Virus record (IMG/VR): IMGVR_UViG_3300032893_000143
Location: 1 to 40,209 of that record
Source of the DNA: a virus
DNA length: 40,209 bases
Strand: one strand, 5' to 3'
The notes beneath the pieces were generated by a model. The model saw only the letters and a list, made by a program, of their open reading frames with translations, searched no databases and had not been told where the DNA came from. The position numbers and the translations under genes were made by a program. This document shows, piece by piece, positions 1 through 40,209 of this stretch (positions are counted from its first letter, which is position 1; every line of letters begins with the position of its first letter).

Positions 1-127
1 GCAAAGCTGCCCGAGCGGCGGCCAAGCCGGAAGTGATGAGACTCGTCCGCAAATATGGCCGCGCCACCGTTGCCAACATTCTCAACGGCGTGCGCGAGAA
101 GGAAAGGACGGCGAAGAAAATCGCAGA
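1..127. repeat. Terminal direct repeat, left copy
   Basis: Bases 1-127 are identical to 40083-40209. The reading frame that starts at 40064 continues without a break from base 1 to a stop at 165-167, so the two ends are one locus read twice. A length of exactly 127 equals a common assembler k-mer size, so this is most likely the overlap of a circular assembly and not a physical terminal repeat (inference). Confidence 0.95.
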
Positions 128-167
128 TCTCAGGCGCGAGATGGCTGAACTTGAGAAGCGCGCATGA
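1..167 (+). CDS. Small basic protein, 3' part (starts at 40064)
   Basis: Continuation of the gene that starts at 40064. The frame enters at base 3 and ends at the TGA at 165-167 after the sequence ...MAELEKRA. Within the linear window this piece has no start codon, because the contig was cut inside the gene. Function unknown; see the 5' entry. Confidence 0.8.
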   Translation, partial: KAARAAAKPEVMRLVRKYGRATVANILNGVREKERTAKKIADLRREMAELEKRA

Positions 168-192
168 CGCAGGCGGCCGACGGGAGGACGGG

Positions 193-375
193 ATGAGCAC
201 GGGACGTTCGGACATCATCGATATCGCCGCAGAGATCAAGGGCGAAACCGATAAAGCGTGGCGCCTCTATGACGGCAGCCGCACGGAATGGGTGCCAAAG
301 TCGCAGGTTGAAAAGAACGATGACGGCACGTTCGCGATGCCGGAATGGCTCGCCAAAGATAAGGGATTTATCTGA
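193..375 (+). CDS. Conserved small phage protein, 60 aa
   Basis: Starts at ATG 193 behind GGGAGG with good spacing. An in-frame ATG at 55 would extend it, but that stretch overlaps the preceding gene and reads as non-coding. The centre, KAWRLYDGSRTEWVPKSQVE, resembles small proteins I recall from alphaproteobacterial phages. It is acidic, has no cysteine and no membrane segment, and is probably a small cytoplasmic beta fold. It ends TGATG into the next gene. Function unknown. Confidence 0.8.
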   Translation: MSTGRSDIIDIAAEIKGETDKAWRLYDGSRTEWVPKSQVEKNDDGTFAMPEWLAKDKGFI

Positions 376-599
376 TGACCCCGCCCGACAAGCCGCTGGC
401 CGCGCTGCCCCCACGCGACGTTTATCTGAACGTGGATATGGCCCACGAGCATATTCAACTCAGCATCGATTGCAACGGCATCGGTTACAGACTTGCCGGC
501 CCGAAATATGACGGCACGAGCAAGCGGCTGTTGCGGCACAAGCTCGACAGGCGTGATGTTGAAGAAATTCGCCGATATCTCAGACAGGTGCGCCCATGA
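375..599 (+). CDS. Hypothetical protein, 74 aa
   Basis: ATG 375 shares its A with the stop of the previous gene, and its own end forms ATGA with the next. The C-terminal third is strongly basic and helical (KRLLRHKLDRRDVEEIRRYL). No catalytic motif or zinc site is visible. Unknown function in the early operon. Confidence 0.75.
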   Translation: MTPPDKPLAALPPRDVYLNVDMAHEHIQLSIDCNGIGYRLAGPKYDGTSKRLLRHKLDRRDVEEIRRYLRQVRP

Positions 600-1021
600 C
601 CGCGCTGCCCCCGCCGGAGGAGATCGAACGGCTGGCGGATAGATTAAGTGAGGCGCATCCTGGGCCACCGCGAGAAGGCTGCTCCGTCTGTGACGCCGTA
701 CCCGTCCTCCGCACCCTCGCAGCCCTGCAGCGTGCGGACGTAGGCGGGGAATCGGCCGAAGAGTTCGCTAGGCGCCTGCGCGAAACGACGTGGGCATATC
801 GAGCCATTCGCGAATTTGTCATGTCCGACGAGGACGCGGTGGCTGCAGTCGCGCTCCGCGGAGCAGCGGCCAGCCTGCGCTGCGCGGCGCTGGAGGCCAG
901 ACGTGAACCGGAGACGATAGCCGAATTGCAGGCCGCAATCGGTCATCTGCAAAGCAAACTCGCGCACAAAGTTCTCGGCAATCAAACCATCGGCGTCACA
1001 ATTCCACAGGCACAGCCATGA
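596..1021 (+). CDS. Hypothetical helical protein, 141 aa
   Basis: Starts with ATGA overlap at 596. It is Ala/Glu/Arg-rich and almost entirely helical. One Cys pair near the N-terminus (GCSVCD, about residues 28-31) could bind metal, but no partner pair is obvious. The C-terminal segment PETIAELQAAIGHLQSKL has heptad character. No family recognised. Confidence 0.75.
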   Translation: MTALPPPEEIERLADRLSEAHPGPPREGCSVCDAVPVLRTLAALQRADVGGESAEEFARRLRETTWAYRAIREFVMSDEDAVAAVALRGAAASLRCAALEARREPETIAELQAAIGHLQSKLAHKVLGNQTIGVTIPQAQP

Positions 1022-1569
1022 ACACCCCCACGCCCTCATCCGCCGCCGGGACGCTCTATGCACGGTTGAAGTCTGCATCCGCCGCCTTACTGCTGGATTG
1101 GGCAGAGAAGGAAAGTCCTATTGAATACTACGTCGGTCTCTTGGATGAAGCGGCGGATGCCCTCGCCCGCGCCGCGCAGCCCCCCGCGTCTGCCGACACG
1201 GCAGAGATGCGGAGGCTGGCGGATGGGCTGGATACGATGCCTGATCCGGTTGAAATACTGAAAGCCGCAGATGGCCTCCGCACCGCCGCCGACGCCCTGG
1301 ACGCGGCCGATTGTCAATTATGTTCATACAAGGGCATGGTCCGTGATCATGACGGATGGGAATCTCGCGCTATCGCAGCCGAAACAGCCCTGGACGCGGC
1401 GCGGGAGGAGATCATCAAGCTGACCGAGCGATGCGAAGCCTACCAGGGCCAGGTTAAGAACGGCGCCATCGAGATCGAGGCGCTACGGGAGGAGATCAGG
1501 CGGCTCGAAGCGGACAACAGGGCTGTAGTGCGGCTCGCCGTCAAGACCAAGATCGGAGAGAAACCATGA
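1018..1569 (+). CDS. Hypothetical coiled-coil protein, 183 aa
   Basis: ATGA overlap at 1018. The N-terminal half is Ala-rich and helical. From about residue 120 to 175 there is a long run of Glu/Lys/Arg heptads (ETALDAAREEIIKLTERCEA... and EIEALREEIRRLEADNR) that predicts a dimeric coiled coil. Phage early operons often hold such Ala-rich helical proteins of unknown role. Ends ATGA into the HNH-like gene. Confidence 0.75.
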   Translation: MNTPTPSSAAGTLYARLKSASAALLLDWAEKESPIEYYVGLLDEAADALARAAQPPASADTAEMRRLADGLDTMPDPVEILKAADGLRTAADALDAADCQLCSYKGMVRDHDGWESRAIAAETALDAAREEIIKLTERCEAYQGQVKNGAIEIEALREEIRRLEADNRAVVRLAVKTKIGEKP

Positions 1570-1961
1570 GCACAGATCGCGCAATGAAGAGAGCCCACAA
1601 CCGCGTCCAGCGTGCAGTCAAGCGCGGCCTTATTAAGCGTCCCGACGCCTGTGAACTCTGTGGGAAAGTGCCGGAGAAAACTGCCGCTGGGCGCTCAGGA
1701 ATTCAAGGGCATCACCACAAGGGATACCAATTTCCGCTAGATGTTCAGTGGGTCTGTGGCACTTGTCATTCACGCGAGGACAAATTGCGCCATGGGGAAG
1801 GTCGTCCTGGGGCGAAGTTTACTGAGCAGCAAATTCGCGAGATTCGCCTGCTTCATAAAAAGGGCTGGGGGTATAGGCGACTGGCGCGACACTTTTCAAG
1901 GTCGCTCAATACAATGCGAGATATCACAAGAGGAAAGGCATGGGCTCATGTCCGAATTTGA
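1566..1961 (+). CDS. HNH-like zinc endonuclease with DNA-binding tail
   Basis: 131 residues in two parts. Residues about 28-77 hold CELC, then GHHHKGY, then a second Cys pair CGTCH. This Cys2...HHH...Cys2-His layout is that of small phage HNH-type nucleases with a zinc-stabilised beta-beta-alpha fold. Residues about 82-128 (KFTEQQIREIRLLHKKG...RLARHFSRSLNTMRDI) form a helix-turn-helix of the kind found behind free-standing homing endonucleases. Such enzymes nick or cut phage DNA and spread into related genomes. Start is by ATGA overlap. The nuclease role is inferred from motif order only; a purely structural zinc/HTH regulator is an alternative. Confidence 0.75.
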   Translation: MSTDRAMKRAHNRVQRAVKRGLIKRPDACELCGKVPEKTAAGRSGIQGHHHKGYQFPLDVQWVCGTCHSREDKLRHGEGRPGAKFTEQQIREIRLLHKKGWGYRRLARHFSRSLNTMRDITRGKAWAHVRI

Positions 1962-2418
1962 CCCCACCCCGGCGGCGGACTTCGAGGCGGCTGATCGCGA
2001 GACGCAGGCGTGGTCAGAGGCCGGTCCCTTGGTCCGGCAGGAAATCGGCGAGGCTACGCTCAATGTCGGCCGTTGCTACCAGCAGCTCCGCCAGCACCCG
2101 GCGGACAAGCCAGCGGCGGACGATGCACAAGAGCATGCGGCGTTGTTGGTCATGGAAATTGTGCGTGCCGTTCGTAACGGCAAAGATGCACAACAGAGTG
2201 CCTTGGATTTAACGATTCGGCGGGATGCTACGCTACTCGCCGCCGAGCGTGCCGCACGCGAGCGGCTGGAGAAGGCGCTGCGGGGATTATTGGAATTAAC
2301 GGAAGCTCGTGAAGGGGTCGGGCTAAGGCCAAATGCGGCAGGACAGCAGCGCATCGATGCAGCAAAAGCCGCCCTCTCCCCCACCGGGCAAGCCGCCAGC
2401 ACGAAGGAGGGGGAATAG
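1948..2418 (+). CDS. Hypothetical helical protein, 156 aa
   Basis: The chosen start is ATG 1948 (MSEFDPTPAADFEAAD), about 10 bases after the purine run AGAGGAAAGG. A longer frame from 1741 lies inside the HNH-like gene and is a shadow. It overlaps that gene by 14 bp. It is Ala/Arg/Glu-rich and helical throughout, without motifs. The last residues ASTKEGE lie in a 28-bp repeat found again at the end of the gene at 2565-2849. Confidence 0.7.
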   Translation: MSEFDPTPAADFEAADRETQAWSEAGPLVRQEIGEATLNVGRCYQQLRQHPADKPAADDAQEHAALLVMEIVRAVRNGKDAQQSALDLTIRRDATLLAAERAARERLEKALRGLLELTEAREGVGLRPNAAGQQRIDAAKAALSPTGQAASTKEGE

Positions 2419-2422
2419 ATGG
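2395..2422 (+). repeat. Repeat A, copy 1 (gene end + ribosome site + start)
   Basis: 28 bases that recur at 2826-2853 with a single mismatch. The unit covers the last codons of one gene, the ribosome-binding run GGAGGGGG, the TAG stop and the ATG of the next microgene, so it is a portable termination-reinitiation element. It pairs with repeat B downstream. Confidence 0.85.
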
Positions 2423-2568
2423 ACCTAGAATGGGATTGCGACCTCACAGTGGACGGTCGCTGTTCTGACCCGAAGTGCAGACGCGGCGGCTACTGCCAAG
2501 CAGCATTTTGCTGTCCGCCCTTACGGGACCATCCCCCAGCCGAGCGCGGCAGCGAGGAGCAGAAATGA
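2419..2568 (+). CDS. Cysteine-rich microprotein, 49 aa
   Basis: ATG 2419 follows the preceding TAG directly behind GGAGGGGG. The 49-residue product begins MDLEWDCDLTVDGRCSD and has six cysteines (at about 7, 15, 20, 26, 31 and 32), which suggests a small metal-binding knuckle. It ends in repeat B (...RGSEEQK). The gene sits where a second microgene of unrelated sequence sits in the next copy of the cassette (2850-2963). Unknown function. Confidence 0.65.
   Translation: MDLEWDCDLTVDGRCSDPKCRRGGYCQAAFCCPPLRDHPPAERGSEEQK
2535..2562 (+). repeat. Repeat B, copy 1
   Basis: 28 bases found again at 2930-2957 with one mismatch. It contains the GCGAGGAGC ribosome site for the next gene and encodes the shared C-terminal tail (PAERGSEEQ versus PAGRGSEEQ). 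Confidence 0.85.
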
Positions 2569-2849
2569 CACCGCGAGAAGCCCTAATCGTCTGGTTCAAG
2601 AATAGCGAGAAGAATGCCGACAATTTCCTCGGCTGGCTTTGGCACGCCGGATTCAGGGTCGTTCCGTTGGGCGATGAGCCGGATGAAGCCGAGGTTGAGG
2701 CCGCTGCTCAATGGCTCATGAGCGACGACTCCGCCTATGCGGCCGACCCGGAATTTGCTAAGCGCGCCGCTCGGCATATGACGGCCGCAGCGAGGCGGGC
2801 ACTGGAGATATTGACTCGGCCCAAAGCCAGCACGGAGGAGGGGGAATAG
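2565..2849 (+). CDS. Hypothetical protein, 94 aa
   Basis: Start ATG 2565 overlaps the previous TGA (ATGA) behind GAGGAGC; an upstream in-frame ATG at 2475 lies inside the previous microgene. The product begins MTPREALIVWFKNSEKNAD and is acidic and helical with several aromatic residues (FLGWLWHAGF). Its tail ASTEEGE is encoded in repeat A copy 2. No family recognised. Confidence 0.7.
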   Translation: MTPREALIVWFKNSEKNADNFLGWLWHAGFRVVPLGDEPDEAEVEAAAQWLMSDDSAYAADPEFAKRAARHMTAAARRALEILTRPKASTEEGE

Positions 2850-2853
2850 ATGG
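2826..2853 (+). repeat. Repeat A, copy 2
   Basis: Second copy of the 28-base element at 2395-2422, one mismatch. It again spans gene end, GGAGGGGG, TAG and the ATG of the following microgene. Confidence 0.85.
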
Positions 2854-2963
2854 TCTGTGTATCCTGTACTGCCCTGTTAATATGGATTGTCTTTACGATT
2901 GCCGGTGCATTGATTGGGGCCGCCTTAGTCCCAGCCGGGCGCGGCAGCGAGGAGCAGGACTGA
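2850..2963 (+). CDS. Single-span membrane microprotein, 37 aa
   Basis: ATG 2850 follows the TAG at 2847-2849 directly, behind GGAGGGGG. The product is one hydrophobic helix (ALLIWIVFTIAGALIGAALV, about residues 8-27) after an N-terminal MVCVSCT and before the polar tail RGSEEQD. It is expected to sit in the inner membrane. Both flanks are the repeats that bracket the Cys-rich microgene, while the core is unrelated. Function unknown. Confidence 0.65.
   Translation: MVCVSCTALLIWIVFTIAGALIGAALVPAGRGSEEQD
2930..2957 (+). repeat. Repeat B, copy 2
   Basis: Second copy of the 28-base element at 2535-2562, with one mismatch. It carries the ribosome site of the next gene (ATG 2963). Confidence 0.85.
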
Positions 2964-3196
2964 TGGGATGGCTAAAGCGCGAGTTTGAGGCCGCCGACCG
3001 TGCGCTCAAACGGCTTCCGAAATGGCAGCAGAAACATTTGCGCTACATCATGTGCGGGAACGAGTGCCGGCACTGCGACGGCTTCGGGCGCGCCAGGCTA
3101 TACGAGCCGAGCATGGTTGCGTCGAATCCCTGGATTAGCGTGGCATGTTCCTGCGGCTGCCATCGACGCGGCGTCATGTGTGAGGAGAAGGGCTGA
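2963..3196 (+). CDS. Cysteine-rich zinc-binding-like protein, 77 aa
   Basis: Starts TGATG at 2963 behind GCGAGGAGC. The first half is a basic amphipathic helix (WLKREFEAADRALKRLPKW). The second half holds seven cysteines, with CGNECRHC near residue 33 and CSCGCHRRGVMC near residue 61, spaced like a treble-clef or DnaJ-type zinc site. A nucleic-acid or protein-binding zinc module is likely; no named family recognised. Confidence 0.75.
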   Translation: MGWLKREFEAADRALKRLPKWQQKHLRYIMCGNECRHCDGFGRARLYEPSMVASNPWISVACSCGCHRRGVMCEEKG

Positions 3197-3492
3197 TGGG
3201 CAAGAGTGCGAGAGAGGTGATTGCCGATCAGTTGGCTATATCCGTTCCCAATCCCGGTAGATATGCTGGGGATAACCCAGTCGCGGCCGAAATCCTGGCA
3301 TCCCTTGCCGCCGCCGGCTTCAACCCCCCGTCTCTCGCCGCGACACATGCGGTGGTGCCAAGGGAGCCGACGCAGCGCATGTGTCTGGCTGGTTACTATG
3401 CAGCGACCGTTCGCGAGGAGGCCGTTCCCATTATCTACCGCGCCATGCTAGCCGCCCAGGCGCCGCGCGAGCCGGAGGATGCCAATGGGTGA
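3196..3492 (+). CDS. Hypothetical protein, 98 aa
   Basis: TGATG start at 3196 with AGGAGAAGG upstream. The product is Ala/Pro-rich: MGKSAREVIADQLAISV, then a mostly helical C-terminal half (YYAATVREEAVPIIYRAMLAAQ). It has the general look of small early phage proteins with a 'VIADQLA...AAEILASLAAAGF' pattern. No motif, no membrane segment. Confidence 0.7.
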   Translation: MGKSAREVIADQLAISVPNPGRYAGDNPVAAEILASLAAAGFNPPSLAATHAVVPREPTQRMCLAGYYAATVREEAVPIIYRAMLAAQAPREPEDANG

Positions 3493-3706
3493 TGTTGGCG
3501 ACGACTTCAACGCATGGCGGGATCACAAACGGGAGCAGCGGCGTCTGCATGGCGTACCGTGCCCAGAATGTCGGCGCCTACAGCCGAAGCGCGATGCGAC
3601 GATTCTATTGCCGGGCCAGCGATGCAAGGTAGACGGATACCGGGACCGGCGCCCCTCACCCATCCACCCGCCCGCCGCCCCGCTTGGCACGGCGCATGAC
3701 GAATAG
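3485..3706 (+). CDS. Small CxxC protein, 73 aa
   Basis: The start is ATG 3485, 5 bases after GGAGGA; an ATG two codons upstream lacks spacing. It overlaps the previous gene by 8 bp. It holds one CPEC motif near residue 27 and a later single Cys, within a basic region (HKREQRRLHGVPCPECRRLQ), followed by a Pro-rich tail. Possibly half of a zinc ribbon. Unknown function. Confidence 0.65.
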   Translation: MGDVGDDFNAWRDHKREQRRLHGVPCPECRRLQPKRDATILLPGQRCKVDGYRDRRPSPIHPPAAPLGTAHDE

Positions 3707-3715
3707 GAGATGAAG

Positions 3716-3970
3716 ATGGAAACGCCGCGCCTTCGATGGTTTGAAGCCTACGCGCGTTGCTCGTGCGGTAAGCCTGCCGCCGGTATCCTGCGCGGCGTCG
3801 GCAATGAGTCCTATGGTCCGCACTGCAACCGATGCGCTGAACGTCGGCTGCGCGCATCAGAATTAGTCCGCAAACGGGAGGCGACCCTAATCCCAGCCGT
3901 CCCTGCGCATGAACAGCGCATAGACCCCGAACAGGTTCAGATGCCCGGCGATCAGCAGCCACGCGAGTAG
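3716..3970 (+). CDS. Small zinc-finger-like protein, 84 aa
   Basis: ATG 3716 has AGGAG six bases upstream; ATG 3710 directly touches the AGGAG and is a poor start. CSCGK near residue 15 and CNRCAERR near residue 38 form a plausible zinc site. The C-terminal third is polar and Pro-rich. It sits with two other Cys-rich proteins (2963-3196, 3485-3706), so this stretch of the operon is enriched in small metal-binding proteins. Confidence 0.7.
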   Translation: METPRLRWFEAYARCSCGKPAAGILRGVGNESYGPHCNRCAERRLRASELVRKREATLIPAVPAHEQRIDPEQVQMPGDQQPRE

Positions 3971-3980
3971 GGAGTTAGAC

Positions 3981-4160
3981 ATGACGCCAAAGATCGTGAC
4001 GAATTGCATTTTCCCTCCGATACCGCCGCGCAATTTCGACTGGTGCGCCTATCGGGAAGGCCGCGAGGAAGGCGGCCCCTACGGCTATGGCAAGACCGAA
4101 GCCGAAGCCATCGCCGATCTGCTCATCATGGAAGCCGATGGCGTTGTAGACGAAGGTTAA
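3981..4160 (+). CDS. Conserved small phage protein, 59 aa
   Basis: ATG 3981 follows AGGGAG. The product contains CIFPPIPPRNFDWCAYREG and GGPYGYGKTEAEAIADL, a pattern I recall from many alphaproteobacterial phage and prophage proteins of 55-70 residues. The aromatic/Cys N-terminal half is followed by one amphipathic helix. Function unknown. Too short to be picked up by a 60-residue cut-off. Confidence 0.75.
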   Translation: MTPKIVTNCIFPPIPPRNFDWCAYREGREEGGPYGYGKTEAEAIADLLIMEADGVVDEG

Positions 4161-4244
4161 CCCCACGCCCATCTCACCGCCCCCGCCGCCCCGATCAGCG
4201 CGAGAGCCGCACCCGAGCCCCAGACACGAAGGAGGATGTCAGAC

Positions 4245-4370
4245 ATGCTTGACCTTCTCGAATTGCTGGCGATGGGCATCATCACTTCGGCCGTCCTCGT
4301 CGCGATGATTGTCGTGTTCCTGATGATGATCGGCGTCATCGCGTGGCCGAAAGAATGGGACCCGGACTAG
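4245..4370 (+). CDS. Single-span membrane microprotein, 41 aa
   Basis: Start ATG 4245 lies 9 bases after GAAGGAGG; the in-frame ATG 4236 touches the ribosome site. One long hydrophobic helix (IITSAVLVAMIVVFLMMIGVIAW, quoted in part) runs from about residue 14 to 34 with an acidic N-terminus and the tail PKEWDPD. It is the last gene of the plus-strand early operon. Its TAG (4368-4370) interlocks with the stop of the last late gene on the other strand. Confidence 0.7.
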   Translation: MLDLLELLAMGIITSAVLVAMIVVFLMMIGVIAWPKEWDPD

Positions 4371-4504
4371 TTCCACAGCGCCCACGCCAGCCACGGAATC
4401 CCCACCCACGCCGCGATCATGAACAGGGCCGGCTGCCAGTCCCAGGGGAGGCAGTAGTCGATGGGGTCGAGGTCGAGTTTGGCTAGGAATGCGCGGCGGA
4501 GCAT
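4367..4504 (-). CDS. Single-span membrane microprotein, 45 aa
   Basis: ATG at 4504 (minus) with CAAGGA upstream. The sequence MLRRAFLAKLDLDPIDYC leads into a hydrophobic C-terminus ALFMIAAWVGIPWLAWALW. It is the last gene of the late operon, next to other small membrane proteins of the lysis block, so a minor holin-like or lysis accessory role is possible but unproven. The longer frame from 4885 is a shadow. Confidence 0.65.
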   Translation of the reverse strand: MLRRAFLAKLDLDPIDYCLPWDWQPALFMIAAWVGIPWLAWALWN

Positions 4505-4674
4505 GGTAGAGTCCTTGGGCTGCGAGTGGCGTGTCTGTTCCTGCGTTGGTAGCGGAGAAGCGCCAAGAGAATCGGGGCGACGACAGTCAGAACCGTGCAA
4601 CTGCCGGAAGTAACGACCCGGCCCGCAGCGACTCCCTGATGAGCACCACGAGCACCGCCCCCTCATCCCGGCAC
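4505..4674. other. Stretch without a confident gene
   Basis: 170 bases between two late microgenes. All minus-strand frames here either lack a start or run through Cys/Ser/Gly-rich, shadow-like sequence. I see no terminator hairpin and no promoter that I would defend. Confidence 0.4.
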
Positions 4675-4815
4675 TTATTCGACAGCGCGCATCCACTGCT
4701 CGCACAGCAGCTCCCGCAGCACGTTGATCTGATTCCGCCGTATCACTGTCGGCCGCTCCGCCTCCAGCTCGGCGATGCGCTTGAGGATGCGGGCGCGGAG
4801 CTGGCGGAGGGTCAT
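4675..4815 (-). CDS. Small basic helical protein, 46 aa
   Basis: The ATG at 4815 forms ATGA with the stop of the 33-residue gene upstream, which fixes the start better than the in-frame ATGs at 4830 and 4878. The product MTLRQLRARILKRIAELEAE... is one or two basic helices with an E-rich middle. No family recognised. It belongs to a run of small coupled genes after the lysis lipoprotein. Confidence 0.6.
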   Translation of the reverse strand: MTLRQLRARILKRIAELEAERPTVIRRNQINVLRELLCEQWMRAVE

Positions 4816-4913
4816 TGTTGCGACGGCCATCGGCCGGTGCAGATGCGGATCGCGGCCCCGATTGCCACGCAGGCCCACAAGGCAACGTTCAGCGCGATGA
4901 GAGCGGCGGTCAT
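4812..4913 (-). CDS. Single-span membrane microprotein, 33 aa
   Basis: Begins at ATG 4913, overlapping the TGA of the upstream gene (ATGA), and ends ATGA into the next, so it is held on both sides by coupling. The product is one hydrophobic helix (ALIALNVALWACVAIGAAI) with the polar basic tail CTGRWPSQQ. Position and topology fit a lysis accessory, but the sequence alone does not prove function. Confidence 0.6.
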   Translation of the reverse strand: MTAALIALNVALWACVAIGAAIRICTGRWPSQQ

Positions 4914-5116
4914 GCGGGCGGATGCAGCCGCAAGTCCTCCAGCCGCTTGGCCTCGGTGTTGATGGCCACCATGAGGTCGTCGATCATCTTGAGCTGATCG
5001 GGCGTGAAGTGGCCGCGCTGGGCGACGCCGGCCGTGATCGAGGCGATCAGCCCTTCGACGCCAGGCAGAATGCTCGGCAGGGCGCTCAGGAGCGAGAGGA
5101 TGAGTGCGAGGGGCAT
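4910..5116 (-). CDS. Small membrane-anchored protein of the lysis block, 68 aa
   Basis: ATG 5116 starts just before the TAG of the lipoprotein gene. An N-terminal hydrophobic segment (LALILSLLSALPSILPGVEGLIASI) is followed by a charged amphipathic helix (TPDQLKMIDDLMVAINTEAKRLEDL). Phage lysis regions often contain such one-span proteins with a cytoplasmic helix. It could be a second holin or a pinholin-type protein; evidence is limited to topology and neighbours. Confidence 0.7.
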   Translation of the reverse strand: MPLALILSLLSALPSILPGVEGLIASITAGVAQRGHFTPDQLKMIDDLMVAINTEAKRLEDLRLHPPA

Positions 5117-5488
5117 CTAAACACCTTTCTTGGGAAGAGCGTTGACGATGGCCTGGAACGCTCCGATGGCCGCCGTGGCGTCGCTAGCGGCCTGCTGGAC
5201 GGCGCTCGTCGGCGCGTTCGGGTCGTTCGCGGCGGCATGGTAGGCTTCGACCTTTGCAAAGGCCGCCTCGCGGATCGGCGCACCCTTGGCGATGACGGCC
5301 GTATCCGAACACAGCGGCTTGGCCGCCATGCCGTTCGGCGTCGTGCAGTCCGGCAGGTTCAGATAGCCGACCCAGGCGGTCAGGACCGCGGTAAACGCCG
5401 TCTCGACATCGGCCGCCTTGTCGGGCGGAGTGACGCCGGCACAGGCTGTCAGAAGTAGGAAGGCCGGGAGAATCAGGAAATGTTTCAT
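5117..5488 (-). CDS. Lipoprotein of the lysis block, 123 aa
   Basis: MKHFLILPAFLLLTAC is a signal peptide ending in a clear lipobox (LTAC, Cys16), so the protein should be lipidated and face the periplasm. The mature part is Ala-rich and helical with two further cysteines (DC at about 47 and LC at about 59). It lies between the holin-like gene and small membrane genes. An outer-membrane spanin-like role is possible, although it is longer than most Rz1-type lipoproteins; a plain virion-host surface lipoprotein is the alternative. Confidence 0.75.
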   Translation of the reverse strand: MKHFLILPAFLLLTACAGVTPPDKAADVETAFTAVLTAWVGYLNLPDCTTPNGMAAKPLCSDTAVIAKGAPIREAAFAKVEAYHAAANDPNAPTSAVQQAASDATAAIGAFQAIVNALPKKGV

Positions 5489-5489
5489 G

Positions 5490-5690
5490 TCACGTCACCG
5501 ACTTGATGGGTTGCGAGGTCAGGAACCGCAGGATGATGTTGCCGATCGTGGCCACCGTCGTCTGCACCTTCGGATCGGCCGCCACGCCCACGGCATTGGC
5601 GATGTCGGCCGACGACTGCGTGAGGACGAGCGCGATGCCCATCAGCACGTTGAACCAGAGAACCTTGCTGGTAAGGGCGGATTTGCCCAT
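5490..5690 (-). CDS. Holin-like membrane protein, 66 aa
   Basis: MGKSALTSKVLWFNVLMGIALVL opens with a basic N-terminus and a hydrophobic helix. A second moderately hydrophobic stretch (VATIGNIILRFLTS) follows. Small size, one or two spans and the place next to the lysozyme gene fit a holin that releases or activates the endolysin at the inner membrane. No signature beyond this. Confidence 0.7.
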   Translation of the reverse strand: MGKSALTSKVLWFNVLMGIALVLTQSSADIANAVGVAADPKVQTTVATIGNIILRFLTSQPIKSVT

Positions 5691-5699
5691 GCGAGCCTC

Positions 5700-6188
5700 C
5701 TATGGAAATGGCGATTCGAGGAACAAAGCGCCCTCAAGCATCCGGCGCCGTAGCAGGCCGGCGGATTCAACAATCGCGCCGGCCGCATCGTGGTACTGGT
5801 CGAAGTCGGTAAAGCATCGCGCCGCGGCTGTGCGGCGCCGAGCGTTGACCGCAGTGAGCAGATTGGTCGGCGTCCCATCCTTGCGGACCAGCGCGCCCGT
5901 TTTAACGCCTCCTAGGCCGGGCCCGACGTTGTAGGTGAGAATAATTAGGGCATCGGCCTGGCACGCAGCCAGGGGCACGGAAACGGCCTTGGCAACGGCA
6001 GCGGCAGCGGACGCGGTATCCTGCCTCGCCCATTCATCGATCTGCGCGTCGGTCGCGGTATCGCCTGCCTTCACGCCAGCCGTGTGGCCGAGGCCGATTG
6101 TCCAGATCCCGCCCGAGTCCTGGTAGGCCGCGCGGTGGCGGCCCTCCAGGGTTTCGAGCAAAGACAAGCCGCGCGGGGAGAGGATCAC
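5700..6188 (-). CDS. Endolysin, GH24 (T4-type) lysozyme
   Basis: 162 residues, the normal length for phage GH24 muramidases, which cut the MurNAc-GlcNAc bond of peptidoglycan. The catalytic triad has the exact T4 lysozyme spacing: Glu15, Asp24 and Thr30, in LETLEG...AYQDSGGIWTIGLGHT. TYNVGPGLG is the second family motif (about residue 83). There is no signal peptide or SAR segment, so it needs a holin. The start is GTG at 6188, overlapping the preceding TGA (GTGA). Confidence 0.95.
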   Translation of the reverse strand: MILSPRGLSLLETLEGRHRAAYQDSGGIWTIGLGHTAGVKAGDTATDAQIDEWARQDTASAAAAVAKAVSVPLAACQADALIILTYNVGPGLGGVKTGALVRKDGTPTNLLTAVNARRRTAAARCFTDFDQYHDAAGAIVESAGLLRRRMLEGALFLESPFP

Positions 6189-6415
6189 GAACTCGGCGCG
6201 GCGGGAACCTGATCGGCCGCCATGCGCGCTTCCAGCTTCGCCCTCTCGGCGTTGAGCGTGTCGGCGAGCTGCTGGAGATCGGCCGGGTTGATCGTGCCGG
6301 CCCCGATCAGGGCAGTCAGGCGGGCCGAGATATCATCAAGCATCGTGATCGCCTGTTCGACATCGGTGTCGAGGTCGGCAACGGCCTTTTGCAGATTCAC
6401 GAGTTCGCCAGCCAT
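6185..6415 (-). CDS. Small helical protein upstream of lysozyme, 76 aa
   Basis: ATG 6415 has a strong CAGGAG nine bases upstream. The product MAGELVNLQKAVADLDTDVEQ... is a continuous coiled coil, then a Pro/Ala tail. An in-frame GTG at 6514 would add 33 residues (FRDQLINWLRAID...). That GTG lies six bases after a TATGAT -10-like box, so a longer leaderless product cannot be excluded. Coupled to the lysozyme by GTGA. Known phage tail or lysis regions often carry such coiled-coil proteins; function unknown. Confidence 0.7.
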   Translation of the reverse strand: MAGELVNLQKAVADLDTDVEQAITMLDDISARLTALIGAGTINPADLQQLADTLNAERAKLEARMAADQVPAAPSS

Positions 6416-6488
6416 GTTGTGGTTCTCCTGTCGTAAGTGGTTAATTTCCCAAAGCAGCCCATCGGCCTTCTTGTCGATGGCTCGCAGC

Positions 6489-6502
6489 CAATTGATCAAT
6501 TG
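6489..6502. promoter_or_regulatory. 14-bp perfect palindrome, possible operator
   Basis: CAATTGATCAATTG reads the same on both strands and overlaps a second palindrome GATCAATTGATC (6494-6505). It is AT-rich in a GC-rich genome and lies between the membrane coiled-coil gene and the lysis genes. It also contains GATC sites. It could bind a dimeric regulator of lysis timing, but also lies in the possible longer coding frame from GTG 6514. Confidence 0.4.
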
Positions 6503-6529
6503 ATCACGGAACACGGGTGTATCATACTT

Positions 6530-6877
6530 TCATGACGTTTTCAGCGGTCGGCTGCCGAGTGCGCCCCGAATCTCGCCGAGCTGTTCCGCGACCTCGCCCA
6601 GCCGGTCGAAAATCTTCTCGCGGAACACGTCGCGCTCGCTACGGTCGTCTGCCATCATCCGCATGATCCCGGAGGCGAATTCGTGACGGTCGTCCTTCGC
6701 CTCCTTGCGCAGCGCGTCAACGGTGTCCTGGATGTCCTTCACCATCTCATCGATCCGCTCGTGAAGGCGCCGGTCGCCGTTGCTGGCGTAGCTGACGATC
6801 TTCCATAACACCCCGCCGATCGCCGCGGTTCCCGAGATGACGCCACCGATCACCCATCTTTGCCATTCGTCGTCCAT
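6530..6877 (-). CDS. Membrane-anchored coiled-coil protein, 115 aa
   Basis: MDDEWQRWVIGGVISGTAAIGGVLW gives one N-terminal membrane span. The remainder is a charged coiled coil (RRLHERIDEMVKDIQDTVDALRKE...), so the protein would sit in the inner membrane with a helical rod. This architecture is shared by i-spanin-like and XhlA-like phage proteins. Together with the lipoprotein at 5117-5488 it could form a two-component spanin, but the genes are not nested as classical Rz/Rz1 are. Confidence 0.75.
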   Translation of the reverse strand: MDDEWQRWVIGGVISGTAAIGGVLWKIVSYASNGDRRLHERIDEMVKDIQDTVDALRKEAKDDRHEFASGIMRMMADDRSERDVFREKIFDRLGEVAEQLGEIRGALGSRPLKTS

Positions 6878-6880
6878 CCA

Positions 6881-8578
6881 TCACCGGACAACACCCGGCA
6901 TCGGCTGGTGCAACCTGTGACCAATCCTTTGTACGGAGCCATATCCGACGAATTCCATGGCGCCCACGCTGGGCGGATTAAAGAACGATCTTCCGATGAA
7001 ATCTGTCGCAACAAGGGGGTTCGCTGTTCCAGAACGAATCGCGGCTGAACCCTTCATGATTTGGAAGGCGTTGCCCGCTGGATTAAGAAATCTGGGGTCG
7101 CCAAATTTTGCGGTTCCCTCCTGTGCGGTCTGCCACGCGGGAAAAGTTGAGTAGTTCGCGCCCTGGTAGCTCCAGGAGTTGGCAGCCAAGGATTGGGTGG
7201 ACCAATACAGATTGGTCGTAAACGTCGCCGTTTGTGATGCAGCCACATTGATAAAGAGCGCGCTCGCCACATCGGCATAGAAGAGGTTGTTCTGCACCGT
7301 GAAGGCGGACGTGTTCACCGCATCGTCGCCGACGTTGATGAAACAACCAATGCCAGATGCATTGTTGATATAGACGGTATTGTTGACAAACGAGCCGCCA
7401 GTGGAACCCTTAACATAGAGGGCACCCCGATCCCCGTAGTTTGACCGGCAGATATTTGAATAGGCCGTTCCTCCGCTCATCCGCTGCCACAGGATGCAGG
7501 GATTCATCTGCGTCACGAGATTTCGATAGACGCTCGCGTTTGCCTGATAGTTGACCTGTATCCCGTGCGGCGTGTTTGAACCGCTGGAATTTCCAGTGAT
7601 CGTGTTCTGGTAAATCTGTGCGTTTTCGCACAGGTTGTCCGAGGCTCCAGATGTAGAATTGCCGATCTGAATCCCATACCCGGCGCTTCCCTGATGGTTG
7701 ATCGTATTGCGCCGAATGATCGTCCCGTTGCAGTCCAAAGAATTCAGAGCGCGCGTCTTGATGCCGACGACTTCCAACGCTCCCGCATCTTGGATCACGG
7801 TGAAATTGCAATCCTGAACGATAGCGTTGGAGATCGACTGTAGATGCACCATCCACAGGTCGGCCGATGCTCCGCCGGTTCCGGTGTGAGCCGTCCCGGT
7901 AATTCCAGTAATGCTGGCAGTGGCGGAGGTGCGCCCGGCTACAGTCCGCAGATTGAGCCCAAAATTGACGGCATTGGAAGAGGGTGTGTAGGAAGAAAAT
8001 ACTAATCCATTTACAGCGATATCAACAAACGTCGCAGAAGAATAATCCACGACCGCGCATGCGGATGCTGTGGGCGTGGCAGACACGGTGCAGTTGACGA
8101 TCCGCAGAGCATGCGCCGTCGCGTTGGGATCGCGCCAACCAAAGGCGAGAAAGTCCTTGAATCTAATGCCCGTTAGTGTAACCGTTGGCTTTGACGCTGG
8201 GTTGGAGGTGGTAAAGCACCGCTCCTGAGTGTTGGCGCAATCTATGTCTATGTTGATCATAGACACTGGCAATGTGGAATTGACATTGACGGTGAAGACC
8301 GTCGATCCAGCGCCGACTCCCGAGGCGGTGAATTTTGCTCCGAGTGCGGTCTCCGAAATGATGGCGACCGCTTTGGTCAGCGTATGGGATGTACCGCCCG
8401 AAGCGCCATCGCTCGATAGGTATGTACCATCATTGAAGTAAATCGTATCGCCGTTGGCGGCCGAGGCATTCGCTTTCCCGAAGGTCAGAAACGCCGTCGC
8501 CTTGGTCAGCCCGTCATTGCTGTCGTTGCCGACGACGAAGCCGTTGCTGGCGACATTGGAGACGTAGTAGATTGTCAT
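6881..8578 (-). CDS. Tailspike, right-handed beta-helix protein
   Basis: 565 residues. The N-terminal motif (FVVGNDSNDGLTKATAFLTFGKA, quoted in part as GNDSNDGLTKATAF) and DTIYFNDGTY are typical of pectate-lyase-like parallel beta helices. The centre has repeated short beta rungs with Asn/Ser/Val ladders (IVNCTVS, VQDCNFTVI, IIRRNTINH, YQNTITGN, VNNTVYI, VQNNLFY). Such trimeric spikes bind and often degrade host surface polysaccharide. No catalytic Asp/Glu pair can be fixed from sequence alone. Last structural gene before lysis, as expected for a receptor-binding protein. ATG 8578 follows GAGGA. Confidence 0.85.
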   Translation of the reverse strand: MTIYYVSNVASNGFVVGNDSNDGLTKATAFLTFGKANASAANGDTIYFNDGTYLSSDGASGGTSHTLTKAVAIISETALGAKFTASGVGAGSTVFTVNVNSTLPVSMINIDIDCANTQERCFTTSNPASKPTVTLTGIRFKDFLAFGWRDPNATAHALRIVNCTVSATPTASACAVVDYSSATFVDIAVNGLVFSSYTPSSNAVNFGLNLRTVAGRTSATASITGITGTAHTGTGGASADLWMVHLQSISNAIVQDCNFTVIQDAGALEVVGIKTRALNSLDCNGTIIRRNTINHQGSAGYGIQIGNSTSGASDNLCENAQIYQNTITGNSSGSNTPHGIQVNYQANASVYRNLVTQMNPCILWQRMSGGTAYSNICRSNYGDRGALYVKGSTGGSFVNNTVYINNASGIGCFINVGDDAVNTSAFTVQNNLFYADVASALFINVAASQTATFTTNLYWSTQSLAANSWSYQGANYSTFPAWQTAQEGTAKFGDPRFLNPAGNAFQIMKGSAAIRSGTANPLVATDFIGRSFFNPPSVGAMEFVGYGSVQRIGHRLHQPMPGVVR

Positions 8579-8633
8579 ATCTGGCCATCCTCACTGGCAC
8601 CCCGTCCTACGGCAACGGACATGATGTGGCCGA

Positions 8634-9026
8634 TCACGACAGGTCTTGGCCGAAAACGTAGATGTCGGCGGTAGCAGCAGACCCCTGTCCGATCGTCAGG
8701 GCGAAAATCAGCGGCACCGTGAGCAGCAGCGTCGAGCCGGCAGCGGCGATTGTCGGATTGAGCACGACCGTTGCTCCGGTCAACGCTGAATACACCTGCG
8801 CCGCCGCGACGACGATAGTCCCCGTCTTCCCCGCGCCCGTATAGAAACCGCCGGCGGCCAACGTTAAAGACACCGATGCGTTCGTGACGACGATGGATGT
8901 CAGCGCGTACTTGCTGGCGCCAAGTAGAGGGAACGTCTGATCGGTCGTGACGTTGAAGTTCGCGCCGATCAGCTTGGCAAGAAGCCGTTGCTGATTCGGC
9001 GGCGCGAGTGGGAAGGTGATCGGCAT
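8634..9026 (-). CDS. Small beta-rich virion protein, 130 aa
   Basis: MPITFPLAPPNQQRLLAKLIGANFN... is followed by almost pure beta sequence, alternating Val/Thr/Ala/Gly with no charge clusters. This is typical of tail-fibre tips, decoration proteins or head fibres. Start ATG 9026 shares a base with the preceding stop. The gene lies between the 212-residue beta protein and the tailspike and probably encodes part of the adhesion complex. Confidence 0.7.
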   Translation of the reverse strand: MPITFPLAPPNQQRLLAKLIGANFNVTTDQTFPLLGASKYALTSIVVTNASVSLTLAAGGFYTGAGKTGTIVVAAAQVYSALTGATVVLNPTIAAAGSTLLLTVPLIFALTIGQGSAATADIYVFGQDLS

Positions 9027-9664
9027 CAGAGCGCCATTTTACAGACGAACGTCTGGCCGTTGGTGCCGCCGAAGATGTTGACCGCGCTCGACGGCACGAC
9101 ACTGTTCTCGAAGATGACGGAACCGCCGGCCGCCGGGGCAGTCGCGCCGGCAAGCTGGATACCAGCCGTCGCGCTCGGAAGGAAGGCGCCGGCGCCGCCG
9201 ATGCCGGAACCTTGTTCCAGCCAGGGATTGAACAGGTAGACGTAGGGCGCCACGAGATACCCGGCGCCGCCGTCGCTGATGGTAAACGCGCCGATGCCGC
9301 TGCCCGACAGCACACAGGTAGCCTTGGCGACGCGGAAGCCGGCCGACGCGGAACCCTGAATATCATTCGTGAGATCGCCCGCGATGACGCCGCCCATCAG
9401 GATCACCTGCGGCGCTATCGTGTAGCCGAGCCCGACGTTCGCCGCCGAAATACTCGTTACCTTGCCGCCGGAGATGGTCGCCGTGGCGGTCGCCGGCCCG
9501 ATGCCTACCGTGAGCAGTGCCGTGCTGGTGTTCTGAATCAGGAGATAGGAGCGGCCTTTCTGTGCCGGCAGCAGTGTCTGCGCGGTTCCTCCCGACGTGA
9601 TCGAGCCGTCGAATGTCAGCAGATCGGCTTGGTCGTTCTGTCGCCTGACGCCTGGGAGAAACAT
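9026..9664 (-). CDS. Virion protein with GxGY beta repeats, 212 aa
   Basis: It begins MFLPGVRRQNDQADLLTF, then a jelly-roll-like section (AQKGRSYLLIQNTSTALLTVGIG). Two copies follow of a repeat built as GGKVTSISAANVGLGYTIAPQV and GAFTISDGGAGYLVAPYVYL (quoted pieces of the unit). The same 'xVTxxxVxxxGxGYxxxPxVxxxGG' unit occurs in the adaptor, nozzle and capsid-adjacent proteins of this genome. Likely exposed on the particle. TAATG overlap with the gene upstream. Confidence 0.75.
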   Translation of the reverse strand: MFLPGVRRQNDQADLLTFDGSITSGGTAQTLLPAQKGRSYLLIQNTSTALLTVGIGPATATATISGGKVTSISAANVGLGYTIAPQVILMGGVIAGDLTNDIQGSASAGFRVAKATCVLSGSGIGAFTISDGGAGYLVAPYVYLFNPWLEQGSGIGGAGAFLPSATAGIQLAGATAPAAGGSVIFENSVVPSSAVNIFGGTNGQTFVCKMAL

Positions 9665-10047
9665 TATGAAGTCCTCCGTGTCGTGGCGCCCCGCTCAAGC
9701 CAGACCATTGGCAGCACCGCGAGTATGCAATAGATCGCCAGCACCGCCAGCGTCATCGGGTTCGGGTTCATCATCGCCATCGTCGCCATCGCCACCGCTC
9801 CCATCAGGATCATCAACAGGAGGAGGCGCACGCTCAGGATCAGGGCGATCGTTCGGAGGGTTGTGTAGATCGCGGCGGGGGTCGGCGAAGGCGGCGCCGA
9901 AACCGTCGGTTGCTGGATGATCGCCGAGACTGCCGGCGAGGCCGGCTCCTCTGTGACCAGTTCGAGTCTCGGCCGGTCTTGTTCGATGATCGGTTCCAGT
10001 GTCGAGCCTTTGGACGAAGCCTGCGATGCCACCTTCTGTCTCCTCAT
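9664..10047 (-). CDS. Membrane protein, 127 aa (possible frameshift product)
   Basis: A disordered Pro/Ser-rich N-terminal part is followed by two hydrophobic helices (TLRTIALILSVRLLLLMILM and LAVLAIYCILAVLPMVWL). ATG 10047 has no ribosome site and lies deep inside the frame of the gene at 10207. Expression may therefore be by coupling or by a +1 frameshift from that gene, giving an acidic N-terminal domain joined to a membrane anchor. The C-terminal coding is convincing; the start is not. Confidence 0.6.
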   Translation of the reverse strand: MRRQKVASQASSKGSTLEPIIEQDRPRLELVTEEPASPAVSAIIQQPTVSAPPSPTPAAIYTTLRTIALILSVRLLLLMILMGAVAMATMAMMNPNPMTLAVLAIYCILAVLPMVWLERGATTRRTS

Positions 10048-10207
10048 CGAACAGGTCCAGCTTGTTCTTCACGCCGAGGTAGCGCACGACCTCCCGAAAG
10101 ATCGCCTGGCGCTCCTTCAACTCCACACTATCCCCTTTTGCCGCTTTCAGCAATTCGGCGGCTTCCTTGTCGAGCTGGTCGACCAGCGGGTCTTTCTTCT
10201 TCCTCAT
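9695..10207 (-). CDS. Hypothetical acidic helical protein (only N-terminal part convincing)
   Basis: MRKKKDPLVDQLDKEAAELLKAAKG...REVVRYLGVKNKLDLFDEE...GGIAGFVQRLD reads like a real small phage protein for about the first 70 residues. The remaining 100 residues are Asp/Gly/Pro/Arg-rich and look like a shadow of the membrane gene 9664-10047 in the other frame. Either the frame stays open by chance, or ribosomes shift +1 into the membrane frame, or the contig has a one-base error here. ATG 10207 follows GTGA-coupled genes; the N-terminus is reliable. Confidence 0.55.
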   Translation of the reverse strand: MRKKKDPLVDQLDKEAAELLKAAKGDSVELKERQAIFREVVRYLGVKNKLDLFDEETEGGIAGFVQRLDTGTDHRTRPAETRTGHRGAGLAGSLGDHPATDGFGAAFADPRRDLHNPPNDRPDPERAPPPVDDPDGSGGDGDDGDDEPEPDDAGGAGDLLHTRGAANGLA

Positions 10208-10947
10208 CGGAATGGCTTCCTGCCGTAGATTCGGCTGTTGTCGTACATGAAGGTTCGGTGCGGGACCGCCGTCGTCACCATCCGGCCCTTTGCGGCCTTC
10301 TTGCTGCTCATGAAGCCGCCGTGATGGGGTGGATTGAACAGGTCGGTCGAGAACTCGATCCAGCTCCGAAGCGCCGTTGTGGTCGTCTCATCGGCAGGCA
10401 GATCGCCGGCCGCGCCGGGGTTCGAGTTGAAACTAATCACGCCGTTGTTGGCCGATGACGAGAGCGAGCGATAGCCGACCTCGATGACCAGCACGTCGCC
10501 GGCGAGCGCCTGGACCAACGTCAATGGCAATGTCGTTCCGGACGATCCTCTCGGGAACCCTCGGTTGGTCAGAGTCGACACCGCGAATTCGTGCGACAGG
10601 GCGCTGTTGTCGGGGCCAAAGAGCACGCCGCGCTGGGTCAGGCCGTCGCCGGAGAACACGCGAATCACGACCTGCGGGCAATAGTCGTTGCTTGCGCTCA
10701 CTTCGTTGGCGCGGATTTGCCCCGTGACGGTGCCCATGATGCGCTGGGCGGGTAGCGGCGCCGAAATGTACTGCGCGATCAGGCGGTTCTTGTTGGCAGC
10801 GCCTGGCCCGACAGGCGAGAGGGTAGTCGTGCCGCCAGATGGCACGGTGACGGCGGACGCGCGCTGCGCCGATGTCGTCACATCCCAGGCGGACGAGAAC
10901 GCCGGCGTGAGCGCGGTAGACGGGGTGCCGAGGTAGAACCGCGTCAC
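10204..10947 (-). CDS. Beta-rich virion structural protein, 247 aa
   Basis: The GTG start at 10947 overlaps the preceding TGA. The sequence alternates beta strands and loops without membrane segments (LIAQYISAPLPAQRIMGTVTGQIRANE, quoted in part), resembling a lectin or jelly-roll fold, followed by a basic tail (MSSKKAAKGRMVTTAVPHR). In podoviruses this slot after the ejection proteins often holds tail-fibre or head-decoration proteins. Role inferred from fold style and position. Confidence 0.7.
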   Translation of the reverse strand: MTRFYLGTPSTALTPAFSSAWDVTTSAQRASAVTVPSGGTTTLSPVGPGAANKNRLIAQYISAPLPAQRIMGTVTGQIRANEVSASNDYCPQVVIRVFSGDGLTQRGVLFGPDNSALSHEFAVSTLTNRGFPRGSSGTTLPLTLVQALAGDVLVIEVGYRSLSSSANNGVISFNSNPGAAGDLPADETTTTALRSWIEFSTDLFNPPHHGGFMSSKKAAKGRMVTTAVPHRTFMYDNSRIYGRKPFR

Positions 10948-13649
10948 TGTGGCCGCGGGCCGCGCCCGATCCCGGTTGGCAGACCCTGTTGGGGCGCCGG
11001 CATGCCGCCCGGTTGATCGGATGCCATGCTGTTGAGGAAGCTGCGCGACAGCAGTTTGAGTGCCTGACCGGCGTACATGGCGGACGGCCCGCCCTTCTCG
11101 AAGCCGGCCGACAGGAGGCGGATCGTCGTGGGCCGGTCGGCGAGCCAGCCGAAGAATGACCGCTTGATGTAAGCCAAGTCGGCGCGGATGCCGAAGGGCA
11201 CATGCGCCTTGATCTGCGCCGCGGCCAGCGAGCCGCCGAAATCCTGGCCGCCCTCGGCGGTGTCCCAGGGGAACAGGAACCGCGCCTCCTTGGCGACGTT
11301 CTTCAGGTCGTCCAGCAGGCCATCGGGGAATAGCAGCTCCTGCTGCTTCGGCGTGAACTTCGACAGCGCGTCGTCGATGCCAGACCCGCCGATCGTGCGC
11401 GTGCGCGACGGCAACTCCACCATCGCCTTCGATAGCAGCGACTTCAGCGCGTACTGGCGCACCTGTGCGACGGCATCCGGCCCGAGCTGGTTGAGCGCCG
11501 CTTCGAGCTTGGCCTCATTCCCCGGCTGGACGATGAACCGCATGGCGCGGTCGATCTGCGGCGGGCCGCCCTTCGTGAGCGCAGCCAGATAGTTCTTCGA
11601 CATGAAGTCGTCGAGCGCCTTCGTCTGTTCCAGGGCGTTCCTGATCGCGTTCGCGGGATCGCCGGATGCCAGGGCTTCGACCGAAATCTTGCCGTCGATG
11701 GCAGCCAACTGCTTGGCGTACTCGGTAACGCGGCCGGTGAATCCCTTGCCGAACACGGGGTCATAGACCAGCGATGGCAGGTTGCCGCGCTTGGTCAACT
11801 CGTTGAGGAGCGCGTCGCCCGTGATCTCCTTGGCGCCCGTTTCGCCGGTCGTGCGCGCCGCGTCTTTCAACAGACTTTGCGTGAACGCCGCAGCCACGTC
11901 GCGCTTCGTCTGCGGTGGCAGGATCGACAGAATCGTCTCGGCGCCCTTCTCCTTCCCCGGCTGCGCGATCAGGTCGGCGACCAAGCGCGGATCGAGGGGC
12001 GTGCCGGCGCGGGCCTGCTTGACGATGGACTGCATGGCGGCGTCTTTGTATTTCGCGATGCCATCGGCGTACATGGCGTCGGCCTTGCGCAGCAGGGCGA
12101 CAGCGCGCTCCGACGGAATCTCGAAGCCGGCCTTCTTCAGCTCGTTGAGGATGGCGCGCGTCTCGGGCGGATTCGCGAACATCGACTTGTCGAACGAATG
12201 ATCGGCCGCGCTGGCGGCCTCGCCCATCAGGTGGTTGTCGATGTCGGGCGTGATCCCGCCGTCGGCCAATTCGCGCAGGCGCGTGCGATACCGCTGCATC
12301 TGCTTGATCGATATAGCGTTCGGGAGTTCGGTGATCTCCTTGAAGATCGTCGGCAACCGTTCCGGCGGCAGCGACTTCACGATAGGCGCGATGGCGCGCT
12401 TCACCAGATAGGTCGGAATCACGGGCGCCCCGCCGGTCATGGCGTCGATCTGGTCGTAGACCGCGTTCATCCGCTGCCCGAATTGGCGGCGCGAAGTCAC
12501 GATGTCATTGGCGACCGTGCTGCCGAGGTCGTCGGGCGCCGTCTTCGCCAGGGCCTTTACCAGCTTGTCGGTCTTCCCGATCTCCGCTTGCGCGTCGGCC
12601 ATGGCGGCGTTGGCGTTGCCTTCGAGCCGGCCGTGGTATTGCGACACGTCATGCACGACGGCTTTCCCGGCCGACGTCGAGCTGATCGCCGCGCTCGTGT
12701 CGTCCAACTCGCTCATCATGCTGTTGATGGCGGTCTCGTCCAGGCCCTCGGACTTCAGCATCTGCTTGATTTCGTTCTGGATGTACTGGACGTTTCGCGC
12801 CTCCTGCGGGTTGCCGCGCAGCAGGTTGCGGAGCATCTGGTCATACTGGAACACCTTCGACTTCGGCGCCGCCGAGGCGATCGGTGGGCGCGCACCCTTG
12901 GCGAGCAGCGAGCGTGTCATCGCCTGACCTTGCGGCGTGGCGCCGCCGACGAACCTGCGAATCGCCGGTGCTATCGCCCCAGCGCCGGTCCCGATCAGTT
13001 CCCCGCCGGCTTGGAATGCCGCGTTCTCGACGCCCACCTTTGCCAAGGTGCCGGCTTCCTGCCCGGCCGTCTTCTTCCGCGCACCGATGGCCTGCTTGTA
13101 GAGTTCGTCAACCGCCTTGCCGAAGGCCGCGCCCGCGCCGGCCCCGACCACGGAGCCACCCGGCCCCATCTCCGATCCCGCCAAGCCGCCGCCGATAGCA
13201 CCCACTGTCACCGGCGCGGTCCCGAGCATGTCGGCGCCCACCGTGTTGAGCGAATAGGCGGCATTCACGGAGAGCTTCTTGTCGCCGACTTTCACCCACC
13301 ACCGGCCGCCCTTGTCCTGGCCGTAGTTGCCTTTGCCGTAGAGGTATTCGAGCACCGCCGCCTGTTCGTCGGGATTGTCGGCCTTCGCAAAAACCGACTG
13401 GTGCATGAACGGGATGCCCGTGTTGTAGTCGACATCGGGCGCATAGCCGAGCTTTTCCGCAACCTCCGACGTGATCCGCTGAATCGGCTTCCCGTGTGCC
13501 GCGAAGCCGGTCGATTCCGGCGTCATCGGCAGGTTTTCAGTCTTGTACGGTTTATCCGGATCGAACTTCGGCGCTTCCTTCGCCGCCGCATTGACGGGCG
13601 TGAACGGCTTCGCTGGATCGAAGGCGGGCGCGGCGGCTGTGTCGGCCAT
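10944..13649 (-). CDS. Large internal virion (ejection) protein, 901 aa
   Basis: The longest gene of the window. It opens with two copies of a FDPxKPF motif (FDPAKPFTPV, FDPDKPYKTE), common at the start of phage internal proteins. A glycine-zipper segment (GAIGGGLAGSEMGPGGSVVG, about residues 150-170) could insert in membranes, and about 600 residues of charged helix follow. Such proteins are packed in the capsid and ejected to form a DNA channel across the envelope, like T7 gp15/gp16. No lytic transglycosylase motif seen. It lies in the expected ejection cluster after 426-, 306- and 265-residue proteins. Confidence 0.8.
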   Translation of the reverse strand: MADTAAAPAFDPAKPFTPVNAAAKEAPKFDPDKPYKTENLPMTPESTGFAAHGKPIQRITSEVAEKLGYAPDVDYNTGIPFMHQSVFAKADNPDEQAAVLEYLYGKGNYGQDKGGRWWVKVGDKKLSVNAAYSLNTVGADMLGTAPVTVGAIGGGLAGSEMGPGGSVVGAGAGAAFGKAVDELYKQAIGARKKTAGQEAGTLAKVGVENAAFQAGGELIGTGAGAIAPAIRRFVGGATPQGQAMTRSLLAKGARPPIASAAPKSKVFQYDQMLRNLLRGNPQEARNVQYIQNEIKQMLKSEGLDETAINSMMSELDDTSAAISSTSAGKAVVHDVSQYHGRLEGNANAAMADAQAEIGKTDKLVKALAKTAPDDLGSTVANDIVTSRRQFGQRMNAVYDQIDAMTGGAPVIPTYLVKRAIAPIVKSLPPERLPTIFKEITELPNAISIKQMQRYRTRLRELADGGITPDIDNHLMGEAASAADHSFDKSMFANPPETRAILNELKKAGFEIPSERAVALLRKADAMYADGIAKYKDAAMQSIVKQARAGTPLDPRLVADLIAQPGKEKGAETILSILPPQTKRDVAAAFTQSLLKDAARTTGETGAKEITGDALLNELTKRGNLPSLVYDPVFGKGFTGRVTEYAKQLAAIDGKISVEALASGDPANAIRNALEQTKALDDFMSKNYLAALTKGGPPQIDRAMRFIVQPGNEAKLEAALNQLGPDAVAQVRQYALKSLLSKAMVELPSRTRTIGGSGIDDALSKFTPKQQELLFPDGLLDDLKNVAKEARFLFPWDTAEGGQDFGGSLAAAQIKAHVPFGIRADLAYIKRSFFGWLADRPTTIRLLSAGFEKGGPSAMYAGQALKLLSRSFLNSMASDQPGGMPAPQQGLPTGIGRGPRPQ

Positions 13650-14929
13650 TACTCTGACCCTTCAGGGCCGATAGGCACCATCGTTCCGTTCTCGTTTCGA
13701 TAGCGCCATCCGTTCTGGATGACTTCGATGCCGGGCGTCAGCAGGTTCGACGAATCGGTGACGACATCGGACGCCGCCGAGCTGATCGCGCCGACTTGGC
13801 TGTCGATCAACCCCTTCACCTGCTCCAGCGCCGTCAACGTCGTGGTCTGGTCATCGAGCGCCCCGAGGCCGGGAACCAGCGTTTCGAGTTGTTCCAGCGC
13901 CTGCCCCGTAAAGTAGTGCGCGCCGAGGAACGGCTTGTTCAACCGCGTCTGAAGCGTCTCGATCTTCGATTTCAGTTCGGCCGCACCCTTCTGCTGTTGC
14001 GACGGGATCACCTGTCCGACCGTGCTGCCATAGAGGCGCGTGCCAAGGCCGACGGCGCCGACATACTCGGGGTGTTCGGTGACAATCTTCTCGATCTCGG
14101 CGATCTGGTCCGACAGGCTCTGCAGTTCGCTCGCCTTCGCCTTCACGGTGTCGGCTGTCTTGCCCTGCAGCAGTCCGAGCTTTTCTTTTCCGAGGTCTTC
14201 CTGCACCTTGGCGTGCAGTTCGGTCGCCGCGCGATGCTCCTTCAGCGCCTCCAACTGGTCCTGCCGCAGTTGCATCATATCGCGGTGGTTCTGCGCGGCC
14301 TCGCCCATGCGGGCGCGGGCATCAAGGATTTGAGCGATAGCACCAAGGTTGCCAGCCTTCGCGTTCTGCAGCGCCACCTCGTCGTGGAACTCGGACGAAG
14401 CCGCCGTGATCTCCGCCAGCGCCGCGTTCACATCGTCACGGTGCGCGTCGATGGCCGCGCGGTAGCGGTCGACCTCGATCTGGTTCTGCTTCAGGGCCAC
14501 GTCGAGATTGTCGCGCCACTGGTCCTCTGCCCGCTTGGCCGCCTCGGCATTCCCTTGGGCGTACCCCTGCATGGCTGCCGCAGCCGCAGTGATCGCCGCC
14601 GTCATCGGGCGGCGGGTCAGCAGGCTTCCAAAGATCGCCATGATCGCGGCAGGCTGCGCGAATGCCTGCATGATGTCGACGTTGTTCGTCCGAGGCCGGG
14701 CCGGGATGTCGATGGCCGGCGGCATCTGCGGCTTCGGCTGGTTGAGCGCCGTGGTCAGGCCCTGGCGTGCCGTCTCGATATTCGCCAGCGCCTTATCCGT
14801 CGCCGACGTGTCGGTTGTCAGCCTCATCATCTGCGACAGGATCGAGTCGATGCCGGGCGCACCGCCGCCGGTCAGCGCGGGTGGCGGCGCCTTTGGCTGG
14901 TCAGGGACTTGGGTGTCTTCACGAGGCAT
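13649..14929 (-). CDS. Internal virion (ejection) protein with coiled coil, 426 aa
   Basis: The N-terminal region is Pro-rich and disordered. Around residues 90-125 there is a hydrophobic Ala/Met-rich helix (QPAAIMAIFGSLLTRRPMTA). From about 130 to 330 there is a nearly continuous coiled coil (EAAKRAEDQWRDNLDVALKQ, KSKIETLQTRLNK). It is coupled by TAATG to the 901-residue protein. The combination of helix rod and amphipathic segment is usual for ejected internal core proteins. Confidence 0.75.
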   Translation of the reverse strand: MPREDTQVPDQPKAPPPALTGGGAPGIDSILSQMMRLTTDTSATDKALANIETARQGLTTALNQPKPQMPPAIDIPARPRTNNVDIMQAFAQPAAIMAIFGSLLTRRPMTAAITAAAAAMQGYAQGNAEAAKRAEDQWRDNLDVALKQNQIEVDRYRAAIDAHRDDVNAALAEITAASSEFHDEVALQNAKAGNLGAIAQILDARARMGEAAQNHRDMMQLRQDQLEALKEHRAATELHAKVQEDLGKEKLGLLQGKTADTVKAKASELQSLSDQIAEIEKIVTEHPEYVGAVGLGTRLYGSTVGQVIPSQQQKGAAELKSKIETLQTRLNKPFLGAHYFTGQALEQLETLVPGLGALDDQTTTLTALEQVKGLIDSQVGAISSAASDVVTDSSNLLTPGIEVIQNGWRYRNENGTMVPIGPEGSE

Positions 14930-14950
14930 TTCAAAGTCCTAGGTCAAGTT

Positions 14951-15154
14951 TCACGGCGGCGAGACGAACCGATCTCCCACCAGATAAATCGCCCTGTCAG
15001 CGACCATGGCAGCAAGCGCAGCATCAGTTTCAGATGGCGTATACATGCCCAAGCTCGACGGCTTCCCCATGATCATCCGCACTCTCGCGCGACACACGGG
15101 CCGTCCTCGATTGCGCCGAAGCATACGCATGATTCGACGGCGTAGCTTCATCAT
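14951..15154 (-). CDS. Small basic protein, 67 aa
   Basis: ATG 15154 (second ATG 15151) overlaps the TGA of the upstream gene. The first 30 residues are extremely basic (MMKLRRRIMRMLRRNRGRP), then a neutral helix/beta tail. It could bind packaged DNA or act as an anchor for the ejection proteins. No family recognised. Confidence 0.6.
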   Translation of the reverse strand: MMKLRRRIMRMLRRNRGRPVCRARVRMIMGKPSSLGMYTPSETDAALAAMVADRAIYLVGDRFVSPP

Positions 15155-16071
15155 CCGACGCTCTTGAGGCCGCCGGCGACGCCGCCCTGTTGCGCCAGAC
15201 TGGCGAGTGCCGTAGTCAACTCCTGATCCTGACCGAGACTGAGCTGCGCGATGGCTTCATACAGCTTCGCCGAAAGGCCCGCCGCGTCGAGTCCCTGGCT
15301 GGTCAGGGTGCTGGCGATCTGGAACGTCTGCGCCGCCGCCCGCTCCTGCGCCGCGGCGATGTCCTGGGCTTCCATCGTCGAGCCCGAGGTGCCCATGGCC
15401 GCGTGGCTCGACCGGATGGTGGCGATGCTATCATTGAGCGCCTGGGTAACGAGGCCCTGGGCGCCCGGCGGCAGGTGGCCGGTCTGCACATCGGAAATCT
15501 CGCTGCTCAGGGCGCCGATGTCGCCGGCCAGCCCCTTGAGCTGCTTGGTCCCCGGCAACGCCTGGTTCCCGGTCAGCGCCGCCAGCCCGACGCCGCCGAT
15601 CCCGGCCAGCATCTGCGGGTTCTTCTTGATGAAATCCAGGATGCCGCTGGTCGAGGGGTCGGTCAGCGCCGTACTGCCGGTGGTGCCCGTGTCGGCCGCT
15701 GCCCCGCCAATGGCGTCCGCGTGCCCGCCAGCCGGCCCAATAGCGCCCGCGACGCCTGCGGCGCTAGTTCCGGCCGTCCCGCCGCCAGTCGTGCCCACGG
15801 GCGTTCCTGCGGGCGCTGCGGTGCCTCCGAAACCGAGGTCGGGACCGAGCACTTCGCCGAGTCCGAAGCCGCCCAATCCGCCGAGGGCGGCATTCTCGAC
15901 GATGCCGAGCGGGCTGGCGCCCGAGATCACGCCCCCGCCCACGCCGCCGAGGAGTCCGCCGATGCCGGCACCCTCGCCGGCCGTCAGGCCGATCTCAGGC
16001 CCGAGTAAATCACCGCCTACCGCGCCCGCCAGCGGCAGGCCGATTTGCGCAATCATCGATTTCTTGCACAT
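15151..16071 (-). CDS. Glycine-rich internal virion protein, 306 aa
   Basis: The start is ATG 16071, sharing a base with the preceding TGA; a TTG one codon earlier is less likely. Residues 1-130 are Gly/Ala-rich with many GxxxG and GG pairs (AGAVGGDLLGPEIGL, GIGGLLGGVGGGVISGA). The C-terminal third is helical and polar. Glycine zippers of this type allow helix packing in membranes, and phage ejection proteins use them to build the channel. Function inferred from composition and position. Confidence 0.75.
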   Translation of the reverse strand: MCKKSMIAQIGLPLAGAVGGDLLGPEIGLTAGEGAGIGGLLGGVGGGVISGASPLGIVENAALGGLGGFGLGEVLGPDLGFGGTAAPAGTPVGTTGGGTAGTSAAGVAGAIGPAGGHADAIGGAAADTGTTGSTALTDPSTSGILDFIKKNPQMLAGIGGVGLAALTGNQALPGTKQLKGLAGDIGALSSEISDVQTGHLPPGAQGLVTQALNDSIATIRSSHAAMGTSGSTMEAQDIAAAQERAAAQTFQIASTLTSQGLDAAGLSAKLYEAIAQLSLGQDQELTTALASLAQQGGVAGGLKSVG

Positions 16072-16868
16072 CAACCGACTCCCATACCCGGCGTCCCGTG
16101 CGCGCCACTCGGATCGGACTGACTTGGCCCGCCAACCCCAAGGGTGCCGCCGCCTCCGCCACCGCCTCCTGGCGATCCGAAGAATCCATGCGGCCCGGCG
16201 AGCACCGCGTTGATGTCGTTGATGCGCTGCGTCGCGCGCTCCTGCACGGCCGGTCCCGAGAACGGCCCGCCGAGTTGCGCGTTCGCGCCATGCTGTTCGG
16301 CGTAATGCTGCATCTGCGCCTGTATAGCCGCAATTTGCTGGGGTGTAGTCGCCTGCGACAACTGCTCCACCAAATCCGCCGGAAACGCCCCCCAGCCGCT
16401 GAAATCCTTGAGACTTATCGGACCCGGCAGCCCGAGCGACGAGGCGATGGCCGAGAGGATCGGCGATGCATAGCCGGGCAGGCCGGTCTGCGACAGGATG
16501 GCGCCCTCGGCCAGACCGAGCGGAGCCAGGGGCGACGCGATCGAGAGGCCCGTCATGATCGAGCGGGCGATGTTCGCCAGCGTCGGGTCCGCGAATCCTG
16601 CGCTTGCCATGCCGCCCAACCTTTCGCCGAGGCTGCCCTGGTGGCCGCCCATCGCTCCGCCACCGACCGGACCATCCGTGCCACCGCCGAGGATGTCGGT
16701 GATCGAAGTGCCCTGGCCCGGCACGTTCGATGTCGTCAGCGGCGCCGTCAGGGAGCGCGGGGCGTTGGTCAGCGTGCCGCCGCCCGTCATGCCGTCGCCG
16801 GACGCGCCGAGGAGACCGCCGCCCGCGCCGGCGCCGAGGAAATGCGAGAGGAGGTCGTCGAGGGCCAT
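16071..16868 (-). CDS. Glycine-rich internal virion protein, 265 aa
   Basis: Begins MALDDLLSHFLGAGAGGGLLG. Gly-rich throughout, with a run of eight Gly near the C-terminus (GSPGGGGGGGGTLGVG), and an alpha-helical section at about 185-235 that contains the Gln/Ala-rich AQMQHYAEQHGANAQL. It sits directly before the 306-residue glycine-rich protein and likely works with it in genome ejection. The two may be distant duplicates, but alignment would be needed. Confidence 0.7.
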   Translation of the reverse strand: MALDDLLSHFLGAGAGGGLLGASGDGMTGGGTLTNAPRSLTAPLTTSNVPGQGTSITDILGGGTDGPVGGGAMGGHQGSLGERLGGMASAGFADPTLANIARSIMTGLSIASPLAPLGLAEGAILSQTGLPGYASPILSAIASSLGLPGPISLKDFSGWGAFPADLVEQLSQATTPQQIAAIQAQMQHYAEQHGANAQLGGPFSGPAVQERATQRINDINAVLAGPHGFFGSPGGGGGGGGTLGVGGPSQSDPSGAHGTPGMGVG

Positions 16869-17311
16869 CAGTGCCAGGGCGCCAGAGGAAGCCGGTACGA
16901 CCGGCCGATCTCGTCAGCGCCGACCAGCCTGGCCAGCGTGGAGAGATCGGCGCCGGTCGATGAGGCGAAGAATAGAGCCCTGGCGCCGCGCTGTCGTCCC
17001 CAATCTCGGAACGCCGCGATCAGCCGCAGAGCGGTGCGACTCTGACGATGCTCCGGGGCCACCCACAGGTACTCGGCGATGGCTTCGATGTAGTTCGGTT
17101 CGTCGGCGTTCGGCACGCAGGCGCCGAGGATGGCGCCGATGATCGGATCGCCTTCGATGAAGCAGACGAAGTTCGGCAGCCGCATCATCGCCCTCAGCCA
17201 TGCGGTACGGGTCTCGGCGGAGAAGGGCAGGGGCGCGGGTTTGGCCTCGGCCGCGATAAGGGAGCCGATGGCGACAAGGGCGGGAACGTCGGTGTATTCG
17301 GCGATTCGCAT
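16868..17311 (-). CDS. GNAT-family N-acetyltransferase
   Basis: 147 residues, a full GNAT domain length. MRIAEYTDVPALVAIGSLIAAE is the usual beta1-alpha1 start. YLWVAPEHRQSRTALRLIAAFRDWGRQRGARAL carries the acetyl-CoA loop (Q/RxxGxG/A equivalent, here EHRQSRTA) and the following helix. The enzyme would transfer acetyl from acetyl-CoA to an amine. Acetyltransferases between tail and ejection genes occur in many podoviruses. Substrate unknown. The loop lacks the canonical glycines, so activity is not assured. Confidence 0.8.
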   Translation of the reverse strand: MRIAEYTDVPALVAIGSLIAAEAKPAPLPFSAETRTAWLRAMMRLPNFVCFIEGDPIIGAILGACVPNADEPNYIEAIAEYLWVAPEHRQSRTALRLIAAFRDWGRQRGARALFFASSTGADLSTLARLVGADEIGRSYRLPLAPWH

Positions 17312-17312
17312 G

Positions 17313-17651
17313 TCACAACTTCAAGACCGCGTTGACGGCGTAGTGCTCAAGCCAGTGCAGTTGCGCCCACGCCGCCCGCTGCTTTTGATCGGAGAAATCG
17401 ACGGTCTCAAGATCGACCGATTGCACGCCCGTGATCTCGGTCATGTCGCTGTGCGCCTGCTGATGGTCGGCCAACCATTTTCTAGGGTCTTTTAAGTACA
17501 CTGGCTCTATTTGATACTCCGGCAGATTGATGGCCGTGAGCGCCTGGATGCGGTCGCGAATCTTCTCGTGCTCGACGCGATGGTGCAGCGCCCAGAGCTG
17601 CATGTCCTGGGGCGACTTCGGTGCCCGGAGGAGATCGGCAAGGGCCATCAT
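17313..17651 (-). CDS. Conserved virion-region protein, 112 aa
   Basis: ATG 17651 forms ATGA with the upstream stop. The product MMALADLLRAPKSPQDMQLWALHHRVEHEKIRDRIQ... is helical with conserved-looking Trp and His (WALHHRVEH, WLADHQQAHSDM, WLEHYAVN). This kind of protein commonly lies between tail proteins and the ejection cluster in podoviruses. Precise function unknown; a virion assembly role is likely. Confidence 0.7.
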   Translation of the reverse strand: MMALADLLRAPKSPQDMQLWALHHRVEHEKIRDRIQALTAINLPEYQIEPVYLKDPRKWLADHQQAHSDMTEITGVQSVDLETVDFSDQKQRAAWAQLHWLEHYAVNAVLKL

Positions 17652-17845
17652 TCGCCCGTGCGGTTGCCGCCGAAGTCGTTCGGGCCGCCGCGTACTGTCG
17701 GCGCGTGGCGCGACTTCTCGCCGGATGGTCCGGTCGGCCGCTGGCCCTCGGCGCGGGCCGAACCGTTGGCCGTCTGAAACACCGACACCTCGCCGTCTTT
17801 CGGATCGGGCGTCGGGAACTGGCGCGGGTATTTTCCGTAGGGCAT
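17648..17845 (-). CDS. Small disordered protein, 65 aa
   Basis: MPYGKYPRQFPTPDPKDGEVS... is rich in Pro, Gly and charged residues with almost no hydrophobic core, so it is probably disordered. It is framed by the structural gene upstream (9 bp away) and an ATGA overlap downstream. Unknown function. Confidence 0.6.
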   Translation of the reverse strand: MPYGKYPRQFPTPDPKDGEVSVFQTANGSARAEGQRPTGPSGEKSRHAPTVRGGPNDFGGNRTGE

Positions 17846-17854
17846 CGGTCTCTC

Positions 17855-18895
17855 CTAGTCGATCTGCGTGAGCGTGAGACGGAAATTCCAGTCCGCCGTG
17901 GTGATCGCCGCGACGGCGCCGCCGCCCTTGGGAACGACCGCCGTGGCGGCGTTGGCGGTCGCGGCGCCGTAGTTCGTGTTATCGACAAAGACCGACACGC
18001 CGCCGCCCGAGTTCGTCGTCACCGCGTCGAAATCCACGATGTCGCCGGGACTATACCCCTGATTGGCGATGGTGTTAACGAGCCTGATCCGCATGTCGCC
18101 GGGCACGACATCCAGGCTGTGCGGCAGCGGGCCGGTGACGGTCGAGATCGTCGTCACGAAATCGGCGCCGGTGAAGCTGCGCTTGCCCTTCCATGACCAG
18201 ATGGCCGGAGCACCGCCGTCGCAGACGAGCGTGCCGCCGTCGCTGGCCGACGGCAGGTGGATCGTCGTCAACTGCACGCCACCGGACAGGATTTTGTCGG
18301 TGCCGTTGGCGGTGATGGCGACGACGCCGGTATTGATGTTGAGAATCTGGACGTTGAAGCCGTTGCCGGCGGCGACACCGCTCGGGAGGCTGAAGATGTG
18401 CGCGGCGGCGCTGTTCATGCGCAGTTCGGCGCCGCGGTCGGCAGGCAGAATCGTATAGTCGCCCGTCTTCGTCGAGACGAACGCGGCGTATCCCGTCACG
18501 GCCTGCACGACGGGCGCCACGATCTCGAAGCCGCCGGTGCCGCCGTTGAGCGCCTGGTTGAAGGCGATGATGTAGAAGACGCCGGCCACGATGTCGCCCG
18601 CGTTCGCCTGCGTCGTTCCGTTCGCCAGATAGACGCTGAGCGGGCCGAGGCCGCTATAGGCGGCGGTGACGGCGCCGGTCGAGGTGTTGAGCGCGACGAA
18701 GCTGAATAGCTGATAGTTGTTGTAGGCGCTGATGACCGGCGTGCCGGCGAGCGGCGTCAGCGCGATGGCGTTCGTCCCGGTCGCCGTGTTCGGGATGACC
18801 GAGAGAACGGCGATGGCGTTGAAATTGTCGTCGAGCCATGAGCCCGGAACCTGCGAGCCGCCGACGACCGTTCCGAAGATATGCGGGAGCGCCAT
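17855..18895 (-). CDS. Tail fibre or tail tip protein, 346 aa
   Basis: MALPHIFGTVVGGSQVPGSWLDDNFNAI is a typical opening of phage fibre proteins ('...vpaswLDdNFna...'). The rest is beta-rich with low charge (ILPADRGAELRMNSAAAHIFSL, IWSWKGKRSFTGADF; pieces quoted). This start motif is often a particle-binding region. It follows the nozzle gene, so it may form the side fibres or the tail needle. Role inferred. Confidence 0.75.
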   Translation of the reverse strand: MALPHIFGTVVGGSQVPGSWLDDNFNAIAVLSVIPNTATGTNAIALTPLAGTPVISAYNNYQLFSFVALNTSTGAVTAAYSGLGPLSVYLANGTTQANAGDIVAGVFYIIAFNQALNGGTGGFEIVAPVVQAVTGYAAFVSTKTGDYTILPADRGAELRMNSAAAHIFSLPSGVAAGNGFNVQILNINTGVVAITANGTDKILSGGVQLTTIHLPSASDGGTLVCDGGAPAIWSWKGKRSFTGADFVTTISTVTGPLPHSLDVVPGDMRIRLVNTIANQGYSPGDIVDFDAVTTNSGGGVSVFVDNTNYGAATANAATAVVPKGGGAVAAITTADWNFRLTLTQID

Positions 18896-18896
18896 G

Positions 18897-20960
18897 TCAG
18901 ATTCCTAGCGTTGCGTGGTTCTTATAGCCGATCGCCGTCGCGACGATGGTAAAATCCTCGCTCGTCGAGTTGATGGTCTCGCCGATCAAGAGGCCATACT
19001 GCTCCGCGGCCTGCCCGGTGATGGCGGCGCCCGTGGCGCCCCAGGTGAACGTCTGCGACAGGTTGTTGATCCAGGTGAACACCTGCCCGCCGTTGTTGAT
19101 CCAGGAGAACGTCGAGTTGGCGTTGACCTGGATCGTGTTCGGCGTCGTCTGCGTGTCCAGCGTCACCGTGAGGGCAACGCCGAGGCCGCTGTTGTCCTCA
19201 AGCTGGGTATAGAACGCCAGCACCTGCTTGTAGACGATGAAGCCGTCGCCCGACCACAGCTTGGACTGCGCGATCTTCGGCAATACGAGGTTCGGCGTGT
19301 TGAACAGCGGGAACAGCGTCGCCCCATCGGTGCCCCAGGCCAGCGGCTGCGACTGCTGCATCTCCGTCGCGATGAAGGTCAGCGACTTGGTTTGCGAACC
19401 GACAAACCAGGTCTGCCCGTCGAAGCAGACCATGGCATTGCGAGTCAGGCCGGTGAAGGGATCAAGGATCGGAATGAGGCAGCAGTAGCATTTGATCTCG
19501 TAGAGCGTCGCGATGCAGGCGGACGGCTCCGCGATGTCGGTGGCGTGCCGGTTCGGCACGGCCAGGAATATGCCGTCCAGCTTCTCGCTGATCTTCTCGG
19601 CCGTGCCGCCGAACAGGCCATAGATGCCCGTCTCGTTGGCGAACATGAGCGAGCGGCCAAACGCTTGCACGGTATCGCGCCAGGGCGTGCCGTTCTCGGG
19701 GTCGGTGTTGGCGTTGTTGAACGAAGTCGTCACCGGCGAGCCCGCCGTCTGCACGTTGCTGATGACCTGGATCGAGGAATCGCCGAACGGATAGAGATAG
19801 CCGTTCGCCTGCTTGATCGCCGGGAAATGCACCTTGAGGAAATTGTCGGTCGATTGCACCGTGCCGCCGCCGGCCGAGGTTGCGAAGATGTCGAACAGGC
19901 CTGGGGCCGAGAAGGTGATGGTGTCGTTGTTGGTGATCCACACCCGCGACTGGAACGTCTCGATGGCCGTGCCGACGAGTCCGATGGGCATCGGGTTGAT
20001 GACGGCCTCGGCCAGCCGCAGGTTGTCGCCCGCGGCAGCCTTGATGATGACCGTGGGCGCCGTCAGGTAGCCGTCGCCGCCGTTCGTCACCGTGAACCCG
20101 GTCACGGAGCCGCCGCCGACCGTGGCCGTGGCCGTGGCCCCGGCACCGCTGCCCCCGACGATGATCACCGTGGGCGGCAGCGTGTAGCCGGTGCCGCCGG
20201 CCGCGTCGAGCACGATGGACGTGACCACCTTGCCCGTCAGGACGGCGTGGCCGCGCGCCGTGTTATCGAAAGGCTGGCCGCCGTCGAGGATGATGTTGAT
20301 GAAGTCGCCAGCAGGAACGCCGCTGCCGGGATTGGTGATCGTCACGCCGGTCACGGCGCCATTCGAGACGGTAGCCGTCGCCGCAAATCCTGTGACGGCG
20401 ACGCCGCCCCCACGCGTGGCGCTGACGGTCGGAGCGCCGGTGTAGCCGGTGCCGGATTTCGTGATCGTGACGATGGGCGAAACCGTGCCGGGGCCGAACA
20501 GCAGCGTGCCGTTCCAGACCCAATAGCCGAGCTGCGAGACGATCAGCAGGTATTGCGCGCCCCACTGGCTGCAGCCGGGCCGCTCGTTGCCGGCGACCCA
20601 GAACGTGCCGGCGACCGCGGAGATCGGCGTCACCGCGCCGTCGCTGATGCGGACCTGATCGGCCGTGCCGTCGTTCAAAAAGACGGCGTGATAGAAGGTC
20701 GCGCCGATGTTGAACGGGAAGAACGAGATGATCGTGCGCCCGCCTGACGGCGTGTAGAGATCGGCGCCGTTGTCCGGCGTGGTCCGCAGGTTGCCGGCGC
20801 CGATGCGCAGGAAGTTCTCCTGCCACGACAGTTCCTGGTCGTCGATGGCCGAGCGGGCATCCTTGGTGTTGAGACCCTTGGTCTGCGACAGCGAGAACGT
20901 CTTGAATTCCGCCGGCAGGCCGGGGAACTGCTTGCTCTCCTTTGGCGGGGCTGGGGGCAT
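18897..20960 (-). CDS. Tail nozzle / hub protein with inserted beta repeats, 687 aa
   Basis: The start LSQTKGLNTKDARSAIDDQELSWQ, and later ETFQSRVWITNNDTITFSAPG and GTPWRDTVQAFGRSLMFANETG, follow the beta-propeller tail proteins (T7 gp12-like / P22 gp10-like) that close the short tail. Between about residues 155 and 310 there are three or four GxGYxxxP beta units (GTGYTGAPTVS, GTGYTLPPTVIIVGG, GDGYLTAPTVII) that look like an insertion of the module found in neighbouring virion genes. Length is close to other nozzles once the insert is removed. Confidence 0.8.
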   Translation of the reverse strand: MPPAPPKESKQFPGLPAEFKTFSLSQTKGLNTKDARSAIDDQELSWQENFLRIGAGNLRTTPDNGADLYTPSGGRTIISFFPFNIGATFYHAVFLNDGTADQVRISDGAVTPISAVAGTFWVAGNERPGCSQWGAQYLLIVSQLGYWVWNGTLLFGPGTVSPIVTITKSGTGYTGAPTVSATRGGGVAVTGFAATATVSNGAVTGVTITNPGSGVPAGDFINIILDGGQPFDNTARGHAVLTGKVVTSIVLDAAGGTGYTLPPTVIIVGGSGAGATATATVGGGSVTGFTVTNGGDGYLTAPTVIIKAAAGDNLRLAEAVINPMPIGLVGTAIETFQSRVWITNNDTITFSAPGLFDIFATSAGGGTVQSTDNFLKVHFPAIKQANGYLYPFGDSSIQVISNVQTAGSPVTTSFNNANTDPENGTPWRDTVQAFGRSLMFANETGIYGLFGGTAEKISEKLDGIFLAVPNRHATDIAEPSACIATLYEIKCYCCLIPILDPFTGLTRNAMVCFDGQTWFVGSQTKSLTFIATEMQQSQPLAWGTDGATLFPLFNTPNLVLPKIAQSKLWSGDGFIVYKQVLAFYTQLEDNSGLGVALTVTLDTQTTPNTIQVNANSTFSWINNGGQVFTWINNLSQTFTWGATGAAITGQAAEQYGLLIGETINSTSEDFTIVATAIGYKNHATLGI

Positions 20961-20961
20961 T

Positions 20962-21861
20962 TCACCAATACCAGCTCGGGACCATCGTGCGCTGTGAATT
21001 CGCGCGGCTCACGCGCAGCTTATCCTTATAGAATTCATCCATCTGCACGGCGTCTTGCGTGCGCTGCGAATAGAGCAGCGCCAGATGCGCGGCGCGATAG
21101 GGCACCGCCTCGGTCCAGGGGTCGGGGATCGCTTCGACTGTGGCGTCGCTCGTCAGGTCGATGGGGACGCAGGTGCAGTCCCAATCCATGCCGAGCTGCT
21201 GCGACGGGACCGGCCAGACATAGACCGACCCGCTCTGCCCCTGCCCGTATTGCGAGAACACCGACGGGAAATTCGAGATGTTGATCGAGTAGGCGCGCAA
21301 GAGGGCGTTGAATTTCGTCCACGGCATGTATTGCAGCGCGGGCTTGAGCGCGCCCCAATAGACGGCGATCTGGCGCACGGCCAGGATCGAGGCGACGCCA
21401 GGCGTCTGCTGGACGAACGTGTTGAAGGCCGAGAACGGATAGACCTCCTGGTTCGGCGTCGTCTGCACGGCGGCTGTCAGCGTGGCGGCTGCCGCGGCCC
21501 CCGTGCCGTCGCCCGAGATCGTGACCAGTGGGCTCACCGTGTAGCCGCTGCCGGCCACGAGCACGTTGACGGCGGTGACGGCGCCGGCAAGGACGGTGAC
21601 GGTCGCGGTTGCCTGGACGCCGCTGGTCAGGTTCGGGGCGGTGATGGCGGCGGTGGCCGCGGTATAGCCGCTGCCGGGGTTCGTGACGGCATAGGAGAGG
21701 ATGCCGGAACTCGACGGCGGCAGGATGCGGATGCACTCGGAATCGGCGGCGACCCGCTGGCGAGCCTGGTTGATCCAGTTGGTGATGTTCGGCAGCGTGT
21801 AGAACGCGCCGATCTGGTCGTGCAGGAGTAGCTGGGTCTTCTGGATGTAGCTGTTGAGCAA
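20962..21861 (-). CDS. Tail adaptor (head-tail connector) protein, 299 aa
   Basis: The ends fit podovirus adaptor proteins (T7 gp11 / P22 gp4 type): LLHDQIGAFYTLPNITNWINQARQRVAADS at the N-terminus, and DPWTEAVPYRAAHLALLYSQRTQDA plus DEFYKDKL at the C-terminus, both helical (pieces quoted). The middle (about residues 52-125) contains two inserted GxGY beta units. It would bind the portal and seat the nozzle. The start is TTG at 21861, five bases after GGAGG; no ATG or GTG fits. The ribosome site lies inside a hairpin. Confidence 0.8.
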   Translation of the reverse strand: MLNSYIQKTQLLLHDQIGAFYTLPNITNWINQARQRVAADSECIRILPPSSSGILSYAVTNPGSGYTAATAAITAPNLTSGVQATATVTVLAGAVTAVNVLVAGSGYTVSPLVTISGDGTGAAAAATLTAAVQTTPNQEVYPFSAFNTFVQQTPGVASILAVRQIAVYWGALKPALQYMPWTKFNALLRAYSINISNFPSVFSQYGQGQSGSVYVWPVPSQQLGMDWDCTCVPIDLTSDATVEAIPDPWTEAVPYRAAHLALLYSQRTQDAVQMDEFYKDKLRVSRANSQRTMVPSWYW

Positions 21862-21865
21862 GGCA

Positions 21866-21895
21866 GCCTCCGCCCGCCTGCGAGCGGAGGCGGGC
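21866..21895 (-). promoter_or_regulatory. Two mutually exclusive hairpins over the adaptor ribosome site
   Basis: Stem 1: GCCCGCCT with AGGCGGGC (21895-21888 / 21879-21872, loop 8). Stem 2: GCCTCCGC with GCGGAGGC (21891-21884 / 21873-21866, loop 10). Both are perfect 8-bp G/C-rich stems and share bases, so only one can form. The GGAGG of the adaptor gene lies in the 3' arm of stem 2, so stem 2 hides and stem 1 frees it. There is no U-tract, so it is not a normal terminator. Confidence 0.65.
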
Positions 21896-21903
21896 CTCCT
21901 CTA

Positions 21904-23052
21904 TCAGCTATCCATCGGCATCAGCACGAACGAGTCGTCGGTGCCGCCGACGATGGCGGTCGCCTGCGCGATGGTGGTCGGCAGCGAGTTGCCGGCCGGG
22001 ATCACGCCCATGGTGCCGCCGGAAACCTGCAGGCCGAGGCCGGCATCGACGACGACCAGGCCGGTGGTCTGGATGGCGCCGCCGGCGGTCGACGGCCCCG
22101 TCAGAAGCGGCATACGCGGCTGGGTGATGCCCTTCTCGATCGCCGGGTTGGTATAGATCGGCGTCGCCGTGGTGATTGCCGGATTCGAGCCGAACAGCAT
22201 GTACTGCTGCGCGTTGCCGTAGGCGGCACCGCCAGCCGTCACCGTGATCGACGTGACCGTGTAGTTCATGACTGCGGTCGCCGCGATGGTCGAGGCCGGC
22301 GAGAATGTGAATGTCGGCGTCGCCGTCAGCGGGTTGCCCGGATCGACGACGACCAGGGCCGTGACGGTGCCGGAGCCCGTCAGGGTCGCCGTCGCCGTCA
22401 GGATCGGGTTGATCGGGTTCGTCGGCAGCACGCCGCCAAGCGCGACGTTCGCCGGATTGTTCGGGTCTTTCGGATCGCTGACGAAGGTAAACGTCGGCGG
22501 GCTCGCGTAGCCGGCGCCCTGGTTCGTGACCGTGATCGAGGTCAGGGCACCCGCCGAGATCACCGCCTTCGCCGTGCAGGGGATGCCCCCTGGCGGCGGG
22601 GGAGAGACGATGACCGCCGGCGGGTAGGTGTAGTTGGCGCCCTTGAAGGTCGGCAGCGTGACCGAGGTGTTGACGGCGCCGCCGACGATGACGCGCCAGG
22701 TCGAGCCGCCGGCCGACGGCGTGGCCGTGACCGTGCCGCCGATGCCGTTGGTGAGGCCGGTGCCCGCGTTGGTGATGACGGCGCCGACGACGCAGCCCGT
22801 CAGGTTGGCGATGCGGACGTTGGCCCCGTCCGACACGATGATGGTCGAGTCGTCCGGCGTCTGCTGCGCGCAGGTGCGCCACAGCAGCGTGATCGGATCG
22901 AAGAACTGGACGAAGGCGTAGGGACCGCCGTCGACCACCCACTTGCCGGGCGGCACGATGAAGGCCGTGCCCGCCGGGAGCGGGATCGCGTTCGACCCGC
23001 CCGTGTAGCTGAGGCCCTTGACGCTGAGAGGAATACCGAGGCCGCCGAGCAT
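21904..23052 (-). CDS. Capsid-adjacent virion protein with beta repeats, 382 aa
   Basis: MLGGLGIPLSVKGLSYTGG... is beta-rich all along. It contains an Ig/lectin-like first part (FIVPPGKWVVDGGPYAFVQF) and three or more GxGYxxPP units (GALTSITVTNQGAGYASPPT, GANYTYPPAVIV). Its place directly after the major capsid gene, where decoration or head-fibre genes are common, suggests a capsid decoration protein. No family named with certainty. Confidence 0.75.
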   Translation of the reverse strand: MLGGLGIPLSVKGLSYTGGSNAIPLPAGTAFIVPPGKWVVDGGPYAFVQFFDPITLLWRTCAQQTPDDSTIIVSDGANVRIANLTGCVVGAVITNAGTGLTNGIGGTVTATPSAGGSTWRVIVGGAVNTSVTLPTFKGANYTYPPAVIVSPPPPGGIPCTAKAVISAGALTSITVTNQGAGYASPPTFTFVSDPKDPNNPANVALGGVLPTNPINPILTATATLTGSGTVTALVVVDPGNPLTATPTFTFSPASTIAATAVMNYTVTSITVTAGGAAYGNAQQYMLFGSNPAITTATPIYTNPAIEKGITQPRMPLLTGPSTAGGAIQTTGLVVVDAGLGLQVSGGTMGVIPAGNSLPTTIAQATAIVGGTDDSFVLMPMDS

Positions 23053-23064
23053 GTGTTCGTCTCC

Positions 23065-24087
23065 TTAGAACGTGGCGCCGCCGGTGATGCCGGTGACTTG
23101 AAGGCCGCTGACTGGTTTGGCGCAGATCACGTCGTAGGCCACGATGACCACGCCGACGTTGGCGATCTGCATGTTGGGGATGGCGCTGTAGAATCCCGAG
23201 AAGGCGAACGGCGCGTCCTCGGACATATAGAGCGCCAGATAGCGCGTGTTGATGAAGAAGGCGGTGCCGGTCGGGCAGAAGGGATCGCCGAAGATGAAGG
23301 TGTCGCCGATCGAGAGGCCGCGGAAACCCGCGTTGACCACATCGTCGCGGCCCCAGGTCTCGCCCGGCCGGCTGTTGTACTGCTCGGCCGTGATGAACTC
23401 CGCCATCAGCGTCGCCCAATCCGGCAGCGACATGATGATGAGGTCCGGCGTCTCGCCGCCCGCACCGAGCGACACCAGCGTCAGGTACTTGGCGATCGAG
23501 GCGCGCGTCAGGATGGCGCCGGCCGAACTCTTGAACTGCGCCTTCCAGGCCGTCGTGGCGTTGCGGTTGACGCCGCCATAGGTCACGACGTTGGTGCCGT
23601 CGTCATAGGCGTTGACCAGCGAATCGGCCTGCAGCGGCGATGCCGTGTTGTTGGTGTAGAGGGCGCCCGCCATGTTCTGCAGCGCCACGGTCTTCGCGTC
23701 GGTCAGCCGCGCCTTGCACAGATTGATCACCGTCTCGCTGGACTGGATGATCGCTTCCATGCCGATGAAGGGGATCGGGATGACGCCGAGGTAGAGGTTG
23801 AACTGCGCGTTCTGCACCGCCGGGATGACCGCCGGCTGCGGGAACCCGCCGTCGTAGCCGGCCCACGACCATTGCACGAACGGGTTGCCCTGGATCGGGA
23901 CCGTGATCTGATTGAGGCCGCCGCGCGCCCGCTGGGCGTTGCGCAGCAGGAAGGAGAGCACCGGGTTCGCCTTGTAAATCTGGACGAACAGATTCGGCAC
24001 GAAGGCACGGCGCACCACGCTCTGCAGCTCATTGAAAATTCCGCCACTAGACGGGACGATGCCTGTTCCGGCGATGGGCAATGGCAT
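23065..24087 (-). CDS. Major capsid protein, 340 aa
   Basis: Located behind scaffold and portal, in the usual slot. The sequence has HK97-fold style: an N-terminal helical arm (GIFNELQSVVRRAFVPNLFVQIY), a beta-hinge (NPVLSFLLRNAQRARGGLNQITVPI, quoted in part), a long spine helix (AIIQSSETVINLCKARLTDA) and a beta-rich P/A domain ending YLALYMSEDAPFAFSGF...VVIVAYDVIC. ATG 24087 follows AAGGAG at good spacing, the strongest ribosome site in the late region, as expected for the most abundant protein. Confidence 0.88.
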   Translation of the reverse strand: MPLPIAGTGIVPSSGGIFNELQSVVRRAFVPNLFVQIYKANPVLSFLLRNAQRARGGLNQITVPIQGNPFVQWSWAGYDGGFPQPAVIPAVQNAQFNLYLGVIPIPFIGMEAIIQSSETVINLCKARLTDAKTVALQNMAGALYTNNTASPLQADSLVNAYDDGTNVVTYGGVNRNATTAWKAQFKSSAGAILTRASIAKYLTLVSLGAGGETPDLIIMSLPDWATLMAEFITAEQYNSRPGETWGRDDVVNAGFRGLSIGDTFIFGDPFCPTGTAFFINTRYLALYMSEDAPFAFSGFYSAIPNMQIANVGVVIVAYDVICAKPVSGLQVTGITGGATF

Positions 24088-24108
24088 AGGAATCTACTCC
24101 TTAAGAGG

Positions 24109-24702
24109 TCAGAACGTCCTGACCGGCTGTGTCTTCGCCCGTTCCTCGTTCAGAATCTTCGGAATCTGGCGGTCGAGCCAGGCGTCGGGGTCTTTGATGA
24201 GCGAGTTGATGTCGTCCTGCTCGGCCTTGTCGTCGGACGCGAACATGTCCCAGCGGTTGCTGGCGAATCCGGTCGGCGCGATGGGCTTCGGGGTGTCGTG
24301 CGCGATCATCGCGGCGGCGGCGCGCGGGGAGAGGACATAGCCGTCCTTCTCGTTCGTCTCCTTGATGAGCTTGCGCATCTTCTCGACGCCTTCGGAGGTG
24401 AACGAGAACTCCTCCGCGGCGGCCTTCATCTCGCGGTCGAAGCGGGACTCCAGCTTCTCGTTGCCGAGGCCCTCCTTCAGTTCCTTCAGCTCCTTGCGCA
24501 GAGCTTCGAGGCTTTCGACGTGCGGCGCCGCGGCGTCGATCTCGGGGATCGAGAACTTCGGATTGAATTTCTTCAGCAGCTTCTTGAATTCCATCCCGTG
24601 CGTGGGATCGCGGTAGAGCGAATCGTGAAGCTGCTGCAGCGCCTGATAGGTCGCCGCCGTGTTCTTGTCGATGACGATGCCGTCGTCTTCGGTGCGGGGC
24701 AT
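24109..24702 (-). CDS. Scaffold protein, 197 aa
   Basis: Highly charged helical protein between portal and capsid genes. Two Lys/Glu-rich coiled-coil stretches (LEALRKELKELKEGLGNEKL, VEKMRKLIKETNEKDGY) precede a C-terminal helix with basic end (DRQIPKILNEERAKTQPVR) that could bind the capsid subunit. It would guide procapsid assembly and leave before packaging. Assigned by composition and gene order. Confidence 0.8.
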   Translation of the reverse strand: MPRTEDDGIVIDKNTAATYQALQQLHDSLYRDPTHGMEFKKLLKKFNPKFSIPEIDAAAPHVESLEALRKELKELKEGLGNEKLESRFDREMKAAAEEFSFTSEGVEKMRKLIKETNEKDGYVLSPRAAAAMIAHDTPKPIAPTGFASNRWDMFASDDKAEQDDINSLIKDPDAWLDRQIPKILNEERAKTQPVRTF

Positions 24703-24707
24703 GGCGG

Positions 24708-24872
24708 TCAGCCCTTGTTCTCGACGTGGCGGAGGCCCATGCCCTCATCCTGCTTGCCGGGCGTGGTCGACTTGCGCGAGGCGATCTCGGCGTGATCGAG
24801 GTCGACGCGCTTGACCTGGGGGTCGCTGTCGCGAATCTGGTCGTAGGCGGGTGCGGGGAACTTGCCGGCCAT
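24708..24872 (-). CDS. Small polar protein, 54 aa
   Basis: ATG 24872 follows AGGAGATAGCG. The product MAGKFPAPAYDQIRDSDPQV... is polar without a hydrophobic core and ends 5 bp before the scaffold ATG. Many podoviruses have such a short gene just upstream of scaffold. It may be a scaffold or portal assembly accessory; the role is a guess from position. Confidence 0.6.
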   Translation of the reverse strand: MAGKFPAPAYDQIRDSDPQVKRVDLDHAEIASRKSTTPGKQDEGMGLRHVENKG

Positions 24873-24881
24873 CGCTATCTC

Positions 24882-25244
24882 CTATCCGGCCCCTGGGCCT
24901 GCAGCGCCCGGTGCCTGCGGTGTCGCGCCTTGCTGGCGCAGGAAAGCCTGCATCGGCGCCGACTGCTGGGCCGACTGCATGAGCTGCTTCAGTTGCACCT
25001 CGTCGCCACCCGGTGCCGCTTCGGCGGCCGGGGCGATCTTCGAGAGCTTGGTGATGGTGTCGAGGAACGCCTTGTGCAGATCGCTGCCGACCGGCGCCAT
25101 CTGCAGGGCCTTCTGCGCCAATTCGACGACCTGGCGGGCGATGGCGGTCGCCTGCGCGGCGTTGCCGGGCTGCGCGGTGCGCATACCCATCGGCGACGCG
25201 CCCATCGGCGGTTTGCCGGTGATCGATGGCGGGAGAACGGCCAA
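24882..25244 (-). CDS. Portal-scaffold interval protein, 120 aa
   Basis: Helical Gln/Ala-rich protein (AAQATAIARQVVELAQKALQ, EVQLKQLMQSAQQSAPMQAF) with a Pro/Gly tail. The only upstream start is TTG at 25244 without a ribosome site; an internal ATG at 25205 also lacks one, so the true N-terminus is uncertain. This kind of short helical gene after the portal is usual in podoviruses. Confidence 0.65.
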   Translation of the reverse strand: MAVLPPSITGKPPMGASPMGMRTAQPGNAAQATAIARQVVELAQKALQMAPVGSDLHKAFLDTITKLSKIAPAAEAAPGGDEVQLKQLMQSAQQSAPMQAFLRQQGATPQAPGAAGPGAG

Positions 25245-25270
25245 GTTCTGGTTCGGAAAGCCGCTGGGGG

Positions 25271-25361
25271 TAGCTATGCGCCGGGGTGGAAGACAGGGAG
25301 TCTAGACCAACAAGGAGGTCCGTGCGCCGCAGGGGGGCGGCGCGACCCCGGCGCATAGGTA
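25271..25361 (-). promoter_or_regulatory. Large hairpin in the portal-scaffold interval
   Basis: TATGCGCCGGGGT (25275-25287) and ACCCCGGCGCATA (25345-25357) are perfect inverted repeats. One more pair (25274/25358), a mismatch and three more pairs (25270-25272 with 25360-25362) extend the stem. Inside lies a second stem GCGCCGC/GCGGCGC (25324-25330 / 25337-25343) and the palindrome GTCTAGAC. No U-tract follows on either strand. It may protect or process the late mRNA between portal and scaffold, or slow transcription. Confidence 0.65.
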
Positions 25362-25400
25362 CTACCGGCGCTTGCCGCGACGATGACGACGACGAGCCAT
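25362..25400 (-). CDS. Possible 12-residue arginine-rich peptide
   Basis: ATG 25400 has GAGG seven bases upstream and opens a 12-codon frame MARRRHRRGKRR ended by TAG, just before the large hairpin. A peptide of this charge would bind nucleic acid. Short frames of this size arise easily by chance, so this rests on the ribosome site and composition only. It could also be a leader whose translation affects the hairpin downstream. Confidence 0.3.
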   Translation of the reverse strand: MARRRHRRGKRR

Positions 25401-25465
25401 TTTGGCACCTCACATGAGGCGGGAGAGCGAGCTACAAGCCGGACACTCCCCGCGTGCGCTGAAGG

Positions 25466-27157
25466 TCAGCGCCCCTTGCCGCCCTTGGAAAGCAGCTCAG
25501 GATGTTGTCTTACCAACTCGGCCTGCGCTTCTTCCCGCTGTTGAGCGGCGGCCATCAACCTATCCTTATGTTGCACGCTCGTCAATCCGATCAAATCCGC
25601 CGCCGAAATCGCCCCCCGCTGATTGAGCGCGAAGGCGAGCCGCGCCGACTCTTCGGAGAACGCCGGCGAGCCGCTGTGGCTGTCGACGGAGACGTGCGTA
25701 TCCTCGGGCAATTGCGACAGCACGAACGTCTTCGATTGCGCCCCGCCGAACATCGCGGCGATGCCGCCTTTCTTTTCCGGCGGCAGCTCGAAGGCGGTGG
25801 CGTCGTGCGCCTGGATCATCTTGAGCTGGAGGTCGCCCAAGTCTTCGAGCTGGCGCTCCACCAGCAGCGCGCGGTCGCGCACCTGCGGGCTCGACGTGCG
25901 GACCAGCGTTTCGGCGTGGGCCTGGGCGCGCACACCCTGCTCGCCGTGGCCGGTCAGCGTCGGCGTCATGCCGCCGATGTCGTCGAACATCGCAAAGAGA
26001 TCGTGCAGCTCCTGGAACGCACCCTCCGGCAGCTTCGGGGCGAGGTCTTCGATCTTGGCGCCCGGCGTCGGCTCGACCAGCCAGCCGCCCGGCTTGCGCG
26101 CCGACAACTTCATCTCGTCGGTGATGCCCTGGAACCCGATCAGGCCCTTGGGGGCGTCTTCCTGCAGCCGCCACACGTCCTCGATGCCCTGCAGGCGCTG
26201 GTTGATGGCGTCCTGGATCGGCCACAGGTTGGCGAACTCGCTGCGCCCCCAGATGTTGCCGTACATCGGATTGGCGCAGACCCGCACGAAGGGATGCGTG
26301 CCTTCGATGCCGCATAGGTTGATGTGCTGGTCCTCGCCGCACAGCACCACCTTGTCGCCGAGCAACTGGATCGTCGTGTAGTCCTGCTTGTCGTCGTCGA
26401 TGACCCAAAGTTCGTCGAGGCGGATCAGGGACTGGACGACGTGCGGGGAGATGTCGATGTTGCCGCCGCTCATCCACTGGACGATGCCGCCGGCCTGATT
26501 CGCCGGGGTGGTCGTCGCCACCGGGTTGACGCCGCCGATGATGACTTGCTTGAACATATCGTCGCGCGCCGGATCGTCGGCCGACTTCTTCGCGTCCGCC
26601 TTGACCCGCTTCATGATCTTCTCGGCGTTCGATTTCCCGTAGAGCATGCGGCGGACCATGCTCGGCGTCAGATAGGTCGAGTGAAAAAACGCCTCCTGCG
26701 CGTTGAGGTCGGCGATGTCCTCGCGCAGCACGCCCATCATCTCGGGCTGCACGACCCAAGGGTCGACGCCGTTGTGGCCCCAATTCAGCTTGACGAAGGT
26801 GGCGCCCTTGACGAGCGCCCAATCGAGGGCCTCGCCGAACGCGAGGTCGGCGGCGCGGCGATGGAAGTCGCGCGACAGGCTCGACGACGCGATCGACAAT
26901 TCCTGCTTCCACTTTTCGGACTGCGACTTGTCGACCTCGACGGAGAACTGCACGTCGACCGGGCTGTAGAGATAGGACGACAGCCGCTGGATATGGGGGA
27001 ACATCCGATTATATCTAGCCGGAATCCCCGTGTCCGAGCCGAGCAAGTACCAGGAGCGCCACGTCGCGCCGGCCGCCATCCGCATGGTCCGCGACGCCTC
27101 GCACTCGTCGATAATTTCCCGACTCCACTCGGCTATATGGCGGTCGGGGACTCTCAC
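25466..27157 (-). CDS. Portal protein, 563 aa
   Basis: The frame is open from 27571, but the first 138 codons are a shadow of the zinc-ribbon gene. The real start is GTG 27157, overlapping its TGA (GTGA). Family-like features: YNRMFPHIQRLSSYLYSPVDVQFSV, ALVKGATFVKLNWGH, FVRVCANPMYGNIWGRSEFANLWPIQDAINQRL (long stem/clip region; quoted pieces) and the C-terminal helical part with Gln-rich AAAQQREEAQAELVRQHPELL. Portal rings form the DNA entry vertex. Size and place after the large terminase are as expected. Confidence 0.88.
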   Translation of the reverse strand: MRVPDRHIAEWSREIIDECEASRTMRMAAGATWRSWYLLGSDTGIPARYNRMFPHIQRLSSYLYSPVDVQFSVEVDKSQSEKWKQELSIASSSLSRDFHRRAADLAFGEALDWALVKGATFVKLNWGHNGVDPWVVQPEMMGVLREDIADLNAQEAFFHSTYLTPSMVRRMLYGKSNAEKIMKRVKADAKKSADDPARDDMFKQVIIGGVNPVATTTPANQAGGIVQWMSGGNIDISPHVVQSLIRLDELWVIDDDKQDYTTIQLLGDKVVLCGEDQHINLCGIEGTHPFVRVCANPMYGNIWGRSEFANLWPIQDAINQRLQGIEDVWRLQEDAPKGLIGFQGITDEMKLSARKPGGWLVEPTPGAKIEDLAPKLPEGAFQELHDLFAMFDDIGGMTPTLTGHGEQGVRAQAHAETLVRTSSPQVRDRALLVERQLEDLGDLQLKMIQAHDATAFELPPEKKGGIAAMFGGAQSKTFVLSQLPEDTHVSVDSHSGSPAFSEESARLAFALNQRGAISAADLIGLTSVQHKDRLMAAAQQREEAQAELVRQHPELLSKGGKGR

Positions 27158-27666
27158 TTGGCACCCAGTTTGCGGCCGTTGTGGTCGATGGCGACGATCT
27201 TCGAGCCGCTGTCGCGCAGGCCGCGGGTGACGCGGGTGATGGCGTCGGCAGAGGCGGTCCCCGTCGCCGCGGTGGCCTGGCGGGCGGCGTCCATCCAACC
27301 TTGGCCGGGCGCCAGGCCGGGGAACCGCTGCGGCGCCTGGAACGTGCCCGCCTGTTTCCAGGCGTTGTCCATGATCTGCTGTTCCTTGGTCAGCTTCGGC
27401 GCCGACATTTCGCCGGGGTCGGTCTTCGTGCGGAGGTCCGTGAGGCCGTAGTCCTTCTCGGCTACCTCCTGGGCCAGCTTGGCGGCGATGGCCTGCGGGG
27501 AGCCGCCCTTGGCGATCCTGACGGGCTTCGAGAGGTCGAGGTTGTTGGCGTTCTCCTGCGGCGCTTGGCACACCGGGCAGTCAGGAAGATCGCCGCCGTC
27601 GTAGTCGCGCAGGCGGAATTTGTTCTGGCACTCTCGGCAGCGGACGATGAGGACGGGCGAGTTCAC
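27154..27666 (-). CDS. Zinc-ribbon protein between terminase and portal, about 170 aa
   Basis: Two knuckles, CxxC at CRECQ and CxxC at CPVCQ, 17 residues apart, form a zinc ribbon in the first 40 residues (numbers depend on the start). The rest is Ala/Gln-rich, probably disordered, then a folded-looking end (DAITRVTRGLRDSGSKIVAIDH). GTG 27666 has AAGG at proper distance; GTG 27675 touches it and is less likely. Zinc-ribbon proteins sit at this position in several podovirus genomes; a packaging accessory is possible. Confidence 0.7.
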   Translation of the reverse strand: MNSPVLIVRCRECQNKFRLRDYDGGDLPDCPVCQAPQENANNLDLSKPVRIAKGGSPQAIAAKLAQEVAEKDYGLTDLRTKTDPGEMSAPKLTKEQQIMDNAWKQAGTFQAPQRFPGLAPGQGWMDAARQATAATGTASADAITRVTRGLRDSGSKIVAIDHNGRKLGAK

Positions 27667-27684
27667 GGCTCGCACCTTAGCCGA

Positions 27685-29571
27685 TTAGAAGCGCCGGTTG
27701 AAGCGGTCGTTATAGGCGCGGTCGCGGCGGCTGGCGGCGGCGTCCTCGAAGTTCTTCCTGATGATGCCGCCGACGAAGGTATCGGAGGGCGCATCCGGCT
27801 GCCGTTCCAGCTTGGCCTCCTCCTCGCTGACGCGGGCGTAGGTCAGGCCGGCGTGCATCATCGGGGTCCGCACCCACTCGACCCATGCCTTGTGGGCGAA
27901 GGCGGCGGCGAACACGCGGTCGTCCTTGCGCTTGCCATAGGCCGCGATGTCGCCGCCCTCCTGGCGGATCGTTTCCATCTGGCGCAGCAGCGGGCCGCTG
28001 TTGATGCGGATGTTGCGGAGCATGTAGGTATCGCGCAGCTCGTTCATCACCTGCAGCTTGTTGTTGGCATCGGTCTTCCAGTTGTAGATGAACCCCGAGC
28101 CCATCGAATCGGGCCGGTGGTAGAGATACCAGCGCGCGCAGGTGAGCGCGTCGACAAAATCCTTCGGCGCCGTCGGGATGCCCTTCTGGTTGGCCTGCGC
28201 CATCATCTGCGCCTTGAGGTTGCGCAGGCCGTTCATGACGACGGCACCGGGACCGTTGATCTCCATGTTGATCATGCAATCGCGGTAGTTCCCGGCGAGG
28301 TGCCCGAGCACCCAGATCACCTGGTAGGTCTCCGGGTCGGGGGTGTCGTACTCGGCCACCTGCACCAGCTTGTCGGCGTAGCAGCGCCAGACGCTGATGC
28401 AGTGCGAGTCGCCCCAATCGGTGCGCCCGTAGGCCGGGTCGACGCCGATGACGTAGCGGCCGTGCGGGACCGGGCGGTGCCAGAGGCGCAGTTCGGCCTG
28501 CGGCGCGTACTTCACGGGGTCGAGTTTCATCACGTCGAGTTCGGTCTGCGTGAATTGGTCGCCGAGGAGGTAGCGGTAGCCCTCGAACTTTGGCGCCTTC
28601 GGATCGAGCACCCGCTTCAAATCCGCCGTCAGCACCTTGGCCGGGAAGAAGGCGTTGCCGGTCTCGACGAACGCCTCCAGCTCGTGCCACGGGAATTCCT
28701 GCTCCATCGAGCCTTCGCCGACCGAGCGGGTGGCCGTCTGCCAGCGATACCAGCAGAGTTGCTCGGCGGTCACGGTCCAGCCGTACTTCTCTTGGACGAT
28801 GGCGGCCTTGTCCTTCTCCTCCAGCGTGGCGTCGTCCTGCATGAACTTGTCGAAGCGGGGATCGCGGCGCTCGATGCGGTAGGTCTCGTTCGCCCACCAG
28901 CCGATGAAGAAGGCTTTCTGGGTTTCCGGGTCGCCCTGCGCGTTGTTCCACATCTCCCAGAAGTGATTGATGCCGTTGGCGGTCGACTCGAAGATGTAGA
29001 GCCGGTTCGGGTGCGTCTGCGCCAGGGCCGCCATCAGCGAATCGATGTTCGTCTCGTCGCCCCACTTGGCGACCTCGGTGCAGTGGAGGAAATTGAGGCC
29101 GCGCGAGGTGCCGAGGTTCTTCGAGCCGCGGGCGCCGGCGACGAGGTACTGGAGCACGCTGCCGTTCTCCAGGGCGAGGAGCGCGCGGTTGTGCTTCTTG
29201 ATGCCAACCTTGTAGTGGCGCGGCAGTCCTTCGAGGTATCGCTCGATCGTGTTGCGGAAGACCTCCTTGTTGTCCTCGGTGTCCGTGATCAAGGCGCCCT
29301 GCATACCCGGATGGACGAACAGCCAGAACAGGTCGAGCGCCAGGGAGATGGTAGACATGCCCAATTGCCGGGCCTTCAGGTTGATGAAGAAGCGGACATC
29401 GGCGTCGAGCCCTTGCGCGATGTTCTCCAGGAACAGCCGCTGCGAATCATAGGGCTTCAGCTTGGCGATGCCGGTCTCTTTCGAGTCGATGGTCAGGTGG
29501 CTGATGAACTCGCCGAACATCGGCAGCCACTGCTTGGTGCCGGACGGCTTGATCGTCGACTTGCGCGCCAT
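27685..29571 (-). CDS. Terminase large subunit, 628 aa
   Basis: The ATPase-nuclease motor that packages DNA. Walker A-like ARQLGMST (residues 67-74), Walker B region FLHCTEVAKW (161-170), coupling motif LYIFESTANG (191-200). The RNase H-like nuclease carries Asp378 in GVDPAYG, Glu438 in MEINGPG and Asp550/551 in KRKDDRVFAAAFA. The start is ATG 29571, joined TGATG to the upstream gene; the frame further upstream is a shadow. Length and motif order are normal. A small subunit is not obvious upstream. Confidence 0.95.
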   Translation of the reverse strand: MARKSTIKPSGTKQWLPMFGEFISHLTIDSKETGIAKLKPYDSQRLFLENIAQGLDADVRFFINLKARQLGMSTISLALDLFWLFVHPGMQGALITDTEDNKEVFRNTIERYLEGLPRHYKVGIKKHNRALLALENGSVLQYLVAGARGSKNLGTSRGLNFLHCTEVAKWGDETNIDSLMAALAQTHPNRLYIFESTANGINHFWEMWNNAQGDPETQKAFFIGWWANETYRIERRDPRFDKFMQDDATLEEKDKAAIVQEKYGWTVTAEQLCWYRWQTATRSVGEGSMEQEFPWHELEAFVETGNAFFPAKVLTADLKRVLDPKAPKFEGYRYLLGDQFTQTELDVMKLDPVKYAPQAELRLWHRPVPHGRYVIGVDPAYGRTDWGDSHCISVWRCYADKLVQVAEYDTPDPETYQVIWVLGHLAGNYRDCMINMEINGPGAVVMNGLRNLKAQMMAQANQKGIPTAPKDFVDALTCARWYLYHRPDSMGSGFIYNWKTDANNKLQVMNELRDTYMLRNIRINSGPLLRQMETIRQEGGDIAAYGKRKDDRVFAAAFAHKAWVEWVRTPMMHAGLTYARVSEEEAKLERQPDAPSDTFVGGIIRKNFEDAAASRRDRAYNDRFNRRF

Positions 29572-29834
29572 CAGGCGTTGCCGAGCAGGACGTTGTGGCC
29601 GGTCGATTCGTCGATCAGGGCGACCAGTTCGATCACCTGGTCGGCATCGCCCTTGTTGCAGTCGATGGCACCTTCCTCGCCGTACATGAACAGGCTGCGG
29701 TTGCAATCGCAGCCGTAGTTCCAGTCGGTCCACATATAGATCGGCGAGGCGTAGCTATCGAGCCACGTCCAGGCGTGATCAACCGTCCGGCCGTTCCGCT
29801 TGTCGCGCAGGCGGGCGATGAACCGCTTTTCCAT
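29571..29834 (-). CDS. Small protein upstream of terminase, 87 aa
   Basis: The true start is ATG 29834, sharing a base with the stop of the 29-residue gene; the longer frame to 29993 is a shadow. The product has a basic N-terminus (MEKRFIARLRDKRNGRTVDHAW), an aromatic/Cys centre (YMWTDWNYGCDCNRSLFMYG) and an acidic C-terminus. This Trp/Cys pattern looks like a small conserved phage protein. Its position just before terL makes it a candidate packaging accessory. Confidence 0.7.
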   Translation of the reverse strand: MEKRFIARLRDKRNGRTVDHAWTWLDSYASPIYMWTDWNYGCDCNRSLFMYGEEGAIDCNKGDADQVIELVALIDESTGHNVLLGNA

Positions 29835-29923
29835 CAGACGAGGTTCCAGCCGAGATGGATGAGATAGCCGATCGCCACGATGGCCGCCATGTTGAGCAGC
29901 AGGCCGATGACGGCCTCGATCAT
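29834..29923 (-). CDS. Single-span membrane microprotein, 29 aa
   Basis: MIEAVIGLLLNMAAIVAIGYLIHLGWNLV is one membrane helix and little else. ATGA overlap with the upstream gene at 29920-29923, and TGATG with the gene downstream, so both ends are fixed by coupling. A membrane peptide just before the terminase is unusual; function unknown. Confidence 0.55.
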   Translation of the reverse strand: MIEAVIGLLLNMAAIVAIGYLIHLGWNLV

Positions 29924-30150
29924 GTGCGCCGCGCCGCGTCGGGGAGCTTGAGCTTTTCGCGTGCCGCCGGCGATAAAACACCCTTATCGCCATAGTTGAC
30001 TAGCGAAAGGGAACCGGCTTGATCGGCTGTTTGAAGATCGCCGTCGCGCGTCACCCACTTGAGGAACGTCTCCGCCTGATCCGTCACCGACCCGCTACGC
30101 GACGTGCAGGCCAGACGCAGGCATTCCAGGCGCAGCGTCAGCTCATCCAT
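29920..30150 (-). CDS. Hypothetical helical protein, 76 aa
   Basis: ATG 30150 follows TTGGAGAAATC, a good ribosome site; the frame to 30210 is a shadow of the gene before. MDELTLRLECLRLACTSRSGSVTDQAETFLKWV... has an N-terminal helix, Cys at 10 and 15 and a basic C-terminus (AAREKLKLPDAARRT). This layout is also seen in other small phage proteins of about 70-80 residues. It is one of the candidates for a short terminase small subunit, without direct evidence. Confidence 0.7.
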   Translation of the reverse strand: MDELTLRLECLRLACTSRSGSVTDQAETFLKWVTRDGDLQTADQAGSLSLVNYGDKGVLSPAAREKLKLPDAARRT

Positions 30151-30395
30151 GATTTCTCCAATTCGGAAAGCAGGCGGGACTTCGATTCGGTGAAGGACTC
30201 GCGCTGCCAACGAGTACGGCCGAGCAGAGCCGACAGCACTGTGTTCTCTTGCGCGAGATTGTTCATCAGCACCGGAACCATTGCACGGCGCATGATACTG
30301 AGGACTTCATCAGTATCCCACGGAGGCGAAGCCTGAAACTCCGGCGCCCGCCGACAAAGGGGCCAGCGTAAGTGCGAGAGCAGCGCCCGGATCAT
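30138..30395 (-). CDS. Hypothetical basic helical protein, 85 aa
   Basis: Start ATG 30395 overlaps the TGA of the GcrA-like gene (ATGA). MIRALLSHLRWPLCRRAP... then a long helix (TDEVLSIMRRAMVPVLMNNLAQENTVL, in part) and a charged end (SFTESKSRLLSELEKSW). Overlaps the next gene by 13 bp. Function unknown; a regulatory or packaging partner is possible. Confidence 0.7.
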   Translation of the reverse strand: MIRALLSHLRWPLCRRAPEFQASPPWDTDEVLSIMRRAMVPVLMNNLAQENTVLSALLGRTRWQRESFTESKSRLLSELEKSWMS

Positions 30396-30769
30396 GCCGA
30401 TGGCACTCCGAAGGTGTTGACCTCGCCGGTCCGCACATAGCAGACGGCGTGATGCGCGGCACAGTAGGACGAATCCTGCCGCACGCGCGGCTCGCCGCAG
30501 AACCGCCAGTCCGGCCCGCGGTGGTCGCCGATGATGAACTGGCAGCCGCGCCCACCGACCGGCCGGTGCGTCGGGTCTACCGCGACCTTGCACGGCAGCG
30601 GAGCGGCCTTCCGGTTGCCCGAGCCCTTGCCGTACTTGAAGCCGTTGCGATGCAGCACGCCCATCACGGCGTTCCGCATGTGCGGGCCGCCGACCGCATC
30701 GATGATCTCGAAGGGGCGCTTCAACTGACGCGCCAAGTCGAGGATGCGATTTTTCAGTTCCGGTGTCAT
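30392..30769 (-). CDS. GcrA-like regulator (alphaproteobacterial cell-cycle factor family)
   Basis: 125 residues. Residues 32-44 (RNAVMGVLHRNGF) match the recognition-helix region of GcrA, where host proteins read 'RNAVIGKVHRLGL'. Residues about 75-107 (CQFIIGDHRGPDWRFCGEP and YCAAHH) match its C-terminal sigma-binding part ('CQWPIGDP...FCG...YCxxH'). Known GcrA binds sigma-70 and GANTC sites methylated by CcrM and activates transcription in Caulobacter and relatives. The phage copy keeps both parts with a shorter linker. It could steer host RNA polymerase to late phage genes. First of the cluster that leads to terL. Confidence 0.82.
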   Translation of the reverse strand: MTPELKNRILDLARQLKRPFEIIDAVGGPHMRNAVMGVLHRNGFKYGKGSGNRKAAPLPCKVAVDPTHRPVGGRGCQFIIGDHRGPDWRFCGEPRVRQDSSYCAAHHAVCYVRTGEVNTFGVPSA

Positions 30770-30810
30770 GCGCCTGATGTATCACGAGTGAGACAACGGC
30801 GCAAGCGGGA

Positions 30811-31245
30811 TCAGGCGACCAGCGAGAGGTAGCGCAGGATGGGAAGGAAGGCACGGCGGTAGATGTTCTGCCGGTCGGTCGAGGTCAGCGAGGAGCCCCA
30901 ATGGCCGAGCGCCACGGGGTTGTCGCTGAAGACGCCGTTGCGGGCGCAGACCTGCATGGCGGCCGTCGGCAAGGCGGAGGACGCGGTGGCGGCGGTGCCG
31001 AGCTGGCTGCCGTTGAGGTCCATCTGCACGGCGTTGCTGGCCGAGCGGTTGGCGAGGAAGTACCCCTTCTTCGTGGTGTTCGCCGTGGTCGAGGAACTCG
31101 CCTGGTTGAGCCGGCAGACGAGGCTGGCGCCGTTCGACGGCACGATGAACGTGCCGTTGGCGCCGTCGAAATCGCCGATCGGCGAGCTGCCGTTGTCGCT
31201 GGCATTGAGCAGCATGACGGCGACATGGGCGCTGTTGAGCGTCAT
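30811..31245 (-). CDS. Beta-rich protein, 144 aa (fibre-like)
   Basis: ATG 31245 overlaps the TGA of the 55-residue gene (ATGA). MTLNSAHVAVMLLNASDNGS... then beta strands and a conserved-looking helical end (DRQNIYRRAFLPILRYLSLV). It looks like the C-terminal piece of a lectin- or LamG-like phage protein. The same frame is open 59 codons further upstream (GFIPSTAAGH), so a frameshift or truncated ancestor is conceivable. Confidence 0.65.
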   Translation of the reverse strand: MTLNSAHVAVMLLNASDNGSSPIGDFDGANGTFIVPSNGASLVCRLNQASSSTTANTTKKGYFLANRSASNAVQMDLNGSQLGTAATASSALPTAAMQVCARNGVFSDNPVALGHWGSSLTSTDRQNIYRRAFLPILRYLSLVA

Positions 31246-31409
31246 GTGTCCGGCAGCCGTGGACGGGATGAAGCCGCTGTCTGCGGCGCCGGCACAACCG
31301 CGCCAGGACCACCCGAAACCCCCCGCACGTTCTTGCGCGGCGCCTTGAACGTCACCACCCGCAACGGCGCGTTCTTCAACCGCGGGATGATCCCAGGAAC
31401 CGTCGGCAT
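31242..31409 (-). CDS. Small basic protein, 55 aa
   Basis: ATG 31409 has GAGAGG five bases upstream. MPTVPGIIPRLKNAPLRVVTFKAPRKNV... is basic and Pro/Arg-rich with a short beta-like stretch. First gene after a weak promoter candidate at 31436-31463. It may be a short particle or adaptor peptide for the next protein. Unknown function. Confidence 0.6.
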   Translation of the reverse strand: MPTVPGIIPRLKNAPLRVVTFKAPRKNVRGVSGGPGAVVPAPQTAASSRPRLPDT

Positions 31410-31435
31410 GCTGACCTCTCAAACGAGATCGCAGC

Positions 31436-31463
31436 AGGCTACACGAGCCAGATACGATGACAA
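31436..31463 (-). promoter_or_regulatory. Possible late promoter
   Basis: On the minus strand TTGTCA (31463-31458), 16 bases, then TAGCCT (31441-31436), about 30 bases before ATG 31409. It would start transcription of the 55-residue gene and the packaging genes behind it. The -35 box is good and the -10 box poor. Confidence 0.3.
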
Positions 31464-31471
31464 GCGGGAAC

Positions 31472-31837
31472 TCAAACCGCCCATCCGTACCTGTCCCAAT
31501 CTATCGGCCCCTCCTCCGGCGGCGCTCTCCGATCCCGCACCTGCGCCTCGATCGCCTTCTTCATCATTAGCAACTTGGCCGGTTCACCCACGACCGACAG
31601 ATACTCCTCGACCGTCAGCGCACCCTTCCGGCTATTGCACTCCGCGCAGGCCAGGCACTTATTCCACAACTCGCCAGAACCTCCCCGGCACAACGGCGTC
31701 CGGTGATCGATCGTCGCGATGTTATTCCGGCCGTAATTGTTCCGTCCCGGTTTGATCAGCCGACAATTGCAGTAAAAACATAGCCAACCCTGCCGACGCC
31801 CCAGCGTGCGGACGTGCGACGGACTTTGCGAACCCAT
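31472..31837 (-). CDS. HNH endonuclease, 121 aa
   Basis: ATG 31837 follows AAGGAG at 8 bases. Zinc Cys pairs CFYC (20-23) and CAEC (64-67), the IDH catalytic pair (Asp44-His45, TIDHRTPL), Asn59 and Asn68 give the full HNH pattern (ββα-metal fold). HNH nucleases near terminase genes in many phages assist DNA packaging by nicking or cutting at the packaging site. An unrelated homing nuclease is the alternative. Confidence 0.88.
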   Translation of the reverse strand: MGSQSPSHVRTLGRRQGWLCFYCNCRLIKPGRNNYGRNNIATIDHRTPLCRGGSGELWNKCLACAECNSRKGALTVEEYLSVVGEPAKLLMMKKAIEAQVRDRRAPPEEGPIDWDRYGWAV

Positions 31838-31875
31838 GACCGATCTCCTTTCGGGATCGACCATAGCAAGAGCGG

Positions 31876-32070
31876 TCAGGCCAGTGAATTTTTTTCTGTG
31901 GCGGGGGAATGGGTGGCGGACACTGAAAACGCGCCGCCTGTGGCCGACGCGATCGCGCGCCGCGCCGCTTCGTCGGTCGGCAGGCCGACGTCGAGACCGG
32001 CCGCGTAGGCAGCGCACCAGGCGAGCGCCACGCCGAGTCGCCGGTTGTCGTTGTCATGCAAGGAATGCAT
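31876..32070 (-). CDS. Small helical protein, 64 aa, with a slippery end
   Basis: MHSLHDNDNRRLGVALAWCAAYAAGLDVGL... reads as a real helical protein. Its last codons ACA GAA AAA AAT TCA contain the heptamer A AAA AAT six codons before the stop. A -1 slip there enters the frame of the HNH gene, giving a fusion. The start ATG (32070) lies inside a 14-bp palindrome and has AGGA directly before it, too close to be an ideal ribosome site. Confidence 0.6.
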   Translation of the reverse strand: MHSLHDNDNRRLGVALAWCAAYAAGLDVGLPTDEAARRAIASATGGAFSVSATHSPATEKNSLA

Positions 32071-32074
32071 TCCT
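32061..32074. promoter_or_regulatory. 14-bp palindrome over a start codon
   Basis: AGGAATGCATTCCT is a perfect palindrome and includes the ATG of the 64-residue gene. It may be an operator, or a small RNA hairpin that blocks the start. Together with the dyad at 32095-32110 it makes a compact control region in front of the late genes. Confidence 0.4.
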
Positions 32075-32094
32075 GACTAAACTCGCCAGACTCG

Positions 32095-32110
32095 CATAAT
32101 GTGTATTATG
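32095..32110. promoter_or_regulatory. Dyad CATAAT-GTGT-ATTATG
   Basis: Perfect 6-bp arms around GTGT, AT-rich against the GC-rich background, in the 46-base gap between the genes at 32117-32431 and 31876-32070. The arms contain TATAAT-like words on both strands (CATAAT/ATTATG), so it can serve as a -10 box and operator at once. Confidence 0.4.
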
Positions 32111-32116
32111 GAAAAT

Positions 32117-32431
32117 TCAGCGTGCCTGGCGGTCGAGGTACTCGCGCGCCGCATAGTTGAGCCTGACGACAGTTCGCGCGGCATGCTGTTCATTCAACGC
32201 ATAGACAGCGCGCCAGACGAACAGCGCCGTTGATTCATCGACAGCTCGGCCGCATCCGCAACCGCACAACCCGCGCGGCAATAGCGCAGCAACCTTGTCG
32301 ATGATGACGGAGAACGGACGACCGCGACGACGCGGCTGATGATCACGAGAGAAACGGGGCGCCAGACGCTCGCCAAAGTTCTTGATCGAACCTCTTCCTG
32401 GGCCTTGCGTCCGTTGTTCGGCGATGTGCAT
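32117..32431 (-). CDS. Hypothetical basic protein with Cys cluster, 104 aa
   Basis: ATG 32431 is the most likely start (MHIAEQRTQGPGRGSIKNFG). The frame runs on upstream into the control region, so a longer form is unlikely. Contains RRRGRPFSVIIDKVAALLPRG, a GCGCGCG-type Cys cluster (CGCGCGRAVD, about residue 58) and a helical end (RTVVRLNYAAREYLDRQ). The basic part and position at the head of the late genes suggest a DNA-binding role; it is also a candidate for the missing small terminase. No family recognised. Confidence 0.65.
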   Translation of the reverse strand: MHIAEQRTQGPGRGSIKNFGERLAPRFSRDHQPRRRGRPFSVIIDKVAALLPRGLCGCGCGRAVDESTALFVWRAVYALNEQHAARTVVRLNYAAREYLDRQAR

Positions 32432-32493
32432 GGCCGTGAAAATAGCCGGTCGCTTGCCGGTTCTCAAGTGCGGTGTCTGTAACAATATGTGAT

Positions 32494-32522
32494 TTGATCT
32501 TGTATCTGACCAGATACATATT
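32494..32522 (+). promoter_or_regulatory. Promoter candidate for the 32551 operon
   Basis: TTGATC (32494-32499), 17 bases, CATATT (32517-32522), about 29 bases before ATG 32551. A dyad of TGTATC half-sites fills the spacer, so a bound repressor would block it. Confidence 0.45.
32501..32518. promoter_or_regulatory. Operator-like dyad TGTATCT-GACC-AGATACA
   Basis: Perfect 7-bp inverted arms with a 4-base centre, placed between the -35 and -10 boxes of the plus-strand promoter in the divergent region 32432-32550. The same half-site TGTATC forms an inverted pair beside the repressor gene at 36521-36537, though there with reversed orientation and other spacing. Confidence 0.6.
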
Positions 32523-32550
32523 CGGATGGTCAACAGATGGAGGGCTCGTT

Positions 32551-32784
32551 ATGAAGATCAATCCGCTTGGCGCCAACAAGACCGTTCTCACGCTTGCCGA
32601 TGGGACGGAGGTGCTTTTCAGCTACGGCACGCCGGTTGCCGCTTTCGTGCCTGGACAGGGCTGGTTGCGCACGGAGCGCCGCTGGTCTGTCACCACATCG
32701 AAGCACATCACCCAATGGCTGCCGGGCAAGGCTGAGGAGCGCCCGCAAGCGTTCTTCGATAACCTTGTCGCGTCGGCAGCTTGA
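32551..32784 (+). CDS. Conserved phage protein, 77 aa
   Basis: ATG 32551 follows GGAGGG at 7 bases. MKINPLGANKTVLTLADGTEVLFSYGTPVAAF and SVTTSKHITQWL (pieces quoted) are a pattern I recall from many phages of proteobacteria, without known function. It is a small beta-rich fold and the first gene of the short plus-strand operon, controlled by the TGTATC dyad. Confidence 0.82.
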   Translation: MKINPLGANKTVLTLADGTEVLFSYGTPVAAFVPGQGWLRTERRWSVTTSKHITQWLPGKAEERPQAFFDNLVASAA

Positions 32785-32803
32785 CGGCAGGGGAGCGGCG
32801 CAC

Positions 32804-32962
32804 ATGACTAGCGCAGTCCGGCGGGCAATCCTCAACTACCGCGAGCTATTTGCGATCCAACAGCGCATGCCAGTCGAAGAAATGCACAAAATGGCGGACG
32901 CGCTCCGATATGCCAAAGCGGCGGCGCTCGTTGAGATCGAAGCGGCCAAGGTGCAACCATGA
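32804..32962 (+). CDS. Small helical protein, 52 aa
   Basis: ATG 32804 follows GGGGAG at about 9 bases. MTSAVRRAILNYRELFAIQQRM... consists of two amphipathic helices, ending AALVEIEAAKVQP. The longer frame from 32567 is a shadow. Unknown function. Confidence 0.65.
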   Translation: MTSAVRRAILNYRELFAIQQRMPVEEMHKMADALRYAKAAALVEIEAAKVQP

Positions 32963-32982
32963 CCGGCGCGAGGGAGAGCAGC

Positions 32983-33381
32983 ATGACGACTTGGAACGAC
33001 ACGATTTCCGCGCTTGATATCACGATGACGGTGGAGCGCGCGGATCGCAATCCGAACATGGCCGACAGTGACAACATGGATCACTGGAAATGCCGATTCC
33101 GCACCTCGGACGGCCGACGGATGACGGTCACGTTTAGCATGGGATCGGGACACAACGGCAAGCGGCCGACAGCGGTAGAGGTGCTCGATTGCCTCGCGTC
33201 GGATGCCGCCGGTATCGAGAATACCGGCGACTTTGACGACTGGTGCGCCGACTATGGATACGACACGGATAGTCGCAAAGCCGAGCGCATTTACCGGGCC
33301 TGTCAGCGCGAGGCCGGCAAGTTGCGGCAGTTCCTCGGCCACCTGTACCAGCCGGCCCTGTTTGAAACCGAACGTTTGTAG
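32983..33381 (+). CDS. Conserved phage protein, 132 aa
   Basis: ATG 32983 has GAGGGAGAG five bases upstream; ATG 32959 overlaps the previous stop (ATGA) and would add eight residues. The sequence MTVTFSMGSGHNGKRPTAVEV..., ENTGDFDDWCADYGYDTDSRKAERIYRAC and KLRQFLG (quoted in pieces) resembles a protein I recall as recurring in phage early regions, function unknown. Mixed alpha/beta with many Asp; no catalytic motif known to me. Confidence 0.8.
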   Translation: MTTWNDTISALDITMTVERADRNPNMADSDNMDHWKCRFRTSDGRRMTVTFSMGSGHNGKRPTAVEVLDCLASDAAGIENTGDFDDWCADYGYDTDSRKAERIYRACQREAGKLRQFLGHLYQPALFETERL

Positions 33382-33393
33382 GAGGACGCCAGC

Positions 33394-33606
33394 ATGACGA
33401 CGACGCACATGCCGGATCATCCGATCCCGACCGCGCAAGCCGCCGAACTAGCCCGCCTGCGCGCAGTGAACGCGGAGTTGCTGGCGGGGCTCAAGAGAAT
33501 CGCATTCGAGCCGCTCGGGGATGCGGAAGCCACACATGCGCAGGCTTTGGAAATGGCGACCGACATAGCCCGCGCCGCGATCGCCCGCGCGGAGGGGCGG
33601 TCATGA
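33394..33606 (+). CDS. Small helical protein, 70 aa
   Basis: ATG 33394 follows AGGAGG. AAELARLRAVNAELLAGLKRIAFE is a leucine-heptad helix (coiled coil), and the C-terminal half is an Ala-rich helix. It ends ATGA into the next gene. A similar small coiled-coil protein is usual in phage early operons. Unknown function. Confidence 0.7.
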   Translation: MTTTHMPDHPIPTAQAAELARLRAVNAELLAGLKRIAFEPLGDAEATHAQALEMATDIARAAIARAEGRS

Positions 33607-33806
33607 ACTGGCATAATCACGCCGCCAATCCGGTCGCCCTGCTGATCCTGCCATGGGAGCATGGCGTCACCATCGCCAAGCGCGACCGTGATGGCTCGAT
33701 CCACGGTTGCCGCGACGTCAGCCACGGCGAACATTTCGCCAGCATCGTGGCAGCCTGGAAAGCCGATGCCACAAAGAACGGCTTGCCGGTCGAGGATCAC
33801 ACCTGA
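33603..33806 (+). CDS. Hypothetical protein, 67 aa
   Basis: Starts with ATGA overlap. MNWHNHAANPVALLILPWEHGVTIAKRDRDGS... His-rich with alternating beta/alpha; no metal site can be fixed. Last gene of the short plus-strand operon; it faces the iteron array and the helicase gene. Confidence 0.65.
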   Translation: MNWHNHAANPVALLILPWEHGVTIAKRDRDGSIHGCRDVSHGEHFASIVAAWKADATKNGLPVEDHT

Positions 33807-33875
33807 CACCCAGCGCCGCGCCTCCTGCGCTGGCTGTCGGTACAGGTCTAGAAAGTTAGATTCCCTTGTAGGGCT

Positions 33876-33946
33876 GGTAACCAGGTAACCGCGGTAACTG
33901 GTCTTGGTATGGTTACCTCCGGTTACCAGCGGTTACCCCGGTTACC
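33876..33946. repeat. Iteron-like array GGTAACC / GGTTACC (7 sites), possible origin
   Basis: Three sites in one orientation (GGTAACC at 33876 and 33884, GGTAACt at 33893) are followed by four of the reverse complement (GGTTACC at 33911, 33921, 33931, 33940). The last four are 10, 10 and 9 bases apart, close to one helical turn. The array lies between convergent gene ends and 8 bp from the stop of the RepA-type helicase gene. It fits an iteron origin or the binding sites of its initiator. As RNA it could also fold into a long imperfect hairpin that ends both operons. Confidence 0.75.
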
Positions 33947-33954
33947 GATTTGAG

Positions 33955-35004
33955 CTAGACCGTTCTAATCACGTAGTATTTTCCGTTCGCGAGGCGGCTT
34001 ATCTCGCCGCTCTTGGCCATCTTCGCAAGCAATACTTTAACATTGGCATATTTCCCACTGATCGCGCTCGCTATTTCGGTCGGCGTCATCGTTTCGCCGC
34101 TGTCGTAGAGCAATTTTATTATCTGCCGGCGCTCCTCCGACTTGCGGAAATCGGTAGCCGGCCCAAGCAGCGTCACACACCCCGTGTCGCGGTCGAATTG
34201 CAACGCCACCTCCCTCTCCGCCACGTCCCGCCCGCGCACATGCAGCGTCCCGTTCGGATCGTTCGCTGCCCGTTCCAATACCAGCGTAGTGTCACAGGCG
34301 CCGGTTAACCCCATCGTCCCGCTGATCCGCATCACCGGATCGTCAGCACCCGTCTTGTTGGTGTGGTGAACCAGCAGCATGGCTAGGTTGTGATCCTTGG
34401 CGAGCTGGTGAAATGGCGCCATGTGCGCGTAATCCTGATCGTAAATCCCCTTCCGCTGGTCCTGAATCCCCTTGATCTTGGCGAGCACATCGACAATGAC
34501 GAGCCGCGGATTTTCGCGCGACTGTATCCAACCGTCGATGTCCCCAATCCCTCCGTCGTCGACCGAGCGCCAGGTCGTGGCGACCTCCAGCAACTCCGGT
34601 ATCCGGCCGCCCTGCCGGATCGCCAGCGACCGCTCCTTGATCCGCCGCTCGCTATCTTCCAGCGCCAGGTAAAGCACCGCTCCAGGCTCACAGCCGACGT
34701 TCCCAAGGGCCACTGAGCCCGCCGCCACTGCAATGGCCCAATCCAGCACGATGAAGCTCTTGCCCCGGCTTTTAGGCCCTCCGAGGATCGTCAGGCCCTC
34801 CGGCACGAATCCCGGCACCGCCCAGCGGATCGCCGGATGCTCCGTGACCACGATCTCCGTGAGCTTGCGCACCGGCAACGGCTCCGTCCGGTAGCCGTTC
34901 GCCTTGAATACCGCAGCAGCTTTTCGGTAGTTGGCCTCGAATGTGCCGCTGTTGGACTTGACAGCAAACGGCGGACGACCCCCCGGCTTGTCCCCGAATG
35001 CCAC
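33955..35004 (-). CDS. RepA-type hexameric replicative helicase, 349 aa
   Basis: RecA-fold ATPase of the AAA_25 / plasmid RepA kind. Walker A GGPKSRGKS (75-83), catalytic Glu116 in LYLALEDSERR, Walker B RLVIVDVL (167-174), and sensor-like LVHHTNK (211-217). The C-terminal 60 residues (RRQIIKLLYDSGETMTPTEIA...) form a winged-helix domain that can bind DNA. It would unwind the origin and recruit host replication proteins, as the genome has no polymerase or primase. GTG 35004 follows AAGGGA. The iteron array begins just past its end. Confidence 0.85.
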   Translation of the reverse strand: MAFGDKPGGRPPFAVKSNSGTFEANYRKAAAVFKANGYRTEPLPVRKLTEIVVTEHPAIRWAVPGFVPEGLTILGGPKSRGKSFIVLDWAIAVAAGSVALGNVGCEPGAVLYLALEDSERRIKERSLAIRQGGRIPELLEVATTWRSVDDGGIGDIDGWIQSRENPRLVIVDVLAKIKGIQDQRKGIYDQDYAHMAPFHQLAKDHNLAMLLVHHTNKTGADDPVMRISGTMGLTGACDTTLVLERAANDPNGTLHVRGRDVAEREVALQFDRDTGCVTLLGPATDFRKSEERRQIIKLLYDSGETMTPTEIASAISGKYANVKVLLAKMAKSGEISRLANGKYYVIRTV

Positions 35005-35007
35005 GAT

Positions 35008-35187
35008 TCAGCGTCCCTTGACGGCTAACCGCTCGATCGCGGCTAGCAGCCAATCGTAAATCTCATTCTCGGAAGGGCCGTCCGGGAGGTAATAATCGCT
35101 TTCGTAAAGCAGACCGAGCATCGCATAGGTGAGCTGCGTCGCTAGTTCAGCACGCGCTTTCCTATCTAACCGGCAAAGGCCGATCAT
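35008..35187 (-). CDS. Small acidic helical protein, 59 aa
   Basis: ATG 35187 lies just before the stop of the 110-residue gene, and the stop is 3 bp from the helicase GTG. MIGLCRLDRKARAELATQLTYAM..., with LLYESDYYLPDGPSENEIYDWLL, is an alpha-helical fold. Position suggests a helicase partner (loader or modulator), but that is inference only. Below the usual 60-residue cut-off. Confidence 0.65.
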   Translation of the reverse strand: MIGLCRLDRKARAELATQLTYAMLGLLYESDYYLPDGPSENEIYDWLLAAIERLAVKGR

Positions 35188-35190
35188 AGC

Positions 35191-35523
35191 CTACGCAGCC
35201 TCGGCGCTATCCCTCGCCTGTTCCAAATCCTGCCGCCATGCCGCCCGCTGCGCCACGATCTGCGGATGACACCCCTTCACGAACTCCCCGCAAAACCAGT
35301 CGTAGTCGGTTACTGGATAAGTGTCCGAAATGTGTACGGCGACCGGCTCCTGGCCCATCGCCCGCCACGGCGCATGACGGCGGCACATGCCCCATCGGCG
35401 CGGCTCGCCGTCCTGAAGATCGAAATAGAATGAACATCCGGCACAAGCCGCAATGTCCGAATCGGCAAGCCGCTCAACCGCGTTGAGGGTTTGCAAATGA
35501 CGTAATGCGAGCATCGGGGTCAT
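35191..35523 (-). CDS. Conserved Cys-rich phage protein, 110 aa
   Basis: ATG 35523 follows GAGGAG at 6-7 bases. Cys27 and Cys30 (ACAGC) lie in the N-terminal half, and GMCRRH and DWFCGEF supply two more Cys and a His, a likely zinc site. The end DYDWFCGEF resembles a motif I recall from small alphaproteobacterial and phage proteins. Translation is probably controlled by the structured leader upstream. Biochemical function unknown. Confidence 0.78.
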   Translation of the reverse strand: MTPMLALRHLQTLNAVERLADSDIAACAGCSFYFDLQDGEPRRWGMCRRHAPWRAMGQEPVAVHISDTYPVTDYDWFCGEFVKGCHPQIVAQRAAWRQDLEQARDSAEAA

Positions 35524-35529
35524 GGCAGT

Positions 35530-35640
35530 CTCCTCAAGTTCCCGCTGTCGATGCCGGCCTTGAGGAAACCGGCACCGACGAGGCGGGGGTTGTCCCTAAG
35601 CTGGCGCCAGGGAAGCCGGTAGCTAGCCGGCGTGACAACC
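35530..35640 (-). ncRNA. Structured leader RNA with ribosome-site complement (riboswitch-like)
   Basis: Minus-strand transcript, 5' to 3'. Stem A: GGTTGTC with GACAACC (35640-35634 / 35594-35588), enclosing a GCCGG...CCGGC hairpin and a CTGGCGCCAG element. Stem B: GTCGGTGCCGG with CCGGCATCGAC (35579-35569 / 35557-35547), 11 pairs with one G-U, plus CCCGC/GCGGG below. Its loop holds TCCTCAAG (35566-35559), complementary over 8 nt to CTTGAGGA (35538-35531), which contains the ribosome site of the 110-residue gene. So the gene can be opened or closed by refolding. It matches no riboswitch class I know. Confidence 0.65.
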
Positions 35641-35664
35641 AGCAAAGCCTATATCAGATCACCG

Positions 35665-35670
35665 TGTCAA
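35665..35670 (-). promoter_or_regulatory. TTGACA -35 box of the leader transcript
   Basis: On the minus strand TTGACA lies 24 bases before the first base of stem A, right for transcription to begin at the start of the leader. The -10 box is weak: CTTTGC at 17 bases, or TATAGG at 11 bases (too close). Alphaproteobacterial -10 boxes are loose, so the promoter is plausible. Confidence 0.4.
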
Positions 35671-35673
35671 TCG

Positions 35674-35865
35674 TCATGTGACAGATTCGCGCCGCGCCTG
35701 CTCGCCGATGATCTCCTCGATCGCCGCTACCGGCCGCTGCGACAACCGCGCCAGCTCCTCGACCGTCCGATGCCCGAGCAGCCATGCGCCGTAAATCCGC
35801 TCACGGCTCCGGTGCTCCATGCACAGATCGCAACCGCAGCTCTGCCCGTGATCCTTCCGCCCCAT
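35674..35865 (-). CDS. Small protein with Cys knuckle and HTH-like helix, 63 aa
   Basis: MGRKDHGQSCGCDLCMEH carries CGCDLC, a possible metal knuckle. The remainder, IYGAWLLGHRTVEELARLSQ..., VAAIEEIIGEQARR, has helix-turn-helix character. It overlaps the upstream HTH gene by 65 bp in another frame. ATG 35865 is the only start. Probably a small regulator of the replication operon. Confidence 0.65.
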   Translation of the reverse strand: MGRKDHGQSCGCDLCMEHRSRERIYGAWLLGHRTVEELARLSQRPVAAIEEIIGEQARRESVT

Positions 35866-36004
35866 GCTCCGCCTCTCTGATCGCCCGCTTGTCCCGCGCC
35901 ACGCTCGATACGCTGCACCCGAGCCGCCACGCCATCACCTTGTCCGGCACGCCGTCCGCCAGCATCTGCCGCACCTTCGTCCGGCGCACGGAGGTCTGCA
36001 TCAT
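35801..36004 (-). CDS. Small HTH DNA-binding protein, 67 aa
   Basis: KVRQMLADGVPDKVMAWRLGCSVSSVARDKRAIRE contains a tri-helical HTH of resolvase/sigma type (VMAWRLGCSVSSVARDKR is the turn and recognition helix). ATG 36004 forms ATGA with the upstream stop. The tail (SRAELRLRSVHGAPEP) overlaps the next gene, and may be dispensable. Likely a transcription factor or initiator accessory in this operon. Confidence 0.68.
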   Translation of the reverse strand: MMQTSVRRTKVRQMLADGVPDKVMAWRLGCSVSSVARDKRAIREAEHGAEGSRAELRLRSVHGAPEP

Positions 36005-36201
36005 GGCAGCTTGCCCCGCAGCGCCTCCAGCGACCGCAGCACATCGCGCATCGCCTTAATCTGAAAATCGGCGAATACTTGCGTCATCTTCTTCTCAGAT
36101 ACCCATCGGGGATAAACCCGCTCGCGCTGCTTGATCTCGCGCTGAACGCACGCAATTTGAGCGTTGAGCGGAGTGACGCCGCCGGAAAACAAATCATTCA
36201 T
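36001..36201 (-). CDS. Conserved phage helical protein, 66 aa
   Basis: MNDLFSGGVTPLNAQIACVQREIKQRERVYPRWV..., with ADFQIKAMRDVLRSLEAL. I recall similar 60-75-residue proteins in early regions of many phages, with a helical hairpin made of 'QIACVxREIxxRxRVYPRWVxxxxM' and a second helix. ATGA/TGATG links on both sides. Function unknown. Confidence 0.75.
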   Translation of the reverse strand: MNDLFSGGVTPLNAQIACVQREIKQRERVYPRWVSEKKMTQVFADFQIKAMRDVLRSLEALRGKLP

Positions 36202-36497
36202 GCCGCGTCCTCCAATCCCTTCTTCCGCCTGATTGCCGCCTCCTGCGTCACCGTCAGCTTCTTCCGCCGCTTCGGCTTCGGCTCCTCGTAATTGGCCATG
36301 AACTCGCGCACGCGGGCGATCGTGCGGCGCTTCGGCTCCTCTTTCCTGTCCATACGGTAAACGAAGTTCGGCGTGCCGGCCGCTAGGCGCCCGAACGTGC
36401 TGCGCGCCATGTTGGTCGACAGCAGGAAATTCCAGATTTCGGCGCGGAAGGTTTCGAGGTCGTCGTCGAGATCGTCAAGCGGCATGACGCGGACCAT
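36198..36497 (-). CDS. Cro/CI-like HTH repressor, 99 aa
   Basis: The centre (IWNFLLSTNMARSTFGRLAAGTPNFVYRMDR in pieces) is a lambda-repressor-type HTH, as in many alphaproteobacterial phage regulators ('FL...GMSxTxFGRxAVGDPxFVxxLRxG'). The tail is Lys/Arg-rich and may aid DNA contact. Starts: ATG 36497 or 36485; a TTG at 36521 is less likely. The TGTATC inverted repeat 36521-36537 lies 24-40 bp upstream, in its own promoter, so it probably represses itself and the divergent early operon. Confidence 0.75.
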   Translation of the reverse strand: MVRVMPLDDLDDDLETFRAEIWNFLLSTNMARSTFGRLAAGTPNFVYRMDRKEEPKRRTIARVREFMANYEEPKPKRRKKLTVTQEAAIRRKKGLEDAA

Positions 36498-36520
36498 AAA
36501 ACTTTTTTCTGTTCCTGGCA

Positions 36521-36537
36521 AGATACAGCTTGTATCA
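36521..36537. promoter_or_regulatory. Operator-like dyad AGATACA-GCT-TGTATCA
   Basis: Inverted GATACA/TGTATC half-sites with a 3-base centre, between the repressor gene (minus) and the early operon (plus), overlapping the plus-strand -35 box. The half-site recurs in the dyad at 32501-32518. Confidence 0.6.
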
Positions 36538-36558
36538 CTTCATGAACAGGCGTATATC
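36530..36558 (+). promoter_or_regulatory. Early promoter candidate
   Basis: TTGTAT (36530-36535), 17 bases, TATATC (36553-36558): both boxes are reasonable and correctly spaced, with a transcription start about 36565. It would drive the long plus-strand operon from 36677 across the contig junction to 4370. The operator dyad overlaps the -35 box. Confidence 0.55.
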
Positions 36559-36676
36559 TTCCTCGCCGACGCCGCTGCGGCAGGCCAGCGGCCCAACCGA
36601 AGAAGCGTTTCGTTAACTCACACGCAATACACTCGGGGCGGCGGTGGATCGTCGCCCCGATTTCCCAGGAGAGAAC

Positions 36677-36895
36677 ATGACAGAGAAATCGAACGGCGAG
36701 ATCAAGATCGAGAAGGGAGTGCCGATCCCGACGCGCCGGTCCAATTCGCGCTATCCTTGGCGTGAAATGCAGATCGGCGACAGTTTTGTTGTCGCCAGTT
36801 CAGCTCAAGCTGTCCATTCGTCCGCCAGCTATGCTCACATTAAGATCACGACCCGCGCAGTTGACGGCGGCATTCGCGTCTGGCGGGTCGCCTGA
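36677..36895 (+). CDS. Conserved phage protein, 72 aa
   Basis: ATG 36677 has AGGAGAG five bases upstream, a strong site. The sequence EKGVPIPTRRSNSRYPWREMQIGDSFVV and ITTRAVDGGIRVWRVA (pieces quoted) is a small beta-rich domain I recall from many phages and prophages. It is the first gene of the long early operon, so it should be made at once after infection. Biochemical function unknown. Confidence 0.8.
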   Translation: MTEKSNGEIKIEKGVPIPTRRSNSRYPWREMQIGDSFVVASSAQAVHSSASYAHIKITTRAVDGGIRVWRVA

Positions 36896-37248
36896 TGACC
36901 AGCGGATATCTCCTGCAGACCCCGAGATCATACGAGGAAGCCATGGGCGAACTCAGCCTTTCCCGCCTCGCGACGCGCCAGCAGCGCATGGCGATGGAGC
37001 GCGACAACCTGATGGCCCACGCCGAGGCGAAACTCGCCGTCGTGGCGCATGTCCGGCAGGCCGCGCTGGCGCTGAAGCTGGCGCTGGAGAACGGCCACGC
37101 CTACCCGCGCGGACAGGAACGCGAGTGGCGACGGCTGCGCCAGTCCTACATGGACAAGATCGATTTCGAGGACCAACTCAACATCGTCGATGAGATCCTG
37201 CAGCAACTGGACGCGGACAAGCGGATCGTCGAGAGGGAGATGGAATGA
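36895..37248 (+). CDS. Helical protein, 117 aa
   Basis: Starts TGATG at 36895. Almost all helix: QQRMAMERDNLMAHAEAKLAVV, then REWRRLRQSYMDKIDFEDQLN, and a coiled C-terminal (ILQQLDADKRIVEREME). No catalytic motif. It resembles helical accessory proteins of phage early regions; function unknown. Confidence 0.72.
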   Translation: MTSGYLLQTPRSYEEAMGELSLSRLATRQQRMAMERDNLMAHAEAKLAVVAHVRQAALALKLALENGHAYPRGQEREWRRLRQSYMDKIDFEDQLNIVDEILQQLDADKRIVEREME

Positions 37249-37436
37249 GTGGCGCACCTCTCCCGTGGGATTGGGTCGCCGTGAGCGCGAATGGCGCGGG
37301 CAGCTGCCATCTCTACATCGTCGACGCCAACGGTCGGAAGATCGCAGCTGTATGGGGCAAGTGGCCGGAGAAGCAGGCGACCGCCGAGCTGATCGTCGCG
37401 AGCGCCAATGCACATTTCGAGAAGGCCGCGCCATGA
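37245..37436 (+). CDS. Conserved small protein, 63 aa
   Basis: ATGA overlap. MSGAPLPWDWVAVSANGAGSCHLYIVDANGRKIAAVWG... is one beta sheet with the C-terminal helix ATAELIVASANAH. I recall small phage proteins with the pattern 'WxxVxxxxGxxHLYIVDANGRKIAxIWG'. Function unknown. Confidence 0.75.
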   Translation: MSGAPLPWDWVAVSANGAGSCHLYIVDANGRKIAAVWGKWPEKQATAELIVASANAHFEKAAP

Positions 37437-37615
37437 CCCCTCATCGCTCCTGGGGCATCCCGCCGCGTCCGGTCGACACTCCCGATGCTTACGATGTGCC
37501 GGGCGTCGAGCGGTGGTCGTGGCGGCGCTCGGTCGTGTTCATGGCCGCCGCATCGCTCGGCGGATGGGCGGCGTTCATCGGGCTGCTGTTCTGGGCGGGA
37601 GTGCTGACATGGTAG
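37433..37615 (+). CDS. Membrane protein, 60 aa
   Basis: ATGA overlap at 37433. A soluble Pro-rich part (MTPHRSWGIPPRPVDTPDAY) is followed by one C-terminal membrane span (VVFMAAASLGGWAAFIGLLF). It probably anchors in the inner membrane. An early membrane protein may act in exclusion or host takeover; no evidence beyond topology. Confidence 0.7.
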   Translation: MTPHRSWGIPPRPVDTPDAYDVPGVERWSWRRSVVFMAAASLGGWAAFIGLLFWAGVLTW

Positions 37616-37809
37616 TCGACCCAGCATCGGCGGAGGCCGCGCTCAATTTCTGCGAATGTGCCGCATCACCGTGGCCGCACATTCACGTCAACGATTTCGT
37701 GGCGTCGACGCTGGCAGATCTCGACGTGATCCGGCGACGCGACAGGTGGCGCGAGTTGCCGCCCGATCTGGCGCGCGACCAATTGCTCAAGGAGATGTTC
37801 GGTGATTGA
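37609..37809 (+). CDS. Small acidic protein, 66 aa
   Basis: ATG 37609 overlaps the previous stop. MVVDPASAEAALNFCECAASPWPHIHV... has a CEC pair and a helical charged end (DVIRRRDRWRELPPDLARDQLL). It overlaps the exonuclease gene by 8 bp, so it is probably translated together with it. Unknown function. Confidence 0.68.
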   Translation: MVVDPASAEAALNFCECAASPWPHIHVNDFVASTLADLDVIRRRDRWRELPPDLARDQLLKEMFGD

Positions 37810-38710
37810 CGCACCCGGCGTCTACGACCTCGACGCGGCGACCTATTTTGCCGACCCTTGTCCGACGCCCTCACTGTCGGCGTCGATCGCCGCCGTGCTG
37901 ATCTCCAAAACTCCCATGCACGCGGCCTTCCTTCACAAAAGGCTGAATCCGGATTTTGAAGAATCGGACGACTCGAAATTCGACTTCGGCAACGCCATGC
38001 ACGCGGCTCTTCTCGGCGGCGCCCGGCTGGCCGTCATCCCGTTCGACAGCTACCGCTCCAAAGCCGCTCAGGAGGCCCGTGACGGGGCATGGGCCCGCCG
38101 GAGCGTTCCGGTGCTCCCCGAGCAGCTAGAGCGCGTCCAGGCCGCTTGCAGGGCCGTCTGGCGGCATCTCAGCGAGCATCGGGAGTGCAGCGAGGCTTTG
38201 AGCAAGGGTCGGCCGGAACAAACCCTGATCGCCCGAGAGGGCCGAGTGTGGATTCGGGTGAAGCTGGACTGGTTGCCGGAGCTGACGGTCCCCGGCAAGA
38301 AACGGCTGGCCTTCTACGATCTCAAGACCACGACCGACGCGAATCCCGACGTTTGGACGCGCCGCCTGTTCGAGATCGGCGCCGATGTGCAAAGTGCGCT
38401 GTACCGGCGCGTCATCCGGACCGTCCTCGGCATCGAGAATCCGATATTCCGGTTCGTCGTCGCCGAGGCCAAGCCGCCGCATGGTGTCTCGGTCGTCGAA
38501 CTCGACCCGGCCGCCGTCGATCTCGCCGACCGGAAGGTCGAGACGGCCATCCGCATCTGGGACCGCTGCCTGGAGGCCGGCAAGTGGCCCGGCTACCCGC
38601 CCGTCGTGCATCACGTCGCGGCGCCGGCCTGGCAGCAGCAGAAGTTCGAGGATCGCGTCTTGCGCAAGCAGACGCTGGAAGAATTGGGCGTGGAGTATTT
38701 CGGGCTATGA
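37802..38710 (+). CDS. RecE-like PD-(D/E)XK exonuclease, 302 aa
   Basis: GTG start at 37802, just inside the previous gene. FGNAMHAALLG (62-72) is the RecB-family opening motif with His67. Asp156 in VKLDWLP and DLKT (Asp173, Lys175) in FYDLKTTTDA are the nuclease core. Glu139 (PEQ) may complete the metal site. Such enzymes (DUF3799 / exonuclease VIII kind) resect double-stranded ends 5' to 3', giving the tail used by the recombinase coded next. Confidence 0.88.
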   Translation: MIDAPGVYDLDAATYFADPCPTPSLSASIAAVLISKTPMHAAFLHKRLNPDFEESDDSKFDFGNAMHAALLGGARLAVIPFDSYRSKAAQEARDGAWARRSVPVLPEQLERVQAACRAVWRHLSEHRECSEALSKGRPEQTLIAREGRVWIRVKLDWLPELTVPGKKRLAFYDLKTTTDANPDVWTRRLFEIGADVQSALYRRVIRTVLGIENPIFRFVVAEAKPPHGVSVVELDPAAVDLADRKVETAIRIWDRCLEAGKWPGYPPVVHHVAAPAWQQQKFEDRVLRKQTLEELGVEYFGL

Positions 38711-39738
38711 CCGTCACGTTTCGCCCCGCTGCCGATGTAGAGGGCGTCCGTTACGCGCTTGTGGCGCTCGCCGGACCTTCCGGCGGCGGCAAGACGAAGA
38801 GCGCCCTGCGGCTCGCCACGGGACTCGCGAACGGCAACGGAAAGATCGCAGCGATCGACAGCGAAGCCCGCCGGATGCTGCACTACAAGGATCAATTCAA
38901 GTTCGATTACGCGGAGTTCGGACCGCCGTTCACGCCCGAACGTATGATCGAGCACCTGAGCATTGCGGCAAAGCACGCGGGCGATAACGGAGTTGTCATC
39001 GTCGATAGCATGTCGCACGAATATGCCGGTGACGGCGGCCTGCAGGACATCCACGACGAGCTTCTGGAAAAGCTCGCCAAGGGCAACCCGGCACGGATGG
39101 AAGCCCTATCAGCGCCCGCCTGGCGCGATGCGAAGATGCGTCACCGCCGGATGATGAGCCGGCTTCTCCAGTGCAAGGCGCATTTCATTTTCTGCCTGCG
39201 TGCGGACGACAAGATCAAGTTCGTGAAGCGCACGGTAAAACGCGACGACGGCAGCAGCTACGAGAAAACGGAGATCGTCCCGATCGGCTGGCAGCCGAGT
39301 TGCGAGAAAGGATTCATGTTTGAAATGGCTTGCTCGTTCATGCTCTCCGATACGGCCAAGCACTTGCCCACGCCGATCAAGTTGCCTGACGAGTTCGCGC
39401 CCATGTTTCCGCTCGATCGCCCGATCAGCGAAGAAAGCGGCATCGCGCTCGCGAAGTGGGCGCGAGGATCGGCCGCCGGAGTCCCCAGCCCTGCACCCGC
39501 CGAACGACAGGCCCACTCGGCCGAGGCATCGCATGGCACTCCGGCCGCCGAGGAAGATGCGCAGTCGATCTACGACGAGATCGTATCGTTCGCCGCAGCC
39601 GAGACCGACCCTGACCGGCTGGCCGAGGCATGGTCGACCGATGTCAACGTGCCGATGCTCAAGACGGCGAGCGCGGCGCTGTACCAGAAGGCGCATGGGA
39701 TAGTAAATCGGCGGATCAAAGAACTGAGGACGGCATGA
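38707..39738 (+). CDS. Sak4-type RecA-like recombinase (AAA_24), 343 aa
   Basis: ATGA overlap at 38707; the longer frame from 38089 is a shadow. Walker A GPSGGGKT (23-30), Walker B VVIVDS (96-101), and the following SHEYAGDGGL and helix pairs are usual in phage Sak4-like ATPases, which pair single strands. The C-terminal 100 residues are disordered then helical (DAQSIYDEIVSFAAAETDPD...). With the exonuclease upstream it forms an end-resection plus annealing pair that can serve replication, repair and gene exchange between phages. Confidence 0.85.
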   Translation: MTVTFRPAADVEGVRYALVALAGPSGGGKTKSALRLATGLANGNGKIAAIDSEARRMLHYKDQFKFDYAEFGPPFTPERMIEHLSIAAKHAGDNGVVIVDSMSHEYAGDGGLQDIHDELLEKLAKGNPARMEALSAPAWRDAKMRHRRMMSRLLQCKAHFIFCLRADDKIKFVKRTVKRDDGSSYEKTEIVPIGWQPSCEKGFMFEMACSFMLSDTAKHLPTPIKLPDEFAPMFPLDRPISEESGIALAKWARGSAAGVPSPAPAERQAHSAEASHGTPAAEEDAQSIYDEIVSFAAAETDPDRLAEAWSTDVNVPMLKTASAALYQKAHGIVNRRIKELRTA

Positions 39739-40067
39739 CCGAGAAGCGGGACGAGGCGGTGGAGGCGGCGTGTATCGCAATGCAATCGACGGACATCGCG
39801 GTGCCTTGGGATAGCGACGATCGCTGGACAAACCATGAGCGCAGAGAGGCCCGTGAGTCCATGCGCCGTGCCCTTGAGGCCGCGAAGCCTTATCTCATCG
39901 CGACCTGGTGCTTGGCGAAGGCGGATGCGGCAGAGGAGGAGTCAAATCTATTCCCGAACGGCAGTCCGGCGTTTTGGAAGCGATTGAACTTTGCAGACGG
40001 CCTGCGCATCGCAGCAGCCGAGCTGACGCAGGCGGCCGACAATACAGAAAGGAAAATCAGATCATGA
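39735..40067 (+). CDS. Hypothetical helical protein, 110 aa
   Basis: ATGA overlap at 39735 and again ATGA into the gene that runs over the contig junction. MTEKRDEAVEAACIAMQSTD... with Trp-rich centre (TNHERREARESMRRALEAAKPYL) and Ala-rich end. The pattern 'VEAACxAM...W' is seen in early phage proteins of unknown role. Confidence 0.75.
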   Translation: MTEKRDEAVEAACIAMQSTDIAVPWDSDDRWTNHERREARESMRRALEAAKPYLIATWCLAKADAAEEESNLFPNGSPAFWKRLNFADGLRIAAAELTQAADNTERKIRS

Positions 40068-40209
40068 CTCCACTTGAAAAGCGCAAAGCTGCCCGAGCGG
40101 CGGCCAAGCCGGAAGTGATGAGACTCGTCCGCAAATATGGCCGCGCCACCGTTGCCAACATTCTCAACGGCGTGCGCGAGAAGGAAAGGACGGCGAAGAA
40201 AATCGCAGA
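40064..40209 (+). CDS. Small basic protein, 5' part (continues at base 1)
   Basis: ATG at 40064 overlaps the TGA of the upstream gene (ATGA), the coupling used throughout this operon. Read across the circular junction the product is 61 residues, Lys/Arg rich, and starts MTPLEKRKAARAAAK. The C-terminal half is predicted to be helical with alternating Glu/Lys, and the middle (RLVRKYGRATVANILN) looks like a short helix-turn-helix. I do not recognise a family. A nucleic-acid-binding role is inferred only from charge and helix pattern. Confidence 0.8.
   Translation, partial: MTPLEKRKAARAAAKPEVMRLVRKYGRATVANILNGVREKERTAKKIA
40083..40209. repeat. Terminal direct repeat, right copy
   Basis: Exact second copy of bases 1-127. 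Removing one copy gives a circle of 40,082 bp. A circular map can also come from a linear phage with circularly permuted, terminally redundant (headful) DNA. Confidence 0.95.

Follow-up and report, generated by a model that had tools for sequence, protein, structure and literature searches.

A candidate Shine-Dalgarno-masking pseudoknot in the leader of a phage replication block

The leader and the genes behind it

The window analyzed here is a 40.2-kb virus record, taken at its full length of 40,209 nt. A tightly packed block of minus-strand genes in it is interrupted by a gap of about 150 nt, which is occupied by a leader of about the same length. All of the leader features lie on the minus strand. 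The elements that a sequence-only reading had named were all present at their minus-strand coordinates, including the 8-nt complement between a hairpin loop and the Shine-Dalgarno (SD) region:

35670-35665, minus strand: TTGACA box, letters present
35588-35640, minus strand: Domain I, a 7-bp stem of GGTTGTC (35640-35634) and GACAACC (35594-35588) with two small hairpins inside
35541-35587, minus strand: main hairpin (CCCGC + 11 bp / 11 bp + GCGGG), the putative pseudoknot stem S1
35568-35558, minus strand: 11-nt hairpin loop, TTTCCTCAAGG
35559-35566, minus strand: anti-SD TCCTCAAG in the hairpin loop, the 5' side of the putative S2
35531-35538, minus strand: SD region CTTGAGGA, the 3' side of the putative S2, 7 nt ahead of the ATG at 35523
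35191-35523, minus strand: gene of a 110-aa Cys protein, the candidate regulated gene, with four conserved Cys (C27, C30, C47 and C78)
33955-35004, minus strand: AAA_25 (RepA/DnaB-like) helicase (PF13481, 1.1e-27), farther downstream in the conserved block

A -10 element matching the TTGACA box was looked for at 16-18 nt spacing and none was found, so the promoter is unproven. Domain I folds at -23.1 kcal/mol (z -2.1 relative to shuffles), which is a modest stability excess only, and it is possibly a sensor or spacer domain. The main hairpin folds at -32.6 kcal/mol (z -6.4), and none of 500 dinucleotide shuffles was as stable. Its outer strands, CCCGC (35587-35583) and GCGGG (35545-35541), enclose an 11-bp stem with one G-U pair (35579-35569 with 35557-35547). 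In the pseudoknot-free fold, additional U-A and U-G closure (three weak pairs) shrinks the loop to a CCUCA pentaloop. The loop segment TCCTCAAG is the exact reverse complement of CTTGAGGA over 8 nt. A search of the leader for an intrinsic terminator or attenuator found no terminator-like site and no U-run; the stem is followed by AACTTGAGGA.

The 110-aa Cys protein is probably metal-binding. Searches of Pfam, PHROGs and NCBIfam gave no family match, and its AlphaFold model is poor (pLDDT 48).

A related phage and its leader

Searching IMG/VR with the helicase gave a single close relative, L002, whose helicase is 66% identical to that of the window; L002 was therefore retrieved by its helicase and was unselected for its leader. 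The L002 Cys protein is about 50% identical to that of the window, the gene order is the same, another small upstream gene is common to both (about 34%), and the intergenic gap measures about 125-150 nt in both. The L002 leader has no recognizable sequence similarity to the window leader, yet it follows the same plan:

2433-2469: stem domain, TGGCCG/CGGCCA enclosing TGGCGG/CCGCCA (z -2.7), positioned as Domain I
2470-2513: stable hairpin abutting the stem domain (z -4.2)
2491-2498: anti-SD CTCCCTGA, in a 12-nt loop
2514-2521: linker of 8 nt from stem to SD (2 nt in the window)
2522-2529: SD TCAGGGAG, 6 nt ahead of the ATG (7 nt in the window)

The segment CTCCCTGA is exactly complementary over 8 nt to the different SD of its own leader, TCAGGGAG. 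A MAFFT alignment of the two leaders was structurally useless, so their pairs were matched up manually; of the 8 loop/SD pairs, taken in order along the loop, 6 had changed on both sides. Its register in the loop is nearly the same in the two leaders: the anti-SD starts 2-3 nt past the stem's 5' strand and stops 1 nt short of the 3' strand. No covariance model was built, because two sequences would merely restate themselves. The structure potential, the loop/SD pairing and its compensatory survival in one relative can thus be read from the letters of the two leaders. The sequence-only reading had proposed a cis-acting minus-strand leader RNA whose loop can mask the ribosome site, and the pairing kept in L002 supports this. 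It had also named, as evidence against itself, relatives that keep the gene and lose the complementarity; in L002 the complementarity is retained with its letters changed.

The conservation of the loop/SD pairing rests on two natural examples, the window and L002. Peptide and degenerate DNA patterns for the Cys protein found relatives among viral contigs in the L002 contig only, and none were found in bacterial and archaeal species genomes, phages or plasmids. At a weak match in G002, no query-like open frame was seen. The other helicase relatives, L003, L004 and L008, reach only 26-29% identity, and no Cys-protein homolog showed up in their contigs.

The two genomes were also compared outside the leader. 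Directly 3' of the helicase, both carry a repeat array (33876-33946 in the window, where the helicase stop is at 33955 on the minus strand; 4427-4495 in L002). The arrays have a common plan in different letters, namely four direct copies (GGTAACC; TGTTGG) about 9-10 bp apart, followed by inverted copies (GGTTACC; CCAACA) about 8 bp apart. All six copies of GGTWACC in the 40-kb window fall inside its array. The arrays are possibly iteron-type origins or operators. Between its Cys-protein and helicase genes, L002 carries a 161-aa DNA-methyltransferase-like gene (2865-3350; weak MethyltransfD12 match, DPPY motif); the window lacks one at this position. Outside the replication block, the window's minus-strand frames at 10207-11514 and 17858-18904 have homologs in the L002 contig (55% and 36%), and the window terminase has no detectable homolog in the L002 contig. 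As judged from these sequences, the two genomes look mosaic, since scattered frames are shared but the terminase is not.

Weighing the explanations

We consider it probable that the leader forms a conserved H-type pseudoknot, which sequesters the SD and thereby limits translation of the 110-aa Cys protein. The loop of the main hairpin would present the anti-SD and pair with the SD just downstream, forming the pseudoknot. This would block 30S binding and lower translation of the Cys protein, the first product of the phage replication block. Forming the pseudoknot in the window would require the outer CCCGC/GCGGG pairs to open, giving an 8-nt linker. We infer that some signal relieves or reinforces it.

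The calculated energies are compatible with such pairing. The loop/SD duplexes come to -14.7 kcal/mol in the window and -14.6 kcal/mol in L002, and the same SDs paired with an assumed 16S 3' tail sequence come to -8.6 and -9.9 kcal/mol. By a crude energy sum, the window pseudoknot (about -33.6 kcal/mol) is roughly equal to the plain hairpin (-32.6 kcal/mol), and the L002 pseudoknot (-36.7 kcal/mol) is clearly favored over its plain hairpin (-28.2 kcal/mol). Once the outer 5-bp stem has opened, the window pseudoknot would consist of S1 of 11 bp, L1 of 2 nt, S2 of 8 bp, 1 nt and the 8-nt linker. A stem 1 of 11 bp together with a 2-nt loop 1 and an 8-nt loop 2 approaches the geometry of the minimal IBV frameshifting pseudoknot, so the window pseudoknot is sterically possible.

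A bistable switch, in which the leader toggles between an open and a closed SD because the outer CCCGC/GCGGG stem and the pseudoknot are mutually exclusive, is rather unlikely. The sequence-only reading had proposed competing states of this kind, and for the window this part stands: the 2-nt linker forbids the full stem and the pseudoknot at once, and the crude energies of the two are about equal. It does not extend to L002, where the 8-nt linker lets the full stem and the pseudoknot fit together, and the feature is thus unconserved. Since the L002 linker needs no competition, the conserved part is taken to be the masking of the SD.

Coincidence, a stable GC-rich hairpin that carries the SD complement by chance, is unlikely, and its frequency was estimated. 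The sample comprised 2230 start codons that have an SD-like sequence and begin an open reading frame; the window and the L002 contig contributed to it alongside other phage DNA. Ten of these starts fit a loosely defined layout (an 8-nt SD complement in a loop of 9-14 nt, on a stem of 5 bp or more); two were the window and L002 leaders, and among the remaining eight no contiguous stem exceeds 6 bp. The background rate is therefore 8/2228, or 0.36% of the other ribosome-site-like starts. When the leader was shuffled around a fixed SD, a hairpin loop acquired an 8-nt complement in 0.07% of the window shuffles and 0.33% of the L002 shuffles; of 20,000 L002 shuffles, 0.17% had the layout with the loop register unchanged. 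Because L002 was not chosen by its leader, these rates come close to fair single-test probabilities. They fall short of overwhelming, having two sequences behind them, and since the SD is itself constrained, some of the pairing traces to a single shared motif. That chance 8-nt loop/SD complements occur at about 0.4% of starts, and that the feature was picked from a search of the whole window, leave coincidence some room. Nevertheless, the unselected ortholog has the same layout in the same register, and both hairpins are unusually stable (z -6.4 and -4.2).

Quite unlikely is a riboswitch in which Domain I, on binding a small molecule or ion, stabilizes or breaks the anti-SD/SD docking of the neighboring hairpin. 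Aptamers are normally the most conserved part of riboswitches. The stem domain is similarly placed in both leaders, but it differs between the phages in sequence, with no similarity detected, and in inner layout (two inner hairpins in the window, one in L002; two sequences only), and the leader has no Rfam match. In favor of this explanation, a separate stem domain followed by an SD-docking hairpin resembles the preQ1-III expression platform (PMC11625349).

A DNA-level element, with the nested inverted repeats serving as the operator of a repressor or contributing to a replication origin beside the helicase gene, is very improbable: inverted repeats are common near replication genes and both phages have a separate repeat array 3' of the helicase, but the SD pairing is kept though the letters are almost wholly different between the phages, and one stem pair is standard only in the minus-strand RNA.

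The SD-masking pseudoknot remains our preferred explanation, and as judged from the two leaders it is probably a real translation brake. A translation brake under selection, acting on a replication module, would leave just this trace: pairing that survives near-complete change of its letters. As to the signal, a protein of the phage or its host is our best guess, and the Cys protein might itself serve as autoregulator; we think a small-molecule ligand less likely, since Domain I differs too much between the two phages to resemble an aptamer. More tentatively, and with considerable doubt, the leader may represent a new phage class in which a Domain I sensor or the Cys4 protein controls docking of the loop on the SD and so sets the output of the replication block. 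To our knowledge, few phage mRNAs are under the control of a leader pseudoknot. Sequence-based family searches would miss leaders of this kind because their sequence is not conserved; pattern searches for loop/SD complementarity ahead of genes could find more.

Comparison with known systems

At gathering scores, Rfam 15 gave no riboswitch or leader family match in the window, including preQ1-III, preQ1-II, SAM-II and SAM-V, and permissive Rfam scans of both leaders returned chance-level matches only, to miRNA, lncRNA and sRNA families. With a loop/SD complement and compensatory change in one relative, the leader has the tested features of an SD-masking pseudoknot leader, as far as the sequences indicate. 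Its mode of action would resemble that of the known anti-SD/SD platforms, yet it falls in none of the classes described. The nearest system in layout is the preQ1-III platform; in biological setting, it is the leader of gene 32 in T4-type phages.

In preQ1-III (RF02680), the loop of hairpin P4 docks on the downstream SD and forms the aSDS-SDS helix P5 (PMC11625349). The window leader likewise has a separate domain and then a hairpin with an SD-docking loop. Unlike preQ1-III, it has no recognized HLout pseudoknot aptamer and no Rfam match, and it does not precede a queuosine gene. It would also cover the whole SD core, whereas preQ1-III buries only the first two bases. Among the H-type pseudoknot riboswitches that bury the SD, preQ1-I type III, SAM-V and SAM/SAH form helix 2 between the hairpin loop and the SD, as the window leader would; in contrast to these, stem 1 in the window is far longer, and conserved loop letters, an Rfam match and a metabolic gene are lacking.

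The zinc protein gp32 represses its own translation, and the gene 32 leader of T4, T2 and RB69 contains a pseudoknot; a 2010 review considered gene 32 perhaps the sole viral case of a pseudoknot in translational autoregulation (PMC3014915). The window shares with these phages a candidate leader pseudoknot on the mRNA of a replication protein, with autoregulation putative here. In T4 the pseudoknot sits 67 nt upstream, and its role is limited to nucleating the binding of gp32 across an unstructured site, whereas the window pseudoknot would itself cover the SD.
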